Part shown: positions 1 through 64,000 of the stretch, one piece after another
Layout: every line of letters begins with the position of its first letter
Numbering within the stretch: position 1 is the stretch's first letter
DNA from: Tractidigestivibacter scatoligenes
Lineage (GTDB): Bacteria; Actinomycetota; Coriobacteriia; Coriobacteriales; Atopobiaceae
Direction: 5' to 3'
DNA length: 64,000 nucleotides
NCBI RefSeq assembly: GCF_001494635.1
Contig: NZ_LOJF01000009.1
Location: 62,001 to 126,000 of the forward strand
Notes under the pieces: generated by a model
Seen by the model: the letters and a program-made list of their open reading frames with translations, nothing else
Told to the model about the DNA's origin: nothing
Databases searched by the model: none
Position numbers and translations under genes: made by a program

Positions 1-769
1 TGCAGACGTAGACGAAGACTACTCGGTCCAACGATTTCAGAAGGATGCCCGCGCCTGCATTGATGGGCTCCTTGGGCGCGGTGTGGTTCCTGTGCTCTGT
101 GGTGGTACTGGGCTCTATCTTGATGCGGTTATTGATCAGATGGACTTTCCCGCTGGTGTCATCGGCGACGAACGACGGCAGAGCTATGAGCGAATAGCGG
201 CTGAGCAGGGACCGGAGGCACTCCATCGCCTTCTTGCCGCGCGGGACCCAAAGAGCGCTGCGCTCATTCATCCCAATAATGTTCGCCGCTGCGTGCGCGC
301 ACTTGAGATGCTTGATGAAGGCGTGAGCTATGCCAAGAACAACGAGGGCCTCAAGCGCCGAGAACCTCACTACGATGCCCGCATCTGGGCTATCTCCATG
401 TCACGCGAGAGGCTCTACGAACGCATTGACACGCGTGTCGACAAGATGTTCGACTCTGGTCTTGTGGAGGAGGTTCGTGGGCTGAGGGAGTGTGGCCTCA
501 ATCGATCTCACACTGCAGGCCAGGCAATCGGCTACAAGGAGCTTCTCGCCGCCCTTGCGGGGGAGAGCACGCTCGAGGAAGCAAGGGACCAGATTAAGCG
601 ACGCACGCGCCACTATGCCAAGCGTCAGCTCTCGTGGCTCAAGAGGGATGGCCGTGCCCGGTGGATCGATGTGGACGAGATCGGCCGGGACCATGCTTGT
701 GACCTTATCGTTCATGATGTCTTGGGCCAGCTCGACGCCTCCAGCAGCAATCAAGAGGAGGTCGATTAG
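1..769 (+). CDS. miaA: tRNA dimethylallyltransferase, 5' truncated by window edge
   Basis: The enzyme transfers a dimethylallyl group to adenosine 37 of tRNAs reading UNN codons. About 255 residues are visible, in frame from base 2; the N-terminal P-loop lies outside the window. The segment GGTGLYLDAV near the start is the conserved MiaA substrate-binding stretch. The C-terminal half carries the family's TAGQAIGYKE motif and an R-rich end with RTRHYAKRQLSW. The gene ends two bases before hflX, with the hflX ribosome-binding site inside its last codons. miaA-hflX is a common bacterial pairing, which supports both calls. Only the beginning is missing; nothing looks broken. Confidence 0.95.
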   Translation, partial: ADVDEDYSVQRFQKDARACIDGLLGRGVVPVLCGGTGLYLDAVIDQMDFPAGVIGDERRQSYERIAAEQGPEALHRLLAARDPKSAALIHPNNVRRCVRALEMLDEGVSYAKNNEGLKRREPHYDARIWAISMSRERLYERIDTRVDKMFDSGLVEEVRGLRECGLNRSHTAGQAIGYKELLAALAGESTLEEARDQIKRRTRHYAKRQLSWLKRDGRARWIDVDEIGRDHACDLIVHDVLGQLDASSSNQEEVD

Positions 770-771
770 CT

Positions 772-2112
772 ATGGCGCGCTTTGAGCCCACGTCCACGGC
801 CCCTGTGCGAGAGAGGGCCATCCTCGTGGGGGTCGACTTTGGCAAGAATGACGACTGGACGCTTGAAGAGTCCATGGCTGAGCTTGGCCGCCTTGCTGAG
901 ACGGACGGCGCAGACGTCGTCTTTACGCTCACGCAGCGCCTAGACGCGCCGGTGCCACGCACGTTCATTGGTAAGGGCAAGGTTGAGGAACTCGTCTCCT
1001 ACGTGCGCAACCTTGACGCCGACGTTGTGATCTTCGATGATGAGCTCACGCCATCGCAGCAGTCAAACCTCGAGAAGATCGTGGGTGAGCCAGTAAAGAT
1101 TATCGATCGTACCGCGCTTATTCTCGACATCTTTGGCGTTCACGCAACAACGCGCGAGGGGCGCCTGCAGGTTCAGCTTGCGCAGCTTCAGTACGTCCTG
1201 CCCAGGCTACGCGGCATGTGGAGTCACCTCGTGGGCGAGCAGACGCGTGGCGGCATTGGCTCACGCTTTGGCCAGGGAGAGAGCCAGCTCGAGGTGGATC
1301 GCCGCCTTGTGCGCAAGCGCATATCGACGCTTCGTGACGAGCTCGCACGGCTCGAGACTAGGCGAGAGGTACAGTCGAAGGCCCGCTGGGACTCTGGCGT
1401 CTATCGCGTGGCCCTTGCCGGATACACCAATGCAGGCAAGTCTACCCTGCTCAATGCCCTCACTGGCTCCGAGGTGTACGTGCGAGACGAGCTCTTTGCC
1501 ACGCTTGATCCCACGACGCGCTCGATTGAGCTCGAGGAGGGGCGCAAGGTCACTCTTACGGATACCGTGGGGTTTATCCAGAAGCTCCCGACAACGCTCG
1601 TCGAGGCGTTTAAGTCCACGCTTGCTGAAGTGCGTGCCGCAGACCTCATCCTCCTTGTTGCCGATGCTTCGGATTCTGGGGTTGAGCGTCAGGTGCGGGC
1701 GGTACGTTCCGTCCTGGATGAGATTGGCGCAAGCCAGATTCCATCGGTGCTTGTCCTCAACAAGTGCGACCTCCTTACCCCCGAGGCTTTTTCGGATCTG
1801 CAGGCCAGCCACCCCGATGCGGTAACCATCTCTGCACGCGAGGGAACGGGCCTCTCCGGACTGCTCTATCGAGTGGCTCGGGAGGCGTCACGCGGCGATG
1901 CCACAGTTACCGTTCTGGTGCCGTTTTCCAAGGGCATCCTCATGAAGATGGTCCACGAACGCTGCCAGGTCATACGCGAGGTGTATACCGAGAAGGGCCT
2001 TCTGGCTACCGTAAGTGCCTCTGAAAGGATGCGCTCTACCCTTGCCCCTTATGTTGTTCCGGATGAAAACTTTGAACCCTGGGGTTCCACTGCTCCTACA
2101 CCACGCCAGTGA
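772..2112 (+). CDS. hflX: GTPase HflX, ribosome-associated
   Basis: HflX binds the ribosome and splits or rescues stalled 70S particles, mainly under stress. The 446-residue protein has the HflX N-terminal domain (about residues 15-125), the Gly-rich RGGIGSRFGQGESQLE linker with a helical coil (about 160-205), and a G domain. Its GTPase motifs are G1 GYTNAGKST near residue 217, G3 DTVGF near 264, G4 NKCD near 330 and G5 SAREG. The ATG lies two bases after the miaA stop, with AAGAGGAG at 753-760 as ribosome-binding site. Its 3' end overlaps the end of the convergent membrane acyltransferase gene by 17 bp. Length and motifs are typical. Confidence 0.97.
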   Translation: MARFEPTSTAPVRERAILVGVDFGKNDDWTLEESMAELGRLAETDGADVVFTLTQRLDAPVPRTFIGKGKVEELVSYVRNLDADVVIFDDELTPSQQSNLEKIVGEPVKIIDRTALILDIFGVHATTREGRLQVQLAQLQYVLPRLRGMWSHLVGEQTRGGIGSRFGQGESQLEVDRRLVRKRISTLRDELARLETRREVQSKARWDSGVYRVALAGYTNAGKSTLLNALTGSEVYVRDELFATLDPTTRSIELEEGRKVTLTDTVGFIQKLPTTLVEAFKSTLAEVRAADLILLVADASDSGVERQVRAVRSVLDEIGASQIPSVLVLNKCDLLTPEAFSDLQASHPDAVTISAREGTGLSGLLYRVAREASRGDATVTVLVPFSKGILMKMVHERCQVIREVYTEKGLLATVSASERMRSTLAPYVVPDENFEPWGSTAPTPRQ

Positions 2113-2884
2113 GAAACAGCAGAACAGGCTGGTGAATCACGTAGACGAGAAGTGCATGCCGTCCAACAAAGTTGAGTACGGGTACGTTGGCGCTCAGTGC
2201 CCAAGTGGGATAGCCCCGCTCCTTGAACCATGCCCCCATTGAAGCGCCCGCGAGGTACATGAGAACAAAGGGGACGAGAGGGTAGTAGTCGCCGGAGGCG
2301 AAGCCTGGACCAGGAATGCCAAGCCAAGCAAGGCCGGGCTGAGCATAGAGCGATTGCGGAAGCGTAATCGAGAGTGCTCCAACACCCAGCGTACCCGAGG
2401 GAAGCCCGAGGAAAAATACAAAGCACAGAAAGAGAACTGCGGCGGCAATGGGGCCTCGCGGCATGCAGCGGAACTTCTCGAGAAGCCATGCTACGAGGGT
2501 GCAAGCAGACATGCAGTAGATGATGCCGAACGAGATGGGCACATCCACAGCTGCCAACGCCGTCACCCCATAGATGGCTACGGCCACAGCACCGTAGGTT
2601 AAGCCGCGCTTGAGATTGTTTCTCGAAAGCGAGCACATGCAGCCGGCGACAAAGAGGAACGTCCACGAGATGCTCGCCCGCCAGATGTCCTGTAAGGGAG
2701 GGGCAAACCATGAGAGGCCTGCCCCAGCTAGGAATCGCAGGTCATAGCAAAGGTGAAACAGCACCATCGAGATGACGGAGAAGCCTCGCACCGCGTCGAA
2801 GATGCCAATCCTTTTGCGCTGACCCCTTGGGATCCCGCTCGCGACTCCTGTGCCCGCAGTTTTGCCAGAGGGCTCCTCTCCCAT
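2096..2884 (-). CDS. DUF1624/HGSNAT-type integral membrane protein
   Basis: The 262-residue multi-pass membrane protein begins its core with RIGIFDAVRGFSVISMV and continues with LFHLCYDL, the hallmark of the DUF1624 / heparan-alpha-glucosaminide N-acetyltransferase catalytic family. These proteins are thought to pass acyl groups across the membrane; the bacterial substrate is unknown. About seven hydrophobic segments are visible, ending in a GRHALLVYVIHQPVLL helix typical of the superfamily. The ATG is two bases downstream of the lexA stop on the same strand, so it is probably cotranscribed with lexA. Its last 17 bases overlap the hflX 3' end on the opposite strand. The family assignment is firm; the biological role is not. 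Confidence 0.82.
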   Translation of the reverse strand: MGEEPSGKTAGTGVASGIPRGQRKRIGIFDAVRGFSVISMVLFHLCYDLRFLAGAGLSWFAPPLQDIWRASISWTFLFVAGCMCSLSRNNLKRGLTYGAVAVAIYGVTALAAVDVPISFGIIYCMSACTLVAWLLEKFRCMPRGPIAAAVLFLCFVFFLGLPSGTLGVGALSITLPQSLYAQPGLAWLGIPGPGFASGDYYPLVPFVLMYLAGASMGAWFKERGYPTWALSANVPVLNFVGRHALLVYVIHQPVLLFLTGVV

Positions 2885-2886
2885 GG

Positions 2887-3549
2887 CTATGAAATGGTTC
2901 TGATGAGCGCCGTCACACGTCCAAGGATGACCGGGTTGTCCGCGTAGATTGGGCTCATGCTGTCATTCTCGGGCTGCAGGCGGATCCTGTTCTTCTCGCG
3001 ATAGAAGGTCTTAACCGTTGCCGAGTCGTCGATAAGTGCCACCACAATCTCGCCGTCATGAGCATCATGCTGCTCTTTCACCACAATGTAGTCACCATCG
3101 AAGATGCCAGCATTGATCATCGACTCGCCCTTGACGCGCAAGATGAAGGAGCTCGCATCACCCACGATGCTTGTGGGGAGCGTAAGCGTCTCCTCGACGT
3201 TTTGCTCTGCCAGGATGGGTATGCCTGCAGCAACGCGGCCCACAAGAGGCAGCGTGATGGCGTTCTTATCCACATCCTCCTGTACCGTGACAATTTTAGT
3301 CTGGGCACTACCGTCCTCAGAGACCTGCTTGTCTGGGACAACCTCGATGGTTCGAGGCTTCTTTGGGTCCCTGCTAATGAGCCCCATCTCCTCAAGAACC
3401 TTGAGATGCATGTGGACGGTTGAGGGCGAAGCCAGGCCTACTGCAGCGCCAATCTCCCTCACCGAGGGGGGATAGCCGTGCTCGTCTGTGTAGGTGCAGA
3501 TGAAGTCATAGATGGCCCTCTGGCGCTTGCTGAGCTTTCCCTTTGACAT
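2887..3549 (-). CDS. lexA: SOS transcriptional repressor LexA
   Basis: LexA represses DNA-damage genes and cleaves itself when RecA is activated. The 220-residue protein has an N-terminal winged helix with PSVREIGAAVGLASPSTV, a cleavage site Ala108-Gly109 within GRVAAGIP, and an S24 peptidase-like domain with Ser143 (KGESM) and Lys180 (ATVKTF). I place the start at 3549 because GAGGAG lies about five bases upstream. An in-frame ATG 15 bases earlier has no ribosome-binding site and would put that GAGGAG inside the coding region. The divergent intergenic region contains three LexA-box-like sites, so autoregulation is expected. The DUF1624 gene follows two bases after the stop. Confidence 0.97.
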   Translation of the reverse strand: MSKGKLSKRQRAIYDFICTYTDEHGYPPSVREIGAAVGLASPSTVHMHLKVLEEMGLISRDPKKPRTIEVVPDKQVSEDGSAQTKIVTVQEDVDKNAITLPLVGRVAAGIPILAEQNVEETLTLPTSIVGDASSFILRVKGESMINAGIFDGDYIVVKEQHDAHDGEIVVALIDDSATVKTFYREKNRIRLQPENDSMSPIYADNPVILGRVTALIRTIS

Positions 3550-3598
3550 GGCGTCTCCTCTCATCTGTCTTCATGATACCCGTTTGGGGAATTCATTG

Positions 3599-3612
3599 CA
3601 AACAAATGTTCG
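3599..3612. promoter_or_regulatory. LexA box 1
   Basis: CAAACAAATGTTCG matches the Gram-positive SOS operator CGAACRNRYGTTCG at 13 of 14 positions. It lies 50 bp upstream of the lexA start and is the closest of three sites to lexA, so it probably mediates lexA autorepression. Confidence 0.75.
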
Positions 3613-3620
3613 TATGAGAC

Positions 3621-3649
3621 TTGACACGAACAAATGTACGTTGATACTA
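3621..3649 (+). promoter_or_regulatory. SOS promoter of the LysM gene
   Basis: TTGACA at 3621-3626 is a perfect -35 hexamer. A weak -10 (GATACT, 3643-3648) follows with 16-bp spacing. LexA box 2 fills the spacer, so bound LexA would block polymerase directly. The promoter points toward the LysM-domain gene. Confidence 0.6.
3627..3640. promoter_or_regulatory. LexA box 2
   Basis: CGAACAAATGTACG matches CGAACRNRYGTTCG at 13 of 14 positions. It sits between the -35 and -10 of the promoter for the LysM gene, 28 bp from box 1. Confidence 0.75.
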
Positions 3650-3650
3650 G

Positions 3651-3664
3651 AGTACAGATGTTCG
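3651..3664. promoter_or_regulatory. LexA box 3 (weaker)
   Basis: AGTACAGATGTTCG matches the SOS operator at 12 of 14 positions, with an intact GTTCG half-site. It lies just downstream of the putative -10, about where transcription of the LysM gene should start. Confidence 0.5.
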
Positions 3665-3744
3665 GTCACAAACGCAAGGTGCTTATTTGTGTCCCGCGCG
3701 ACCGGTATAAAGGTCCCGGCAAACACACAAGAGGGGAGCACACC

Positions 3745-4194
3745 ATGACAAGCACTAATCGCATGTACGCTACCGAGGGTTCTTCGGCTCTCGTTCCTTC
3801 TTATCCCATGCTCACACTTATCGAGGGTGGCATTGTGCGAGGTGGCGTCTGCGAGCAGCCACAGGCTCAGGATGAGAGCGTCGTACGCCCGCGCCTCACG
3901 CGCCGAGAGGCTCTTACGGTTGTTGTCTGCACACTTATGGTTGCAGCCGGGCTTCTTGTTGCGCTTGTGGTGAGCAACGCCTCTGGCTCTGCCAAGCTTG
4001 ATTCTGCGCTGTCCTCTATCCCCGCCCAGGAGGTTGTCGTTGAGCCTGGAGATTCCATTTGGGGCCTTGCCGGCCAACATCAGGTAGATGGGTACAGCAC
4101 GTCCGAGCTTGCGCAGTGGATCTATGAGAAGAACTCACTCAGTACCTCTAGCTTGCAACCGGGACAAGTGTTGCTTGTTCCGGCATCTAACTAG
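3745..4194 (+). CDS. LysM-domain membrane protein, YneA/ChiZ-like SOS division inhibitor
   Basis: The 149-residue protein has a cytosolic N-terminus, one membrane helix at about residues 56-77 (ALTVVVCTLMVAAGLLVALVV) and an extracellular LysM peptidoglycan-binding domain at about 96-147, opening with VVVEPGDSIWGLAG. This is the architecture of B. subtilis YneA and M. tuberculosis ChiZ (Rv2719c), small SOS proteins that halt division. Both are encoded divergently next to lexA, and in Mycobacterium the next gene is nrdR, exactly as here. The ATG at 3745 is preceded by GAGGGG. The promoter overlaps LexA boxes, so damage induction is expected. The division-inhibitor role is inferred from architecture, synteny and operators; sequence similarity outside LysM is not evident by eye. 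Confidence 0.8.
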   Translation: MTSTNRMYATEGSSALVPSYPMLTLIEGGIVRGGVCEQPQAQDESVVRPRLTRREALTVVVCTLMVAAGLLVALVVSNASGSAKLDSALSSIPAQEVVVEPGDSIWGLAGQHQVDGYSTSELAQWIYEKNSLSTSSLQPGQVLLVPASN

Positions 4195-4198
4195 TTTA

Positions 4199-4232
4199 GG
4201 GGATGCCTCGTGCGTTTGCCGTGAGCATCCCC
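4199..4232 (+). terminator. Stem-loop after the LysM gene
   Basis: GGGGATGC (4199-4206) pairs with GCATCCCC (4225-4232) across an 18-base loop, starting five bases past the stop. No T-run follows, so it may be a weak terminator or an mRNA-stabilising hairpin before nrdR. Confidence 0.4.
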
Positions 4233-4343
4233 TGTCGCCAACTACTCCTGCATTCCTTTTCCAGTTCGTGATAATTGGCATCTTTGTGGTGGAATTTTGG
4301 ACACTTTGTGTTAAGTTCCTAATGGAGTCCATTAGGAGGTTTG

Positions 4344-4793
4344 ATGCGCTGTCCAAAATGCGGGTGTGAGGAATCTAAGGTCGTTGATTCGAGGCCATCC
4401 GAGAGCAATGACGCTATTCGCCGTAGGCGCGAGTGCGTCAAGTGTGGTTATCGGTTCACAACCTATGAGCGGCGCGAAGAGATGCCGCTCTTGGTTGTTA
4501 AGAAGGACGGCCGAAAAGAGACCTTCGACCGGCAAAAGCTTATGCGCGGGCTGCTTGCAGCCACGGTAAAGCGAAGCGTTCCCGTCGAGACGCTCGATGG
4601 TCTTATTGATGACATCGAGTCTGAGCTGCGGGATGAAGGCGTCAATGAGGTTGCCTCTCATGACCTCGGAAGCATGGTGCTTAAGCGCCTAGTGGACGTT
4701 GACAAAGTCGCCTACATTCGCTTCGCCTCGGTCTATCGGGACTTCAAGGATGTTGACGAGTTTAGCGAGGAGCTGAGGAGTCTCAACAAATGA
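4344..4793 (+). CDS. nrdR: Transcriptional repressor NrdR
   Basis: NrdR senses nucleotides and represses ribonucleotide reductase genes. The 149-residue protein is of standard length, with an N-terminal zinc ribbon (Cys3, Cys6, Cys31, Cys34; [11 protein letters not shown] and [10 protein letters not shown]) and an ATP-cone at about residues 49-139. ATG at 4344 follows AGGAGG at 4334-4339 with a short four-base spacer; a TTG at 4341 is too close to that site to be the start. It overlaps dut by four bases (ATGA), so the two are translationally coupled and both serve dNTP balance. No ribonucleotide reductase gene or clear 16-bp NrdR box is in view. Confidence 0.97.
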
Positions 4794-5236
4794 CACAGAA
4801 CAATGTGACACTCCCCATCAAGCGCCTTGACCCTTCCGTGGAACTTCCTAGCTACGCCTACGAGGGTGATGCGGGTCTTGACCTAAGGTCGAACGAAGAC
4901 GTCACGCTCGCGCCCTTCGAGCGGAGGCTCGTAGGCACCGGTCTAGCAATAGCCATTCCCGAGGGATATGCCGGGTTTGTGCAACCCCGGAGTGGCCTTG
5001 CTTTGCGCGAGGGCCTCTCCATGGCAAACACCCCCGGCCTCATTGATGCTCATTATCGTGGTGAGCTCAAGGTCTGCGCCATAAACCTCGATTCAGCTAA
5101 GAGTATACACATCAAGCGGGGAGAGAGAATCGCCCAGCTCGTCATTAAGCAGGTTCCAGTCGTTCGCCTCCAGGAGGTCGACAAGCTTGATGAGACCGAT
5201 CGTGGTGCCGGAGGGTTTGGCTCCAGCGGAGTCTAG
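4790..5236 (+). CDS. dut: dUTP diphosphatase (trimeric dUTPase)
   Basis: dUTPase hydrolyses dUTP to dUMP and pyrophosphate, keeping uracil out of DNA and feeding thymidylate synthesis. All five motifs are present in the 148 residues: [39 protein letters not shown] with the catalytic Asp, [10 protein letters not shown], and the Gly-rich C-terminal [10 protein letters not shown] that closes over the substrate. The start codon overlaps the nrdR stop by four bases. The pairing with nrdR suggests a nucleotide-quality operon downstream of the SOS locus. Confidence 0.97.
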
Positions 5237-5332
5237 GCCTTTCGGGCACACCTATGTTTGTCGTGCCACGTCCATTTGCGGCCGCGGCTGGTTATTTCTA
5301 TCCCTGGCTTTTGAGTAGAAAGGACGGGAAGC

Positions 5333-6646
5333 ATGGAGAAGTTCTTCAAGTTCGGGGAAAGAGGGTCGTCCGCAGGCCAAGAGCTTCGCGCTGGTCTTAC
5401 GACCTTCCTTGCAATGGCCTACATCATTGCCGTTAACCCCTCCCTGCTCGCTGCGGCCGGCGTTCCCATGAACGCCGCTGTCACCTCCACCTGCGTTGGC
5501 GCGGGCATCATGACCATCTTCATGGGCCTCTTCTCCAACAGGCCTCTCGCCTGTGCCTCGGGCATGGGCATCAATGCGGTTGTTGCCTTTACCCTTGCTG
5601 CCATTAACGGTGCCGACTGGCAGGTTTCTATGGCCGTCATCTTTGTCGAAGGCTGTGCCATTCTCGTCCTGGTCCTCTGCGGCCTGCGTGAGGCAATCAT
5701 GGATGCCATCCCAGTCTCGCTTCGCCATGCCATCTCCGTTGGCCTTGGCATCTTCATCGCGATGATTGGCCTTGCCGACGGTGGCATCATCGTTGCCAAC
5801 GAGTCCACAATGGTTGCCTTTGGTGACGTGACAAGTCCCAAGTTCCTTGTGGGCCTCATCTCCATTGTTGCCACGGTCATTCTCTATGCGATGAACGTCA
5901 AGGGGTCCATCCTCATTGGCATCATCATTGCCGTTCTCTGCGGTATTCCGCTCGGCGTCACGCAGATGCCCACCGGCATTGTCTCTGCTCTGGACTTCTC
6001 GTCCTTTGGTGCTCCCTTCATGGTGGACTCCACCGGTACCGTCGCCGTGGTAAGGGTGCTCACCACGCCAATCCTGCTCGTCTTTGCGTTCTCGCTTATG
6101 ATGTCTGACTTCTTTGACACCATGGGAACCGCAATGGCCGTCGCCAAGCAGGGCGAGTTCCTCAACGAGGACGGAACGGTCGAGAACATTCGCGAGATCC
6201 TGATTGCAGACTCCGCCGCTGCAGCTATTGGCGGCCTCGTTGGTGCCTCCTCGATCACGACCTTCGTCGAGTCCGCCTCTGGTGCAGCTGACGGCGGGCG
6301 CACTGGCCTCTCCTCTGTCTTCACCGGCATCTTCTTTATCATCGCCGCGTTCTTCGCGCCGGTCATCTCCATCGTGAGCAGTGCTGCCACTTGCGGCGCT
6401 CTCGTCATCGTAGGCTTCCTCATGATGACCGACGTCGTTGACATCGACTGGACCGACCTTCTCGAGGGCTTCCCCTCATTCATGGTCATTGCAGGCATCC
6501 CCCTTACGTACTCCATTTCCAACGGCATCGGCATGGGCTTCATTGCCTACGTTATCGTTGCCCTGGTCACTGGCCGCGGCAAGAAGGTTAAGCCTCTCAT
6601 GTGGGTAGCTACCGCTGCCTTCCTCGTCTACTTCCTGCTTTCGTAA
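5333..6646 (+). CDS. NCS2 purine permease, AzgA-like
   Basis: The 437-residue polytopic membrane protein is of the AzgA branch of NCS2 transporters, proton symporters for adenine, guanine or hypoxanthine. It opens with FGERGSSAGQELRAGLTTF followed by LAMAYIIAVNP, the family signature, and has about 12-14 hydrophobic segments. The segment DFFDTMGTAMAVAKQGEF is the conserved central motif. The upstream 96 bases are too short for a purine riboswitch plus terminator and I see none. A strong intrinsic terminator follows. Exact purine specificity cannot be read from sequence. Confidence 0.9.
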   Translation: MEKFFKFGERGSSAGQELRAGLTTFLAMAYIIAVNPSLLAAAGVPMNAAVTSTCVGAGIMTIFMGLFSNRPLACASGMGINAVVAFTLAAINGADWQVSMAVIFVEGCAILVLVLCGLREAIMDAIPVSLRHAISVGLGIFIAMIGLADGGIIVANESTMVAFGDVTSPKFLVGLISIVATVILYAMNVKGSILIGIIIAVLCGIPLGVTQMPTGIVSALDFSSFGAPFMVDSTGTVAVVRVLTTPILLVFAFSLMMSDFFDTMGTAMAVAKQGEFLNEDGTVENIREILIADSAAAAIGGLVGASSITTFVESASGAADGGRTGLSSVFTGIFFIIAAFFAPVISIVSSAATCGALVIVGFLMMTDVVDIDWTDLLEGFPSFMVIAGIPLTYSISNGIGMGFIAYVIVALVTGRGKKVKPLMWVATAAFLVYFLLS

Positions 6647-6685
6647 GAGGCGTCGGTTGAGCACATCGCAATAAACTCCAGCAAA

Positions 6686-6722
6686 GGACCCGGTTGGCTT
6701 TCCTTCCGGGTCCCCTTTTTCT
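6686..6722 (+). terminator. Intrinsic terminator after the purine permease
   Basis: GGACCCGG (6686-6693) pairs with CCGGGTCC (6706-6713) across a 12-base loop and is followed by CCTTTTTCT. It separates the two nucleobase permease genes into independent transcripts. Confidence 0.9.
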
Positions 6723-6814
6723 ACCATGTATCAAGCCTAACCAACACAATGTGACGTATGTATCCAATTGCCTGGGCGTGTCCGGGCGCAACAAGGAGGA
6801 GTGTGGTTTATCGC

Positions 6815-8128
6815 ATGCAACGACACGAACGAGAGGTAATTGGCGTTGATGACCGAGTCTCGGTCTCTCGCGCAATCCCTCTGGGCATTCAGCACATGAT
6901 GAGCATGTTTGGCTCTACGGTCCTGGTTCCCGTTCTAACAGGACTTGATCCAAACGTGGCCATCATGTGCTCCGGCATTGGCACCATCTGCTACCTGCTT
7001 GTCACGAGAAACAAGATTCCCAGCTACCTGGGTAGTTCATTCGCCTTCATCAGCCCTATCGTAATCATTGGCGCTACGCGTGGCCTTAATGCAGCCCTCT
7101 CAGGCGTTGTCGTTGCAGGCCTTGTCTTTCTTGTCGTTGCGGGCATTGTCAAGCTGGTAGGCACGGGTTGGCTTGATCGATTGCTCCCACCGGTGCTCGT
7201 AGCCTCGGTGATGGTTGTCATCGGCGTTGGGCTCTCCGCCACTGCCGCTGGCATGGCATTCCAGACTACGGCATCCGACGGCTCCACGGTCTTCTACGGA
7301 CTGGGTGCGATTATTGCCGCGATCACCCTCTTTGCTGCCGTCATCTTCTCGAGCATGGGCGGGCTTATTGGCACTGTCCCCGTGCTTCTCGCCATCATTC
7401 TGGGCTACGTTGTTTCTCTGGCCTGCGGGCTCGTTGACTTCCAGGCGGTTGTCGATGCTGCTTGGGTGGGGCTGCCCACGTTCCAGCATCCCGTTTGGGA
7501 CTGGGGTGCCATCGCCCTTATCGGGCCTGTTGCCCTTGTCGTGGTCATTGAGCACATTGGCCACCTCCTTGCCGTTGGCGAGATCGTTGGCAAGGACTAC
7601 CGTCCCATGCTGCCGCGCTCGCTTGCCGGTGACGGCATCTCAACGGTCATCTCTGGTTTCCTTGGTGGTCCTCCTACCACTACATACGCTGAGAACATTG
7701 GTGTCATGAGTGTTACTCGCGTCTACTCTACGCAGGTCTTTTGGTATGCGGCGGGCTTTGCTCTGATCGTCGGCGGCTTTTGCCCCAAGCTCTCTGCCCT
7801 CATCCGCTCCATCCCTTCGCCCGTCATGGGTGGTGTGAGCCTTCTGCTCTTTGGCCTTATCGCCTCCAACGGTCTCAGGATGTTCGTGACCAACAAGGTA
7901 GACTTTGGCGTCAACCGCAACCTCATGATTGCGTCTGTTGTGATTATCCTTGGCGTTGGAATGGAGACCTCCGGCATCTCTATTCCAATTGGCCAGTACG
8001 CACTTCCTGGCATGGCCACGTCCACGCTCGTGGGTATCGTCATGAACCTTGTGCTTCCCATGTCTTCCGCGGATAGGCCATCCGAACCCGCAGAGGGCAA
8101 TGCGGGCGCTGCCAAGCCTAAGGACTAA
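6815..8128 (+). CDS. uraA: Uracil-xanthine permease (NCS2, UraA-like)
   Basis: The 437-residue membrane protein is a uracil:proton symporter of the NCS2 family. The N-terminus (IPLGIQHMMSMFGSTVLVPV) and KIPSYLGSSFAFISP closely follow UraA. The acidic transmembrane motif is present in VVVIEHIGHLLAVGE, and the substrate segment appears as FLGGPPTTTYAENIGVM. The start is uncertain: AAGGAGG at 6793-6799 is 15 bases before ATG 6815 but only three before an in-frame GTG at 6803, so the protein may be four residues longer. Together with the adjacent AzgA-like gene it gives this organism both purine and pyrimidine salvage uptake. Confidence 0.9.
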   Translation: MQRHEREVIGVDDRVSVSRAIPLGIQHMMSMFGSTVLVPVLTGLDPNVAIMCSGIGTICYLLVTRNKIPSYLGSSFAFISPIVIIGATRGLNAALSGVVVAGLVFLVVAGIVKLVGTGWLDRLLPPVLVASVMVVIGVGLSATAAGMAFQTTASDGSTVFYGLGAIIAAITLFAAVIFSSMGGLIGTVPVLLAIILGYVVSLACGLVDFQAVVDAAWVGLPTFQHPVWDWGAIALIGPVALVVVIEHIGHLLAVGEIVGKDYRPMLPRSLAGDGISTVISGFLGGPPTTTYAENIGVMSVTRVYSTQVFWYAAGFALIVGGFCPKLSALIRSIPSPVMGGVSLLLFGLIASNGLRMFVTNKVDFGVNRNLMIASVVIILGVGMETSGISIPIGQYALPGMATSTLVGIVMNLVLPMSSADRPSEPAEGNAGAAKPKD

Positions 8129-8162
8129 GGCACATAAGCTCGTCTCAGTGTTGCCCAGCACC

Positions 8163-8206
8163 AACCCCCATGGGACATCCCTTCTTGCGTGGTTCCCATG
8201 GGGGTT
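8163..8206 (+). terminator. Terminator-like hairpin after the uracil permease
   Basis: A long perfect stem, AACCCCCATGGGA (8163-8175) with TCCCATGGGGGTT (8194-8206), encloses an 18-base loop. Only GTTATAT follows, so termination may depend on the very stable stem. Confidence 0.75.
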
Positions 8207-8283
8207 GTTATATGCATCCCTGACAGTCGTATATGCTACCTAACCAGTTGGGTATAGCAGGGGAGAGTAAGAACAAGAGGGAA

Positions 8284-8318
8284 GACCGGGGGAGTGAGGC
8301 ACTTCTTTCTCCCTGGTC
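8284..8318 (+). promoter_or_regulatory. 5' UTR hairpin before trxB
   Basis: GACCGGGGGAG at 8284-8294 pairs with CTCCCTGGTC at 8309-8318 apart from one bulge, 13 bases ahead of the trxB ATG. It sits where a Shine-Dalgarno site is otherwise lacking, so it could affect translation; function is unproven. Confidence 0.35.
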
Positions 8319-8331
8319 GGATTGGAATCAC

Positions 8332-9288
8332 ATGGGAAGCAATAACCAGCAGGTAAAGGACCTTGTCATTGTCGGTGGTGGCCCCGCGGGCCTTACGGCG
8401 GCCATCTACGCCCAGCGATCGCTTCTTGATGCGGTCACGCTCGAGCAAGAGGCGTTTGGGGGACAGACCATTCTTACGAGCGAGATTGATAACTACCCGG
8501 GACTTCCGCACACAGATGGCTACACGCTCTCCGAGGCGATGCGAAGCCAGGCCGTCGACCTTGGCGCCGAGGTCCGTATGGAGCAAGTTACCGGCATTTC
8601 CCACAGCGGCGAGGATGGCATCTTTTCCCTCAGAACGCCCGATGGCGAGATCGCAGCCAAGTCGGTCATTCTCGCCGGCGGCGCTACGCCACGTCGTGCC
8701 GGCTTCGATGGCGAGGAGAAGTTCGCCTCACACGGCGTTTCGTATTGCGCGACCTGCGATGGCATGTTCTATCGAGGCAAGCGAGTCTACGTTGTTGGTG
8801 GCGGTAACTCTGCAGCTGAGGAGGCCTTGTTCCTCACACGCTTTGCGAACGAGGTTATCTTGATTGTGCGCAAGGACCATCTGCGCGCTCAGGCCGCAGT
8901 CGCGCAAGAGCTTGAGGAGAACGAGAAGGTAACCGTAAGGTATCTCACGAGTATCGTGTCACTCGAGGGTGGCGAGCTTCCAACCACCATTACCTTCAGG
9001 AACAACGAGACTGGCGAGACCACCGTCGAGACCTACGAGGAGGGATCCTTTGGCGTCTTTGTCTTTGTGGGTCGCGTGCCCGCAAGCCAACTTGTGAGCG
9101 GTCTGGTAGAGCTCGACCCGTCGGGCTACATACTTACTGATGAGCGCATGGCGACAAGGACTCCAGGACTCTTTGCAGCCGGCGACGTTCGAAAGACGCC
9201 GCTGCGCCAGATTGTGACCGCAGCGGCAGACGGTGCCGTAGCAGCAAACAGTGCCGCGGCGTATCTGGGAAGACCTGTCGAAGGCTAG
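8332..9288 (+). CDS. trxB: Thioredoxin-disulfide reductase
   Basis: TrxB passes electrons from NADPH through FAD to thioredoxin. The 318-residue protein has the FAD motif IVGGGPAGLTAAIYAQR near the N-terminus, the redox-active CATC pair (Cys139, Cys142), the NADPH motif VVGGGNSAAEEALFL and the C-terminal FAD motif GLFAAGDV. I chose ATG 8332 because homologues begin just ahead of the FAD motif; the open frame extends upstream to 8233 but that part is not family-like. No good ribosome-binding site precedes 8332 and a hairpin lies just upstream, so expression may be structured or the mRNA 5' end unusual. Confidence 0.93.
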   Translation: MGSNNQQVKDLVIVGGGPAGLTAAIYAQRSLLDAVTLEQEAFGGQTILTSEIDNYPGLPHTDGYTLSEAMRSQAVDLGAEVRMEQVTGISHSGEDGIFSLRTPDGEIAAKSVILAGGATPRRAGFDGEEKFASHGVSYCATCDGMFYRGKRVYVVGGGNSAAEEALFLTRFANEVILIVRKDHLRAQAAVAQELEENEKVTVRYLTSIVSLEGGELPTTITFRNNETGETTVETYEEGSFGVFVFVGRVPASQLVSGLVELDPSGYILTDERMATRTPGLFAAGDVRKTPLRQIVTAAADGAVAANSAAAYLGRPVEG

Positions 9289-9326
9289 TTGCTGCAACAT
9301 AAGCCCTCGAGAGTGTCTGGCGAGTC

Positions 9327-9380
9327 AAGGGCGTGCCTTACGACGGAGGAGACACCGTCAAAGGCACGCCCTTCTTTTCC
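9327..9380 (+). terminator. Intrinsic terminator after trxB
   Basis: AAGGGCGTGCCTT (9327-9339) pairs perfectly with AAGGCACGCCCTT (9361-9373) and is followed by CTTTTCC. The loop contains a smaller ACGACGG-type hairpin. Confidence 0.9.
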
Positions 9381-9561
9381 TTGAACTCCCCCTTTGTAAC
9401 CGCGATAATATATCTTATGTAAAGTAGAGTCATTGGCGAACAAAGCCATCAAATAAACGGAGAAGACCGTTCACTACTTCTCTAGCAAAGTGCTCATCCC
9501 AGCTCTCTCAATATGTGAGACTATCTTCATAAAGGTCCCCAAATCGGGCGGAGGCGGCATC

Positions 9562-10242
9562 ATGCTTGCAAGGCAGAGGCGCTACGCAACGCTTGCGCTT
9601 GTAATGTGCCTTTGCTTCCTCGCTGGACTTATCGTTGCTCTTCTCTCAAGGCCAAATACCATTTCAAATGATTTAAGCAGTGCCCACCTTGATTACGTCA
9701 CCGGAACCGTTGTCTCCGTTGAACCAGAGTCACATGCGATGTCCATTCATCCAGACGGTATGTCTAGCGATGCTCCCTTCTCAGAAGATCCCATCCGCTT
9801 CGTCTTTCGCGATGGCGAAGAGTTGTATGAGTCTGACCTTGGCCAAACAGTGCAAATTGGCTACGTCCATGGCTGTGTCGGCAATGAGGGAGCTCGGGAT
9901 GGGTATTGCATTGAGTTCAAAGGTCTGGACTCTCCTTCGGAACGTGACCCAACGCTTACCGCCTCTCACGACTTGGCTTTCTCACCCGTTTATTCGTGCG
10001 AGGGAAAGGTCACATCGATTGACAGTAGCAGTGCCCTTGTGACCCTAGCCGTCGATTCGTCATCGCCTAACGCTCAGGACATTGGAATTGCCTCCGACAC
10101 CACCTGCACATTTGACCTCACGGCTTGGACCATGCGCGAGAACCTCTCAACCTATAACGTTGGCGACTCCATAGACGTCTGGTTCTCCGAGTTCACGACA
10201 GATGAAGGTGCATACGAGGCATGGTGTGCCCAACCACTCTAA
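9562..10242 (+). CDS. Hypothetical membrane-anchored protein with two similar beta-rich segments
   Basis: I do not recognise this 226-residue protein. It has a basic N-terminus (ARQRRYA) and one hydrophobic helix at about residues 12-29, so it is probably an anchored extracellular protein. The rest reads as two related segments, each starting G-x-V-x-S/T-V/I (TGTVVSVEP; CEGKVTSIDS) and ending with a VQIGYVHG or VGDSIDVWF strand, suggesting duplicated small beta barrels. ATG 9562 has GGAGG about seven bases upstream; an ATG at 9490 lacks one. The gene stands alone between the trxB terminator and the ClC gene, and is visibly less G+C-rich than its neighbours, hinting at transfer or fast evolution. 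Confidence 0.6.
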   Translation: MLARQRRYATLALVMCLCFLAGLIVALLSRPNTISNDLSSAHLDYVTGTVVSVEPESHAMSIHPDGMSSDAPFSEDPIRFVFRDGEELYESDLGQTVQIGYVHGCVGNEGARDGYCIEFKGLDSPSERDPTLTASHDLAFSPVYSCEGKVTSIDSSSALVTLAVDSSSPNAQDIGIASDTTCTFDLTAWTMRENLSTYNVGDSIDVWFSEFTTDEGAYEAWCAQPL

Positions 10243-10291
10243 CGCTCTCCCCTTCTCATGAAAGTAACAATGGTGTCTTCTAGGAATACAC

Positions 10292-11905
10292 TTACCGCGC
10301 GTTTGATGGTGTCCACTGCGTATCGATACTCGCCCGCGTCATTTGCTGAAGCTTAAGGCCCGCGTCGCTCTCAGTATCGGTATCCATGATGATGAGCAGG
10401 TTGTCCAACGCCATGATCCGCGTGCTTCCCGTGGGGACAATCTCCTGTCCAGCTCTCTCGACCGTCACCACGCGCACGTTGTCTGGCCAGGGGATGTCGC
10501 GAATGAGCATGTTCTCGATGCGTGCGCCCGCGCCTACCGTGTAGGTATGCAGGATTTTCTCGCCAGCCTCACCGTTTACCATGGGGTCATCTGGCGTTAC
10601 GCCAAGGAGGCCTGCGAGTAGGTGCTCATAGAACGGGTCCACCCGAAGGACGTTTGCTGTGACAAATGCAAGAATGGCCACAATGGAAACCGAGAGCAGC
10701 GAGTCGAGCGACCCCGTAAGCTCAAAGACCAGCACCACTGCAGTCACGGGCGCCCTCACGACGCCCGAGAAGCACCCTGCCACGCCGAGTGCCACAAAGT
10801 TCACCACATAGGCCTCTGGAAGCCCAAGGGCGTTGATGGCAATGACCCCAAAGAGGCCACCCACGAGCGAGCCCATGGCTACCAATGGGAAGAGCGTTCC
10901 GCCGGGTGCCCCAGAGGCAAAGCAGATGGTGGTAAAGAGGTATTTGCCAAGAAGAAGCCCCATGATGGTCCACCATGCAAGGCCACCCGTATGCTGGATG
11001 ATCTCCACAATGGCATCGCCACCACACATGAGCTCGGGAAACGTAAACGCAACCACACCTGCAGCAGCAAAGGGTATGGCGAGACGAGCATAGGGCAGGT
11101 GGCGTTTGATCTTGTTGTAGCAGCGCTGGGCAAAGAACATGCCACGGTTGTGAAGCGCCCCAAGGACGCCACAGGCAAGGCCAAGAAGCACGACAAGAGC
11201 GTAGTCGATGTGCGGAAGGTCTGCTGCAAAAGAGAGGCTGAGTACCGGGCGCACTCCGAGCACCTGAGAGACGAGAAAGTCCGAGACAACCGAGGCCGTC
11301 ATGACCGAGACAATGAGGGGGGCATTGAACTGCTTGTGAATCTCCTCAACCGCAAAGAGGACTCCCGTAAGCGGTGCGTGGAAGGCCGCCGACATGCCTG
11401 CTGCTGCGCCACAGGTGACAAGCAGGCGCTCCTCTCCCCTTCCGCGCTTGAGCGCCTTTGCCACAGCCTTTCCGGACATGCCGCCAAGCTGGACCGAAGG
11501 GCCTTCTCGTCCAAGCGAGAGGCCTGCAAAGGCGCAGAGCGTCCCCTCTAGGAACTTTGCGCCGACGACGCGGTACCACGGCATGTCAATGCGGCCAATT
11601 ACCTCAGCATCTATCTGGGGAATGCCACTCCCCTGCGTATAGGGCTCCCAGAGCAGGAGCTTAGAGACCACAATGAGAATTACGGCGAGAATGGCAAACC
11701 ACGCAGCCACGAGAATCGCATGACCGGCAAAGGCGCTTGTAATGGAGCGCAGACCCTTCTCTGCAAGCGAAAGCGCGAGCCGATAGAGAGTCACGACTCC
11801 ACCGCCAAGGAGTCCCGCGAGCGCGCCCTCCCCCACCAAGTTCACCTGGAACCTCCGCGAAAGGCGACGTCCCACCGTGAGCTTGCGCGCCGCACGCTCA
11901 GTCAT
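10292..11905 (-). CDS. ClC-family chloride channel/antiporter with C-terminal TrkA-C domain
   Basis: The 537-residue protein has the ClC signature motifs: GSGIPQ, GREGPSVQLGG with the gating glutamate at residue 134, and GGTLFPLVAMGS. The gating Glu argues for a proton-coupled chloride antiporter rather than a pure channel, and such proteins aid acid resistance; a fluoride-type ClC is less likely because the GREGP motif is canonical. A C-terminal cytosolic segment (about 440-520) ending VPTGSTRIMALDNLLIIMD resembles a TrkA-C/RCK-C ligand-binding domain, common in bacterial ClC proteins. The ribosome-binding site is weak (GGTGGTTGG). Confidence 0.92.
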   Translation of the reverse strand: MTERAARKLTVGRRLSRRFQVNLVGEGALAGLLGGGVVTLYRLALSLAEKGLRSITSAFAGHAILVAAWFAILAVILIVVSKLLLWEPYTQGSGIPQIDAEVIGRIDMPWYRVVGAKFLEGTLCAFAGLSLGREGPSVQLGGMSGKAVAKALKRGRGEERLLVTCGAAAGMSAAFHAPLTGVLFAVEEIHKQFNAPLIVSVMTASVVSDFLVSQVLGVRPVLSLSFAADLPHIDYALVVLLGLACGVLGALHNRGMFFAQRCYNKIKRHLPYARLAIPFAAAGVVAFTFPELMCGGDAIVEIIQHTGGLAWWTIMGLLLGKYLFTTICFASGAPGGTLFPLVAMGSLVGGLFGVIAINALGLPEAYVVNFVALGVAGCFSGVVRAPVTAVVLVFELTGSLDSLLSVSIVAILAFVTANVLRVDPFYEHLLAGLLGVTPDDPMVNGEAGEKILHTYTVGAGARIENMLIRDIPWPDNVRVVTVERAGQEIVPTGSTRIMALDNLLIIMDTDTESDAGLKLQQMTRASIDTQWTPSNAR

Positions 11906-11940
11906 GCACCAACCACCACTCTCTTAGCATCTGCAACAAC

Positions 11941-11971
11941 AACGCCCCCAGATTACTCCTCTGGGGGCGTT
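11941..11971 (-). terminator. Terminator-like hairpin after the first NlpC/P60 gene
   Basis: AACGCCCCCAG (11941-11951) pairs perfectly with CTGGGGGCGTT (11961-11971) across nine bases. On the minus strand it lies 29 bases past the NlpC/P60 stop and is followed by GTTGTTG rather than a pure T-run. Confidence 0.7.
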
Positions 11972-11999
11972 GGTGCGAGTATGTGAGGCTAAGAACGGC

Positions 12000-13289
12000 T
12001 TAGCCGCCAAAACCTCCGCCGATGCAGGCGTACACGTTTGCGTAGCAAACGTAGCTGCCCGGCACGGGTGCGTGGATCATCGTGGAGCCGCCGCAGTAGA
12101 TGGCGACATGGCCCGTCGAGCAAAAGATAACGTCACCGGGCGAGAGCACAGACTGATAGTTGGAGAGGTTGCAGTCCTTCCAGTTTCCGCGCGACTTCAT
12201 CTCGGCGATGAGGCCGGGAACGGAGGTGGCATATGAAGGCGTGGAGTAGCCCGCCATGTGATAGGCCGTTGCCACCAGGCCGCAGCAGTCAAAGCCGTCT
12301 GCGTTGGGACCGTAGTTCACACCTTGGGTCCAACGCTTGTAAGGGTAGCCGATGAACTGCGCAGCGTTTGCGATGACGCTGCTCGAGTAGGTCTTTGAGC
12401 CACCACCGCTGGAGCTAGAGGTGGAACCGCTGCTGGAATTCGAGCTGCTCCCAGAGCTCGACCCACCGCCGCTTGAGCTTGGCCCGCTGTTGGAGCTTGA
12501 ATTGGAGCTGCTGTTAGAGCTGGAAGAGCTGCTCGACGACTCGTTGTCAGAAGACTGCGATGAGGAGCCGGCTGTCGATGGCGTGACGGCGCCGTTGGCG
12601 CTCTCTGCTGTGGCCACTGCCGCAGCCACGCCACTTGTAGCGGCGCTCTCTTGCTGCGCTTCTTCCGCTTCCTTCGCAAGCTGCTCCTGCACGGCGGAAT
12701 CAAGGCTGTTGTAGTAGTCCTGTGCCTCGCTCACCTGGGCGGTGTAGTCATCAACGCTCTGCTGGGTGGCCTCGATCTTTGCCTCTTGCTCGTCCTGCTG
12801 GTTCTGGAGTTGCGCCTGCTGCTCGGACAGCTGGTTGGCAAGGTCCTGCACCTCGGAGATTGCCTCGGCGTCCGCCTCAGAGACCTTGTCAAGGTAGTAG
12901 ATGTTCGAGGAGAGCTCCTCGAAGGAGGCGGAGGACAGGATGAGGTCGAGCGCGCTAGAAGCGCCAGACTTGTACGAGCTCTTCATGCGTGCGCCCAAGT
13001 CCTGGCGCTTCTCGTCCAGCTGGGTTTGGGTGTCGGAAATCTGCTGGGTGGTTTGTTCGACCTGATATCGAATGTTCTCGAGGTCAACCTGGGCGTTCAT
13101 GAGCTCGTCCTGAAGCGAGGAGAGCGTGTTGCCAACGCTCTCCAGACGCTGACGGGCTTCCTCGAGCTGCGATTGGAGCTCCTCGCTCGTTGGCTCTGCC
13201 TGGGCGGTCTGGATGCCCGACATAAGGCCAAGCCACGTGGTGGAGATGGCCCCAAGAAAGAGTGCCCTGCGCGATATGTTTTTGGTCAC
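12000..13289 (-). CDS. Secreted NlpC/P60 peptidoglycan hydrolase with PcsB-like coiled coil (copy 1)
   Basis: The 429-residue exported protein probably cleaves stem-peptide bonds during cell separation. The N-terminus carries a twin-arginine-like signal (NISRRALFLGAISTTWLGL) ending near AQAEP. Residues about 32-200 form a coiled coil of the PcsB/RipC type, followed by a Ser/Gly linker and a C-terminal NlpC/P60 domain with catalytic Cys335 in FDCCGLV and a GHVAIYCGG histidine. The usual DCSG is DCCG here. GTG 13289 is chosen because GGAGGT lies six bases upstream; an upstream ATG at 13340 lacks a site. The coiled coil is nearly identical to part of the neighbouring paralogue. Confidence 0.9.
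   Translation of the reverse strand: MTKNISRRALFLGAISTTWLGLMSGIQTAQAEPTSEELQSQLEEARQRLESVGNTLSSLQDELMNAQVDLENIRYQVEQTTQQISDTQTQLDEKRQDLGARMKSSYKSGASSALDLILSSASFEELSSNIYYLDKVSEADAEAISEVQDLANQLSEQQAQLQNQQDEQEAKIEATQQSVDDYTAQVSEAQDYYNSLDSAVQEQLAKEAEEAQQESAATSGVAAAVATAESANGAVTPSTAGSSSQSSDNESSSSSSSSNSSSNSSSNSGPSSSGGGSSSGSSSNSSSGSTSSSSGGGSKTYSSSVIANAAQFIGYPYKRWTQGVNYGPNADGFDCCGLVATAYHMAGYSTPSYATSVPGLIAEMKSRGNWKDCNLSNYQSVLSPGDVIFCSTGHVAIYCGGSTMIHAPVPGSYVCYANVYACIGGGFGG
12871..13046 (-). repeat. Paralogous block A, about 90% identical to 14208-14383
   Basis: This 176-bp stretch encodes part of the coiled coil of NlpC/P60 copy 1. It aligns without gaps to 14208-14383, with 17 mismatches by my count, while flanking coding sequence has diverged. 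Most differences are at third codon positions. Confidence 0.85.
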
Positions 13290-13316
13290 GTCGTGACCTC
13301 CCTTGCTTTTACCAAT

Positions 13317-13338
13317 GTGGCTCCCTTTCGGGAGCCAC
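13317..13338 (-). terminator. Stem-loop between the two NlpC/P60 genes
   Basis: GTGGCTCCC (13317-13325) pairs with GGGAGCCAC (13330-13338) over a four-base loop. On the minus strand it lies after copy 2 and about 28 bases before the copy 1 start, so it could end the first message or sit in the leader of the second. No clear T-run follows. Confidence 0.5.
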
Positions 13339-13405
13339 ACGCTTTTGCATTTATAGTACCAGCACCGGCTATCAGACGGAACGCATCATGGCAAATGGCC
13401 ACAAG

Positions 13406-14611
13406 TTAGTACGAGCCGCCGCCATAGAAGCCGTAGATACCGCCTACGATAACGCCAGAAGAGGGGTTGGCAGCGTGGACGATCTGGCCATTGCCGAGGT
13501 AAATGCCCACGTGGCTGCCGCCGTACTCGAAGACAAGGTCACCATAGGAGAGCTGATCGACGCTCGTCTTCCAGCCACCGCTTGCCTTGATGGAGCTAAT
13601 CATCGAGTACGTGTCACGCCCGCGTGCGTAGCCATACACGTAGCAAACGAGGCCCGAGCAGTCAAAGGCGTTAGGGCCGGCAGCGCCCCACACATAGGGG
13701 TGGCCGACAAGTGCCAACGCTGCGGAGACTCCACCGCCAGAGGGCACGTTCGTGCTGCTGGAACCGCTGTTGGTGTTAGAGCTGTTGTTCGTGTTCGAGC
13801 TGTTGTTCGAATTAGAGCCGCTGTTAGTGTTGGTGTTCGAGTTGTTGTTCGTGTTGTTCGAGGTATTGGTGTTGGTGTTGCTCGAGTTGTTCGTGTTGCT
13901 CTCGGTGGCACCACCGCCATTGGAGCTGATGGTCTCCTGGGTCTGAATGGCCTGGACAACGGTGGCAACGGAGCTGGACTGTTCGGCCTCGGCTGCAGCA
14001 GCCGCCTCTGCCGCGAGCTGCGCCTGGACCTCCTCGTTGAGTGAGTCGTAATAAGCCTGGGCTTTCGCTACCTGGTTCTGGTAATCAGAGGTCTGTGACT
14101 GGAGACTATCCACCTGGCTCTGCTGGTCTGCCTGCTGCTGCTCGAGCTCGCTCTTCTGCTGCTCAAGCTGGTTCGAGAGCGACTGCACCTCAGAGATGGC
14201 GGCAGCGTCTGCCTCGGAGACCTTGTCGAGGTAGTAGATGTTAGAGGAGAGCTCCTCGAAGGAGGCAGAGGACAGGATGAGGTCGAGTGCGCTCGAGGAG
14301 CCGGACTTGTACGAGCTCTTCATGCGCGCGCCCAGTTCCTGGCGCTTCTCGTCTAGCTGGGTCTGCGTGTCGGAGATCTGCTGCTCGGTATTGGCGATGT
14401 CATAGCCTGTCTGCTCAAGCTCGGAAGTGGCGGAGGAAAGCTGATCCTGGAGAGAAGAGAGGGTTGCTCCAAGCGAGTCGAGCTTTGCAGATGCTGCAGA
14501 GAGATCATCCTCGGGGCTTGCCATGGCAACGGTGGGCGCAACGGAAAGCGCACACGGCGTGGCAAGGGCAAGAACCAATCCGGCAGTGATGATGCATCTT
14601 GCGTGGGTCAT
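13406..14611 (-). CDS. Secreted NlpC/P60 peptidoglycan hydrolase with PcsB-like coiled coil (copy 2)
   Basis: The 401-residue paralogue of the next gene downstream has a classical Sec signal (hydrophobic stretch near residues 6-28, cleavage around VAMAS), a coiled coil (about 35-215), an Asn/Ser/Thr-rich repetitive linker (about 230-290) and an NlpC/P60 domain with Cys318 in FDCSGLVC and a SHVGIYLGNG histidine. ATG 14611 has AAAGGA eight bases upstream; the ATG at 14641 would place that site inside the gene. The linker composition (Asn/Thr) differs sharply from copy 1 (Ser/Gly), while the coiled coil is shared, indicating tandem duplication with domain-specific divergence. Confidence 0.9.
   Translation of the reverse strand: MTHARCIITAGLVLALATPCALSVAPTVAMASPEDDLSAASAKLDSLGATLSSLQDQLSSATSELEQTGYDIANTEQQISDTQTQLDEKRQELGARMKSSYKSGSSSALDLILSSASFEELSSNIYYLDKVSEADAAAISEVQSLSNQLEQQKSELEQQQADQQSQVDSLQSQTSDYQNQVAKAQAYYDSLNEEVQAQLAAEAAAAAEAEQSSSVATVVQAIQTQETISSNGGGATESNTNNSSNTNTNTSNNTNNNSNTNTNSGSNSNNSSNTNNSSNTNSGSSSTNVPSGGGVSAALALVGHPYVWGAAGPNAFDCSGLVCYVYGYARGRDTYSMISSIKASGGWKTSVDQLSYGDLVFEYGGSHVGIYLGNGQIVHAANPSSGVIVGGIYGFYGGGSY
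14208..14383 (-). repeat. Paralogous block B, about 90% identical to 12871-13046
   Basis: This is the second copy of the 176-bp coiled-coil block, in the same orientation, 1,337 bp away. Its identity is well above that of the surrounding coding sequence, which is consistent with gene conversion or strong constraint. Confidence 0.85.
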
Positions 14612-14704
14612 TGCGTAGTCCTTTCGACGCTTGGAGACCATTCTACGTCAGGGACCGGTAAGCCGCATGGCTTTCCATACGATGGGCAAAAGGCTCGAAT
14701 GCAA

Positions 14705-14737
14705 CTCGACCGCCCCCATGTGAAGGGAGCGGTCGAG
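14705..14737 (-). terminator. Terminator-like hairpin after apt
   Basis: CTCGACCGC (14705-14713) pairs with GCGGTCGAG (14729-14737). On the minus strand it lies 25 bases past the apt stop and is followed by TTGCATTCG, so the T-run is poor. Confidence 0.6.
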
Positions 14738-14761
14738 GAGACGTGCAGGCTTGCGACTTCC

Positions 14762-15298
14762 CTACTTGACGGGGATGAGCGTGTAGACCTCGCGGTCCGG
14801 GAACTCCTTGGCAATAACCTCGCGGGGGTTCAGGAAGGTGAGCTCGAGGATGAACGAGAAGCCCTCGATCCGCGCGCCGGACTGCTCGACGAGCTTTGCC
14901 GTTGCCGCCGCCGTTCCACCCGTGGCAACGAGGTCGTCCACAATGAGCACCACATCGTCGGGCTTCAGGGCGTCCTTGTGGATCTGCAGCTCGTCGGTGC
15001 CGTACTCGAGCGAGTAGGACTGGGAGTAGACCTCGCGGGGAAGCTTTCCGGGCTTGCGTGCCGGGACAAAGCCCGCACCCAGCTTGTAGGCAACGGGAGC
15101 GCCAACGAGGAAGCCGCGGGCCTCGGCGCCAACGACCTTGGTGATACCGCGGCCCAGGAAGTGGTCCGCGATGTCGTCAACGAGATGCACAAGGCCATCG
15201 GAATCGGCGAACAGCGGCGTGATGTCCTTAAAGATGACCCCCTTCTCCGGATAGTCGGGGATGCTCACGATGCGGCTCTCGTAGTCGAAATCAGACAC
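14762..15298 (-). CDS. apt: Adenine phosphoribosyltransferase
   Basis: Apt salvages adenine by joining it to PRPP to form AMP in the cytosol. The 178-residue protein is of usual length, with the PRPP loop VVLIVDDLVATGGTAAAT and the N-terminal IVSIPDYPEKGVIFKDITP, which is distinctive for Apt. GTG 15298 is preceded by AAAGGA at seven bases. It is the last gene of the pgsA to apt series, 56 bp after the MerR gene, and works with the purine permeases at 5-8 kb in nucleobase salvage. Confidence 0.97.
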   Translation of the reverse strand: MSDFDYESRIVSIPDYPEKGVIFKDITPLFADSDGLVHLVDDIADHFLGRGITKVVGAEARGFLVGAPVAYKLGAGFVPARKPGKLPREVYSQSYSLEYGTDELQIHKDALKPDDVVLIVDDLVATGGTAAATAKLVEQSGARIEGFSFILELTFLNPREVIAKEFPDREVYTLIPVK

Positions 15299-15354
15299 GT
15301 GCGGTTCCTTTCCTCGGTAATTGTTGTGGCTATGGCAGGGAGGGGGCCCGTGGG

Positions 15355-16092
15355 CTAGCCCTCCATGTCCTTGAATGACTGGTGGACAAGCCTGCGTATG
15401 AGCTCTGTACGCACCACGTCGGTGAGGGCAAGCATGCGGGAGAAGGCCTGTTCAAAGCGCTCGCGTGCCTCGTTGGTAACCTCGGCCTCCACGCCACCGC
15501 CTTTTTTGGCATAGACGACCAATGCCTGCTCGAACATGGCAGACTCACGGTTTGCCGAGTTCACGTACTGGCGAAGGTTCTTGGGGCCAATCCCGTAGTG
15601 GCGCAGCTCGTCGCAGGTGCGGATGAGGCCAATGTCATGACCATCCACCAGGTCCCGCCCGTGAGGAGAACGCTTGAGCGTAATGACACCGGCCTCGGAG
15701 AGTTGGCGGACGAAGCTTACCGAGACGCCTGCAACCTCGGGCATGCGATCGATGGGATGGAACTTCTCGGCAATCTCTTCATCCACCGGCCCAACAAGCG
15801 ACGCCTCGACGGCAGACTCTGCAGCAGCCGATGGCGGCTCTCCGGAATCCTCGCGCTCCAGCTCGTCCTTGATCACAGAGAGCGGCAGGAACCTGTTCTT
15901 CTGTAGGTAGAGGATGGTCTCCAGTCGCTTGATGTCGCGTTGAGAGTACAGGCGGTATCCCCCTGGGGTGCGCGACGGGTTGAGAAGCCCCTCGTCCTCG
16001 AGATAGCGGACCTTCGATATGGTGAGGTCGGGATAGAGGCTCTGGAGCCGCTTCACGACCTTGCCGATGGTGAGGTATCCGGCGTCAGGCAT
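15355..16092 (-). CDS. MerR-family regulator, FtsR-like
   Basis: The 245-residue protein has an N-terminal MerR winged helix (LTIGKVVKRLQ, ISKVRYLEDEGLL, TPGGYRLYSQRDIKRLETIL) and a second MerR-like helix-turn-helix at about residues 105-160 (ISVSFVRQLSEAG-like pattern, ending in an IGLIRTCDELRHYGI segment). Two DNA-binding halves, plus position directly after a GarA-like FHA gene, match actinobacterial FtsR (M. tuberculosis Rv1828; C. glutamicum FtsR, an activator of ftsZ). It starts three bases after the FHA stop. Its targets here are unknown; regulation of division genes is an inference from synteny. Confidence 0.82.
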   Translation of the reverse strand: MPDAGYLTIGKVVKRLQSLYPDLTISKVRYLEDEGLLNPSRTPGGYRLYSQRDIKRLETILYLQKNRFLPLSVIKDELEREDSGEPPSAAAESAVEASLVGPVDEEIAEKFHPIDRMPEVAGVSVSFVRQLSEAGVITLKRSPHGRDLVDGHDIGLIRTCDELRHYGIGPKNLRQYVNSANRESAMFEQALVVYAKKGGGVEAEVTNEARERFEQAFSRMLALTDVVRTELIRRLVHQSFKDMEG

Positions 16093-16095
16093 GGC

Positions 16096-16530
16096 CTAGC
16101 CCTCGGTGTCGATCCTGCGCGGACGTGCGTTGGTGTGGAACACCATGCGGAACGTGCCAATCTGTATGGTTGATCCATCCTTAAGGGAGGCCTTGCTCAC
16201 AATGGCACCATCTACCCAGGTGCCATTGAGCGAGCCGAGGTCCTCCACCGTGGCCCTGCCCTGCGGACAGGCGGAGAGGTCCATCTTTGCATGGTGGCGT
16301 GACACGGTCATGTCGTTAAGAAAGACGCTGTTGCGCGGGTCGCGACCAAGGGTAATGATGGGCGCATCAAGCTCGAACGTCTCGCCAATCTGGGGGCCCT
16401 TGACGATGGTCAGGGTAGGATGGGCTGGCTTCTCCTCGGCCATGAGGTCGGGGACGGTGGCATCTGCGGAGGGCATGCGGAAAATCTCCGTTGCCCCCAT
16501 GTCGGTGGAGTGGTTGTTGGTGGGCTGCAT
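16096..16530 (-). CDS. garA: FHA-domain protein, GarA/OdhI-like
   Basis: In GarA/OdhI, a Ser/Thr-kinase-phosphorylated N-terminal threonine folds onto the protein's own FHA domain and switches off its binding to 2-oxoglutarate enzymes. This 144-residue protein has the FHA core at about residues 50-125 (ITLGRDPRNSVFLNDMTVSR with following HHAK; GSLNGTWVDG) and a GATEIFR peptide around Thr14 that resembles GarA's ETTSVFR, but with one threonine instead of two. It precedes the FtsR-like gene by three bases, as in mycobacteria and corynebacteria. GGGGAG lies five bases before the ATG. No kinase is in the window. Confidence 0.82.
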   Translation of the reverse strand: MQPTNNHSTDMGATEIFRMPSADATVPDLMAEEKPAHPTLTIVKGPQIGETFELDAPIITLGRDPRNSVFLNDMTVSRHHAKMDLSACPQGRATVEDLGSLNGTWVDGAIVSKASLKDGSTIQIGTFRMVFHTNARPRRIDTEG

Positions 16531-16572
16531 CGAATCTCCCCTCGAGTAAACCTTACCCTCACATGATACCGC

Positions 16573-16950
16573 TTACCTGCAGGCCACGCAGTCCATCTCG
16601 ACGAGCGCGCCAAGGGGCAGGGCGGACACGGCAACAACGGAACGCGAGGGTGCCGGTTGGGTAAAGCGCTTAGCAAAGACCTGGTCCATGGCATCGAAAT
16701 CTTCAATGTGGGCCAGGTAGACGGTGGTTTGGGCAACGTCGGAGAGCGAGCAGCCCACCTCCGCGAGAATCTCCTCGATAATGTCGATGACACGCGACGT
16801 CTGTGTAGCCACGGTTGTTCCCACAATGGCCTCGCCATCTGGAGCAACAGGAAGCTGGCCCGAGGTATAGACAAATCGGCCGGCGGTTGTCCCCTGGGAA
16901 CATGAACCGTAGGCATCCGGCGCCTGGGCTGCGTTGATTGCGTACTTCAT
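16573..16950 (-). CDS. ridA: RidA-family enamine/imine deaminase
   Basis: RidA hydrolyses reactive 2-aminoacrylate-type enamines released by PLP enzymes. The 125-residue protein has the family's N-terminal INAAQAPDAYGSCSQG, VYTSGQLPVAPDGE and the C-terminal PSRSVVAVSALPLGALVEMD, in which the arginine binds the substrate carboxylate. ATG 16950 follows GGGGAG closely; the frame extends upstream but not with family-like sequence. It lies 11 bases after the GcvT-like gene. RidA would protect the many PLP and one-carbon enzymes encoded nearby. Confidence 0.93.
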   Translation of the reverse strand: MKYAINAAQAPDAYGSCSQGTTAGRFVYTSGQLPVAPDGEAIVGTTVATQTSRVIDIIEEILAEVGCSLSDVAQTTVYLAHIEDFDAMDQVFAKRFTQPAPSRSVVAVSALPLGALVEMDCVACR

Positions 16951-16961
16951 GCGCTCCCCTA

Positions 16962-17852
16962 TCACTCGTGTATTCCGCGCACACCAACAAAGTCGTTGCC
17001 ATGGCGAAGCAGCCCCCATGTGCGCAGGTCCTGCTCGCTGATCTCAACTACATCCGTCGAGTCAAGAGCGCGTGACCAAGGTAGCTTTGACCAGGCTTGA
17101 AGCACCGCACTCCTGCCCACCGGCTCAACCCAGGTAAACGAGAGAAGACTCCTCCACATCACACGGGCGGCTGCCTTAGGAACAAGAAGCACGTACGAGG
17201 CCACTCCGGCAGCCGTATCGAGCGGCACGCCTGCGATAAGCGCGGGAATATGGCCATCAAGTGTCACACTCTCAACGGCACCACGTGCAGGAAGGGCACG
17301 GGCGCCTTGCGGAAGATAGTCTGCGAGAAGCTCGTTTGCCCGGGCACCCATGACGAGCACGGGGGCAAGCATTCCGCTTGCCTCCTCCAAAGTGGTTCCA
17401 TCGTACGGCGCATTGCCGTTGCTCCTTACCTGCGAAAGAAACGTGAGCCACCCGGCAACTACGGCTCCACGACGAGAAGGGTCGAGAAGCACGTACTCGT
17501 GAGCGCCCGTGCGCGCAATGAGCGGCACGGAGGTGATGGCTCCGTCACCCGTGAGCGCGGGCTCAAAGGCGCACTGGCCCACTCGGAGCTTTTTGGCGCA
17601 GAACGCCGCCTCGCAGAGCTCTTGTGGGTGAGCCCCGGAGACAAGCCTATACGTGGCACCGGTGAGATCGGCTATGGCAGCGCCCTCAAGGGCATGTTCC
17701 AGCTTCTCTTCCCCTGCATAGGAGCTTGGGTATGCCAGACCCGTATCCTCCGCACGCTCAAAGCTTGCACCTAGGGTGAGGTGCTCCTCGTAAAGCGCGC
17801 CCCTTACGGTATGCGGAGAAGCGCCTTTCACCTCTTCGTGCTCGTTTGCCAC
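16962..17852 (-). CDS. GcvT/YgfZ-fold aminomethyltransferase-like protein
   Basis: The 296-residue protein resembles the folate-binding T protein of glycine cleavage in its central part (GAAIADLTGATYRLVSG and ARTGAHEYVLLDPSRRG) and in the later YVLLVPKAAARVMWRSLL segment, but it is shorter than GcvT and lacks the clear YgfZ K-x-C-Y-x-G-Q-E motif. No gcvP or gcvH is nearby, so a role other than glycine cleavage is likely, perhaps a folate-dependent repair or Fe-S accessory function. I use GTG 17852 because GGGGG lies about six bases upstream and the protein then begins just ahead of the family core. It sits between dac and ridA in one run of minus-strand genes. Confidence 0.65.
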   Translation of the reverse strand: MANEHEEVKGASPHTVRGALYEEHLTLGASFERAEDTGLAYPSSYAGEEKLEHALEGAAIADLTGATYRLVSGAHPQELCEAAFCAKKLRVGQCAFEPALTGDGAITSVPLIARTGAHEYVLLDPSRRGAVVAGWLTFLSQVRSNGNAPYDGTTLEEASGMLAPVLVMGARANELLADYLPQGARALPARGAVESVTLDGHIPALIAGVPLDTAAGVASYVLLVPKAAARVMWRSLLSFTWVEPVGRSAVLQAWSKLPWSRALDSTDVVEISEQDLRTWGLLRHGNDFVGVRGIHE

Positions 17853-17887
17853 AAAATCCCCCTTCGGTGCAGATACATTTCCGTACA

Positions 17888-19036
17888 CTAAGCGGCATAC
17901 CCATAGAGTGGCAACGTGAACACGTTCACCCGAGGAATATTGTCCAAGATAAGGCGAGCCGTGTAGTGGACGCTTCCCGCCGACCTGCCATCCTGTGACC
18001 ATGCCGTTGAACCTACCAGCTGGCCGTCATCCACAACCATGTTTCGCTGAAGCATCGTTGTGCTAAAGGAGAGGCTTCCACCCTGCGGCCACGTGACGGC
18101 GGTCTCATCGTCTGTGGGGGTAACCAAGCAGGTCATGGCAAAGTTACATGCATAAGGCCTCGCGCCCACAACCCACGAGCTCTTTGCCACGAAGGTCTGC
18201 TTGAAGTTCGAGTACGCCCAGTTGAGAAGCGACACCGTGTCCGTGAAGCGACCAGAGCTGGTCTGTGCGCCCAAAACGCAGGTGAAGAGCTCGACCCCAT
18301 TGCGCTGGCAGGCTCCAAGGAAGGCGGCGCTTCCCGCAACGTAGCCGGTCTTGATGCCGCGAATGCCCTTGTAGGTCCCCAACAGCTCGTCTGTCGAGTA
18401 GAACGTCTTCTGCGCTCCGGCCACGCTCACGGTGACCGATCGAGTGTGTACGGTACCAGCGATGAACGGGTACTCCGAGAGTGCAATGCGGCCCATGAGG
18501 GCAAGGTCAGAGACGGTGGAGTAGTGCCCATCCTCGTCCAAGCCATGCGGGTTCATGAAGTGGGTGTTGGTCATGCCCAGCTCCTGGGCCTTCTCGTTCA
18601 TAAGTTCGACGAAGGCGTCCTCGGATCCCGCTACGTTCAAGGCAATGTTCTCTGCGGCGTCATTTGCCGAGTAGATAAGCATCACGCGGAGAAGCTGGCG
18701 AAGCGTTGGCGTGTCGCCCTCGACAAAGCCGGCTGTCTGGGAGTCTGCGCCTAGGTCGGTCGCGTGTATCTGGCAGGGAGTATCGAGGTCCATGCCAGAG
18801 TCAAGCGCTACCATGGCCGTCATGACCTTGGTGATGGACGCCATGGGCATTTGCGTGTCAGCGTTTTTCGAGTAGAGAACGTTTCCGGCCGAGTCCTCGA
18901 CGATGGCGCATTGGGCCTCGCTCAGGACAGGGTCTGCGAGGGAAACATCGTCGGCATGTGCCACCCGCGGCAGCGCAAAAACCAGTGCTACGACGAGAAG
19001 TGCGGCCGCAATGGGCATATGGCGCAGAGAGGTCAC
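17888..19036 (-). CDS. D-alanyl-D-alanine carboxypeptidase (DacA/DacF type, S11)
   Basis: This low-molecular-weight penicillin-binding protein trims the terminal D-Ala from peptidoglycan stem peptides outside the cell. The 382-residue protein has a Sec signal (hydrophobic 8-23, cleavage near AHADD), and the active-site triad motifs S67-I-T-K70, SAN and KTG (GIRGIKTGYVAGS). The C-terminal domain of about 110 residues is beta-rich but has no obvious membrane anchor. GTG 19036 overlaps the pgsA stop (GTGA), so the pair is translationally coupled; alternative ATG at 19018 would shorten the signal peptide. Confidence 0.93.
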   Translation of the reverse strand: MTSLRHMPIAAALLVVALVFALPRVAHADDVSLADPVLSEAQCAIVEDSAGNVLYSKNADTQMPMASITKVMTAMVALDSGMDLDTPCQIHATDLGADSQTAGFVEGDTPTLRQLLRVMLIYSANDAAENIALNVAGSEDAFVELMNEKAQELGMTNTHFMNPHGLDEDGHYSTVSDLALMGRIALSEYPFIAGTVHTRSVTVSVAGAQKTFYSTDELLGTYKGIRGIKTGYVAGSAAFLGACQRNGVELFTCVLGAQTSSGRFTDTVSLLNWAYSNFKQTFVAKSSWVVGARPYACNFAMTCLVTPTDDETAVTWPQGGSLSFSTTMLQRNMVVDDGQLVGSTAWSQDGRSAGSVHYTARLILDNIPRVNVFTLPLYGYAA

Positions 19037-19770
19037 TGCTTCTTCTCCCCTTCCTGTTCGGCAAGAGCCTCGCGACGGATCTGGATGCCCTCGCGCGTGT
19101 ACATCACGGCAGTGGTTATAGAGCAGATAAGGCCCACGTAGACAAAGAAGATGCCGAGCGCAGACGGCTGCGCGTTGAGGCCCGGAAGCCACGCAACATC
19201 AACCAGCCCCAGGCCAGGCACCACAGGCGCGCCCAGCAGGAGGTCGCAGAAACCAAACATGAGAAGGGCCGTGGTGACCTTGCCAATGTAGACCACGTCG
19301 ACGGGGCGACGGCGGTACTTCTGGAGAATGAGGGCGCCCACGGCAAGGTAGCAGTCGCGTCCAATGACGAGCACCGCCACCCATACTGGCAGCTCGCCGG
19401 TAAGGACGATGGCCAGCACGCCCGTGAAGAGCAGGACGCGGTCCATGATGGGATCCATGACCTTACCCAGCCAGCTCACCGTTTGGGTACGGCGCGCTAT
19501 CTGGCCATCAAGGAAGTCCGTCACGGCTGCGATGGCGTAGAAGCTAAGAGCCAAAACGCGGTTGGTGCCCTGCACAAAGAGCACAAGGAAGGCAATCGTG
19601 AGGGCAAGGCGGCATGCCGTAATGAAATTGGCGACGGTGAGAATCTTGAATGAAGGGTTATCGGGTGTTCCAACCGGTGCGGTTGTGGTCCCACTTTGTT
19701 GGGCTGACTCAGCATCGGAGTCAGTCGCACTCCTAATTTGGGAACCCAAGCTCTCGAGTTTTCTTGACAC
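19033..19770 (-). CDS. pgsA: CDP-diacylglycerol-glycerol-3-phosphate 3-phosphatidyltransferase
   Basis: PgsA makes phosphatidylglycerophosphate in the membrane. The full CDP-alcohol phosphotransferase signature D-x2-DG-x2-AR-x8-G-x3-D-x3-D is present (DFLDGQIARR, then GKVMDPIMD). The 245-residue protein has four to five membrane helices after an unusual polar N-terminus of about 40 residues (SQIRSATDSDAESAQQSG). The first usable start is GTG 19770, without an obvious ribosome-binding site, so the true start may be further in. It heads the minus-strand series that continues to apt. Confidence 0.93.
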   Translation of the reverse strand: MSRKLESLGSQIRSATDSDAESAQQSGTTTAPVGTPDNPSFKILTVANFITACRLALTIAFLVLFVQGTNRVLALSFYAIAAVTDFLDGQIARRTQTVSWLGKVMDPIMDRVLLFTGVLAIVLTGELPVWVAVLVIGRDCYLAVGALILQKYRRRPVDVVYIGKVTTALLMFGFCDLLLGAPVVPGLGLVDVAWLPGLNAQPSALGIFFVYVGLICSITTAVMYTREGIQIRREALAEQEGEKKQ

Positions 19771-19927
19771 AGCATTGCCCTTCTGGCGCTATCCAAACCC
19801 GGCCTCCCGCAAGAATGCGGACGCCCCTGAAGTCCTCATACTACCCCAAATGCATGTGCTCTCCGCCTTTTCGCCAATGACCCCAAAAGCTGACCAGACC
19901 CCGATACATTGACGAAGATGAGTCTGT

Positions 19928-21322
19928 TTAGAGGATGGTCCTCTCCAGGAGCCGGACGAGAACGCGAATCCCCTGTGCGTACGTGCGACGAGAGATGCGC
20001 TCGTTCACGCCATGGACGCCCGTTGCCTCCTCCTCGGGCGTTGGCCTAAAGGGAATGACGCGAAGAATCGAGTCACAGACTGCCTCATAGCGAATGGCGT
20101 CAGTGCCTCCGCAGACAAACGATGGCACCACGTCGACGTTGCCGTAGTAATGCCCAAGCGCCTCGGCGACCTCTGCGTAGCCAGGGCCGTCCGTGGAGTC
20201 CATCCTTCCCGCCGGCGTTGTGTGGACGAGCGTTGCAGTGACGCCGGTGCCTTGCGCTGCTCGCTCGACCCAAGCGAGCACGTCATCTGCCGTGGTTCCA
20301 GGCAGAAGGCGGAAGTTGATGGTGGCACTCGCATCACCTGGCATCACGTTGGGCGCGGCAGAGCCGCCCTGGAGCATGTCGACGGCCATCGTGGTTACCA
20401 CGAAGGGATAGAGATCACGCCTGGTGGCAGCAAGGGCAGCGATCTTCTCTGCGTTGCCATGCACGTCCTGGACGAGCGTATGAAGCGGCTCTTCGGTAAT
20501 GTAAGGGGCAAGCGTGCGGAAGGTGTCCTCCACGATGGGCGTGAGCTTGGGCGTCGGGCGTGACTCGGCGATGCGAGCTATTGCCACACAAAGGTGCTCA
20601 AGCGAGGTCCCGCCAAAGGGGTTCGAGGAGTGGCCGCCCTCTCCGTGCGCATCCAGCCGCAGGTCAAGGTAGCCTTTCTGAGAGATGCAGACATCCGTAA
20701 GGACGTGGCCGGCAGCGCCCCACATGGCGCCGTTAATAATGGTTGTCGTGCCCTCGTCGAGCAGCCAGTCTGCACGAACGCCGCGCTCTTTGATGAGGCC
20801 GGCCAGCTCCGTGGCGCCGGTGCTTGAGGTTTCCTCGTCTGCCCCAAAGGCGAGAATGACAGTACGACGTGGACGTTCCCCTCGCGCAAGGAGGTACTCG
20901 AGCGCCTCGAGTTCGCCCATGAGCATGTCCTTGATGTCAAGCGCTCCCCTGCCCCAGATGAACGTCTCGTCGAGTTCTCCCGCAAAGGCGTCATGCAGCC
21001 AGTCCTTCTCGGTGCCGGGGACTACGGGAACCACGTCCTGGTGGGCCAGGAGCAGCACACAGGGAAGCGAAGGCTCAGTCCCCGGGCAGGTGATGAGGAG
21101 GTTCCTGCCCACCTCCTCGAAGGAGGAAGCGGCCATGATGTGCGGATACGATGAGAGTACCAGCGCGTGAAGGCGCTCGAAGGGAGCGCTATCGGTCCCA
21201 TCGCCTTGGTCTATGGTCTTGCAAGCTATTGCACTCGCAAGACGCTCGCAGGCACCGGAATAGTCGAGGTCTGAGTAGTCTTCCTCGCTTGTGTAATGTG
21301 CGTATACATTGATACCGCTCAT
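19928..21322 (-). CDS. M20 family metallopeptidase (carboxypeptidase S-like)
   Basis: The 464-residue cytosolic enzyme belongs to the M20/M25/M40 zinc peptidases, close to the carboxypeptidase S/CPS1 branch by length and order. Metal ligands and catalytic residues are visible: LLAHQDVVPV (His, catalytic Asp), GRGALDIKDM (bridging Asp), ADEETSSTGA (Glu pair) and a C-terminal HGVNERI. A dimerisation lid lies at about residues 215-330. ATG 21322 follows AAGGGA by about five bases. It is monocistronic as far as I can see. The substrate (dipeptide, N-acyl amino acid or other amide) cannot be told. Confidence 0.88.
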   Translation of the reverse strand: MSGINVYAHYTSEEDYSDLDYSGACERLASAIACKTIDQGDGTDSAPFERLHALVLSSYPHIMAASSFEEVGRNLLITCPGTEPSLPCVLLLAHQDVVPVVPGTEKDWLHDAFAGELDETFIWGRGALDIKDMLMGELEALEYLLARGERPRRTVILAFGADEETSSTGATELAGLIKERGVRADWLLDEGTTTIINGAMWGAAGHVLTDVCISQKGYLDLRLDAHGEGGHSSNPFGGTSLEHLCVAIARIAESRPTPKLTPIVEDTFRTLAPYITEEPLHTLVQDVHGNAEKIAALAATRRDLYPFVVTTMAVDMLQGGSAAPNVMPGDASATINFRLLPGTTADDVLAWVERAAQGTGVTATLVHTTPAGRMDSTDGPGYAEVAEALGHYYGNVDVVPSFVCGGTDAIRYEAVCDSILRVIPFRPTPEEEATGVHGVNERISRRTYAQGIRVLVRLLERTIL

Positions 21323-21491
21323 GGTTTCCCTTCTACCGCCCACGGTTTGACAAAGTTGTCTTTTCCATGGTAGACGGCGTAATTTGGGCTACTCACCGAG
21401 AAGGCGCCGCTTTCACGTTCAAGAAATGATTATGCAGATAAACTCTGTCTATGGGCGCAGGAGGCGCCCGGTCCCGAAAGAAGGAGTAGCC

Positions 21492-21830
21492 ATGGCGGAA
21501 GACGAGGAGTACTTCGAAGACGCCGAGCTCGACTTTGACGAGCTTGAGGGAGACGACTATGGCCTCGGGGACCAAGGCGGCTGGGCCGACGACGACCCGG
21601 AGACCATCACGCTCGAGTACGACGACGGAACCTCCGAGAAGTGCGACGTGCTGGGGATATTTCCCTACGATGGCAGGGAATACATAGCGCTTGCGCCCGA
21701 GGGCGACCAGAAGTCGCTCTACCTCTACGGTTACGTTGAGCATGATGATGGCACCAACGACATTGTCCCCATCGAGGACGACACGGAATTCGATGCCGTA
21801 GCCGCTGAGTACCAGTCACTCATGGAGTAA
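21492..21830 (+). CDS. DUF1292 family acidic protein
   Basis: The 112-residue protein is strongly acidic at the N-terminus (EDEEYFEDAELDFDELEGDD) and carries the DUF1292 core: TITLEYDDGTSEKCDVLGIF, YDGREYIALAP and YLYGYVEHDDGT. Function is unknown in the family; in Firmicutes it is often near yrzL/ruvX and udk-type genes, a context not seen here. AAGGAG lies six bases before ATG 21492. A TTGACA at 21347-21352 may be its -35 element. A bidirectional terminator follows at once. Confidence 0.85.
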   Translation: MAEDEEYFEDAELDFDELEGDDYGLGDQGGWADDDPETITLEYDDGTSEKCDVLGIFPYDGREYIALAPEGDQKSLYLYGYVEHDDGTNDIVPIEDDTEFDAVAAEYQSLME

Positions 21831-21836
21831 CGCAAA

Positions 21837-21866
21837 CGCCCCTCTCAGAAACATCTGAGAGGGGCG
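21837..21866. terminator. Bidirectional terminator between the DUF1292 gene and serA
   Basis: CGCCCCTCTCAG (21837-21848) pairs perfectly with CTGAGAGGGGCG (21855-21866) across six bases. The genes on both sides end here (stops at 21830 and 21895), so it can serve both strands. Confidence 0.88.
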
Positions 21867-21894
21867 ACTTCTGCTACTAGAGATGCCCTAGAAG

Positions 21895-23064
21895 TTACTG
21901 TGCACGAATCACTCGGATGCGACGGACGCCCTCGGCCTGCGAGAGGTGGTCGATGACGTCAGCAGGAACCTCGCCCGCAATGTCGATGAGCGTGTAGGCC
22001 ATCGTGCCGCGGCTCTTGTTTGCCATGTTCTCGATGTTGATGCCAGAGTCCGCCAGGTACTGCGAGAACTTGCCGATCATGCCCTGCACGTTCTGGTGGA
22101 TGATGGCCAGGCGCTCGCCGGAGGCAATGGGGCCAAGGTCAACGGCACCAAAGTTCACGGAGTGCGTGATGTTGCCGTTCTCGATGAAGTCACGTAGCTC
22201 CTCTGCGGCCATGACGGCGCAGTTCTCCTCCGCCTCGGTTGTGGAGGCGCCCAGGTGCGGCAGGACGATTGCGTTCTTCATGTCGGCCGAGATGGGATTG
22301 GGGAAGTCCGTCACGTAGCGGGCGATGTGGCCCTCGCCAAGGGCGGCGGCCATGGCCTGCTCATCCACGATGGTGTTGCGGGCAAAGTTGAGGACCACGG
22401 CACCGGGCTTCATCTGCGAGATGAGCTCGGCGTTGATCATGTTCTTGGTGGAGTCCATGGCGGGCACGTGGATGGTGATGTAGTCGCAGTCCGCGACAAG
22501 GCGGGAGAGGTCGTCGGCGTGCTCGATGCGGCGGTCGAGGTTCCACGCGGCAGAGACCGAGAGGTACGGATCATAGCCCACGGCCTGCATGCCAAAGCGG
22601 GTGGCGGTGTTGGCAACAGCCGCACCAATGGCACCAAGCCCAATGACGCCCAGGCGCTTGCCCGCAAGCTCGTGACCGGCAAACTGCTTCTTGGCCTTCT
22701 CGGCGTGCTTGCCAAGATCCGGGTCGTCGGCGTTGACGCGCACCCACTCGATGCCGCCCACGATGTCGCGGCTGGCAAGCAGCAGCCCCGCAAAGACGAG
22801 CTCCTTCACGGCGTTTGCATTGGCGCCGGGCGTGTTGAAGACAACGATGCCCTCGTCAGCGCAGCGGTCAAGCGGAATGTTGTTCACCCCGGCACCGGCA
22901 CGTGCGATGGCGAGAAGGCCCTTGGGGAACTGGGTCTCGTGGAGGCTCGCGCTCCTCACCATGATGGCGTCGGCGTCCTCGAGGGTGTCCGTGAGCTGGT
23001 AGTTGGCCCCAAGGCGGTCGGTGCCTGCCTTGGCGATGTTGTTCATACAGTGAACCTTGTACAT
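21895..23064 (-). CDS. serA: D-3-phosphoglycerate dehydrogenase with ACT domain
   Basis: SerA oxidises 3-phosphoglycerate, the first step of serine synthesis. The 389-residue protein is the short type: a 2-hydroxyacid dehydrogenase body with the NAD motif GLGAIGAAVANTA, the NFARNTIVDEQAM segment, the catalytic His in IVLPHLGASTTEAEENC, and a C-terminal ACT domain (about residues 315-389) that likely binds serine for feedback control. It follows serC by 54 bases. The pair supplies phosphoserine; the final phosphatase is not obvious, but a HAD enzyme is divergently encoded nearby. Confidence 0.96.
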   Translation of the reverse strand: MYKVHCMNNIAKAGTDRLGANYQLTDTLEDADAIMVRSASLHETQFPKGLLAIARAGAGVNNIPLDRCADEGIVVFNTPGANANAVKELVFAGLLLASRDIVGGIEWVRVNADDPDLGKHAEKAKKQFAGHELAGKRLGVIGLGAIGAAVANTATRFGMQAVGYDPYLSVSAAWNLDRRIEHADDLSRLVADCDYITIHVPAMDSTKNMINAELISQMKPGAVVLNFARNTIVDEQAMAAALGEGHIARYVTDFPNPISADMKNAIVLPHLGASTTEAEENCAVMAAEELRDFIENGNITHSVNFGAVDLGPIASGERLAIIHQNVQGMIGKFSQYLADSGINIENMANKSRGTMAYTLIDIAGEVPADVIDHLSQAEGVRRIRVIRAQ

Positions 23065-23118
23065 GTGGATGGCTCCTTGGGTGTTGTGGAATGGTGGAAA
23101 TAGCGCTGGCGAGAGGGT

Positions 23119-24207
23119 CTAGGCCTTCTTGTGGGAGCGCTCGAAGCCATCCATGAAGTTCACGAGCGCCTCGACGCCCGCCTTGGGCATGGCGTTGTAA
23201 ATGGAGGCGCGCATGCCGCCAACGGTGCGGTGGCCCTTGAGGTTCACGAGACCGGCCTCTGCCGCCTGGGCGACAAACTCGGCGTCGAGGTCCTTGTCGC
23301 CCGTGACGAAGGGCACGTTCATAAGAGAGCGGCTCTGCGTATCGGCCACCGTGGGGTGGAAGAGCTCAGAGGCGTCAAGGTAGTCGTAGAGAATCTTGGC
23401 CTTCTCGGCGTTCTTCTCGTGCATAGCCGCAAGGCCACCGTTCTCGAGCAGCCACTGGAACACCAGGCCGCACATGTAGATGCCCCAGCAGTTGGGCGTG
23501 TTGTAGAGCGAGCCCTTGTCAGCCTGCGTCTTGAAGCGCAGCATCGTGGGAACACCGGGCAAGTCATCGGGGATGAGGTCCTCGCGCACGATCACAATCT
23601 GCACGCCGGCGGGGCCAACGTTTTTCTGGACGCCCGCGTGGATGCAGCCAAACTTGGTCACGTCGACAGGCTCGGAGAGGAACATCGAGCTCTGGTCTGA
23701 GACGAGCGTGTGGCCCTTGGTGTTGGGCAGGGTGTGGTACTGCGTGCCGTAGATGGTGTTGTTCTGGCAGATGTAGAGGTAGTCGGTGTCCTCGCGGATG
23801 GGGAGGTCCGAGCAGTCAGGGATGTAGGTGAAGTTCTTGTCGGCCGAGCTTGCCACCACGTTAGGGTCGCCAAGGATCTGGGCCTCCTGATAGGCCTTCT
23901 TTGCCCAGTTACCCGTAATCACAAAGTCCGCCTTGCGGTGCGGTGCCAGGTTGATGAAGGTGGTCGCAAAGAGCAGCGAGTCACCACCCTGGAGGAACAG
24001 CACCTTGTAGTTCTCGGGGATGCCCATAAGGGTGCGGATGTCGGCTTCGGCCTTGTCGATGATGCCCTGGAACACCTTGGACCTGTGGCTCATCTCCATG
24101 ACGGACATGCCGGAACCCTGGTAGTCGAGGATCTCAGAACCCGCGCGAGAAAGCACCTCCTCCGGAAGTACGGCGGGGCCGGCGGAGAAGTTGTACACGC
24201 GTGCCAT
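23119..24207 (-). CDS. serC: Phosphoserine aminotransferase
   Basis: SerC is a PLP enzyme that transaminates 3-phosphohydroxypyruvate with glutamate. The 362-residue protein starts RVYNFSAGPAVLPEEVL, the family hallmark, has GYQGSGMSVMEMSHRS (as LDYQGSGMSVMEMSHRSK), and the PLP lysine in HAGVQKNVGPAG. A C-terminal VGGMRASIYNAMP is also conserved. ATG 24207 has GGAG eight bases upstream; the open frame extends to 24306 with unrelated sequence. serC-serA form an operon. Confidence 0.97.
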   Translation of the reverse strand: MARVYNFSAGPAVLPEEVLSRAGSEILDYQGSGMSVMEMSHRSKVFQGIIDKAEADIRTLMGIPENYKVLFLQGGDSLLFATTFINLAPHRKADFVITGNWAKKAYQEAQILGDPNVVASSADKNFTYIPDCSDLPIREDTDYLYICQNNTIYGTQYHTLPNTKGHTLVSDQSSMFLSEPVDVTKFGCIHAGVQKNVGPAGVQIVIVREDLIPDDLPGVPTMLRFKTQADKGSLYNTPNCWGIYMCGLVFQWLLENGGLAAMHEKNAEKAKILYDYLDASELFHPTVADTQSRSLMNVPFVTGDKDLDAEFVAQAAEAGLVNLKGHRTVGGMRASIYNAMPKAGVEALVNFMDGFERSHKKA

Positions 24208-24447
24208 GTAGATCACTCCAAATTCTGGTACATCGCGGTTTCCCGGCTGCAGCCGCGCAGGTGCTCGGCTTGTAGTCGGCTCATGTTTCAACATGATAGC
24301 CGGCAAATGACGAGTCTTTTCATCCGTTACGTTTTGATAACCTAGGCGGACGGTGGGAATTTGCGCGTGGTTCTATCCGCTGGAATTCAATTACGCACAC
24401 GTGTCAGCTGCTAGACTTGGACTAAAGGCGTCGAGCGAGGAGGGTCC

Positions 24448-25227
24448 ATGGGACAGGTGGCGCGACACGATGGGGCCAAAGCTCACACCTGCGTAGACGT
24501 TGTCTTCTTTGACATCGACGACACCCTGTACGATCAGGCAAGGCCCTTCGCGTATGCGGTGAGGCGCGTCTGTGGTGAAATTCCCGGCGCAACGGACGCA
24601 GCGCTCTACGACGCGAGCCGCAGGCATAGCGGCCCCATCTTCGCTGCCTTCTCGGCGCGGCGCACCCCTACTACGGAGGAGTATGCCCTGCGTATGCAGC
24701 AGACCCTTGCCGACTTTGGCGTCTCGATCAATCACGAGACCGCCGTGGAGGCGCAGCGCGTCTACGCGGACGAGTCTGGAGTGGCCATGTCGCTCTCCTC
24801 TGCCATGGCTTCCTGCCTGGACGCGTGTCGCGCTCGTGCCCGCTTGGGCGTGGGCGTCATTTCAAACGGACGGGAGGAGCTTCAAGCCGAGAAGCTCGAA
24901 ATTCTCGGCATTTCGCAATGGGTCTCTCCCGGGGCCGTCTTTGTCTCACAGGCCGTGGGCCTGGCAAAGCCCGACCCGGCGCTCTTTGACTACGCATGCG
25001 ACCACCTTGGTACAACGCCCGGTCGCTGCATCTATGTTGGTGATGCCTGGGACACGGACGTCGTGGGTGCATGTGCGGCGGGGATGCCGTGCGTATGGTT
25101 CAACCGTCGTGGGCGTATGCGGCCGCAGGACGCAAGGGGGGTCTCCCCAACTTGGGAGGTTGGGAGCGAGGAGGAGCTCCGTGCGCTAATCGGCAGCGAG
25201 TCCTTTTGGCGGTTCTCGCACACATAA
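24448..25227 (+). CDS. HAD-superfamily hydrolase (subfamily IA)
   Basis: The 259-residue phosphatase has all HAD motifs: FFDIDDTLYD with the nucleophile and acid Asp, the ISNG Ser/Thr motif, KPDPALFD lysine, and VGDAWDTDVVGA. The C1 cap at about residues 30-120 resembles YjjG/pyrimidine 5'-nucleotidase or related enzymes. GAGGAGGG lies five bases before the ATG. It is divergent from serC and just upstream of the OYE-AcnX operon, with 41 bases between, so it could be cotranscribed with that operon or provide the missing phosphoserine phosphatase; substrate is unknown. Confidence 0.88.
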   Translation: MGQVARHDGAKAHTCVDVVFFDIDDTLYDQARPFAYAVRRVCGEIPGATDAALYDASRRHSGPIFAAFSARRTPTTEEYALRMQQTLADFGVSINHETAVEAQRVYADESGVAMSLSSAMASCLDACRARARLGVGVISNGREELQAEKLEILGISQWVSPGAVFVSQAVGLAKPDPALFDYACDHLGTTPGRCIYVGDAWDTDVVGACAAGMPCVWFNRRGRMRPQDARGVSPTWEVGSEEELRALIGSESFWRFSHT

Positions 25228-25268
25228 GGCGCACTATGATGGGCACACGCTAAGAGAGAGGGCAGGAA

Positions 25269-27323
25269 ATGGATTCAAGGCTTGAACCACTGTTCACTCC
25301 GTGGAGCATCGACGGCTGCGAGATCAAGAACCGCATCGTCATGACGTCCATGGGCGGTACCAACATCTTTGGGTGGATGGAGAGAAACCACTTCGACCGG
25401 GACGGCGCCCGCTTCCTCATGGAGCGCGCGCAGAATAACGTGGGGCTACTCCTTCCCGGCTGCCAGCCCGTTTACAACCCCATCGGCGGCCAGTGGCTAG
25501 ACCAGAACCGCACCATGTACGAGGAGCTCAAGCCCTTCATGGAGGAGCTGCACGCCACGGGAGCCAAGATGTTCGTGCAGCTCACGGCTGGCTTTGGACG
25601 CAGCTTCACGGTGTCTGACTCCATGGAGGAGCTCTACACCAACCCGCTGCTGCGCGCGCTGTCAAAGCCCTTCCTGGACCTGGACAAGATCTGCGCCACA
25701 GCGTCCCCCTCGCCCAACCGTTGGTCGGACAAGGTCCCCTCACGCGAGATGACCATCGGTGAGATCGACCGGCTTGTGGAGGCGTTTGCCACCTGCGCAA
25801 AGATGCTGCGTGATGCCGGCGTGGACGGCGTGGAGGTGCACGCCGTCCACGAGGGCTACCTTCTCGACCAGTTCACCCTCCCCTACGTGAACCACCGCAA
25901 CGACATCTACGGCGGCTCGCGCGAGAACCGCTACCGCTTCCCGGTGCGCATTGTCCACGCCATCCACGACGCAGCAGGCGGGGACTTCCCCGTGTCGCTT
26001 CGCTACTCGGTGGTGAGCCGCACCAAGGGCTTCCGCGAGGGGGCGCTCCCCGGCGAGGACTACGTCGAGGTGGGGCGCACTATGGAGGAGTCCGAATGGG
26101 CCGCGCGCTACCTCACCGACGAGGGCTACGCAATGCTCAACTGCGACAACGGCACCTACGACGCCTGGTACTGGGCTCACCCGCCCATCTACATGCCCGA
26201 GAACTGCAACCTTGCAGACGTCGAGCACATCAAGGGCTTTGTAGACGTTCCCGTGGTGTGTGCTGGCCGCATGGACCCCTATGTGGGCGCACAGGCCGTG
26301 GCCGAGGGCAAGCTTGACGCAGTGGGCTTTGCTCGCCAGTTCCTGGCCGACGGCGAGTGGGTCACCAAGCTTGTCGAGGGGCGCGAGAAGGACATTCGCC
26401 CCTGCATCTGCTGCCACAACGGCTGCTTCAACATGTGCCACTACAAGGGGCACGCAAACACGCAGACGCTCGAGGACTCGCTGCATCTCTCGCGTTGCGC
26501 GGTGAACCCTGAGACCATGCAGTACGAGAAGCACCACATCCGCCCCACCACCACGCCCCGGCGCGTCGCCGTGGTGGGTGGCGGCATCGGCGGCATGGAG
26601 GCTGCGCGCGTGCTCGCGCTTCGCGGCCACTGGCCCGTCATCTACGAGCAGTCAGAACATCTGGGCGGCGTCTTCCGCGAGGCCGCGTCCGCGAGCTTCA
26701 AGGGCAAGCTCCGCGACCTTCTCGCCTGGTACGAGCGGCAGATGAAGGAGCTTGGCGTCGAGATCCACTACAACCGCGAGGTCATCGACGTGCAGGAGCT
26801 TGACGAGGACTATGCCATCGTGGCCACCGGCGCCACGCCCAAGCGCCTGCCTGTCCAGGGCTTCGAGCGCGCGATGGACGCCCTTGACTACCTCGATGGC
26901 GCCAAAGTTGGTCAGCGCGTAGTGGTTATTGGCGGCGGCCTCACCGGCTGCGAGGTGGCGCTCGAACTTTACCTCTCCGGCAAGCAGCCAGTCATTGTGG
27001 AGATGAAGGACGACCTGGTGGCGCAGGACGGTGTGTGCCTTGCCAACTCAAGCTACCTCCGCGAGTTCTTTGCCTGGAAGAAGGTTCCCGTCTATCTGGA
27101 GTCCACGGTGCGCGCCATTGGCGAAGACTGGGTGCAGATCTCCCACAAGGACGGCACGCTCGAGCGCATCACGTGCGACTCGGTTGTGAGCGCCGTTGGC
27201 TACACGCCCGATCCCGTTTCGCAGCCAAACGGTCGCCACGTTCAGCTTGTTGGCGACTGCGCCGGCGTAGGCAACTTGCGCTCGGTCATTTGGCGTGCCT
27301 ACGAGGCTGCTTCGCGCGTTTAG
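25269..27323 (+). CDS. FAD/FMN/Fe-S enoate reductase, BaiCD/FadH-type (old yellow enzyme family)
   Basis: The 684-residue protein has the three-part layout of 2,4-dienoyl-CoA reductase and bile-acid enzyme BaiCD: an FMN-binding TIM barrel (about 1-370) with VEVHAVHEGYLLDQF and NDIYGGSRENRYRF; a [4Fe-4S] site of Cys379, Cys382, Cys386 and Cys410; then FAD (VVGGGIGGMEAARV, near 435) and NAD(P) (VVIGGGLTGCEVALEL, near 550) domains. Such enzymes reduce activated C=C bonds anaerobically. The HAVHEGYLLDQF form is typical of BaiCD-like enzymes. The next genes, 35 bases on, encode both aconitase X subunits, suggesting that the substrate is the dehydration product. Codon choice is more G+C-rich than upstream genes. 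Confidence 0.9.
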   Translation: MDSRLEPLFTPWSIDGCEIKNRIVMTSMGGTNIFGWMERNHFDRDGARFLMERAQNNVGLLLPGCQPVYNPIGGQWLDQNRTMYEELKPFMEELHATGAKMFVQLTAGFGRSFTVSDSMEELYTNPLLRALSKPFLDLDKICATASPSPNRWSDKVPSREMTIGEIDRLVEAFATCAKMLRDAGVDGVEVHAVHEGYLLDQFTLPYVNHRNDIYGGSRENRYRFPVRIVHAIHDAAGGDFPVSLRYSVVSRTKGFREGALPGEDYVEVGRTMEESEWAARYLTDEGYAMLNCDNGTYDAWYWAHPPIYMPENCNLADVEHIKGFVDVPVVCAGRMDPYVGAQAVAEGKLDAVGFARQFLADGEWVTKLVEGREKDIRPCICCHNGCFNMCHYKGHANTQTLEDSLHLSRCAVNPETMQYEKHHIRPTTTPRRVAVVGGGIGGMEAARVLALRGHWPVIYEQSEHLGGVFREAASASFKGKLRDLLAWYERQMKELGVEIHYNREVIDVQELDEDYAIVATGATPKRLPVQGFERAMDALDYLDGAKVGQRVVVIGGGLTGCEVALELYLSGKQPVIVEMKDDLVAQDGVCLANSSYLREFFAWKKVPVYLESTVRAIGEDWVQISHKDGTLERITCDSVVSAVGYTPDPVSQPNGRHVQLVGDCAGVGNLRSVIWRAYEAASRV

Positions 27324-27358
27324 TTGGGGGAATCACGAGAAGGAAGGGAGGTCAGCCC

Positions 27359-28630
27359 ATGGAGCTGACCCAGGAGGAGCGTGACATCCTCGATGGCAAG
27401 CAGGGAGAGACGCTTGCCAAGGTAATGAGAACGCTCGTTGAGTACGGAGAGGCCTTTGGCGCCACGCGCATGGTCAAGGTGACGGCGCCTGGTCACCTGG
27501 TGACCAGCTTTGGCATCTCGATCCTCGAGGCGAACTTCCGCCTCATGGACGAGCTCATCAAGGCCGGGCTTAAGACCAAGGAGCCCTTCACTGTAGACCC
27601 GCGTCCCATCGACAACGCAGATGTCCCTGCTAGCGTGGTCCAGAAGGTCGTGGGAGCGGTTACGTATGGTAAGCAGGACGCTTACGAGCGCCAGCTGCGT
27701 GCCGTTGGCCTCAAGGACGAGAACGCCTTCACCTGCGCCTGCTACCTGCCCGAGGTTGGCAACGCCCCAAAGCGCGGCGACGTCCTGAGCTGGGCCGAGT
27801 CCTCCGCCGTGGTCTATGCCAACTCTGTCCTGGGCGCGCGGTGCAACCGGAACAGCGGATTTATCGATCTCTTTGGCAACATCGTGGGCGAGGTCCCGGA
27901 GTTTGGGCTGCTCACCGATGAGGGACGCAAGGCCACATGGATCGTGGACGTGGAGTGCACCAAGAGGCCCGAGGCGCAGGTGCTGGGCTCTGCCATTGGC
28001 ATGAAGGTGATGGATGAGGTCCCCTATATCCGTGGGCTTGACCAGTGGCTGGGCTGCACGCTTGACGATGCCGCAAAGGCCTACCTCAAGGACATGGGGG
28101 CCGCCACGGCGTCAAACGGCGCCGTGGGCCTCTACCACGTGGCAGGCATCACGCCCGAGGCGGCAGACATGGGCGAGTCCCTCATCGCAGAGGGCACGAA
28201 GCACTATGTGATCGACGATGCGGAACTTGAGCGCGTGAAAGCGAGCTACCCCAACATCTGGAAGAAGCCCGACGCCCGCCCGCGTCTGGCGTTCATCGGC
28301 TGCCCGCACTGCTCGCTTGACCAACTCAAGGACTGGGCGCATCGCATTCCCGAGGCCCTCGCCCGCGAGGGGCGCACGCGCGTTGCGGTGCCCACGGTTG
28401 TCTCGAGCGCACCCGATGTGCTTGCAGCCTTTGACGGCACGCCAGAGAAGCGCAAGCTCCTGGCCACAGGCACCAAGCTCACCTACATCTGCCCGCTCAT
28501 GTACATGGATAACCCCGCAACGGACCTGCCGGTAGTGACGTGCTCCAACAAGCTGCGCACGTACACGAGCGCGCGCTACTTTGACGAGGACGACCTGCTT
28601 CGCATCATCGCGAGGGGAAGGATCGACTAA
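27359..28630 (+). CDS. Aconitase X catalytic (large) subunit, DUF521
   Basis: Aconitase X enzymes are Fe-S (de)hydratases; known members act on cis-3-hydroxy-L-proline or, in archaea, mevalonate 5-phosphate. The 423-residue protein shows the DUF521 features: CACYLPEVGN (Cys126, Cys128), ESSAVVYANSVLGARCNR (Cys162), a GCPHCS motif (Cys315, Cys318), and late cysteines 378 (ICPLMYM) and 395. Several of these should hold the cluster. ATG 27359 has GGGAGG seven bases upstream; the open frame begins earlier but overlaps the OYE gene out of frame. It overlaps the small-subunit start by one base (TAATG). No proline racemase, pyrroline reductase or mevalonate gene is adjacent, so the substrate may be new. 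Confidence 0.92.
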   Translation: MELTQEERDILDGKQGETLAKVMRTLVEYGEAFGATRMVKVTAPGHLVTSFGISILEANFRLMDELIKAGLKTKEPFTVDPRPIDNADVPASVVQKVVGAVTYGKQDAYERQLRAVGLKDENAFTCACYLPEVGNAPKRGDVLSWAESSAVVYANSVLGARCNRNSGFIDLFGNIVGEVPEFGLLTDEGRKATWIVDVECTKRPEAQVLGSAIGMKVMDEVPYIRGLDQWLGCTLDDAAKAYLKDMGAATASNGAVGLYHVAGITPEAADMGESLIAEGTKHYVIDDAELERVKASYPNIWKKPDARPRLAFIGCPHCSLDQLKDWAHRIPEALAREGRTRVAVPTVVSSAPDVLAAFDGTPEKRKLLATGTKLTYICPLMYMDNPATDLPVVTCSNKLRTYTSARYFDEDDLLRIIARGRID

Positions 28631-29079
28631 TGGCTGAGAAGACCTTCAGGGGGCGCGTCGTTGTTGGCGGTGCCGTGAGCGCAAAGGCTCTGGTAAGCCA
28701 TGGTGGCTTCAACACGCTGGCAAGCTACCAGCAGCCGCTCATCCTAAAGAACGTAAAGGCGCCCTGCTCCGACCAGAACAACCCCGACCTCTATAAGAAG
28801 CCGCTCCAGGGGGCAGCAATCTGCCTGCCGCAGACCATAGGCTCCACCACGGGCGGCATGGTCCTCATGTGCGCGTGCGATATGGGCGCGGGTCCGGCAT
28901 GCATGCTTTTCTCGAAGCCCATCGACCCCATTGCGGCAGCGGGAGCCATACTTTCCAAGAACTGGACGGAGCACCCGTTTGTCGTGGTTGACCAGTTGGG
29001 CGACGAGTTTCTCGACTACGTGCATGACGGCATGGACGTGAGCGTGACCGAGGATGGAACCGTTACTATAACGGGATGA
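28630..29079 (+). CDS. Aconitase X swivel (small) subunit, DUF126
   Basis: The 149-residue protein is the small swivelling domain that completes the aconitase X active site. It has GGAVSAKALVSHGGFN near the N-terminus and the conserved LPQTIGSTTGGMV loop, whose Ser72 matches the catalytic base position in the family. The ATG overlaps the large-subunit stop by one base, guaranteeing balanced synthesis. It closes the operon; a strong hairpin follows at 29147. Family membership is clear, substrate is not. Confidence 0.92.
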   Translation: MAEKTFRGRVVVGGAVSAKALVSHGGFNTLASYQQPLILKNVKAPCSDQNNPDLYKKPLQGAAICLPQTIGSTTGGMVLMCACDMGAGPACMLFSKPIDPIAAAGAILSKNWTEHPFVVVDQLGDEFLDYVHDGMDVSVTEDGTVTITG

Positions 29080-29146
29080 TGATGGCTTCGGCGATGTTTG
29101 TGCTCGTCGCCGGAAGGACAGGTTTATTGCATTTTCCGTCACTCAG

Positions 29147-29179
29147 CGCCCTCCGGCGATTATTTGTCGCCGGAGGGCG
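29147..29179. terminator. Hairpin between the aconitase X operon and recQ
   Basis: CGCCCTCCGGCGA (29147-29159) pairs perfectly with TCGCCGGAGGGCG (29167-29179) over a seven-base loop. Genes on both strands end here. The + side is followed by GTTAATGTTG, so T-richness is modest. Confidence 0.75.
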
Positions 29180-29272
29180 GTTAATGTTGCAACTCTTGCC
29201 AAAATGACCACTTTGGCGATTGCCCGTGAGTGGTGAACACCGCAGCATTGCTCTTGTTTCAATCACGACCAT

Positions 29273-30871
29273 CTACCACCGGTTGATCTCCTCGAGGAAA
29301 GCGTCGCCGTATCGTTGGAGCTTGGCACGTCCTACGCCGGAAACCTGAAGCAGCTCCTCCTCGCTCGTGGGGCGGCGTCGCACCATAGCGCGCAGGGTTG
29401 CGTCCGAGAAGACCATGTAGGGAGGGATGCGGAACTCGCCCGCAAGCTGCTTTCGCAGTGCGCGCAGGCGCTGGAAGAGGCACTCGTCCTCGTCGGTGAC
29501 CTCCGCCTCACTAGGAAGCTCGCACGTACGATAACTGCTAGATCCCGCGGCGCCAAAGGCTCTGCGAGGTCGTGCGGCACGCAGGTACTTGTCTGCGGAG
29601 GTGCCCAGGCACACGGAGCAGCCTCCGCAACCAGCCGGGACAACACCTGCCCCAAGCGTCGACGCATCCTGGCCAAAGTAGCGCAGCACTCGTGCGCGAA
29701 GGCACGAGTCGCTCATCGCATAGCCAATCATGGACGAGAGGAGCCGCTCCCTGTTGCGTAGCAGCGTCTTCCTCTCGGCCTGTGGGGTCTCGGGTGGGAA
29801 CTCGGTGTTGTCAATGAAGAAGTGGCACGTGCGTATGTCACCGCGGCTCCACAGGAGGTAGCACTCTGCCGGCTCGCCATCGCGACCGGCGCGTCCCGCC
29901 TCTTGGTAGTACTCCTCCAGCGAGAGGGGCAACCCACAGTTCACGACGAAGCGCACGTCGGACTTGTCGATGCCCATGCCAAACGCGTTGGTAGCAACCA
30001 TGACGCGCGCCTCGTCGCGCACGAAGGCCTCCTGCGAGGCCGCGCGCTCGTCGATCTCCATGCCCGCGTGGTAGCTCGCTGCGGTTATTCCCGCGGCGCG
30101 CAGGGTCTCCGCCAGCTCGTCCACCTTCTTGCGGGTGGTCGCATAGACAATGCCGGACCATGTTGGGTGCGTCGAAAGGTAGCCCAGAAGCCAGCGAGTG
30201 CGCTCCTTTGGTGTAAGTTCAAAAGACGAGAGACACAAGTTGGGCCGGTCGAAACCGTTCACCTGGATGGCGGGGTTGCGCAGGTCAAGCAGGCGCGAGA
30301 CATCCTGCCGCACCCGCGCCGTGGCGGTTGCCGTGAGAGCGCAGACAACGGGACGTTGTGGCAGCTGGTTGACAAAGGCGGGGATGCCTCGGTAGGCCGG
30401 GCGAAAGTCCTGTCCCCACTGGCTCACGCAGTGCGCCTCGTCAACGGCAACAAGCGGCACGCGCACCTGGCGCGCAAAGGCAATGAAGCGCTGGTCAGCA
30501 AGGCGTTCCGGCGCAACGTACATGATGTCGTACCAGCCGGCTATGGCGCGTGCCATCACGACCTCCTGCTGGCGAGGTGTGAGCGTGGAGTTGAGGTAGG
30601 AACCCCGGATGCCCGCCTCCTTGAGCGAACGCACCTGGTCGCCCATGAGCGAGATGAGCGGCGACACCACAAGCGTAAGCCCGCCGAGAAGTACCGCCGG
30701 AATCTGGTAGCAGATGGACTTACCGGCTCCCGTAGGCATGACGGCAAGCGCGTCGCGACCAGAGAGAATCGACGAGATGACCTCCTCCTGCCCGGGACGA
30801 AAGGAGTCATAGCCAAAGTAGGTGCGCAGCGCTTCGCGAGCGCGGACCATGGCTCCTTCTTCCCAGTCCAT
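29273..30871 (-). CDS. recQ: ATP-dependent DNA helicase RecQ
   Basis: RecQ unwinds DNA 3'-5' in recombination and fork repair. The 532-residue protein has helicase motif 0 ([12 protein letters not shown]), Walker [13 protein letters not shown] ([16 protein letters not shown] with aromatic loop), motif [12 protein letters not shown], a zinc site (CLRARVL ... CGGCSVC) and a C-terminal HRDC domain. It is slightly shorter than E. coli RecQ. Start choice is uncertain: ATG 30871 matches family N-termini; GTG 30889 has a better-spaced G-rich site; ATG 30850 is too close to AAGGAG. Divergent from the MATE gene. Confidence 0.94.
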
Positions 30872-30935
30872 GCTGTTCTCGCCTGCCACCAACAAACCCC
30901 CTTTATGTCTACTTAAAGACGATGCCGCTCGCCGA

Positions 30936-30965
30936 TTGTTTAGCGCCATCCGCAGGTACTACCAT
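30936..30965 (+). promoter_or_regulatory. Putative promoter for a leaderless MATE mRNA
   Basis: TTGTTT (30936-30941) and TACCAT (30960-30965) are spaced 18 bp. The -10 ends only seven bases before ATG 30973, and no ribosome-binding site precedes that ATG, as expected for a leaderless transcript. Confidence 0.45.
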
Positions 30966-30972
30966 ACAACGC

Positions 30973-32373
30973 ATGGGGAGTAAGGAAGACACAGCAACAG
31001 CAAAGTATCGGCAGATGACTGAGGAGCCCGTAAAGCCCCTCATCCTCACGCTTGCCGCTCCCTCGATCGTCTCCAACCTTGTGACCAGCATCTACAACCT
31101 CTGCGACACCTTCTTTGTGGGATCGCTTGGGACCTCCGCCGAAGGCGCCATTGGCATCTCGTTCGTAGTCATGACCGCCATCCAGGCCGTAGGCTTTGGC
31201 ATGGGACAGGGCACCGGCAACGCAATCTCGCGCTATCTGGGCGCAAAGGAGCGGGAACGCGCCTGCATCATGGCAACCAATGGCCTAGCGACCACGCTTC
31301 TTCTCGGCACGCTCATCGCCATTGTGGGCAACATCCTCATCGAGCCCATCTGCCTGGTGGCAGGTTCGACCGAGACCATCCTCCCCTACGCCAAGACCTT
31401 CGTGGGCATCATTCTTCTGGGCGCACCCTTCATGTGCAGTTCGCTCATGCTCAACATGCAGTTGCGCTTCGAGGGAGAGGCGCTCCATTCCATGATTGCC
31501 ATCATGACAGGCGCCCTCATCAACATTGGCCTTGAGCCGCTCCTCATCTATGGGGCTGGTCTGGGCATAGCAGGCAGCGCCACCTCTACGGTGATCTGCC
31601 AGTTCATCAGCTTTTGCATTCTTGTCTGGCAGATCCAACATGTGGGGATAACGCCCCTCTCGCCCAAGTGGCTGAGAAGGCCCGCTCGCGCCATGGTCAC
31701 CAAGATCGTGAACGGCGGTCTTCCCTCCTTTGTGCGCCAGTGCATGCTCGGTGTGGCTACCACGCTCCTCAACGAGGCGGCGCGTCCCTTTGGCGACGCA
31801 GCGATAGCCGCGCTCGCCGTGGTGCAACGCATCACGAGCATTGGCAACTACGTTCAGATTGGCTTTGGCCAGGGCTTTCAGCCGGTGGTTGGCTACAACT
31901 ACGGCGCCAAGCTCTACGAGCGCATTAGGGCTGGCTACCACTTTGCGGTGCGCACGGCATTCATTGCCGTAGCCCTGGTAGGCGTTGTGACCTTTGCCCT
32001 GGCACCGCAGCTTGTGGGGCTCTTTTCGAGCGACACCGAGGTTGTCGATATAGGTACGCTCGCCTTGCGCGTGGAGAGCTTCACGCTCCCGCTCACCGGC
32101 ACCGCGATGATCACCAACTTCCTGCTTCAGACGACCGGCCGCATGTGGCGGGCAACCATCCTTGGCGCTTGCAGGCTGGGCCTTGTTCTTGGCCCCGTGG
32201 TGCTGGTGCTACCGCCCCTGCTGGGGCTTCTCGGCGTCCAGCTGGCGCAGCCCGTAACCGATATCATCACGTTTTTGGTGACCATCCCCATGGCGTGGTC
32301 AATCCTGCATGAGCTTTCTGCCGAGGAGCGTGAAAGCAAGCGCACGAGCGAGGCTGCCATGCCGGCCAAGTAG
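30973..32373 (+). CDS. MATE-family multidrug/cation antiporter
   Basis: The 466-residue protein has twelve hydrophobic segments and MATE hallmarks: LAAPSIVSNLVTSIYNLCDT at the start of the first helix pair, VGSLGTSAEGAIGISF, and the half-repeat after residue 240 (PSFVRQ, VGYNYGAKLYERI). It likely exports drugs or metabolites using sodium or proton gradients. No ribosome-binding site lies before ATG 30973 nor before ATG 31015, and a -10-like TACCAT is seven bases upstream of the former, suggesting leaderless translation. Its stop is nine bases from that of the convergent amidase gene. Confidence 0.9.
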   Translation: MGSKEDTATAKYRQMTEEPVKPLILTLAAPSIVSNLVTSIYNLCDTFFVGSLGTSAEGAIGISFVVMTAIQAVGFGMGQGTGNAISRYLGAKERERACIMATNGLATTLLLGTLIAIVGNILIEPICLVAGSTETILPYAKTFVGIILLGAPFMCSSLMLNMQLRFEGEALHSMIAIMTGALINIGLEPLLIYGAGLGIAGSATSTVICQFISFCILVWQIQHVGITPLSPKWLRRPARAMVTKIVNGGLPSFVRQCMLGVATTLLNEAARPFGDAAIAALAVVQRITSIGNYVQIGFGQGFQPVVGYNYGAKLYERIRAGYHFAVRTAFIAVALVGVVTFALAPQLVGLFSSDTEVVDIGTLALRVESFTLPLTGTAMITNFLLQTTGRMWRATILGACRLGLVLGPVVLVLPPLLGLLGVQLAQPVTDIITFLVTIPMAWSILHELSAEERESKRTSEAAMPAK

Positions 32374-32382
32374 CGCTAAACC

Positions 32383-33630
32383 TTAGCTGTGAAGTGCCGC
32401 CGCCATGCGAGAGAACCACTCATCCGCGGCGCCCTTGGGAAAAACCGTGATGTAGCTCTCGAAGTACCTGCCGTACTCGGAGAGGTCCACCGCATAGCCA
32501 AGATAGCCGTCGACATAGCCGCATACCAGCAAGGGGGCGGTCGAGGCATCTCTCAGCTGCTTTCCAAAAGAGAAGACGACCTCAGAGGGAACAAGGGCAA
32601 GCCTCACGCATCCAAGGTCGACTAGCGTGGCCGTGGCATCGAGGCAAATCCGGGGTATTGCCAGCTTTGCCTCAACCATGCCAAGCATCTGACGAAGGTC
32701 GTCCTCTCGGGTGGCAATGCCAGAAGCCTTGGCAGCAGCTGGGTCTTTGAGAAGTCCAGTGAGCATGCGACGGGCAGAGAGGAGCGTCTCGTCCTCTGCC
32801 GGCACGTAGTCGAGATGCACAGGCACCTCTCTGGTGTCCCCAAGTGCAATCGAGGCGGTTTGCAACGTTGCAGCGGCAAAGCGCCGACCAATCTCTCCGC
32901 CAATGCGCTCAACCTCGTCGAAGCCCTCGCCGCGCCGCGTGAACCTCGTGCTTGAATCTCCGGCGTCGCCAACGAGGACAATCGCATGCGAACCAGTAAG
33001 CTTCTCGTACTTTACGCGTAGAGCCCCTACGTAATCCGTGGAAAGCAGGTGGTTCTCCCCATGGAGCACAGTGGGATGACAGGCAACGTGGAGGATGTCG
33101 ACGCGCTGGGAACCGTCAGCCGAGGTAAGGCTGAGGACGGTTCCGGTTGTGTCGCAACCGGCGCTGGCACCGTTACGGTTTGTAAAGAGCCCTGAGAGGT
33201 CGCACGTACCAAGCCGAGCTGTTGCGTTCCCCTGGCCTTCCTGCTGATCCTTGCACTTCTCGGCACTTGCGGCCATCGCGTCGAGAAGCGCCTCGATGAA
33301 CGAAGGATCTGGTGGACACCCTGAGTCTGCGAGCCTGCTTACCTTTGGGCCAGAGTGGGTGTGGATTGCGGCCACGTGCACGTTGTCTTTGGGAAGACCT
33401 GTGCGCGAGGTAATTGCCTGCCGAGCCTCCTCCGCAAGTGACGGCTCGAGGAAGAAGATGTCCGCAACGCAAAGGCAGAACTGGCGAAACAGTTGCCCCT
33501 CCCCATCGGAGATAAGCACGCAGCGTACGGTGATGTTGTCATGAACTCCTGTGGCCTCTCGCCGGCCGTAGCCGTCCATAGGGCAAGGGACGGCCGGGGT
33601 TATGTCCTGCTGAGCGTAAGTAACGTGCAT
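32383..33630 (-). CDS. Neutral ceramidase-like zinc amidase, cytosolic
   Basis: The 415-residue protein matches the catalytic half of neutral/alkaline ceramidases: an N-terminal QQDITPAVPCPMDGYGRR, a zinc-type HTHSGP (His90, His92), and ACHPTVLHGENHLLSTDYVG. A GDAGDSSTRF stretch may hold the catalytic serine. Unlike secreted ceramidases it has no signal peptide and no C-terminal Ig-like domain. ATG 33630 begins one base after the PTS stop, so it is translationally coupled to a sugar permease. I infer that it hydrolyses an amide, for example an N-acyl group, on the imported phosphorylated compound; true ceramide is unlikely for a cytosolic enzyme. The actual substrate is unknown. Confidence 0.75.
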   Translation of the reverse strand: MHVTYAQQDITPAVPCPMDGYGRREATGVHDNITVRCVLISDGEGQLFRQFCLCVADIFFLEPSLAEEARQAITSRTGLPKDNVHVAAIHTHSGPKVSRLADSGCPPDPSFIEALLDAMAASAEKCKDQQEGQGNATARLGTCDLSGLFTNRNGASAGCDTTGTVLSLTSADGSQRVDILHVACHPTVLHGENHLLSTDYVGALRVKYEKLTGSHAIVLVGDAGDSSTRFTRRGEGFDEVERIGGEIGRRFAAATLQTASIALGDTREVPVHLDYVPAEDETLLSARRMLTGLLKDPAAAKASGIATREDDLRQMLGMVEAKLAIPRICLDATATLVDLGCVRLALVPSEVVFSFGKQLRDASTAPLLVCGYVDGYLGYAVDLSEYGRYFESYITVFPKGAADEWFSRMAAALHS

Positions 33631-33631
33631 C

Positions 33632-35026
33632 TTAGGCTGCCTTTGTCGCCGTTTGCTCCGCTCTCTGCTCGGCAGCATCGCCCTTGCTTTCAAACCCAAA
33701 GGCAAGCACGAGCACAAGCGCAATGACAAAGCTTACTGCCGCCTCTGCCAGGAACCATCCAATTGGTGCAAACGAGGCAAGCGTGAACACGTTGACCAGG
33801 AAGTTGAAGACAATGAGCTGAACATTGCCAATGCCGCCAACGGCCCCGCCAATCGCTCCCGCCACAACAACCATGGGGATGAGCTTGCGGTACCTCATGA
33901 TGACGCCATAGATGAGGGGTTCGTTAACGCCAGAGAGAATGCCAGAGATGAGGTAGGAGCCAACGAGGGTCTTGTAGTCCTTGTCTTTGGTGCGCAGGAA
34001 GACGCCGAAGCTCACGCCAAGGCATGCAAAGACGCTGGCTGCAGCAAGGGCAAAGATCGGGTCTCCGCCGTTGGCGTTGAGGTTTGCAAGGATGATGGGG
34101 ATGATTGCCCAGTGCACGCCAAAGATAACGAGAAGGCCCCAGAACCCGCCCATCACGATGCCAGCGACAACCATATTGGCGCTCACGAGGTAGTTGATGG
34201 CGGCGCCTGCGCCATTTGCGACGGCGTTGCCGATGGGGCCGAGGACCAGCGCGGTGAGGGGTACCATCACAGCCAGGTCAATTGCGGGAACGAGGAAGCT
34301 CCGTAGGTTTTTGGCCAGATGGGCGTTGAGGAAGCGCTCGAGGAAGCTTGTGACCCACACGGCGAGGAGGCTCGGAACGATGGTTGCCGAGTAGTCCACG
34401 GCAACAATGGGGATCGAGAAGAAGCTCTTGGGGTCGCCGGTCTGAAGCGCTGTGAAGTTGGGTTCAAGGAGCGCAGCGCCGATAATTGCGCCAACGAGGG
34501 GCGTAACGCCTAGCTTCTTGGCCGCATAGAAGCCAACAAAGATTGGCAGGAAGTAGAAGATCGCGTGACCGGCGGCATACCAGACGGCAAACTGGCCGCT
34601 ATCAGCGGGACAGACGCCAAGTCCCGCAAGAATGATGAGCACGGCTGTAAGGATGCCAGCACCAGCAAAAATGGGCAGAAGCGGCGTGAGAGCGCCAGAG
34701 ATGTAGTCGAAGATCCTCGCCATCACCGAGCGGTGGTCTTTCTCGGCAGGCGTGGGCTCTTCTGGTGCTTGCGGGGCCGAGGCGTCGAGAAGGCCCACAA
34801 GCGGCGTGTATACGGTCTCGACAGTCGGGCCGATGACCACCTGGAGCTGTCCGCCCTTCTCGACTACGCCGAGGATGCCCTCCGTTGCCTTGAGCTTATC
34901 GGCGTCTGCCCTACCGGCATCCTTGAGTGTGAATCGCAGTCTGCTTGCGCAATGCGTCACACCTTCTACGTTGCTTGGACCACCAACGAGTTCGAGAATG
35001 CTTTGCGCAAGCGCCTTTTCGTCCAT
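33632..35026 (-). CDS. PTS transporter EIIBC, glucose/beta-glucoside superfamily
   Basis: The 464-residue permease fuses EIIB (about 1-85; phosphorylated Cys26 in VTHCASRLRF) to EIIC (about 105-450) of the glucose-glucoside superfamily. EIIC starts IFDYISGALTPLLPIFAGAG, as in beta-glucoside, sucrose, trehalose and MurNAc permeases. There is no EIIA domain and no separate EIIA gene nearby, so a shared EIIA-Glc-like protein is needed. GGAGG lies five bases before the ATG. The amidase gene follows after one base. Specificity cannot be read out, but an amide-containing sugar is suggested by that neighbour. Confidence 0.9.
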   Translation of the reverse strand: MDEKALAQSILELVGGPSNVEGVTHCASRLRFTLKDAGRADADKLKATEGILGVVEKGGQLQVVIGPTVETVYTPLVGLLDASAPQAPEEPTPAEKDHRSVMARIFDYISGALTPLLPIFAGAGILTAVLIILAGLGVCPADSGQFAVWYAAGHAIFYFLPIFVGFYAAKKLGVTPLVGAIIGAALLEPNFTALQTGDPKSFFSIPIVAVDYSATIVPSLLAVWVTSFLERFLNAHLAKNLRSFLVPAIDLAVMVPLTALVLGPIGNAVANGAGAAINYLVSANMVVAGIVMGGFWGLLVIFGVHWAIIPIILANLNANGGDPIFALAAASVFACLGVSFGVFLRTKDKDYKTLVGSYLISGILSGVNEPLIYGVIMRYRKLIPMVVVAGAIGGAVGGIGNVQLIVFNFLVNVFTLASFAPIGWFLAEAAVSFVIALVLVLAFGFESKGDAAEQRAEQTATKAA

Positions 35027-35274
35027 CTCTGCCTCCGCGTTTGAGCTTTGGGTTCCTTAGATGCATCCATGCTAGCGCTGTGTGTGATCGGCGGAGCTTT
35101 TTTGTATCAACCATGTAACCATGCCCGTGTCATCGGACAGGCGTCTGCCGCTGAATCTGTGTGACGCAAAACGAAAGAGTCGGCATCCAGGACCGTCTTC
35201 ATCCCAATTGCGCCTATCATGGGCCGCTGTGAGGAAAACGCGCATTACGTGCCAGTGCATGGAGGCATTGAGTC

Positions 35275-36474
35275 ATGGAAACCTTTGATGAGCTTTACTA
35301 TCGGGAGCCCTACACGCGAGAGTTCGATGCCTCTGTTGTGTCCTGCGAGCCTGCAGATGAGGGGTTTGCAATCGAGCTTGACCAGACCGCGTTTTATCCC
35401 ACAGGCGGCGGACAGCCGGGCGATAGGGGCACGTTGAGCGTTGGTACGGATGAAGGCCAGGTTGTGGCCCACGTGCGCGAGGCGGTACCCGGAGAGGGCG
35501 CGGGCGAGGTTATCCATCTCTCGGACATTTCGCTTCCCGTTGGTGCTAGCGTCCATGGCTGCCTTGACTGGACCTGGCGGCGCGACAACATGGATGCACA
35601 CACCGGCGAGCACATTGTCTCGGGCATCGTACATGCCCTCTTTGGCTACAACAACGTTGGCTTTCACATGGGCGAGCGCTGCATCGAGGTCGACTTTGAC
35701 GGCGTCCTCACGTCCGATGACGCGCTCGACGTAGAGCGGCGCGCCAATGCGGCAATTCGCGAGGACGTGAGCGTAGAGGCGCTTCTCCCCTCTCCCGCCG
35801 AGCTTGCTGAAATGGACTACCGCAGTAAGAAGGACCACGACGGCCAGATTCGCGTGGTGAGGATTGCCGGCGTGGACTCCTGCGCCTGCTGCGGCACGCA
35901 TGTGTCTTCCACCGGTCAGGTGGGGCTCATCAAGATCTTGCGGGTGACCACCAAGAAGAAGCGGACCCGCCTTGAGCTACTTTGCGGCCGCCGCGCGTTG
36001 GAGGCATGCGAGGCTGCCATGGCGGCACTACGTGACACCAGCAACTTCCTCACGGTTGGAGACGAGGAGGTTCCCGAGGCGGTACGTCGCCTCTCTACCG
36101 AAAGGGATGACCTCAAGCACCAGCTCAAGCAAGCTGGTCGCAAGCAGATTGACCAGTATGTGGCAACGTTGGCACCCGAGGGGTCGCTGGCTGTGTGCTG
36201 CCTTCCCGAGCTGGACGTTGAGGACCTCCGCTACCTGTGCGAGCAAGTCCTCGAGCGCACGGACGCAACAGTTTGCGCTGGCATTTCGCCCGTTGAAGAT
36301 TGCCCCCGGCTTGCGTATGTGATTGCGTCTACTGATGCTGACCTGAGACCAGCATGCAAGGAGCTTAACCGCAGGCTTGATGGCCGTGGCGGCGGAAAAG
36401 CCCAGCTGGTTCAGGGCAGTTGGGCGTCATCCAGCGATGCAGCCCTGACTGCAATCCGCGACGTGCTGGGATAG
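35275..36474 (+). CDS. Alanyl-tRNA editing protein, AlaX-like with DHHA1 domain
   Basis: AlaX proteins clear Ser- or Gly-mischarged tRNA-Ala in trans. The 399-residue protein has the AlaRS second additional domain with TAFYPTGGGQPGDRG, zinc ligands HTGEH (His109, His113) and CCGTH (Cys205, His209), a coiled segment (about 265-300) and a C-terminal DHHA1-like domain with RLDGRGGGKAQLVQGS. This is the long AlaX type, resembling AlaRS without its aminoacylation core. GGAGG precedes the ATG by nine bases. It is divergent from the PTS gene, with 248 bp between; no operator is recognised there. Confidence 0.9.
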   Translation: METFDELYYREPYTREFDASVVSCEPADEGFAIELDQTAFYPTGGGQPGDRGTLSVGTDEGQVVAHVREAVPGEGAGEVIHLSDISLPVGASVHGCLDWTWRRDNMDAHTGEHIVSGIVHALFGYNNVGFHMGERCIEVDFDGVLTSDDALDVERRANAAIREDVSVEALLPSPAELAEMDYRSKKDHDGQIRVVRIAGVDSCACCGTHVSSTGQVGLIKILRVTTKKKRTRLELLCGRRALEACEAAMAALRDTSNFLTVGDEEVPEAVRRLSTERDDLKHQLKQAGRKQIDQYVATLAPEGSLAVCCLPELDVEDLRYLCEQVLERTDATVCAGISPVEDCPRLAYVIASTDADLRPACKELNRRLDGRGGGKAQLVQGSWASSSDAALTAIRDVLG

Positions 36475-36496
36475 CAGGGCCTCACCCAAAGGTGCC

Positions 36497-36649
36497 TGCC
36501 CAAAAAGTGCGGTTGTCAGTACTTTTTGAGAAAATGGTCGAGTACGAACACGCTGGCTATTTTTTCGAGCCGCAGGTAGGGAATTGCCACCTATTGGGTG
36601 ATACTAAGCACTACTTCGAAAAAGTACTGTAAAGTCCGATTTTTGGGCA
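36497..36649. repeat. 153-bp element with imperfect 31-bp terminal inverted repeats (MITE-like)
   Basis: The left end reads TGCCCAAAAA, ten bases, CAGTACTTTTT (36497-36527). The right end is its inverse: AAAAAGTACTG (36619-36629), ten bases, TTTTTGGGCA (36640-36649). Both conserved blocks match perfectly (10 and 11 bp) and the ten-base spacers differ. The interior is not coding and is A+T-richer than its surroundings. A perfect palindrome CAGGGATCCCTG follows at 36650. No target duplication is clear. Confidence 0.6.
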
Positions 36650-36716
36650 CAGGGATCCCTGAAAACCCAAAGCGAATTACTAGTATGAGGCATACAGTGG
36701 TCGCATTGAGTCGGGC

Positions 36717-37340
36717 ATGGACGAGGAAGCCGCCGTCTATGATCTTGGGAGTGTCGATGCTGCCGCAACGTCGGTGGTAGAGAGTATGCCAACCATCCAG
36801 CGAAGCTTCTGCAACCTTCGGCAAAACCACGAGAGGACGGCGCTGGTTACGGTGCCTCTCGTTCTTGGCGCTCTTGCCTGGGTGCCAGTTGTGTTTGCCA
36901 TCGCGATGATGACCGTTGCGGTGTATGTGCTCCTATGGAGCCTTATTCTTGCTGCGTGGGCGTTTGTCGCATCCGGGTATGTCTTTGGCCTCTCATCAAT
37001 TATTGCGTTTATTCTTGGCGCAACGTCGGGCAACTGGGTTGCAGGAGCCATGGATGGAGGTGTCTCACTTGCACTTGGTGGTGCCGCGGTGCTTTTGACT
37101 CCCATTGCCATCCAGGTGACGAGCATCCTGTACCAGACATCCATTCGATTTGGACGCTGGGTTGCACACTTGGTGGTGGGCGCCATCATCTGCGGAGCGG
37201 GCGCGGCAATGGCACTCGTTAGCCTTATTGCCTGCGGCTTTGCGCCTGACACGGTGGCTCCTCTGCCCACGGTCAATGCGGGGTTCTTGGGCACGATAAG
37301 CTATCCGCACCTCCCGCAGAGCCTAAGCTTTACGAGGTAG
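36717..37340 (+). CDS. Hypothetical multi-pass membrane protein
   Basis: The 207-residue protein is not recognised. After about 40 polar residues (with Cys32) it has five or so hydrophobic segments: about 42-100 (two or three helices, ending LAAWAFVASGYVFGLSSII), 100-145 and 150-180, rich in Ala, Val and Ile, and a polar tail ending SLSFTR. The general look is that of DUF1700-type small membrane proteins, but I cannot assign it. No ribosome-binding site precedes the ATG; an in-frame stop lies 36 bases upstream. It sits 67 bp downstream of the inverted-repeat element, which could supply or disrupt its promoter. A terminator follows. Confidence 0.6.
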   Translation: MDEEAAVYDLGSVDAAATSVVESMPTIQRSFCNLRQNHERTALVTVPLVLGALAWVPVVFAIAMMTVAVYVLLWSLILAAWAFVASGYVFGLSSIIAFILGATSGNWVAGAMDGGVSLALGGAAVLLTPIAIQVTSILYQTSIRFGRWVAHLVVGAIICGAGAAMALVSLIACGFAPDTVAPLPTVNAGFLGTISYPHLPQSLSFTR

Positions 37341-37361
37341 GTAATCCTACATCAAAGATGG

Positions 37362-37396
37362 GCGCCCGGCGGCCGCCTCTGGCTGTCGGGCGCTTT
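37362..37396 (+). terminator. Terminator after the membrane protein gene
   Basis: GCGCCCG (37362-37368) pairs with CGGGCGC (37387-37393), followed by TTTAC; the loop holds an additional GGCGGCC. It lies 22 bases past the stop. Confidence 0.65.
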
Positions 37397-37530
37397 ACAT
37401 GAAGGTTAGGGTGCTTGCAGTGATGTGCAACCTTTGTGACATATGCCATAGATTGGGTAACATAAGAATCGATCCCACATTGAGGACCTAATCCCACTTT
37501 TCAAGACATATTTGATACAAGGAGAGAAGC

Positions 37531-37836
37531 ATGTACGCAGACTATCACGAGCGCCATGGGCATGGTGGGCACTACGGTCATCATCACGGCGGCTGCCATC
37601 ACGAGCACTGCTATCACCACGATTACGCCAGCGGAGAGGGCCAGTCAGAGAAGGATTCCGAACTGGTCTGCCCGTGCGTCGGGGTGACCAAGGCAGACAT
37701 CGAGCAGGCCGTTATCAACGGCGCAAGGACGCTCGAGGATGTGGGGAACGCAACCGGGGCGGGAACGCGCTGCGGACGCTGCACGGGGGCCGTCGAGGCG
37801 GCCCTCCAGGAAGCCCTTGCGGCCCAAGCGTCGTAG
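37531..37836 (+). CDS. BFD-like [2Fe-2S] protein with histidine-rich N-terminus
   Basis: The 101-residue protein has a metal-binding-looking head: 12 His and 2 Cys in the first 32 residues (HGHGGHYGHHHGGCHHEHC). The tail is a bacterioferritin-associated ferredoxin fold with cluster ligands C47-P-C49 and C81-x2-C84 (CPCVGVTKADIEQAV; RCGRCTGA). BFD proteins carry electrons, for example to release stored iron. The His-rich head resembles Ni or Zn reservoirs, notable because hypA and hypB are 1-5 kb away. AAGGAGAG precedes the ATG. A lone AGGTTAG at 37401, like a DtxR half-site, is too weak to call regulation. The convergent HAD gene ends five bases away. Confidence 0.82.
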   Translation: MYADYHERHGHGGHYGHHHGGCHHEHCYHHDYASGEGQSEKDSELVCPCVGVTKADIEQAVINGARTLEDVGNATGAGTRCGRCTGAVEAALQEALAAQAS

Positions 37837-37841
37837 GGTTA

Positions 37842-38492
37842 TTACCCGAGAAGAACGCGCCCAAGCTCATCGACCGTGTCTACCACCGTAGTGGCACCAG
37901 CGCGGAGAAGCTCATCTCGGGACCCGTAGCCATAGGTGACGCCCACAAAGCCCACCGAGGCAGCCTGTGCGCCTCGCGCGTCCTGGGCTCGGTCTCCCAC
38001 CATAGTGACCATACTCTTCTCGCCACGCATTCCCAGACGAACGAGCGCCTCGTTGATGACGTCTGCCTTCGCGGTGCGCTTCTCGTCCAGCGTTGCCCCT
38101 ACCACCTGGTCAAAGAGGTCTGTCATCCCAAAGTGGTCAAGGATTCTCAGCACGTATGGTTCTGGCTTGGACGAGGCCACGCAGGTGATGATGCCCACGG
38201 CCCTCAGCGTGCCAAGAAGCTCAATAATTCCCTGGTACGGGTGGTTCTCAAAGAGCCCAACGGTTGTGTAGCGTTCACGATAAAGCTCGAGCGCTCGCAG
38301 CGCCTCCTCGTGCGACATGCCGGAGAAGTCCATGAACTCCTGGACGAGCGGCGGACCAATGAAGACCGAGAGCGCAGAGGGGTCCGGCACCTCTCGCCCC
38401 ATCTTCTCGAGCGCGTACTGGACGGACTTAATAATGCCCTCGCCAGATGCGGTGAGCGTCCCATCGAGATCGAAGAGCACCGCCTTTGCCAC
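37842..38492 (-). CDS. HAD-superfamily hydrolase, phosphoglycolate phosphatase-like
   Basis: The 216-residue phosphatase has VLFDLDGTLTASG (nucleophile and acid Asp), an all-helical C1 cap with IGPPLVQEFM, ASSKPEPYVLRIL lysine motif and MVGDRAQDARGA. The IGPPL in the cap and overall length match the PpaX/Gph/5'-nucleotidase branch. GTG 38492 is preceded by GGGAGGG; an in-frame ATG at 38534 lacks one. Candidate substrates are phosphoglycolate, pyrophosphate or a nucleotide. Monocistronic, with a palindromic repeat element 56 bp upstream. Confidence 0.88.
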   Translation of the reverse strand: MAKAVLFDLDGTLTASGEGIIKSVQYALEKMGREVPDPSALSVFIGPPLVQEFMDFSGMSHEEALRALELYRERYTTVGLFENHPYQGIIELLGTLRAVGIITCVASSKPEPYVLRILDHFGMTDLFDQVVGATLDEKRTAKADVINEALVRLGMRGEKSMVTMVGDRAQDARGAQAASVGFVGVTYGYGSRDELLRAGATTVVDTVDELGRVLLG

Positions 38493-38547
38493 GTTCCCTC
38501 CCCTGTCTGCCAGTCCTACCAAGAAGACGCGCAACGCTGCTCACCAG

Positions 38548-38624
38548 AGTTTAGCTCTTTTTCTTAAACGGCTCCTACGTTTGCCCAGGTAGCCAATAGC
38601 GATTTTAAGAAAGGGAGCTAAACT
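38548..38624. repeat. Palindromic repeat element, copy 1
   Basis: AGTTTAGCTCTTTTTCTTAAA (38548-38568) and its inverse at 38604-38624 form a 21-bp stem with two mismatches around a 35-base centre containing CGTTTGCCCAG. Copies at 45724 and 46973 share the AGCTCCTTT-CTTAAA arm and the CCCAG centre. This copy lies between a HAD gene and the hypA terminator. Confidence 0.75.
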
Positions 38625-38657
38625 TCGCAGCGAGAGACCTGTGACGAGAAGAACAAG

Positions 38658-38685
38658 GCGGCCCCAGGCGCAAACCCGGGGCCGC
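38658..38685 (-). terminator. Terminator of the hypB-flavoprotein-hypA operon
   Basis: GCGGCCCC (38658-38665) pairs with GGGGCCGC (38678-38685). On the minus strand the stem lies five bases after the hypA stop and is followed by T-rich CTTGTTCTTCTC. Confidence 0.85.
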
Positions 38686-38689
38686 TCGC

Positions 38690-39034
38690 CTATACAGCCT
38701 GGATGTCCTTCACCATCACGTCTCTGCCGGTCACGAGGTAGGTGTTGTGACCGCCGCAGACGGGGCAGGCCTTTCCGTACTCGGTGGTGCGGTAGGTCTT
38801 CTTGCAGTCGCGGCAGTATGAGATGCCCGCCACGATTATCAAGTTGAGCTCGCACTCCTGCATGTGCTCGGTGCGGAGCTTTGCCCACTCGAAGCAGTCG
38901 CGGAAGTAGCTGGGCACGATGGTGCTAACCTCGCCCACCTCGAGGTCAACGCGCACCACCTTGCTCACGCCGTTCTTGCGAGCGGCCTCCTCGACCATGT
39001 CGATTACGCGCACGACGATGCCCAGCTCGTGCAT
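38690..39034 (-). CDS. hypA: Hydrogenase maturation nickel chaperone HypA
   Basis: HypA delivers nickel to the [NiFe]-hydrogenase large subunit together with HypB. The 114-residue protein has the MHE N-terminus whose His2 binds nickel, and a zinc site of Cys74, Cys77, Cys90 and Cys93 (YCRDC; CPVC). It begins immediately after the stop of the 968-residue flavoprotein, with no spacer, and ends the operon. hypC, D, E and F and the hydrogenase itself are not in the window. Confidence 0.96.
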   Translation of the reverse strand: MHELGIVVRVIDMVEEAARKNGVSKVVRVDLEVGEVSTIVPSYFRDCFEWAKLRTEHMQECELNLIIVAGISYCRDCKKTYRTTEYGKACPVCGGHNTYLVTGRDVMVKDIQAV

Positions 39035-41941
39035 TTACGCGTTCTCCTCACGAGACTCGTCGCTTGAGTTGCCAGTGTAGGGGTGCGTTCGGTTGAACTC
39101 TTTGTGCGTGCGGTTGTACTCGCGACGCTTCTCGCGCATGATCTTGGCCTCCTCCGAGCCAGAGTTTGCCACGATCTTCACGGCGCGCTTGATTGCGTAG
39201 CTCGCAAGGCCTCCCACCTTGTCCTCGGCCACGCGCATGTCGGTCATCTCGGGGTGGTCGCGGTAGAGGTGGATGGCGTCGAACTTACAGCGGGTGGTGC
39301 AGATGCCGCAGCCAATGCACTTGTTGGGGTCGACAACGGACGCGCCGCAGCTCAGGCAGCGCTTGGTCTCGATGGCCACCTGCTCGGCCGTGAGCGTGCG
39401 GTGCGTGTCGCGGAAGCGGTCGGCACCCTCGGTGTCCATGCCCTCCTCCTGGCGGCCTTCATTGTCGTACGAGTCGATAAGAAGGTCGTCCTTGTCGAAC
39501 TCAAGGTAGTTGTGGCGATCGCGGCCAATGGTCATGCTCGCACCTTCCTGCACGCGGCGGTGCAGCGACTCGGCGGCATAGTGGCCGGCGGCAATGGCGT
39601 CAATCACGAACTTGGGGCCAGTGAGGACGTCACCGCCCACAAAGATGTCCTTGTCTGCCGTCTGGAACGTGAGGGCGTCTGCCTGCGGGTAGTTGCCGTG
39701 ATGGAAGGTGACCGAACGGCCGTCGAGAAGGCCGCCCCACTCGATGGCCTGGCCAATGGCAAAGACCACCTGGGTGCAGGGCACGGTGATGGTCTCGTCC
39801 TCATTGTAGAGCGGCGAGAAGCGCTTGGTCTTGGGGTCGATGACCTGCGTGCAGCGCTTGAAGACGACGCCCTTCACATGACCGGACTCGTCGACGAGCA
39901 CTTCCTTGGGGCCCCATCCGTTCTGAACGGTGACACCATCCTCGAGCGTCTCGGCAATCTCTGCGTTGGTGGCGGGCATCTCGTCGCGCTGCTCGAGCGA
40001 GACCATCGTGACAGTGGCGGCACCACGGCGCTTGGCGTTACGCGCGCAGTCGACGGCCACGTTGCCGCCGCCAACCACCACAACGTCACCGGACATGGCG
40101 GGGTTGCCCTTGGCCATGGAGTCCTCGAGGTAGTGCACGGCAACGTCCGTGCCCTCGGCGGTGTCGCCGGGGACTCCGGGGCGCCTGCCGCCCTGGCAGC
40201 CCACGGCCACGAAGAATGCCCGGAAGCCCTGCTCACGCAGCTGATCGAGAGTCACGTCGCGGCCAACTTCGACGCCGCAGCGAATCTCGACGCCCAGACT
40301 CTTGATGATCTCGACCTCGGCGAGAAGCACGTCCTTCTCGAGCTTGTAGGACGGGATGCCGTACATCATCATGCCGCCGGGCTGCTCGTGCTTCTCGAAC
40401 ACGACGGGCGAGTAGCCGAGAAGGGCCAGGTAGTACGCGCAGGAGAGACCTGCGGGACCAGCACCGATGATCGCAATCTTCTGGTCGAAGTGGTCGTGGA
40501 CCGAGGGAACAGCGCGGTTGGGCACGGCGTGCTGGGCCTGCGCAAGATCGTAGTCGGCGACGAACTTCTTGACCGCATCGATGGAGACGGGCTGGTCAAT
40601 GGTGCCGCGCGTGCACGCGTCCTCGCAGCGCTTATTGCAGATGCGACCACACACGGCAGGGAACGGGTTCATGGTACGGATGAGCTCGACGGCTTCCTGG
40701 TACTTGCCCTCCTTGGCCTTCTGGAGGTAGGCCTGCACGGGGACGTGTGCCGGGCAGGCGGCCTTGCAGGGGGCAGAGCCCGTGGGCCAGGTGTTGTGCA
40801 TGCGGGCAGTGTCGCGGTAGTTCTCGTCCCAGGCGTACTTGCCCCAGTGGATAGCGTCGGGAAGGATGGCGCGCGGGTACTTGGGCTGCTCACCGTTTGC
40901 GCGGCAAAGCTTCTGGCCCAGCTTCACGGCGCCGGCCGGGCAGGACTCAACGCAGAGGCCGCAGGCCACGCAGTTCTCCGGCGTGACCTTGGCCGTATAC
41001 GAGGAGCGTGAGAGGTTGGGCGTGTTGAAGAGCATGCTCGTGCGCAGGGCGTTGCAGATCTTCACGTCGCAGTTGCAGATGTCGAAGATCTTGTTCTCGC
41101 CGTCGATGTTGGTGATCTGGTGGACAAAGCCGTTGTCCTCGGCGCGCTTGAAAATCTCAAGCGCCTCCTCGGTGGTGATGTAGTGCGCGCGGCCCGTCTC
41201 AACGGTGTAGTCGGCCATATCGCCAACCTGGATGCACCAGTCGTCCGGGTCATCCGCACAACCCTCGCCAAGCTTCGTGCGAGAGTAGCGGCAGGAGCAA
41301 ATGCCTGCCGAAATGTGGCCCTCGTACTTCTTGAGCCAGTAGGAGATGCGCTCGAGCTTGACGGCCTCGTTCTGGAAGTTGACGGCCTTCTCGACGGGAA
41401 TCACGTGCATGCCGACGCCGTCGCCTCCTGGCGGGACCATCTGCGTGATGCCAGCGAGCGGGATGAAGGTCATGCGCTCGAAGAAGTTCGCGACGGCGGG
41501 GTTCTTGTCGATGCGGTCCTTGCTCGAGTTGAAGAGCTCTGCAGAGCCGGGGACAAAGAACGGCAGGCGCCAGCGCTTGATGCGCGGTGCATCCGCTATG
41601 GGGCCGTCATCGTTGTAGTGGTCTCCGTAATCGTACTCGAGGATGCCAATGACGCTCATCTGGTCGAGGAGCTCCTGCAGGTGGGCGGGCTCAATCTCGG
41701 GCGCCAGGGCCATCATCTGGTCAAAGTCGTAGAACTGGCGAAGCTTCATACGGTTGCCAAGGTCAACCATCTCGTCGGTGAGGACCTCCTTGAGGCCCCA
41801 GTACTCGGGATCGTCGGTCTTGACGCCGCCAATCTTGTGCTTCACAACATCAGTGATCTTGCGACCAAGCTTAGCCACGGCAGCATTGCGCTCAGCCTCG
41901 TTCTGATAGATGGAGTGCTGCGTCTTAAACTGTTCCGGCAT
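39035..41941 (-). CDS. Large Fe-S flavoprotein, GltD/NfnB-like core with extra N- and C-terminal Fe-S domains
   Basis: The 968-residue protein combines: an N-terminal region of about 310 residues with paired cysteines (ICSCRYSRTKLGEGC; ICNCDVKICN); a [4Fe-4S] site at Cys324, 327, 330 and 334; a GltD-type N-terminal cluster domain from about Cys392; FAD (IAIIGAGPAGLSCAYYLAL, near 495) and NADPH (VVVVGGGNVAVDCARNAKRR, near 615) motifs; and a C-terminal ferredoxin segment (about 862-890; CLSC, CIGCGICTTRC). The core oxidises NAD(P)H and passes electrons along the clusters, as in NfnB, a flavin-based bifurcating enzyme. It lies between hypB (three-base gap) and hypA (no gap), so it is probably linked to hydrogenase or formate metabolism. 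Partner and direction of electron flow are unknown. Confidence 0.85.
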   Translation of the reverse strand: MPEQFKTQHSIYQNEAERNAAVAKLGRKITDVVKHKIGGVKTDDPEYWGLKEVLTDEMVDLGNRMKLRQFYDFDQMMALAPEIEPAHLQELLDQMSVIGILEYDYGDHYNDDGPIADAPRIKRWRLPFFVPGSAELFNSSKDRIDKNPAVANFFERMTFIPLAGITQMVPPGGDGVGMHVIPVEKAVNFQNEAVKLERISYWLKKYEGHISAGICSCRYSRTKLGEGCADDPDDWCIQVGDMADYTVETGRAHYITTEEALEIFKRAEDNGFVHQITNIDGENKIFDICNCDVKICNALRTSMLFNTPNLSRSSYTAKVTPENCVACGLCVESCPAGAVKLGQKLCRANGEQPKYPRAILPDAIHWGKYAWDENYRDTARMHNTWPTGSAPCKAACPAHVPVQAYLQKAKEGKYQEAVELIRTMNPFPAVCGRICNKRCEDACTRGTIDQPVSIDAVKKFVADYDLAQAQHAVPNRAVPSVHDHFDQKIAIIGAGPAGLSCAYYLALLGYSPVVFEKHEQPGGMMMYGIPSYKLEKDVLLAEVEIIKSLGVEIRCGVEVGRDVTLDQLREQGFRAFFVAVGCQGGRRPGVPGDTAEGTDVAVHYLEDSMAKGNPAMSGDVVVVGGGNVAVDCARNAKRRGAATVTMVSLEQRDEMPATNAEIAETLEDGVTVQNGWGPKEVLVDESGHVKGVVFKRCTQVIDPKTKRFSPLYNEDETITVPCTQVVFAIGQAIEWGGLLDGRSVTFHHGNYPQADALTFQTADKDIFVGGDVLTGPKFVIDAIAAGHYAAESLHRRVQEGASMTIGRDRHNYLEFDKDDLLIDSYDNEGRQEEGMDTEGADRFRDTHRTLTAEQVAIETKRCLSCGASVVDPNKCIGCGICTTRCKFDAIHLYRDHPEMTDMRVAEDKVGGLASYAIKRAVKIVANSGSEEAKIMREKRREYNRTHKEFNRTHPYTGNSSDESREENA

Positions 41942-41944
41942 CTC

Positions 41945-42616
41945 TTATGCCCTCCAGAGGTCGATTTCGTGGCGAACCCAATCGGCGAGCTGGTCCATGC
42001 CCTCGCCCGTCTTGGCCGATATCTTGATGAGCTGGCAGTTGGGATTGCGCTGCCGCAGGTAGGTCTCGAAGGTGTCGAGGTCAAAGTCGAAGTACGGCAA
42101 GACATCGATCTTGTTGAGAAGCACGACGTCGGCCTTCTCGAACATGAGAGGGTACTTGAGCGGCTTGTCGTCGCCCTCGGGAACGGAGAGGATCACGGCA
42201 TTCTTGGATGCCCCGGTATCAAACTCGGCGGGACACACAAGGTTACCCACGTTCTCGAGGAAGACAAGGTCAAGCCCCGTGGCATCAAGAGAGTCAATGC
42301 CCGTGCGCGTCATGCCGGCATCGAGGTGGCACATGCCGCCCGTATGGAGCTGGATGGCGCGGGCGCCAGTTTGGCTGATGATATGATCGGTGTCCACGGC
42401 GCCGTCGATGTCGGCCTCCATCACGCCTATGCGATAGGTGTCCTTGAGCAGGTTGATGAGACGTGTGAGCGTCGTGGTCTTGCCCGAACCTGGGGAGCTC
42501 ATGACGTTGAGGAGGAACTGCCCGCGTGACCTGAGGTCTTCTCGTACGCGGTCTGCTTCAGCGTCATTGTCGGCAAAGACACTCTCTTTGAGCTCGATTA
42601 CTTTGACTTCCTCCAT
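41945..42616 (-). CDS. hypB: Hydrogenase nickel incorporation GTPase HypB
   Basis: HypB uses GTP to drive nickel insertion into [NiFe]-hydrogenase. The 223-residue protein has P-loop SSPGSGKTTT (Lys46), the GTP-gated metal site GGMCHLDAGM, ENVGNLVCPAEFDTG, and NKID. It lacks both the N-terminal CxxCGC nickel site and the His-rich stretch seen in many HypB proteins. ATG 42616 has GAGGAAG upstream; an alternative frame extension to 42736 carries two cysteines but no such motif. It is the first gene of the hypB / flavoprotein / hypA operon. Confidence 0.95.
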   Translation of the reverse strand: MEEVKVIELKESVFADNDAEADRVREDLRSRGQFLLNVMSSPGSGKTTTLTRLINLLKDTYRIGVMEADIDGAVDTDHIISQTGARAIQLHTGGMCHLDAGMTRTGIDSLDATGLDLVFLENVGNLVCPAEFDTGASKNAVILSVPEGDDKPLKYPLMFEKADVVLLNKIDVLPYFDFDLDTFETYLRQRNPNCQLIKISAKTGEGMDQLADWVRHEIDLWRA

Positions 42617-42889
42617 GCGCTTCCTCTCCTGTGCGATCATGCACGCAAGACAGACGCCCCTCACGCCCCTTTTGCCATGAAGAACGTGGCCCGCCCGAAT
42701 GGACGCGCCTTTGTCATGCCGTGACATCTCTATCACATCTGAACATATCCTAACAGGTGTGTGCGGTTAGACGCACGCCAATGGAAAAGGTTTCGCCCGT
42801 GCGGCGAGGTCGCCGGTCCGGCACGATGCCAGACATTGGCGTCATAAGATGGAGCAGCCTAACAGGGCAACACGAGAAAGGCTTTGAGA

Positions 42890-43408
42890 ATGAGCTTGAA
42901 CCCCCAGGACCACACTGCCCTCGAGCTTGCGATGTTCGATTACGACAAGGGAGACCCCAAGCGCATCCAGCACTTTGTGAAGGTGCGCGCCCTTGCCCGC
43001 ACCATCGGCCTGGCAGAAGGCCTCGACGAGGAGACGTTCCACACGCTTGAGGCGGCGGTAATCGTGCACGACAGCGGCATACACGAGTCCGAGCGCATCT
43101 ATCACGACACCTCCGGGAAGCACCAGGAGGAGCTTGGCCCCGGCGTCGCGCGCCCGCTGCTCGAGGCCGCCGGCTATGATCCCGCCGAGATTGACCGCGT
43201 GTGTTGGCTCGTGGCACACCATCACAGCTATGCCAACATCCACGACATGGACCTTCAAGTCCTTGTCGAGGCGGACTTCCTCGTGAACATCTACGAGGAC
43301 GCCATGGATAGGCCGGAAGCAAGGCGCCGCATGGCGGAGTCCGCCGCGGCCAAGGTCTTCAAGACAAAGACTGGGCTTGCGATGCTTAGGGACCAGTTCC
43401 TCTCGTAG
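42890..43408 (+). CDS. HD-domain phosphohydrolase-like protein
   Basis: The 172-residue cytosolic protein has an HD metal-site pattern: His28 (IQHFVKV), His60-Asp61 (VIVHDSGI), paired histidines in LVAHHHSY, and Asp in VEADFLVN. This belongs to the HDIG/YfbR-like small phosphohydrolases; nucleotide or second-messenger substrates are possible. AAAGG precedes the ATG by eight bases. It stands alone, divergent from hypB and convergent with the C39-like gene 15 bases away. Confidence 0.85.
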   Translation: MSLNPQDHTALELAMFDYDKGDPKRIQHFVKVRALARTIGLAEGLDEETFHTLEAAVIVHDSGIHESERIYHDTSGKHQEELGPGVARPLLEAAGYDPAEIDRVCWLVAHHHSYANIHDMDLQVLVEADFLVNIYEDAMDRPEARRRMAESAAAKVFKTKTGLAMLRDQFLS

Positions 43409-43423
43409 CCGGGAGCCCGCAGG

Positions 43424-44227
43424 TTAGGCTACCGAGAAGCTCCAGACGGCTCGTGCTTGCTCGCAGATAATTGAGAGGTCCCAGTGCCAGAGACTGCGGG
43501 CGCGGCTGTTTGAGTCGTGCGCGAGGGCCTTGCCCTCGTCGTCGAGGCCCTCTATGGCTATGTAGTGCCCAACCTTGGTAAAGATGCCAGGCGCCATGTT
43601 GCAGATGATGGGATGACCGGCTTCGAGCTCTGCCGCGAGCGCCTCAGGGGTGTTGGCGACTGACGTGCTAGCGAGCCCGAGCTTCTCGGGGCCCTCAGAC
43701 ATGAGAAGCCACGAAGAGCCGTTGCCATCCGTCGAGTAGCCGTTCTCGGTAGCAAAGTCGGCCATCTCGGTGGGGCCGTAGGTCGTGTCGCCGGTGAGGT
43801 CGATGTAGACCATCGAGAGCGACGTGGGGCCGCAACCCTGCTTCTCCAGGGTCCCATTGCTGTACGGGTAATCCTTGTACTGCGGGTCAATCTGGTAGAG
43901 GTAGGGCATGGAGCCCTGGTGCCACTCGTCTTTTGGTGTGGACTGTGGCGCCTGCGTGACCGGCACGACCTCCTCGTCATAGGCAACGGTGCGCTGCGTA
44001 CCGGTGGTGTCGATTGCTGTTACCTCGGTTTCTCCGGGTTGCTCGGCCTTTGGCGAGACGAGGGCGACCACCGCAGCAATCACTGCTGCGGCGGCAACCC
44101 CCAGTGCGGCGGCGAGAATGACGTCTCGCCGTGTAAGGCGTCTGACGTGCCAGCGGAGGCGCAGAGCGGCGTGGCGGAGCGATCTTCTCACGTGCCTTGG
44201 ACGACATGAGTCATCGTCCTGCTGCAT
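43424..44227 (-). CDS. C39-like cysteine peptidase, membrane-anchored
   Basis: The 267-residue protein has a very basic N-terminus, one helix at about residues 36-58 and an extracellular papain-fold C39-like domain. Cys132 lies in KQGCGPTSLSMV and His221 in VGHYIAIEG, with a following Asp/Asn in HDSNS, as in the peptidase C39-like family 2. Substrate is unknown; such proteins are often cell-wall associated. It begins five bases after the thioesterase stop and so is the last gene of the cysteine hydrolase / thioesterase / C39 series. Confidence 0.85.
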   Translation of the reverse strand: MQQDDDSCRPRHVRRSLRHAALRLRWHVRRLTRRDVILAAALGVAAAAVIAAVVALVSPKAEQPGETEVTAIDTTGTQRTVAYDEEVVPVTQAPQSTPKDEWHQGSMPYLYQIDPQYKDYPYSNGTLEKQGCGPTSLSMVYIDLTGDTTYGPTEMADFATENGYSTDGNGSSWLLMSEGPEKLGLASTSVANTPEALAAELEAGHPIICNMAPGIFTKVGHYIAIEGLDDEGKALAHDSNSRARSLWHWDLSIICEQARAVWSFSVA

Positions 44228-44232
44228 GGTGG

Positions 44233-44730
44233 CTAGAACCCCTCAGCAGCACGGGTCTTGCGAAAGATGATGCGCTTGAGGGCGTCTTGGTTCTCGCGGC
44301 GTTCCTCGTCTGTCTCGAGCGAGAGGCCGTACTCGACGGGTGTGGGCTTACCCTTCTCGTCCACGCAGACCTCGGTGAGGTAGGCAACGTTGATGAGACG
44401 GCGCTCCCCGGTATGGACGTCCTCGGCGTACGAATCCACGCGCACCTCCATTGAGGTGTGGCCAACGTAGGTCACCGCTGCGACAATGACCACCACGTCG
44501 TTGAGGAAGGCCGGATGCTTGAAGGTGAGCTGGTCGACGCAGGCGGTGGTGACGTCCCCGCCGCAGTGGCGGCGTGCCGCGATGCCGGCGGTCTCGTCAA
44601 TCCACTCCATGAGACGGCCGCCAAAGAGCCGGTTGACGCCGTTGATGTCCTCGTAGCGTACGGACTTGATCGACTCGGTGAGCGAATCGGAGACGCTCTT
44701 CTTTCCCTTGGAATAGGTCCTCTCAGCCAT
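44233..44730 (-). CDS. Acyl-CoA thioesterase (hotdog fold, YciA-like)
   Basis: The 165-residue protein matches the acyl-CoA hydrolase hotdog family: NGVNRLFGGRLMEWIDETAG with the active-site Asp/Glu helix, VDQLTFKHPA and VGHTSMEVRVDSY. It should cleave acyl-CoA to free acid and CoA in the cytosol. Length is normal. It starts eight bases after the cysteine hydrolase stop and ends five before the C39-like gene. Confidence 0.92.
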   Translation of the reverse strand: MAERTYSKGKKSVSDSLTESIKSVRYEDINGVNRLFGGRLMEWIDETAGIAARRHCGGDVTTACVDQLTFKHPAFLNDVVVIVAAVTYVGHTSMEVRVDSYAEDVHTGERRLINVAYLTEVCVDEKGKPTPVEYGLSLETDEERRENQDALKRIIFRKTRAAEGF

Positions 44731-44738
44731 GCGTCCCC

Positions 44739-45320
44739 CTAGCTGCGAGCGGGTTCGGTGCCGAGTGCGGCGAGGACTTGATCAGTGGTGGCAACCTTCG
44801 TGCCAAAGCAGCGCTGCATGTGCTCGAGCGCGCCCTCTTGGGTGCCCACGAGGAAGGTGCGCGTGGCGTCTGACACCACGACGGAGTCGTAGCCCAGGTT
44901 CCAGGCGTCGGCGAGGGTATGCAGGACGCAGATGTTGGTGTCCTCCCCCACTGCGATGACAGTCTTGACGCCAAGCTCGCGCAGGGTGAGGTCGAGATCC
45001 GTCTGGAAGAAGCCCGAGTAGCGCCGCTTGGGAATCACGAAGTCACGCGTGCCGCTACCCGGTTCGAGGGCGGGGTGCGGGTGGGCCTTGCCCTTCACGC
45101 CGTGATCGCCCCAGAGCTCAAGCTCTCGGTCCACGCCGGGGATGTGCTGGTCGCAGAGGAAGAGCACGGGAAGGCCGGCACTTCTCGCCGCGCGCGTGAC
45201 CTGCACGGCCTTGGAGACGAGTGCCTCTTCTTGGGGATCTGGGTTGTAAAGCGAGTCAGATGCGTCCGTCACGAGAATGTCAACGACAAGCAGGGCAGTC
45301 GAGGCTGCGTCGATGTTCAT
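44739..45320 (-). CDS. Cysteine hydrolase, isochorismatase-like family
   Basis: The 193-residue protein has the triad of the isochorismatase-like amidase family: Asp14 (LLVVDILVTD), Lys in DFVIPKRRYSGF and Cys in AVGEDTNICVLHT, which with the cis-peptide loop suggests an amidase such as nicotinamidase-like or carbamoyl hydrolase. The metal-site spacing of true nicotinamidase is not evident. ATG 45320 has GGAGG five bases upstream; the frame extends far upstream without family-like sequence. It starts a three-gene series with the thioesterase and the C39-like gene. Confidence 0.88.
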   Translation of the reverse strand: MNIDAASTALLVVDILVTDASDSLYNPDPQEEALVSKAVQVTRAARSAGLPVLFLCDQHIPGVDRELELWGDHGVKGKAHPHPALEPGSGTRDFVIPKRRYSGFFQTDLDLTLRELGVKTVIAVGEDTNICVLHTLADAWNLGYDSVVVSDATRTFLVGTQEGALEHMQRCFGTKVATTDQVLAALGTEPARS

Positions 45321-45430
45321 GATGTCCTCCGGTTTCCGTTGGGGTACGTGCACATGGTACCCTTTGGGAACGGGAGTTTGCCGTCCCACACGGGACGGGC
45401 ACCTTTTGCATGCAGGGAGAGGCGAGCTCA

Positions 45431-45631
45431 ATGAGCAATGCACCGCAGGTAGCAGGCTCGACCGAGGAGGAGCGACGCGCGTACGTGAAGGAGCGCTTCC
45501 CCTGCATTGCCGACTGCGACCAGTGCGGGTTCTGCGCCGCCTACCACGGCCGCGATCCCGAGACGGCCTATGCCGACTACATCGCTGGAAGGGCGGAGTT
45601 CCTGGAGGTCTCTCTGCGGTATCGCAGGTAA
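45431..45631 (+). CDS. Small Cys4 metal-site protein, unknown
   Basis: The 66-residue protein has a compact C-x3-C-x2-C-x2-C motif (Cys25, 29, 32, 35; PCIADCDQCGFCAAYHG) and an acidic/aromatic tail (YADYIAGRAEFLEVSLRYRR). Four closely spaced cysteines suggest a zinc or Fe-S site. I do not know a characterised homologue. The start is uncertain (weak GAGAGG upstream). It is divergent from the cysteine hydrolase gene, with 110 bp between. A short hairpin, GGAGACG with CGTCTCC, follows the stop at 45633-45648. Confidence 0.65.
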   Translation: MSNAPQVAGSTEEERRAYVKERFPCIADCDQCGFCAAYHGRDPETAYADYIAGRAEFLEVSLRYRR

Positions 45632-45632
45632 C

Positions 45633-45648
45633 GGAGACGCACGTCTCC
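45633..45648 (+). terminator. Short hairpin after the Cys4 gene
   Basis: GGAGAC (45633-45638) pairs with GTCTCC (45643-45648), two bases past the stop. There is no T-run. The remaining bases to the next gene (45952) hold repeat copy 2 and a short CCCCC/GGGGG hairpin near 45927-45945, nothing else. Confidence 0.4.
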
Positions 45649-45723
45649 CAATGAGCCACGGCTTCCGGGCCCCAACGACCTCCTGGCCGCCATGTACTCT
45701 GGGTCGCCCCATCCCCCTCTCCC

Positions 45724-45804
45724 GGAGATTAGCTCCTTTTCTTAAACGACCCCTGCATTTTCCCAGTTGACGCGAAGTCGTTTTAGGAAAAGGAGCTATT
45801 CTCC
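45724..45804. repeat. Palindromic repeat element, copy 2
   Basis: GGAGATTAGCTCCTTTTC continues to CTTAAACGAC at 45750 and pairs with the inverse arm at 45777-45804, with few mismatches. The 26-base centre contains CCCTGCATTTTCCCAGTTG. It lies 147 bp before the AbiEi/DUF559-like gene. Confidence 0.8.
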
Positions 45805-45951
45805 GCAGCACGGTCGCAAGGCACAGGAACAGAAGGTGCACGCTCGGCCCAGCCTTGCACGAATCTGTCAGAAACTCGACGGTCAATGAGGCTCTGAGCT
45901 GTGGGTTTATTAGGTATTCTCCCCCCTAACAACTACGGGGGTGAGACTCTG

Positions 45952-46938
45952 GTGGGCAAAGACACACGGGCGGCGTGCGAGAGGATCCTTGCCACAGCGG
46001 AACGCCGAGGATTCTGCGCATCGCCGACCAATCGGGAAGAACTCAATCGCTTCACGTATCTAAGACGCAAGGGCGAGCTTGTGAGCCCCTATGCCGGACT
46101 ATTTGCTAGCGCAGATGTCTGGTCGCGACTCCTTCCCAGCCAACGGACGCGACGGGTTATGCGCACGCTTGCCCGGCTCCACCCCAGTTGGATATTCGTG
46201 GGCCCATCGGCTGCGCTTGTCTACGACCTGCAAGTTCCCCCGTCTGCACTGTGGCCTCTTTGCATTGCAACAACGGGCAATGGCACGTGCAAGACCTATG
46301 CGAACGCGATTCGGAAGCGCATCTCGCCATGCGAGGTTCTTGTCATCGATGGCATTCGAGTGACATCGCTGGACAGGACTGTTGTCGATTGCATGTGTAC
46401 GCTCGAGTTCCCCTCTGCGCTGGCAGTAGCAGATTCCTACCTGCGCAAAACAAACCAACCGCGCGAGCGCCTGGAGGCAATGGTTGCCAAACCTCAGATG
46501 GGCAAGGCTGGGATAAGGAACGCGCGTCTCGTTGCAAGTTTGGCAGATGGGCGTTCCGAGAGCTGGGGAGAGTCCGAGGCACGCGCAGCAATGATTGAGC
46601 TGGGGTTCCAGATGCCCGATCTGCAGGTCCCCTACCAGGATCCCGTTACCGGAAAATGGTACCGAGCAGACTTCTCGTGGAATCTTGGCGATGCTGGCAC
46701 AGTCATCGGCGAGATGGACGGGCTTCTCAAATATTCGGACTCGTCTCTTACGGGCGGAGACACGCTGTTGGCCTTTGTTCGAGAGCGGCAACGGGAATCT
46801 CGCCTCACCATAGGCGGCAGAAGCGTGATGCGCTTCACACCGACGCAGGTCAAGGACCGGCCATTCTTCGATAGCCTGCTAGAGAGCTACGGCATACCTC
46901 GGGTGGAGCCACTTACGGGCTGGAAGGCCCTGCGATAG
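45952..46938 (+). CDS. AbiEi-like wHTH plus DUF559-type nuclease-like protein
   Basis: The 328-residue protein has an N-terminal AbiEi-antitoxin-like winged helix (about 10-60; TYLRRKGELVSPYAGLFA), a middle AbiEi-like part (PSWIFVGPSAALVYDL; VTSLDRTVVDC) and a C-terminal PD-(D/E)xK, DUF559/Vsr-like segment: ESEARAAMIELGF, KWYRADFSW, then VIGEMDGLLKY, giving D, E-x-D and K. A DNA-cutting or antitoxin role is possible; no AbiEii toxin gene is next to it. GTG 45952 has GGTGAG upstream; GTG 45901 is an alternative. Codon use is less biased than in neighbours, and palindromic repeats flank the gene in the same orientation, both hinting at acquisition. Confidence 0.7.
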   Translation: MGKDTRAACERILATAERRGFCASPTNREELNRFTYLRRKGELVSPYAGLFASADVWSRLLPSQRTRRVMRTLARLHPSWIFVGPSAALVYDLQVPPSALWPLCIATTGNGTCKTYANAIRKRISPCEVLVIDGIRVTSLDRTVVDCMCTLEFPSALAVADSYLRKTNQPRERLEAMVAKPQMGKAGIRNARLVASLADGRSESWGESEARAAMIELGFQMPDLQVPYQDPVTGKWYRADFSWNLGDAGTVIGEMDGLLKYSDSSLTGGDTLLAFVRERQRESRLTIGGRSVMRFTPTQVKDRPFFDSLLESYGIPRVEPLTGWKALR

Positions 46939-46972
46939 GCGCTGTTCTCGTCATGCGACTGCTCGCGCTTCA

Positions 46973-47053
46973 GAGAATAGCTCCTTTTTCTTAAAAGCCC
47001 CCTGCGTTTGCCCAGTTGGCGCAAAGCCGGTTTAAGAAATGGAGCTATTCTCC
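46973..47053. repeat. Palindromic repeat element, copy 3
   Basis: GAGAATAGCTCCTTTTTC continues to CTTAAA at 46995 and pairs with the inverse arm at 47031-47053 with one mismatch or bulge. The centre reads GCCCCCTGCGTTTGCCCAG and then TTGGCGCAAAGCCGG, including a TTTGC/GCAAA inner stem. It begins 35 bases after the AbiEi/DUF559-like stop. Confidence 0.8.
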
Positions 47054-47070
47054 GCAAGCGGGGGCCAGGC

Positions 47071-47094
47071 GGGGCCGGCTACATAGCCGGCCCC
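47071..47094 (-). terminator. Terminator-like hairpin of the DUF1667 operon
   Basis: GGGGCCGGCT (47071-47080) pairs perfectly with AGCCGGCCCC (47085-47094) over ACAT. It lies nine bases past the DUF1667 stop on the minus strand. The following bases are not T-rich. Confidence 0.7.
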
Positions 47095-47103
47095 TCACGC
47101 TAC

Positions 47104-47466
47104 CTAGGCGTCCTTTGTTGCCACAATGTCTACTCCGGTTCCGGCGACATCGGCGAGAATGACGTCGCCAATGTGAACCGGTGCAGTTGCCGTGACGTCT
47201 GCGAGGGCTCGCACAACGTCGAAGACCCGGCCCTTGGGAACATCCCCCGCCGTTTTGACCGAGACCATCTTCTCCGTTGCCGAGCCCACGACCGGCACCG
47301 TTGTCGTGACAACGCGAACGGGGTGCGTGACCTCGTCGCGGGCGTACTTGTCACCACGCATGCAGGAGTTTCCGGTGACGCTCGTGATGGTACCGTCATC
47401 CGCCAGGGTAACGGTCACGGTGCAGCCTCGGGGGCAGCGGATGCAGGTAAGCGTTCTTTTCTCCAT
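47104..47466 (-). CDS. DUF1667 small cysteine-rich protein
   Basis: The 120-residue protein has the DUF1667 motif Cys8-x2-Cys11-P-x-G-Cys15 and Cys35 (NSCMRG), likely an Fe-S or zinc site. The family is regularly the third gene after two FAD oxidoreductases of the anaerobic glycerol-3-phosphate dehydrogenase type, as here, and may act as its electron-transfer or membrane-linking part; this is inferred from context. It begins one base after the stop of the FAD protein. Confidence 0.9.
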   Translation of the reverse strand: MEKRTLTCIRCPRGCTVTVTLADDGTITSVTGNSCMRGDKYARDEVTHPVRVVTTTVPVVGSATEKMVSVKTAGDVPKGRVFDVVRALADVTATAPVHIGDVILADVAGTGVDIVATKDA

Positions 47467-47467
47467 G

Positions 47468-48742
47468 CTATGCCTCCTCGAGCGTCACGACGATCTTCTC
47501 AAGACCAGGCCTGGCGAGAAGGTCATCGCGCTTGAGCGTGACGTCTTCCATCTCGCCGGGCACGAGGATGGGCCGGCGCTTGGCAATGACGCGCTCGTCA
47601 CCCAGATAAACGCAGATGCGCCTGTCCTCGTAGACGCCGCTCACCCGGAAGCGAACCGTGAGCTTCTCGGGCATGCGCTCGGGGTCGATGGACTGCGGCA
47701 CCGTGTAGCGGACGCCACCCTCAGCCACAACGGGAATGCCAGGCTCCTCGTCCTGCGCCTGGTGCTGTACGCAGGCGTCCGCCCACGCACCCGCCGCGGT
47801 GCCGGCAGCCGTTGCCTCCTGCGAAACGTAGTCGACAAGGTCGTGCACGTGTAGCACATTTCCGCAGGCAAAGATGCCAGGCATACTGGTCTCCAGGCTC
47901 TCGTTTACCACCGGGCCACGCGTGACGCGCGAGAGCTCGACGCCGGCGGCGCGCGAGAGCTCGTTCTCGGGTAGGAGGCCAACCGAGAGAAGCAGCGTGT
48001 CGCACGGATAGCGCTTCTCGGTGCCGGGGAGCGGCCGGCCCTTCTCGTCCACCTGGGCAATCCACACCGCCTCGACACGGCTCTTGCCCTCCACGCGCGT
48101 GACCGTGTGCGAGAGCAGCAGCGGAATGCCAAAGTCGTCGAGGCACTGGACGATGTTTCGCTTGAGACCGCCTGAGTAGGGCATGAGCTCGGCCACGCAC
48201 GCGACGTGCGCGCCCTCGAGCGTCATGCGGCGTGCCATGATGAGGCCAATGTCGCCGGAACCAAGGATGACGACCTCGCGGCCGGGCATGAGTCCCTCAA
48301 TGTTCACCAGGCGCTGAGCCGTACCCGCGGTGTAGACGCCTGCTGGCCTGAAGCCTGGAATGTTGAGCGCACCCCTCGGCCGCTCGCGGCAGCCCATAGC
48401 AAGGACGACGGCACCGGCCGTAATGCGCTGCATGCCGCGTGCCTCGCTCACGCAGGTGACCACGTGGTCTGGCGAGACGTCTAGCACCATGGTGTCGAGA
48501 AGGAACTCCACGCCAGCCTCGCGCGCAAGCCTCTCATAGCGCGCGGCGTACTCGGGGCCAGTGAGCTCCTCGTTGAAGGTGATGAGGCCAAAACCATTAT
48601 GGATACACTGGTTGAGAATGCCACCGAGCTTTTGGTCGCGCTCGATCACCAAAACGGAGCGCTTGCCCTCGCCACGTGCGGCCGTTGCCGCGGCAAGTCC
48701 GGCGGGGCCGCCGCCAATGACAATGACGTCGTAGTCGCTCAT
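47468..48742 (-). CDS. NAD(P)/FAD-dependent oxidoreductase, second gene of GlpA-like operon
   Basis: The 424-residue protein has FAD motif DVIVIGGGPAGLAAATAA (residues 5-22), LGGILNQCIHNGFGL, a second nucleotide motif EVVILGSGDIGLIMARRM near 155 and FACGNVLHVHDLVDYV. It is of the pyridine nucleotide-disulfide oxidoreductase family without a clear CxxC redox pair and is the usual partner of GlpA-like and DUF1667 proteins. ATG 48742 overlaps the upstream stop (ATGA). It probably connects glycerol-3-phosphate (or a related 2-hydroxy substrate) oxidation to NAD or an electron carrier. Confidence 0.88.
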   Translation of the reverse strand: MSDYDVIVIGGGPAGLAAATAARGEGKRSVLVIERDQKLGGILNQCIHNGFGLITFNEELTGPEYAARYERLAREAGVEFLLDTMVLDVSPDHVVTCVSEARGMQRITAGAVVLAMGCRERPRGALNIPGFRPAGVYTAGTAQRLVNIEGLMPGREVVILGSGDIGLIMARRMTLEGAHVACVAELMPYSGGLKRNIVQCLDDFGIPLLLSHTVTRVEGKSRVEAVWIAQVDEKGRPLPGTEKRYPCDTLLLSVGLLPENELSRAAGVELSRVTRGPVVNESLETSMPGIFACGNVLHVHDLVDYVSQEATAAGTAAGAWADACVQHQAQDEEPGIPVVAEGGVRYTVPQSIDPERMPEKLTVRFRVSGVYEDRRICVYLGDERVIAKRRPILVPGEMEDVTLKRDDLLARPGLEKIVVTLEEA

Positions 48743-50223
48743 GCGCGGGCCTCCTTTGAGATAGCGTTCTTTGCGTGACCCTCGATGAACTCGGAACCAG
48801 GCCCGGACTTGGTGACGTTCTCCATGGTGACGTCGGGCAGCTCGCGCGAGAGGATTTCCATGATCTTTGGCGTGCAGAAGCCGGCCTGGCAGCGGCCCAT
48901 GCATGCTCCCGTGCGCCGCTTGACGCCATCGAGCGAGCGGGCGCCCACGGGACGGTGTATGGCGTCCACGATCTGCGCTTCGGTTACGTGGCAGCAGCGG
49001 CAGATGACCCTGCCGTAGAGCGGATTCTCCTCGCAGAGGCTCCCCCACTGCTCGAACGAAAGGTCGTTCATGTTAGGGATGCCGCGGCGCGTGTCCACAA
49101 ACTCGCCAGAGGGCCTCTCCTCTAGCCCCAGAATGTTGGACACGATGCCCGCAACCATGCGCCCAATGGCAGGGGATGCCGTGAGGCCGGGCGACTCGAT
49201 GGCCGAGCAGTCCACAAAGCCTGGTGCTGAGGGGTTCTCGCCAATGAGGAACTCGTGCTCCGCCCGGTGCGCACGGAGTCCGGAGAAAGACGTAATGACC
49301 TCGCGGAGAGGAACGTCGGCCACGGTGATCCCGCACTTCTCGGCCACCTCGGCAAGACCGGAGGCAGTGGTGTCGGTGCCTTCCTTGTCTTGGATGTCTT
49401 CTGCCGTGGGGCCCACGATTAGGTTCCCGTGAATGGTGGGCGAGACAAGCACGCCCTTACCCATCTTTGAGGGAAGCGCAAAGACCACATGGTGAACGTG
49501 GTTGCCAGCAGTGGTGTCGAGGAGCATGTACTGTCCGCGGCGCGGGATGATCTCCAGCTTGTCCTCGCAGACCATGTTGTGGATCTGGTCCGCGTAGACG
49601 CCGGCCGCATTCACCACGCAGCGAGCGAAGATGCGGCCACGCGGCGTCACGAGGGCAAAGCAACCCTCTGGCCTACGCTCGATGGAGGTCACCGGAGCAT
49701 TAAAGATGAAATCGACACCGTTGGTCGCGGCATTCTCGGCAAGGGCCACGTTGAGCCCGAAGGGGTCCACGATGCCGGCTGTTGGTGCCCAGAGCGCACC
49801 GACGGCATTCGGAGAGATGTTGGGCTCCATGGAGCGAAGCGTGTCTCGGTCAACAATCTTGAGGTCAGGTACGCCATTGGCCACGCCTCGTGCGAAGAGT
49901 TCGCGCAGGCCGTCCATGTCGCGCTCGCTCGTGCACACAACGAGAGACCCAATATTCTTAACCGTGAACTGCAGCTTCTTTGCCAGTTCGTACATGAGGG
50001 CGTTGCCCTCGACGTTGAGGCGAGCCATGAGCGATCCGGGCGTGGCATCGTAGCCAGCATGAACTATGGCAGAGTTGGCCTTCGACGTGCCGCAGCAGAC
50101 ATCGTCCTCACGCTCGACTACGCAGACGCTCGCCGTAGTCTTTGCAAGCTCGCGCGCCGTGGCACAGCCAGAGACACCGGCCCCGATGACCACAACGTCG
50201 TAGTGGCGTTCGTTCTCCTGCAT
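48739..50223 (-). CDS. FAD-dependent dehydrogenase with C-terminal BFD domain (GlpA/LhgO-like)
   Basis: The 494-residue protein has FAD motif VVVIGAGVSGCATARELAK (10-28), a DAO-type substrate domain (NSAIVHAGYDATPGSLMA; NAAGVYADQIHNM; RRGQYMLLD), and a C-terminal BFD-like [2Fe-2S] domain (about 405-450; ICRCCHVTEAQIVDA; CMGRCQAGFC). This layout is shared by anaerobic glycerol-3-phosphate dehydrogenase GlpA and 2-hydroxyglutarate oxidase-like proteins. The trio with the next FAD protein and DUF1667 favours glycerol-3-phosphate, but no glpK or glpF is nearby. GAGGAG precedes ATG 50223. The 427 bp upstream hold only hairpins. Confidence 0.88.
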   Translation of the reverse strand: MQENERHYDVVVIGAGVSGCATARELAKTTASVCVVEREDDVCCGTSKANSAIVHAGYDATPGSLMARLNVEGNALMYELAKKLQFTVKNIGSLVVCTSERDMDGLRELFARGVANGVPDLKIVDRDTLRSMEPNISPNAVGALWAPTAGIVDPFGLNVALAENAATNGVDFIFNAPVTSIERRPEGCFALVTPRGRIFARCVVNAAGVYADQIHNMVCEDKLEIIPRRGQYMLLDTTAGNHVHHVVFALPSKMGKGVLVSPTIHGNLIVGPTAEDIQDKEGTDTTASGLAEVAEKCGITVADVPLREVITSFSGLRAHRAEHEFLIGENPSAPGFVDCSAIESPGLTASPAIGRMVAGIVSNILGLEERPSGEFVDTRRGIPNMNDLSFEQWGSLCEENPLYGRVICRCCHVTEAQIVDAIHRPVGARSLDGVKRRTGACMGRCQAGFCTPKIMEILSRELPDVTMENVTKSGPGSEFIEGHAKNAISKEARA

Positions 50224-50466
50224 CGACCTCTCCTCGTTCCCGGTGGGTGGACGTGGCGAGGCCATCCAGCGAGTCTCACCGGGGCAGATTATCCACCCCG
50301 AAGGCTGGAGCGTATTTGCGCGGTGGACGGACGGTAGTGCCGTCCCGTAGAACGGCACCAAGCGTCCGCGAACGGTGCTATCAGTTAACGACAGCACGGG
50401 TAGCGTCAACGCACGGCGACGGCGACGCCCGAGAGCACGTTATCGCCGCAACGATGCACAAAGGGA

Positions 50467-50620
50467 GCCCTCCGGCGCCAAAATGACGCCCGAAGGCAAA
50501 CCTCGTACGCAATCCTGTATAAAACCCACGCCCGGGCGTCAAATTCTCGCCCGAGCGTGGGTTTTAGCAGCAAGTGCGTATAAAGTCGCTGCTCGGGCGC
50601 CAAATTCTCGCCCAAGCAGC
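50467..50620. repeat. Array of three hairpins with a shared loop
   Basis: Hairpins lie at 50467-50497, 50521-50565 and 50588-50620. The second has an 18-bp stem with one mismatch and loop TCAAATTCT; the third a 12-bp stem with one mismatch and loop CCAAATTCT; both share GGGCG before and CGCCC after the loop. The first is weaker with loop CCAAAATGA. The second is followed by TTTTA on both strands and should terminate transcription. It lies between the ABC exporter stop and the GlpA-like start. Upstream, 50337-50358 forms GTGCCGT/ACGGCAC. No gene is seen in 50224-50650. Confidence 0.75.
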
Positions 50621-50650
50621 ATTTTGCGCAAACGAGAACGGAGTCCTGAG

Positions 50651-52513
50651 CTACCGCGTCCCCTCGAACTGACTCTCGTAGAGGCTTGCGTAGAAACCGC
50701 CCTGACGCAGCAGCTCGTCGTGCGTGCCGCGCTCGATGATGTGGCCGTCCTTCATCACGAGGATGCAATCCGCATCGCGAACGGTAGAGAGGCGGTGTGC
50801 CACCACCAGGGAGGTGCGGCCCTCCATCATTCGATCGAAGGCATCCTGCACCTGCAGCTCGGTGCGCGTGTCGATGGAGCTCGTTGCCTCGTCGAGCAAA
50901 AGGATCGTGGGGTCTGCAAGCATCACGCGTGCAATGCAGAGGAGCTGCCGCTGGCCTTGCGAGAGGGACCCGCCATCCTCGCCCAAGAGCGTGTCGTAGC
51001 CCTGCGGCAGCTGCTCGATGAACTTGTGCGCGTGCGCCTTCTTAGCGGCCGCCACAACATCGTCCATAGTTGCCCCGGGCGTTCCGTAGGCAATGTTCTC
51101 GCGAACCGTGCCCCTGAAGAGCCAGGTGTCCTGAAGCACCATGCCAAAGAGCGAGCGAAGGTCCTCACGGCGCATGTGGCTGGTGTCGTGGCCGTCAACC
51201 AGGATCTGACCGGAGTCCACGTCATAGAAGCGCAGCAGCAGGTTGATAAGGGTCGTCTTGCCGCATCCCGTGGGGCCAACCAGGGCGATGGTCTGGCCGG
51301 GTTTTGCCACAAACGAGATGTCTTGGAGCAACGGGCGGTCGGGGACGTACGAGAAGTCGACGTGCGAGAACTCCAGAGCGCCCTCGGGGTTCTCGTCCAC
51401 CTCGGGCTCGGTGGGATCGGCGCTTTGGGCTGGTGCATCGATGAGTGTGAAGAGACGCCGGGCCGAGGCGTAGGCGGTCTGGATTTGCGTGACCACATTG
51501 GAGATCTCGTTGAAGGGCTTCATGTACTGGTTGGCATACGAGAGGAACGTCTGCACCTGGCCTACCGTAAGGACGCTCGGCCATCCGGAGATGACGCAGA
51601 TGCAGCCAACAACCGCCACGACGGCATAGGTGATGTTGTTCACCACGCGCGTTGCGGGGTTAGAGAGGGAGCTCGTGAACTGGGCGTGCTCCCCCACCCC
51701 CAGCAGGCGCTGGTTAATCTCATCAAAGCCCGCCTGGGCACGGTCGCCATATGCAAAGGCGCAGACCAGCTTCTGGCTTCCCACCATTTCCTCGACGTAG
51801 CCACCAAGCGAGCCCTGGAGGGCCTGCTGCTCCTTGAAGCTCTTGGCCGAGTAGCGCGCGATGAGCCAGGCCACGAGCATGGAGACGGGCGTCACGATAA
51901 CCACCACAAGGCCCACGGGAACAGAGATTGAGAACATGAAGACAAGCGTGCCCACGATGGTTACCACGCCGGTGAAGAGCTGCGTGAGGCCCTGGAGCAG
52001 CCCGTCGCCCACCTGGTCGGCGTCGTTTACCACGCGGGAGAGCAGGTCTCCGTGCGAGTGTGCGTCGACAAATGAGAGCGGCAGGTCACGGAAGCGCGAG
52101 AAGGCATCGATGCGCAGGTCGCGGACCGTCTCGTACGTGAGCCGGTTGGTGCAGTAGCCAGAGAGCCACTGCGTTACCGCGGCGCCCACAACCACAAGCG
52201 CAAGCTCCTGGAGGAGGGCTACCAGCGCGGCAAAGTCCACGTCTCCGGCCGAGACCATGCAATCGATCGCACGGCCAATCACGATGGGCACGTAGAGCTG
52301 GAGCACCACCGAGACAGCAGAGGCCACGAAGGAGGCGATCAGCGACACGCGGTGCGGGCGGGTGTAGGCCAGCAGTCGCCGCGTGACCTCGACCGTGGTG
52401 AGGCCCATCTCGTCAAGGCGGCCCTGGGGGTTGTCGTTGTTGTTGCCAATGTCGCCCTTGACGTTGGCCATGATGGTTCCGGCGCTTGCGCCGGCGGCAT
52501 ACGGGTTTGCCAT
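50651..52513 (-). CDS. ABC exporter half-transporter with canonical ATP site
   Basis: The 620-residue protein has six membrane helices (about 55-340) and a nucleotide-binding domain: Walker A GPTGCGKTT, signature LSQGQRQLL, Walker B TILLLDEATSS with the catalytic Glu, and H-loop VVAHRLS. It overlaps the upstream half-transporter gene by one base (TAATG), so the two form a heterodimeric type IV (ABCB/MDR-like) exporter. An unusual Gly/Asn-rich 45-residue N-terminus precedes the first helix. Substrate is unknown; drugs or lipids are typical. Terminator-like hairpins follow. Confidence 0.93.
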   Translation of the reverse strand: MANPYAAGASAGTIMANVKGDIGNNNDNPQGRLDEMGLTTVEVTRRLLAYTRPHRVSLIASFVASAVSVVLQLYVPIVIGRAIDCMVSAGDVDFAALVALLQELALVVVGAAVTQWLSGYCTNRLTYETVRDLRIDAFSRFRDLPLSFVDAHSHGDLLSRVVNDADQVGDGLLQGLTQLFTGVVTIVGTLVFMFSISVPVGLVVVIVTPVSMLVAWLIARYSAKSFKEQQALQGSLGGYVEEMVGSQKLVCAFAYGDRAQAGFDEINQRLLGVGEHAQFTSSLSNPATRVVNNITYAVVAVVGCICVISGWPSVLTVGQVQTFLSYANQYMKPFNEISNVVTQIQTAYASARRLFTLIDAPAQSADPTEPEVDENPEGALEFSHVDFSYVPDRPLLQDISFVAKPGQTIALVGPTGCGKTTLINLLLRFYDVDSGQILVDGHDTSHMRREDLRSLFGMVLQDTWLFRGTVRENIAYGTPGATMDDVVAAAKKAHAHKFIEQLPQGYDTLLGEDGGSLSQGQRQLLCIARVMLADPTILLLDEATSSIDTRTELQVQDAFDRMMEGRTSLVVAHRLSTVRDADCILVMKDGHIIERGTHDELLRQGGFYASLYESQFEGTR

Positions 52514-54264
52514 TACGCACCCACCTCCTCAGGGCGGAGCTGCGAAAGACAGATCTCGCGGTAGATGGGACAGCTCCTCATGAGCTCGGTGTGAGACCCC
52601 AGCCCGGCCATGCGCCCGTGGTCGAGGACCAGGATCTGGTCGCAGGACATGACCGCCGAGACACGCTGCGAGACAATCACGCAGGTGAGCTCTGAGCGCA
52701 GGCTGCGGAGAGACTGCCGAAGGCTCGCGTCGGTACGGAAGTCAAGCGCCGATGCGGAGTCATCAAGCACCACGATGCGCGGGTGTCCCACGAGGGCGCG
52801 CGCAATGGTGAGGCGCTGACGCTGCCCTCCCGAGAAGTTCTTGCCGCCTGCCTCGACAACGGCATCAAGCCCCTGGTCCTTGCCCCGTACGAAGTCCGCG
52901 GCTTGAGCAAGCTCAAGCGCACGCCAGAGCTCCTCGTCCGTAGCGTTGGAATCGCGCCAGCAGAGGTTCGAACGGATGGTACCCGAGACCAGCGACGCCT
53001 GCTGGGGCACCGTCGAAACGAGCCCGCGCAGCTGGGTGAAGGGATACTCCCGTACGTCGTGTCCAAAGACGCGAACCTCGCCCGCCGTTGCGTCATAGAG
53101 CCTGGGGATGAGGTTCACGAGCGACGACTTGCCAGAGCCCGTGCCGCCAATGATGCCAAGGGAGCCACCGGCGCCCAGCCGCAGCGTCACGTTGTCTACC
53201 GCAGGCCGGGGCGCGCCGTCGTAGGTGAAGCATACGTGGTCGAGCGCGAGGGCCACGCCAGAGGTGAGGGTGCCTGGGGCAAGCTCCACCTGCGTGGTGC
53301 CCTCGTCAGTTATCTGGGGTTCGCAGTCGAGAACCTCCATGATGCGCTTGGCCGATGCGGTGCCGCGGTTGATGGTGATCACCAGGTTTGCCACATAGAC
53401 AATGGACACGAGCATCTGTGTCATGTAGTTCACGAAGGCAATGACCTCGCCCTGGGTGAGGTCGCCCACGTCGATGCGCGCACCGCCCATCCAAAGGATG
53501 GCAACAATGCCCAGGTCCATCACAAGCAGCGTCGCAGGGTTGAGAAGCGAGGAGAGCTTGCCAATGGTCACGGCCGTCTGCGTCTGGTCGTCAGCGGCCT
53601 TGTGAAAGCGCTCGTCCTCGCGGCCCTCCTGCCTAAACGCCCTCACAACGCGCACGCCCGAGAGATTCTCTCGCGTGACGAGGCTCACCTCGTCGAGGCG
53701 CGACTGAAGCTCGCCAAAGAGCGGCACAGACTTGGACATCACGAGCCAAAAGACAACCGCGATGGCAGGCGTGCATACGAGAAAGACAAGCCCAAGCTGG
53801 GCGTCAATGAGCATGGCGCAGACCATGGAGCCGATGGCCAGAATGGGCCACCGGATGATCTGTCTGATGCCAAGGGCCACCGTGACCTGTACCTGGTTGA
53901 CATCGTTCGTGATGCGAGTGACCAGGGAGGGGGTGCCAATGCGGTCAAGATCCGCCGGGGCGAGCTGGTTCACCTTGGCGTACAGGTCGTGGCGAATGTC
54001 CGTGCCCGAGCCCTGCGAGACAACGGCAGCCATCTTCTGGCACACGAGCGTGAAGCAGAACCCCACCACCGCAAGGACGATAAGCACCATGCACATGCGA
54101 ACCACGTAGCCCTGGTCACGATTGGTGACGCCCACGTCAATCATACTGGCTACGATAACCGGAGTAATGAGATCAAAGATGACCTCCACGGCCTTGCAGA
54201 GCGTGCCAAACACAATCTTTCCCCGGTACTTGGGAAAGACGAACCTCCGTAGAATCTCGCCCAA
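52513..54264 (-). CDS. ABC exporter half-transporter with degenerate ATP site
   Basis: The 583-residue protein has a six-helix domain and an ATPase domain with Walker A GGTGSGKSS, signature FSGGQRQRL and Walker B IVVLDDSASALD, where the usual catalytic Glu is Asp502. This substitution marks the non-catalytic site in heterodimers such as TM287/288 and BmrCD. H-loop is Gln (VIVSQRVS) instead of His, a second sign of degeneracy. The start is TTG 54264, with GGGG six bases upstream; no in-frame ATG or GTG lies before it. It is coupled to the canonical subunit by a one-base overlap. Confidence 0.93.
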   Translation of the reverse strand: MGEILRRFVFPKYRGKIVFGTLCKAVEVIFDLITPVIVASMIDVGVTNRDQGYVVRMCMVLIVLAVVGFCFTLVCQKMAAVVSQGSGTDIRHDLYAKVNQLAPADLDRIGTPSLVTRITNDVNQVQVTVALGIRQIIRWPILAIGSMVCAMLIDAQLGLVFLVCTPAIAVVFWLVMSKSVPLFGELQSRLDEVSLVTRENLSGVRVVRAFRQEGREDERFHKAADDQTQTAVTIGKLSSLLNPATLLVMDLGIVAILWMGGARIDVGDLTQGEVIAFVNYMTQMLVSIVYVANLVITINRGTASAKRIMEVLDCEPQITDEGTTQVELAPGTLTSGVALALDHVCFTYDGAPRPAVDNVTLRLGAGGSLGIIGGTGSGKSSLVNLIPRLYDATAGEVRVFGHDVREYPFTQLRGLVSTVPQQASLVSGTIRSNLCWRDSNATDEELWRALELAQAADFVRGKDQGLDAVVEAGGKNFSGGQRQRLTIARALVGHPRIVVLDDSASALDFRTDASLRQSLRSLRSELTCVIVSQRVSAVMSCDQILVLDHGRMAGLGSHTELMRSCPIYREICLSQLRPEEVGA

Positions 54265-54375
54265 TAGAGCCCCTTCCTCAGACTGTCAGCCTACCCATGA
54301 TAGGGCTGCTCAGTTGCGGTGCGCATACGGCTTTTGTCACGCAACCATTCGTATTGTGTATGGCGCTTCGAGGTC

Positions 54376-56214
54376 CTACTCGATACCCAGCTTGTCCGAG
54401 AGTTCGAGCCACTCGTCCTCGAGCGCCTCGCGCGCAGCCACGGCGTCATCGACCGCCTTCTGGGCGGCAACGAGCTTCTCGTAGTCCGTAGGGTCGACCT
54501 CTGCAAGCGCGGCACGCAGCCGGTCCGGCTCCCCCTCGGTCTTCTCCAGTTTTCTGGTTACAGCATCGAACCGCTTCTTGAGTTCACGTCGCTCCTGGTT
54601 CGACATGGGAGCTTCCTGCGAACCCGTCGAATCGCTTGGCTCGGCTGGCCCTTCCGTAGCGGAGTTTCGCGAAGCGCACTCCGCGGAGGAAGGGGCTGCC
54701 GCGTCCCCGTGAGAGTCGAGGAGGTCGAGGAACTCGTCTACGCCGCCCGGGCAGTGGCGCACGTGACCGTTTAGAAGCGCGTACTGGTCGTCGGTCACGC
54801 GCTCCATGAGGAAGCGGTCGTGCGAGACCATGAGGAGCGTGCCGGGCCAGGTGTCGAGCAGGTCCTCAAGCACCGCAAGCATGTCGGTGTCCAGGTCGTT
54901 GCCAGGCTCGTCGAGCACAAGCACGTTGGGCTCGTCGAGAAGCACGGTGAGCAGCGCGAGGCGTCTGCGCTGGCCGCCAGAGAGGTCGCGCACGAAGTTC
55001 GTGAGCTCGGAGCGCTCGAAACCAAGTCGCTCGAGGAGCTGCGTGGGGCTCTGGGGCTTGCCGTCCACGTAGTAGGTGCTCTTGTAGCGCGAGAGTACCT
55101 CGAGCACGCGCCAGTTCTCCTTCTCGGAGAGCGTATCCAGGTGCTGCGACATCCAGCCAAAGCGAACGGACTTGCCAATGCGGACGGTGCCAGAGGTTGG
55201 CGGCAGCTTGCCCGTCATGACCTTGAGCAGCGTCGACTTTCCCGCACCGTTGGCTCCAAGGATGCCGTAGCGGTCGCCGGGTCCAATGGTCCAGGTGATG
55301 TCATCGAGCACGCGCGAGCCATCCGGATAGGCAAACGAGACGTCCTTCATCTCGATGACCTGCTTGCCCAGCCTGCTCACGGCAAGGCGCTTGAGCTCGA
55401 TGGGGTTTCTCAGCGGCGGATCGTCGGCGAGAAGGGCTCGCGCCGCCTCGACGCGGAAGCGCGGCTTGCTGGAGCGCGCCTTGGCTCCGTGTGCCAGCCA
55501 GTTGAGCTCCTTGCGAAGCGTGTTCTGACGGCGCTCCTCGGTGGCCGCGGCCATGCGGTCGCGTTCGACGCGCTGCTGGATATAGGCCGAGTAGCCACCG
55601 TCGAAGGGCTCAATCTCTCGGTCGTGGACCTCCCACATGTGCTCGCAGACCTCGTCCAAAAACCAACGGTCGTGCGTCACAACGAGAAGGGCGCCCGTGC
55701 CCTCGGGCCAGCGGGTCTTGAGGTGGTCGGCAAGCCAGCGGATGGCATGCATGTCCAGGTGGTTGGTTGGCTCGTCCATGAGGATAACGTCCCAGGTGCC
55801 CACAAGGAGCCGTGCCAGGTCGCATCGGCGTCGCTGACCGCCTGAGAGCGTGCCAACGGTGGCGTCCCAGTCCACGTCCCCCAGAAGCTCCGAGATAATC
55901 TGTCGCACGCGCGGGTCAGAGGCCCACACATAGTCCGGAACGTCCCCCACAACGGCGCGGCCAACGGTCCAATCGTCGTGGAGCTCGTCATCCTGACCAA
56001 GAAACCCCACGTGGATGCCGTTTCTCCAGGTAACAGTTCCCGAGTCAGGCTCCAGCCGATGCGCGATGAGCTCAAGCAGCGTCGACTTGCCGTCTCCGTT
56101 CCTGCCCACCACGCCAATGCGTTCGCCTTCGTTGATGCCTATAGTCTGGTCGGCAAGCACAGGCTTGCCCGGCCACTCGTGCGAGAGGTGCTCGCAGCCT
56201 ATGAGAATCCCCAT
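54376..56214 (-). CDS. ABC-F family ATPase (Uup-like)
   Basis: ABC-F proteins act on ribosomes to relieve stalling or give antibiotic protection. The 612-residue protein has two ABC domains: Walker A GRNGDGKST and GANGAGKST, signatures LSGGQRRRCD and LSGGQRRRLA, and Walker B MDEPTNHLDM and LDEPGNDLDT. The LDEPGNDLDT form and a C-terminal coiled coil (about 545-605, Lys/Glu rich) are Uup-type features. A 50-residue Ser/Pro/Ala linker precedes the coil. The ATG overlaps the nfo stop by one base (TAATG), so it is the last of four coupled genes. Confidence 0.93.
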   Translation of the reverse strand: MGILIGCEHLSHEWPGKPVLADQTIGINEGERIGVVGRNGDGKSTLLELIAHRLEPDSGTVTWRNGIHVGFLGQDDELHDDWTVGRAVVGDVPDYVWASDPRVRQIISELLGDVDWDATVGTLSGGQRRRCDLARLLVGTWDVILMDEPTNHLDMHAIRWLADHLKTRWPEGTGALLVVTHDRWFLDEVCEHMWEVHDREIEPFDGGYSAYIQQRVERDRMAAATEERRQNTLRKELNWLAHGAKARSSKPRFRVEAARALLADDPPLRNPIELKRLAVSRLGKQVIEMKDVSFAYPDGSRVLDDITWTIGPGDRYGILGANGAGKSTLLKVMTGKLPPTSGTVRIGKSVRFGWMSQHLDTLSEKENWRVLEVLSRYKSTYYVDGKPQSPTQLLERLGFERSELTNFVRDLSGGQRRRLALLTVLLDEPNVLVLDEPGNDLDTDMLAVLEDLLDTWPGTLLMVSHDRFLMERVTDDQYALLNGHVRHCPGGVDEFLDLLDSHGDAAAPSSAECASRNSATEGPAEPSDSTGSQEAPMSNQERRELKKRFDAVTRKLEKTEGEPDRLRAALAEVDPTDYEKLVAAQKAVDDAVAAREALEDEWLELSDKLGIE

Positions 56215-57080
56215 TAGTCCTTCCCATCTCCCCGGGCAAGTCCCCGAAGGAGCGAAATTTCCTGCGCATATCCCTCAAGCTCGTTTGGCGTCTCGAGGAT
56301 CATGGGCAGCCCACACAGGCGCGGGTTTGTCACCACAGCCTCGAAGGTGGAGAGCCCAAGCGTGCCCTGGCCGATCTTCTCGTGACGGTCCTTGTGGGAG
56401 CCAAGCGGGTTCTTTGAGTCGTTCACGTGCAGTGCCTTCAGGCGGTCAAGCCCAATCACGCGGTCAAACTCGTCGAGCACGCCATCAAGGTCGTCCACAA
56501 TGTCGTAGCCTGCGTCGGCTACGTGGCAGGTGTCGAGGCACACGCCGAGAAGGTCGCCCTCGCGCGTGCCCTCGATGATGCGTGCCAGCTCCTCGAAGCG
56601 CGAACCCACCTCGGACCCCTTGCCCGCCATGGTCTCAAGCAGGACGGTCGTCTTCTGACCTCGAACCAAAACCTGGTCAAGGCCTTCGCAGATAAGGCGA
56701 ATGCCCTCGTCCACCCCTTGGCCTACATGGCTTCCCGGGTGGAAGTTGTAGTAGTTGCCAGGCAGCATCTCCATGAGCTGGAGGTCGCCCGCCATGGCCT
56801 CACGAGCAAACTCAACCGTCTGCGGCTTGGCGGAGCAGAGGTTCATGGTATATGGCGCGTGCGCAACAAGCCGCCCAAAGCCGTTCTCGGCAAGGATGCC
56901 GAGAAGTTCCGCCACATCGTCTGGGTTTGGCGTTTTGGCACGGCCGCCACGCGGGTTTCTCGTGAAGAAGGCAAAGGTGTTTGCCCCAATGCCAAGCGCG
57001 GTCTTGCCCATTTGCGCAAACCCACCCGCAACCGAGAGATGGCAGCCGATGGTGATCTCGCCGTGACGTGCCTCGCTCAT
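56214..57080 (-). CDS. nfo: Deoxyribonuclease IV (AP endonuclease)
   Basis: Nfo nicks DNA at abasic sites with three zinc ions. The 288-residue protein has the TIM-barrel motifs: GCHLSVAGG at the start, NPRGGRAK, AHAPYTMNL, NFHPGSHVGQG, LLETMAGKGSEVG, CLDTCHVADAGYD, HVNDSKNPLGSHKDRHEKIG and ILETPNE. These contain the His, Asp and Glu ligands. ATG 57080 overlaps the coaBC stop (ATGA). Confidence 0.97.
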   Translation of the reverse strand: MSEARHGEITIGCHLSVAGGFAQMGKTALGIGANTFAFFTRNPRGGRAKTPNPDDVAELLGILAENGFGRLVAHAPYTMNLCSAKPQTVEFAREAMAGDLQLMEMLPGNYYNFHPGSHVGQGVDEGIRLICEGLDQVLVRGQKTTVLLETMAGKGSEVGSRFEELARIIEGTREGDLLGVCLDTCHVADAGYDIVDDLDGVLDEFDRVIGLDRLKALHVNDSKNPLGSHKDRHEKIGQGTLGLSTFEAVVTNPRLCGLPMILETPNELEGYAQEISLLRGLARGDGKD

Positions 57081-58309
57081 GCACCCTCCCCCGCCACTGC
57101 CGTGGCAACACGGTCGCAGATGGCAGCGGCAACCTGGTCGAGCGGGAGCGTGTCGAGCTGCTCCGTGCGGTCTGGCCACACAAAGGCAATCCGGCTCGTG
57201 TCGGCGCCAAACGTAGAGTCTGCACGTGACACGTCGTTTGCTACGATAAGGTCGCAGCCCTTGCGCTCGAGCTTCTCGTGTGCGTTCTTGAGAAGGTCGT
57301 TCGTCTCGGCAGCAAAGCCAACCACGACGCGGTCTCCCTTGGTGTGAGAGAGCTCGGCCAGGATGTCTGCAGTCTTGATAAGGCGAAGCGTGGAGAGGTC
57401 GTCCGTACCCTTCTTGAGCTTACGGTCCGCAGGCGAGGCGGGCGTGTAGTCCGCGACCGCCGCGGCGCATATGGCAGCGTCGGCGTTTGCGAAGGCAGCA
57501 ACCGTGGCATCGCGCATCTGCGCGGCCGAGACAACCGGCACCACGCAGACTCCCCGCGGCGCCGCGAGAGAAACCGGTCCGGAGACCAGCGTCACCACGG
57601 CACCTCGGCGCGAGGCCTCGCGGGCGATGGCATAGCCCATCTTGCCTGTGGAGGCGTTGGCGATGTAGCGCACGGGGTCGATGGCCTCGTGCGTGGGGCC
57701 GGCCGTGACCACAAGCCTCATGCCAGCCATATCCTGCTTGGCAGGGGCAAGCGCGTCAAGTGCAGCGGTCACGATGTCCGAGACTTCTGCAAGCTTTCCC
57801 TCGCCCACGTCGCCGCAGGCGAGAAGGCCCGTCTGTGGCATCACAAAGCGGATGCCGCGCGAGCGAAGCGTTACAACGTTTGCCTGCGTGGCTGGGTTTC
57901 TCCACATGTGGACGTTCATGGCAGCCGCCACAAGCACTGGGCAGTGGGTGGCAAGCAGTGTGGTGGAGAGGCAATCGTCTGCAATCCCCATGGCCATCTT
58001 AGCCAGCACGTTTCCGGTTGCGGGAACAACCACCACAAGGTCAGCCCAGTCGGCCAGGAAGATGTGCGGAATGGGAGAGTCCGGGTAGGCATAGAGGTCG
58101 TCCGCCACGGGATGGCCGGAGAGCGCCTCGAACGTGGGGGTTCCCACAAAGCGCTCCGCATCTGCCGTCATAGTCACGCGAACGTCGCAGCCCGCGTGCT
58201 GCAGGCCGCGCATGACCTCGACTGCCTTGTAGACGGCGATGCCTCCCGTAACGGCGAGGACGACGCGAGGCGCCGCCGGCTCTGTATCCCTGTGCGTGCT
58301 ATCGCTCAC
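57077..58309 (-). CDS. coaBC: Bifunctional phosphopantothenoylcysteine decarboxylase / phosphopantothenate-cysteine ligase
   Basis: CoaBC makes 4'-phosphopantetheine for coenzyme A. The 410-residue protein has a CoaC half with FMN site VTGGIAVYKAVEV, PATGNVLAKMAMGIADD and AAAMNVHMWRNPATQ with catalytic residues, and a CoaB half (from about 215) with VTAGPTHEAIDPVRYIAN, KMGYAIA and AAAVADYTP. GTG 58309 overlaps the zinc-ribbon gene stop (GTGA), with GGGAGG upstream. Confidence 0.97.
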   Translation of the reverse strand: MSDSTHRDTEPAAPRVVLAVTGGIAVYKAVEVMRGLQHAGCDVRVTMTADAERFVGTPTFEALSGHPVADDLYAYPDSPIPHIFLADWADLVVVVPATGNVLAKMAMGIADDCLSTTLLATHCPVLVAAAMNVHMWRNPATQANVVTLRSRGIRFVMPQTGLLACGDVGEGKLAEVSDIVTAALDALAPAKQDMAGMRLVVTAGPTHEAIDPVRYIANASTGKMGYAIAREASRRGAVVTLVSGPVSLAAPRGVCVVPVVSAAQMRDATVAAFANADAAICAAAVADYTPASPADRKLKKGTDDLSTLRLIKTADILAELSHTKGDRVVVGFAAETNDLLKNAHEKLERKGCDLIVANDVSRADSTFGADTSRIAFVWPDRTEQLDTLPLDQVAAAICDRVATAVAGEGA

Positions 58310-59040
58310 TTGCCCTCCCCCTCGACATAGGGATCGTCCACGATGAGGATGCGGTGGCAGTAGGGGCACTCGGCAACGTCGTCACCGTGCGTGAGGTCGT
58401 GGAACGAGGCGGGCTGGAGCTTCACGCGGCAAACCGAGGGGACGTTGCCCACGAGCTTCTCAACAGCAAGGCCCTTGAAGCGCTTGCGCGCGGCCTCGTA
58501 GTCGCTCATGTGCTTATCAGAGATCTGGGAGACCACGTCTTTGCGCTCCGCGTCGAGCTGGACGATTTTGCGCCTAATCTGCGCACTATCCGTCTCGAAG
58601 GACTTCTTCTGTGCGGCCTCCTCGTCGTCGAGGCGCTCAAGCGTGAGGTTGGCGTTGCTCTCGGCGCGCTTGACCTTCTCAAGATCCTCGTCGAGCTGCG
58701 CACGGTTGTGCTCGAGCTTCTCGATCTTCTTTGCAAGACCCGTGAGGTGCGCCTCGTAGTCCTGAATCTGGCGGTAGCCGTGGCTTCCAGAGGCAACCTC
58801 GGCCTTGACCTCCTCGGTGCGCGCTCGGTAGTGCTCGAGGTCCTCTTGGTTCTCCGAGACATAGGTCTCGAGGTCCTTGCGCTGAGCAAAGATCTTGGTC
58901 TGCTCGCTCTGTACCTTTCGGCGCGCTCGAGCGATTGCCTGCATCTTCTTCTGCTGCGGCATCGCGGCCAGCGTAGACGCAAGGCGCAGCATATCGAGGT
59001 CGATCTCCTGAAGTCTAACAAGCGCCTGTGCTTCGGTCAT
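58306..59040 (-). CDS. Coiled-coil protein with C-terminal zinc ribbon (CT398/DUF164-like)
   Basis: The 244-residue protein is a long antiparallel coiled coil (about residues 5-180; charged heptads such as KKIEKLEHNRAQLDEDLEK) followed by a ribbon with a CPYCHRIL half-site; the first cysteine of the ribbon is in SVCRVKLQPA. This matches the widespread C4-type zinc ribbon family (zf-RING_7). The function is unknown, though Actinobacteria keep it near Nif3-like and RNase H genes. It is the first of four coupled genes ending with the ABC-F gene. Confidence 0.85.
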   Translation of the reverse strand: MTEAQALVRLQEIDLDMLRLASTLAAMPQQKKMQAIARARRKVQSEQTKIFAQRKDLETYVSENQEDLEHYRARTEEVKAEVASGSHGYRQIQDYEAHLTGLAKKIEKLEHNRAQLDEDLEKVKRAESNANLTLERLDDEEAAQKKSFETDSAQIRRKIVQLDAERKDVVSQISDKHMSDYEAARKRFKGLAVEKLVGNVPSVCRVKLQPASFHDLTHGDDVAECPYCHRILIVDDPYVEGEGK

Positions 59041-59075
59041 AAGACCCTCACCTTCCTTGGTGGGTGTGCGTTCTG

Positions 59076-60254
59076 CTAATGACGTGTCTTTGTTTGCCTT
59101 ACGAGCGAGATAAGCTCCAAGGCAAAGGCATCAAGGTCCTTCTCGGCAACGCGCTCGTCAAAGGAGATGCGAAGCGAGCCAAACGCTTGGTCACGACCTA
59201 TGCCCATGGCCGTGAGCACGTGGCTAGCGTCAAGCGAACCCGAGGAGCACGCGGAGCCGGCAGAGACCTCAAAGCCATGCTCGTCCAGCCCAAGGACGAG
59301 GGACTGCGAGTCCATGCCCGGCACCATGACGCTCACCATGCCGGGAAGGCGGTGCTCGTCGACCACACCCGTGGTTGTGGGGACGATGCCCGTGCCCTCC
59401 GTGCAGATGCGCCGGTAGAGTCTCTCGGCACGGGCGGCAACCTGCGGGCGCACGGTGGCGATGGAGCCGCAACAGGCACATGCGACCGAAGCAAAGGCAA
59501 GCGCGCCGCGCACGTCCTGCGTTCCCGCGCGTCGGCCAGACTCCTGCCCGCCGCCAAAGGACTGAGGGGCGAGAGGGACGCGCCCACGGACGAGCAGGGC
59601 TCCCACACCAACCGGGCCGCCCAGCTTGTGGGCCGCAAGACTTACGGCATCTGCCTGCGAGACATCAAGAGGAATCCGCCCAAACGCCTGAACGGCGTCG
59701 GTGTGGAAGAGCGCACCGGCCGCATGAACCGCAGCAGCAAGTTCAGACACAGGCTGTACCACGCCCGTCTCATTGTTGGCGCTCATAATCGAGACAAGCG
59801 CGCAATCTGGACCAAGCACATCCTCGAGCGCGTCACGAGTGACCACACCGTCCCTACCGGGCTTCACGAGCGTCACATCAAAGCCGCGGTCGCGAAGCAC
59901 CCCCGTGACGTCCAACTCGGAATCGTGCTCAATGGCGGAGAGAACCACACGTGTGCGCTTGCGATCGCGCTGATGGGCACCGCGTGAGAGGCCGAGAAGT
60001 GCCAGGTTGTTGGACTCGGTGCCACCCGAAGTGAAGACGACGTCCGAAGGCCTAAAACCGCCACCCACGCAGCGAACAATATCGCGCCGAGCACCGTCGA
60101 GCGCACGAGCCGCCTCTCGTCCAAGGGTATGCAGCGAGTTAGGATTTGCCCCCGCAATGGGAGAGTCCTCGTAGGCGCGCTCCGCGGCAAGAGACTCCTC
60201 TCGCGCGGGTGCGCTCGCCGCATAGTCAAGGTATACGGTTGTGCGGTTGGTCAC
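59076..60254 (-). CDS. Cysteine desulfurase (IscS/NifS-like)
   Basis: The PLP enzyme takes sulfur from cysteine for Fe-S clusters or tRNA thiolation. The 392-residue protein has VYLDYAASAPAREE, TSGGTESNNLAL, AIEHDS, FHTDAVQAFGRI, the PLP lysine in SLAAHKLGGPVGVG, and the persulfide Cys in GSACSSGS. GTG 60254 has GAGGAG nine bases upstream; GTG 60263 overlaps the rpe stop (GTGA) and is a close alternative. No iscU or mnmA is adjacent here. Confidence 0.92.
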   Translation of the reverse strand: MTNRTTVYLDYAASAPAREESLAAERAYEDSPIAGANPNSLHTLGREAARALDGARRDIVRCVGGGFRPSDVVFTSGGTESNNLALLGLSRGAHQRDRKRTRVVLSAIEHDSELDVTGVLRDRGFDVTLVKPGRDGVVTRDALEDVLGPDCALVSIMSANNETGVVQPVSELAAAVHAAGALFHTDAVQAFGRIPLDVSQADAVSLAAHKLGGPVGVGALLVRGRVPLAPQSFGGGQESGRRAGTQDVRGALAFASVACACCGSIATVRPQVAARAERLYRRICTEGTGIVPTTTGVVDEHRLPGMVSVMVPGMDSQSLVLGLDEHGFEVSAGSACSSGSLDASHVLTAMGIGRDQAFGSLRISFDERVAEKDLDAFALELISLVRQTKTRH

Positions 60255-60259
60255 GCTTC

Positions 60260-60940
60260 TCACGCTCTCCTCGTGAGACCGGCCTCGCCGGCCTCGGTAA
60301 TCTTGCGGATGGCCTCGGCGCGGTTTTCCTTGCCAAAGACGGCGCTGCCAGCAACGAGCAGGCGCGCGCCCGCGGCGCAAACATCGCCCGCAGTGGCGGG
60401 AGAAATCCCACCGTCAACCTCGATGATGGGGCTCACGCGGCGCTCGTCGCACATGGCCTTGAGCTGGCGGAGCTTGCGAAGAGAGCCAGGTATGAACTTC
60501 TGGCCTCCAAAGCCGGGGTTCACAGTCATCACAAGCACGAGGTCCACGTCCTCGATGATGGCATCGAGGGCAGAGACGGGCGTACCAGGGTTGATGGCAA
60601 TGCCCGCCTTGGCGCCCTTCTCGCGAATGAGGCTGGCAAGACGATTGGCGTGCGCCGTAGCCTCGTAGTGGAAGGTCACGATGTCGGCACCGGCAGCAAG
60701 GTACTCCGGCACCATCTGGTCGGGGTTCGAGATCATGAGGTGCGCATCAACGGGGATCTGTGTGGCCTCCTTCACCGCAGCAAGCACGCCAGGGCCAAAG
60801 GTGAGGTTGGGCACAAAGTGGCCGTCCATCGCGTCAAAGTGCACATAGACAGCACCTTCGATAGAGGCAAGCTCGTCCGCAAGATGTCCCAGGTCTGCAG
60901 AGAGGATGGAAGGTGCAACCTGGACGTTATTCTCTAGCAT
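60260..60940 (-). CDS. rpe: Ribulose-phosphate 3-epimerase
   Basis: Rpe interconverts ribulose and xylulose 5-phosphate in the pentose phosphate pathway. The 226-residue TIM barrel has APSILSADLGHLADEL, FDAMDGHFVPNLTFGP, DAHLMISNPD, VMTVNPGFGGQKFIP and EVDGGISP, containing the catalytic Asp pair and His metal ligands. It overlaps gpsA by seven bases and is followed by the cysteine desulfurase gene. Confidence 0.97.
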   Translation of the reverse strand: MLENNVQVAPSILSADLGHLADELASIEGAVYVHFDAMDGHFVPNLTFGPGVLAAVKEATQIPVDAHLMISNPDQMVPEYLAAGADIVTFHYEATAHANRLASLIREKGAKAGIAINPGTPVSALDAIIEDVDLVLVMTVNPGFGGQKFIPGSLRKLRQLKAMCDERRVSPIIEVDGGISPATAGDVCAAGARLLVAGSAVFGKENRAEAIRKITEAGEAGLTRRA

Positions 60941-61974
60941 TGGTTCTCCTTTGATGCTGTATCTCGCTCTTCCATACCATAGAACTCCGTGCGCGGTACA
61001 CGCGTGAGAAGTCCCTCCATTGCCTCGTCGATAGGACGTCCCTCATAGAGAACGGAGTGGACGCCGGCCGTGATGGGAACCTCGATTCCGCGCTCTTGCG
61101 CAAGCTCGAGGACCGACTCCGAAGCGGGCGCGCCCTCGACCACCATGTGCGTGCGGGCCTGATAGGCGTCAAGCGTCTCGCCCGCCACGAGGGCCCGGCC
61201 AAAGCTTCTGTTGCGCGAATGCTCGGAGGTGCAGGTAACCACGAGGTCACCCATACCGGCGAGCCCCATGCACGTCATAGGGTTGCCGCCCAAGGCAGCC
61301 ACAACGCGCCCAATCTCGGCGATGCCACGGGTCATGAGGACAGCCAGAGTGTTGTCCCCCATCCCCATGCCGCTCGCAATGCCACAGGCGATGGCCACCA
61401 CGTTCTTAACGGCACCACAGCACTCAACGCCACGAACATCGTCGCTCACGTAGGCCCTAAAGGTCGGACCCGAGAGAAGACCCTGGAAGTATGCAGCCGT
61501 CTCCGCATCTTCCGAGGCCACGACAGCGGCCGACACCATCCCCTTGCAGATCTCCTCGGCATGGTTTGGGCCAGAGAGCGCAGCAACGCGAGTGGGATTG
61601 CCCAGCTCCTGAGCAGCCACCTCGTGCATGAGGAGGTGCGTTCCGCGCTCCATACCCTTGGAGAGAACGAGCACACGGGCGTTTTTAGCAAGGTGGGAAG
61701 CCAGGTTGCGGCAAGTCTCGCGCAGATATGCAGACGGGGTGGCCAGGATCGCGGCATCCACATCACGAACGGCCACGGCAAGGTCGCTTGTTGCCACAAC
61801 GTTTGGCGCCAACGTATAGTCCACAAGATGGTTCGGATTCCTGTGCTCGAGGTTCATGGCATCGACAGCCTGGGACGTGCGCGCCCACAGCACTACCTCG
61901 TCGACGGCAGGCGACACGAGGCCCGTCATGGCGGTACCCCAAGAGCCAGCTCCTATGACGGCAACGCGCCTCAC
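60934..61974 (-). CDS. gpsA: Glycerol-3-phosphate dehydrogenase (NAD(P)+)
   Basis: GpsA reduces dihydroxyacetone phosphate to sn-glycerol 3-phosphate for phospholipids. The 346-residue protein has RRVAVIGAGSWGTAMTG, LSGPNHAEEI, and GAVKNVVAIACGIASGMGMG with the catalytic Lys. The C-terminus has an extra polar tail (MEERDTASKENQC). ATG 61974 overlaps the plsY stop by four bases, so the two enzymes of the same pathway are coupled. Confidence 0.97.
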   Translation of the reverse strand: MRRVAVIGAGSWGTAMTGLVSPAVDEVVLWARTSQAVDAMNLEHRNPNHLVDYTLAPNVVATSDLAVAVRDVDAAILATPSAYLRETCRNLASHLAKNARVLVLSKGMERGTHLLMHEVAAQELGNPTRVAALSGPNHAEEICKGMVSAAVVASEDAETAAYFQGLLSGPTFRAYVSDDVRGVECCGAVKNVVAIACGIASGMGMGDNTLAVLMTRGIAEIGRVVAALGGNPMTCMGLAGMGDLVVTCTSEHSRNRSFGRALVAGETLDAYQARTHMVVEGAPASESVLELAQERGIEVPITAGVHSVLYEGRPIDEAMEGLLTRVPRTEFYGMEERDTASKENQC

Positions 61975-62630
61975 TTTGACTTCCCCTCATCGTGGTGGAA
62001 GGAGAAGCGCTTCTCCTCGTGGTGTGCGAGCTTGCGGATGTTCTCGCGGTGCGCCCACACAACGCAGGCGGCCACGATGACCATGGGCAGGACAGCGATG
62101 GGGGTGTAGCCAAAGACGGCCGTCCAGATGGGAAGCGAGACTGCCGCACACGAGCTGCCCAGCGAGACAAAGCGCGTGGGAAGGGCAAAGACAAGGAAGA
62201 CCGCGAGAAGCCCAAAGGCGATGCGCGGGTCTAGGCCCAGCGCCGCGCCAAAGCCAACCGAGATTCCCTTGCCGCCGTGGAACCCAAGGTAGGGCGAGAA
62301 GACGTGTCCAAGCACGCATGCCGCATAGACACAGGTGAGCGCCCAGTCAAACGGCTGGCCGGGAGCAAGGGCCTTTGCCTCGGCAAAAAAGCTGGAGAAC
62401 GCCCAGGTGGCAAGTCCCGTGCAGAGCCAGCCCTTGCCGGCGTCAAGCAGCAGGGTGAGGCCTGCCGCCCAGGCACCCACGGACCGACCCACATTGGTAG
62501 CGCCAATGTTGCCAGAGCCCGTATGCCGCACGTCGACCCCCTGGGAGCGTGCGATGAGCATGCCAAACGGGATGCCACAGACAAAGTAGGCAATAGCGCA
62601 CGCGATGAGCGTAGGAATTACGAGTCTCAC
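61971..62630 (-). CDS. plsY: Glycerol-3-phosphate acyltransferase PlsY
   Basis: PlsY uses acyl-phosphate to acylate glycerol 3-phosphate in the membrane, the step after GpsA. The 219-residue protein has the three PlsY motifs: DVRHTGSGNIGATNVGRSVG, FHGGKGISVGFG and a later ALPTRFVSLGS, among six or so helices. The polar C-terminus (HHEEKRFSFHHDEGKSK) is His/Lys-rich. It overlaps der by four bases upstream and gpsA downstream. Confidence 0.97.
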   Translation of the reverse strand: MRLVIPTLIACAIAYFVCGIPFGMLIARSQGVDVRHTGSGNIGATNVGRSVGAWAAGLTLLLDAGKGWLCTGLATWAFSSFFAEAKALAPGQPFDWALTCVYAACVLGHVFSPYLGFHGGKGISVGFGAALGLDPRIAFGLLAVFLVFALPTRFVSLGSSCAAVSLPIWTAVFGYTPIAVLPMVIVAACVVWAHRENIRKLAHHEEKRFSFHHDEGKSK

Positions 62631-63955
62631 TTGTCCCCCTCGGACTTCTTGCGGAAGCGCAGACGGATGGGCGTACCCTCGAGGTCGAATCTCTCACGCA
62701 GGCGGTTCTCCACAAATCGCTTGTAGTTGTCGTCTACAAGGTCCGGCGCGTTGCACCAAACGGTGATGACGGGAGGCCTGGAGCCGGTCTGTGTGGCGTA
62801 CTGCATCTTGAGGCGACGACCCTTGTCAGAGACCGTGTGGCCACCCTGGCGAATCTCCTCGAGGAGGTTGTTGAGCTCCGAGGTCCTCAATTGGGTCTCG
62901 CGAGCCTGGGCGGCAGAGACTGCCAGCTGCAGGACCTTGTCGGTGGCGCGACCCGTGAGGGCGGAGATGTTCACGTAGGGCACCCATGGCGCAAACTGCA
63001 TGCGCTTTTCGATCGAGGCAACCACGCGGTCGCGCTGGGCCTCGGTCTCGATGAGGTCCCACTTGTTGAGGCAGAGCACCAGGGCACAGCCACGATCGAT
63101 GGCCATGTTGGCCACCTTCTGGTCCTGCTCGGTGACGCCGTCGGTGGCGTCCACCACCAAGAGGCAGACGTCGGCGCGCTCCATGGCCATGAGGCCACGC
63201 ACCATGCTGTAGTACTCCACGTCCTCGTGAACCAGGTTCTTCTTGCGCATTCCGGCGGTGTCCACCAGGCGAATCCGCTGCCCCTGCCACTCGATCATGG
63301 TATCGATGGCATCGCGGGTGGTTCCCGCAACGTCGGAGACGATGGAGCGCTTCTTGCCGGCAAGGCGATTCGCCAGGGAGGACTTGCCCACGTTAGGCCT
63401 GCCGACGATGGCCAGCGAGAGCACGTCCTCGTCATCCTCGAGCTCGTCCTCGGAGGGTAGAACCGCGACGACCTCGTCGAGAAGGTCGCCCGTACCGTAG
63501 CCGTGCGAGGCGGAGAGGGGCATGGGTTCGCCCACGCCAAGGGCGTAGAAGTCCCAGAGGTTGTCGTTCTCGGTGGCGGGGTTGTCCTTCTTGTTGACCA
63601 CGAGGAACACGGGCTTGTCCTGCTTGCGTAGGATCCTTGCGACCTCCTCGTCCTCGTCGGTGATCCCGGTTGAGCCGTCCACCACAAAGATGATGGCGTC
63701 TGCCTCCTGCGCGGCCATTACGGCCTGCTCGCGGATACGCGGCGCAAAGGTGTCCTTCGACTTGACGGACTCGATGCCGCCAGTGTCGATAATCACAAAG
63801 TCGCGACCGTTCCAGTCTGCCTTGTGGTAGGAACGGTCGCGCGTGACGCCGCGACTCTCGTGCACGATGGCGTCACGGCTCTGGACAATACGGTTTACAA
63901 GGGTGGACTTGCCGACGTTGGGTCGACCGACCACGGCGACGACAGGCAATGACAT
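62627..63955 (-). CDS. der: Ribosome biogenesis GTPase Der (EngA)
   Basis: Der is a double-GTPase needed for 50S assembly. The 442-residue protein has two G domains with GRPNVGKST and GRPNVGKSS (P-loops), IDTGGIES and VDTAGMRKK (G3), NKKD and NKWD (G4), and a C-terminal KH-like domain (about 355-440). ATG 63955 is used because the protein then begins MSLPVVAVVGRPN like its homologues; an upstream in-frame start exists at 63988. It leads the der-plsY-gpsA-rpe-desulfurase series; 45 bases upstream remain in the window, with no clear promoter. Confidence 0.97.
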   Translation of the reverse strand: MSLPVVAVVGRPNVGKSTLVNRIVQSRDAIVHESRGVTRDRSYHKADWNGRDFVIIDTGGIESVKSKDTFAPRIREQAVMAAQEADAIIFVVDGSTGITDEDEEVARILRKQDKPVFLVVNKKDNPATENDNLWDFYALGVGEPMPLSASHGYGTGDLLDEVVAVLPSEDELEDDEDVLSLAIVGRPNVGKSSLANRLAGKKRSIVSDVAGTTRDAIDTMIEWQGQRIRLVDTAGMRKKNLVHEDVEYYSMVRGLMAMERADVCLLVVDATDGVTEQDQKVANMAIDRGCALVLCLNKWDLIETEAQRDRVVASIEKRMQFAPWVPYVNISALTGRATDKVLQLAVSAAQARETQLRTSELNNLLEEIRQGGHTVSDKGRRLKMQYATQTGSRPPVITVWCNAPDLVDDNYKRFVENRLRERFDLEGTPIRLRFRKKSEGDK

Positions 63956-64000
63956 GAGGTGCTCACTTTCTCTTAGCGTATTTAGCACACTCGAGCATAT

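Follow-up and report, generated by a model that had tools for sequence, protein, structure and literature searches.

Known ceramidases of the neutral-ceramidase fold cut amides, and the enzymes of Pseudomonas aeruginosa (2zws) and human (4wgk) are the closest described relatives of a putative hydrolase encoded in the Tractidigestivibacter scatoligenes genome, here called CER. The likeness extends to the whole catalytic-domain fold, as predicted for CER, and to the zinc ligands and the HxH and NR motifs. CER differs in its low identity (~20%), in the absence of a C-terminal domain and of a visible export signal, in four extra residues (R229, R232, E239 and R242), and in its cytosolic operon setting beside a gene of the phosphotransferase system (PTS). 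NagA/AgaA occupies the pathway place that we propose for CER, the deacylation of a sugar phosphate after PTS import; the two are unrelated, however, and the only NCBIfam match of the window's CER is to the ceramidase model NF041649, with none to TIGR00221. NagA moreover coexists with CER in genomes and at times in operons. YdjC/ChbG of chitobiose PTS operons is similar to CER in that a deacetylase gene is coupled to a PTS, although the protein family differs. On the transport side, beta-glucoside EIIBCA (TIGR01995) and MurP-type EIIBC share the EIIB-EIIC domain order of the permease beside CER, here called EIIBC, which in contrast to beta-glucoside EIIBCA has no EIIA domain and falls below the equivalog cut-offs; MurP has no EIIA domain.

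Both the fold and the logic of importing, phosphorylating and then deacylating a sugar are already known, while their combination is undescribed in the literature searched: an open-access search returned no report linking the ceramidase-fold family to PTS or amino-sugar operons, and the available portion of a study of GalNAc pathway genes in Erysipelotrichaceae (PMC8063399) does not mention a ceramidase-like gene.

Gene pair and permease

The window (the whole 64,000-nucleotide stretch of DNA analysed) is part of a 2.47-Mb genome, and the features of the gene pair within it are listed in Table 1. The preliminary description had placed the start of CER one base past the EIIBC stop, which reading the sequence confirms; an alternative, longer open reading frame would begin at a TTG at 33729, but homologues favour the ATG at 33630. 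Next to CER lies a MATE transporter gene (PF01554) and next to EIIBC a gene for an AlaX-like tRNA-editing protein (PF07973), and because both flanking genes lie on the plus strand the unit probably consists of two genes only. Scans of positions 32300-35320 gave zero promoter matches and one terminator-like match, on the plus strand, against 2.7 expected. No amino-sugar gene is found inside the window operon, and the genome itself encodes NagB and a free-standing EIIA.

Table 1. Positions of the EIIBC-CER pair and of selected CER residues in the window
Feature	Position	Strand	Description
PTS EIIBC	33632..35026	-	464 aa; Glc superfamily, beta-glucoside-like; without EIIA domain
CER (ceramidase-fold, putative hydrolase)	32383..33630	-	415 aa plus stop (32385-32383)
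EIIBC/CER junction	33628..33634	-	TAA stop 33634-33632, one G, ATG start 33630-33628; read from sequence
HTHSGP motif, residues 90-95	33346..33363	-	H90 and H92; profile alignment to 2zws
H185 in HPTVL motif (residues 185-189)	33076..33078	-	Opposite ceramidase H204
S227 and R229, R232, E239, R242	32905..32952	-	Active-site serine position and CER signature
E350	32581..32583	-	Opposite ceramidase E411
Y379	32494..32496	-	Opposite ceramidase Y448

Matches to PF02378 (100.1 bits) and PF00367 (49 bits), both above their cut-offs, identify EIIBC as a Glc-superfamily PTS permease. Its best NCBIfam model is TIGR01995, at 412 bits against a cut-off of 614.7, and the Pfam scan found no match to the EIIA domain PF00358; with that score and without that domain, EIIBC falls outside the beta-glucoside EIIBCA family. 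The MurNAc PTS model ranks seventh, at 149 bits. Because EIIBC lies below every equivalog cut-off, the imported sugar cannot be read from its sequence.

Predicted fold and active site of CER

CER matches PF04734 at 39.1 bits, above the Pfam gathering cut-off of 32.1. An AlphaFold2 model built from 31 aligned sequences has a mean pLDDT of 91.4, and a Foldseek search with it returned, at E < 0.001, only the P. aeruginosa and human neutral ceramidases. Structural alignment in VIA-align gave Z 39.2 and an rmsd of 2.7 over 378 residues for 2zws and Z 37.0 for 4wgk; after structure-library rows with Z of 9 or less, which cover ~100-150 residues, had been set aside, the good matches were ceramidases only. 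CER is accordingly modelled, on the strength of these comparisons, with what we predict to be the neutral-ceramidase catalytic fold. The missing C-terminal domain that had been noted earlier is borne out, since the alignment stops at residue 485 of the P. aeruginosa ceramidase, and by eye (judged without a predictor) the N-terminus holds no hydrophobic stretch. Classification of CER as a true neutral ceramidase was rejected, as it scores 21.1 bits against the NF041649 equivalog, whose cut-off is 1200.

Both the HTHSGP and the HPTVL motifs of the preliminary description were located in the sequence (Table 1). Profile alignment sets H90 opposite H97 of the Pseudomonas ceramidase chain, whose H97, H204, E411 and Y448 we take to be the zinc ligands. 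H90, H92, R152, H185, E350 and Y379 are conserved among CER proteins and likewise in all six canonical ceramidases compared, and H90, H185, E350 and Y379 are almost invariant across 4 group-A, 8 group-B, 15 group-C2 and 93 further CER proteins, with a single exception at H90 among the 93. S227 aligns to the ceramidase serine; this position is Ser in the window protein, in group A (4/4) and in C2, Gly in group B (8/8), and Ser in 76 and Gly in 8 of the 93 further proteins. The zinc and serine positions are therefore retained in the window's CER, and the active-site comparison with neutral ceramidase does not refute the earlier proposal.

A second set of residues distinguishes CER from canonical ceramidases. 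R229, R232 and R242 are Arg in 31/31 rows of the A2 alignment and E239 is nearly invariant; among the 93 further proteins, R229 is Arg in 82 (Lys in 5), R232 is Arg in 78 (Lys in 7), E239 is Glu in 83 and R242 is Arg in 78. The signature is absent from all six canonical ceramidases, which have N, Y, S and Y/F/E at these positions. We propose, from this sequence pattern, that the signature arginines may contact a phosphate or sugar.

Paralogues called C1, found beside the C2 form of CER (for example at L043:3241-4416), have Phe in place of H92 and Gln in place of H185 in 8/8 cases checked. This is a degenerate or altered metal site retained in the operon, and C1 is perhaps a partner subunit.

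Conservation of the pair and linkage to PTS genes

CER matches occur in 22 of 140 genomes of the bacterial family. The window-type CER is present in four of the eight same-genus genomes searched (G000, G118, G119 and G120), each time adjoining EIIBC. The pair is intact, with its arrangement conserved, in three Olsenella-group species, while in the fourth species (G120) EIIBC and CER are truncated together. Relative to the nearest species dN/dS is 0.21 for CER and 0.18 for EIIBC, and relative to the next species it is 0.13 for CER. Given intact copies in three species, a conserved arrangement and dN/dS of ~0.13-0.21, the pairing exceeds what chance would be expected to leave.

Beyond the genus, 41 of 44 named related loci have a PTS gene no more than 3.7 kb from CER (on the same strand in 38; the exceptions are L071, L084, which is at a contig end, and L087), a fraction that is inflated because the search patterns behind these loci derived from PTS-linked relatives. 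Over these loci and the broader set described below, the type of PTS differs, with Glc, mannose, lactose/chitobiose and NagE-like systems all represented. Group-B CER genes sit within mannose-family PTS operons, most of which have an upstream sigma-54/PRD (LevR/DagR-like) activator; the gene order is EIIB-EIIC-EIID-CER-EIIA in 8/10 loci, and EIIA precedes CER in L058 and L065. Group-C loci, from clostridia, Lucifera, Collinsella and Bifidobacterium choloepi, contain an Amidohydro_2 gene, the degenerate paralogue C1, CER (C2) and EIIBC. At L168 EIIBC is replaced by a lactose-family EIIC, and CER is retained together with the Amidohydro_2 gene and a second paralogue, which scores weakly. The adjacency whose absence had been named as grounds for refutation is thus retained far beyond the genus.

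A wider search, by profile or Pfam and organised by taxonomic order, matched 20/392 genomes in the order that contains Konateibacter (where six matches are full-length secreted ceramidases), 10/295 in that of Facklamia, 16/225 in that of Clostridium neonatale, and 77/196 in that of an Erysipelotrichaceae metagenome-assembled genome (G144), where up to 9 matches per genome indicate a large expansion. The broader set comprised 94 loci, of which 93 had a CER call (CER was absent from the gene calls of L151, which was dropped) and 79 remained after dereplication at 70%; the export-type, C1-like L107 had been excluded beforehand. This 79-locus set is skewed to top-scoring Erysipelotrichales matches (60/80 loci of one search batch), and its operon counts are lower bounds because the longest-ORF gene caller overlooks some genes where G+C content is high. 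Of the 79 loci, at least 48 have a PTS gene no further than 3 kb from CER, and at least 20 have SIS, NanE, NagA or NagB no more than four genes away; one or the other is found in at least 61, and neither in the remaining 18.

The Pfam families of 113 adjacent same-strand neighbours include EIID (14), SIS_2 (14), PTS_EIIC (11), EIIA-man (10), NanE (3) and EII-Sor (2). PTS_EIIC appears twice among 113 control genes from the same loci, and the 25 control families listed include none of SIS_2, EIID, EIIA-man or NanE. PTS components thus account for ~37/113 adjacent neighbours, assuming one family per protein, versus 2/113 controls. Peptidase-family genes (M81, creatinase/prolidase-like and M20) also adjoin some CER genes. 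Six of the 79 dereplicated loci (L134, L136, L118, L120 and others) share a DUF34/NIF3-type gene within the CER operon.

Amino-sugar and possible acid-handling neighbours

The preliminary description had suggested a check for neighbouring sugar enzymes, and in relatives NanE, NagA, NagB, SIS isomerases and YdjC do recur beside CER, together with PTS genes. The L150 operon reads NanE-EIIC-EIID-EIIB-EIIA-NanE-CER-NagB (NanE at 240 and 214 bits and NagB at 277, all above a cut-off) and has no NagA. NagA is likewise absent from the operons at L183 (activator, man-PTS EIIA-D, CER, NanE, SIS) and L185 (man-PTS EIIA-D, NanE, CER, SIS, RpiR). L163 combines NanE, a NagA-like gene (156 bits, below cut-off), PTS and CER. 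At L094 CER is accompanied by an AGE-like epimerase (171 bits, below cut-off), SIS, NagA (270 bits, above cut-off) and, by eye, a NagB-like gene, and L095 likewise has the epimerase, SIS, NagA and NagB-like genes with CER. L181 holds GntR (by eye), SIS, CER and a NagE/PtsG-like EIICB.

At L180, L184 and L143, CER occurs with a YdjC/ChbG-like gene and a lactose-family (chitobiose-type) PTS; since YdjC/ChbG and CER are found together, their steps are probably distinct. Lactose-PTS/CER loci (L143, L145, L180 and L184) also contain AtuA (PF07287) with a ferredoxin-like partner, L184 a CoA-transferase pair, and L143 (and, by eye, L145) a 3-hydroxyacyl-CoA dehydrogenase. These neighbours, present in a few loci, suggest that the acid half of the substrate may be used too, which would account for the insufficiency of NagA.

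Place of the window protein in the CER tree

We estimated a quick tree of 97 CER rows, which has some long branches and from which L098 and L102 were left out. The window's CER and two Olsenella orthologues fall in a nine-row set with SH-aLRT support of 95. The set also holds L146, L154, L156 and L171, which have a beta-glucoside-type EIIBC and/or GH1 (with an M81 gene in L156 and L171), and L172 and L173, which have a lactose-family EIIC. Five PTS labels mapped on the tree require 22 changes versus 49.5 in shuffles; PTS type is clustered on the CER tree, yet has switched repeatedly. From its tree neighbours, glycoside-type import with an acyl group is to be expected for the window, and we expect an amino-sugar substrate to be less sure for its CER than for the man-PTS relatives.

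Proposed function and alternative explanations

One explanation for these observations, towards which we lean modestly, is that EIIBC and CER form a catabolic unit in which CER deacylates a PTS-imported, phosphorylated acylated sugar or amino sugar. Relying on EIIA, HPr and EI encoded outside the pair, EIIBC would import and phosphorylate the acylated sugar; the likeliest candidates are N-acylated amino sugars and glycosides that contain them. CER, as a cytosolic zinc hydrolase, would strip the phosphorylated sugar of its acyl group, probably by amide cleavage, with its invariant arginines holding the phosphate, and the amino-sugar phosphate would pass to central metabolism via deaminases and isomerases (NagB, SIS). 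The basis for this reading is the gene layout, the predicted fold, the zinc and serine positions, the Arg/Glu signature, and the recurrent association with amino-sugar genes and with PTS of four types; from it we infer that CER is active as a hydrolase, that an amide bond is cut and that the substrate is phosphorylated. Counting against it are the coexistence with NagA, the 18 loci in which neither kind of neighbour was found, the glycine that group B has in place of the serine, and the window operon's lack of amino-sugar genes. The acyl group would presumably often be something other than acetyl. A bolder version, which we regard as possible rather than probable, holds that CER is the signature enzyme of a widespread, undescribed gut PTS module, a phosphate-recognising N-deacylase for amino sugars with non-acetyl acyl groups. 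The sugar half would pass to NagB or SIS enzymes and, in some operons, the freed acid to the products of the CoA-transferase, AtuA and 3-hydroxyacyl-CoA dehydrogenase genes, while paralogues, of which a genome may have up to nine matches, would serve different acylated sugars, each paired with a PTS of its own.

The role of NagA bears directly on the acyl group. The earlier suggestion of N-deacylation of an imported sugar phosphate stands in part: the neighbours fit an acylated amino-sugar phosphate, whereas the role of a plain N-acetyl deacetylase is weakened by NagA, which is encoded in the window's genome (278 bits), is detected in 58/58 CER genomes at E <= 0.001 (above cut-off in 57/58), and shares an operon with CER in L078, L094, L095 and, below cut-off, L163. 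CER is therefore not a simple NagA replacement, and such replacement as its sole role was rejected. That CER itself performs the NagA step, as a non-homologous N-acetyl-hexosamine-6-phosphate deacetylase where the operon has no NagA, would suit L150, L183 and L185, whose operons combine PTS and NanE with either NagB or SIS; given the NagA genes elsewhere in the same genomes and the three shared operons, we consider it very unlikely. A different bond is at stake if CER cuts an ester: an aryl glycoside or acylated sugar phosphate would be O-deacylated after import, giving an ordinary sugar phosphate for which NagB is not needed. The beta-glucoside-type EIIBC and GH1 genes of the window protein's nearest relatives (L146, L156), a tannase-like gene near two group-C type loci (tannase_B at 617 bits in L050, by eye in L039), and the lack of an amino-sugar gene in the window operon agree with ester cleavage, but the recurrence of NanE, NagA, NagB, SIS and YdjC beside CER in other loci, and the cleavage of amides by known ceramidases of this fold, make it fairly unlikely.

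The peptidase-family neighbours, for their part, also fit a peptide-like amide. CER might act on a muropeptide or aminoacyl-sugar phosphate after its import and cleave an amide of the peptide type, for instance the lactyl-alanine bond in a phosphorylated MurNAc-peptide, as would accord with the M20 and M81 genes adjoining some CER genes, the NagK-like kinase and M20 (by eye) in L100/L103/L105, the RpiR/MurR-type regulators at CER loci, and the absence of EIIA from the window's EIIBC, as in MurP. We judge this distinctly improbable, as the MurNAc model is only the seventh best for EIIBC and the SIS proteins scanned are PRK02947, a MurQ-type annotation not having been returned for them. Genuine ceramidase activity of CER, on sphingolipids or other lipids, with chance alone placing it beside a PTS gene, is scarcely credible; the predicted fold and metal site are those of neutral ceramidase, but the C-terminal domain is absent, no export signal is visible by eye, and PTS neighbours are enriched over the control.

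If deacylation of an imported sugar phosphate is indeed what CER does, then the neutral-ceramidase fold is also a recurrent intracellular sugar-phosphate deacylase, beyond its use as a secreted lipid enzyme; many 'ceramidase' annotations in gut Firmicutes and Coriobacteria would be mislabelled, and such bacteria would be predicted to use acylated sugars outside the known NagA route. The CER pairings point to an overlooked step in the breakdown of acylated sugars by gut bacteria, and because most CER genes here have a transporter, the substrate should be findable by growth and transport tests.

Other genes in the window

Several further genes in the window were recorded. A small BFD-like [2Fe-2S] protein (PF04324; 37531-37836, plus strand) with a very His-rich N-terminus lies near hypA and a hypB-like gene, and possibly has a part in nickel handling; the same two genes adjoin one for an iron-sulphur flavoprotein of 968 aa (39035-41941, minus strand), half of which is glutamate-synthase-like. 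At 25269-29079 on the plus strand, an OYE-type flavin oxidoreductase gene precedes the two genes of a split aconitase X (catalytic PF04412, swivel PF01989), and these genes are, by eye, conserved in related Olsenella loci. By eye, two similar tandem genes at 12000-14641 on the minus strand encode proteins in which a coiled-coil N-terminus is joined to an NlpC/P60-like end by a low-complexity Ser/Asn linker.
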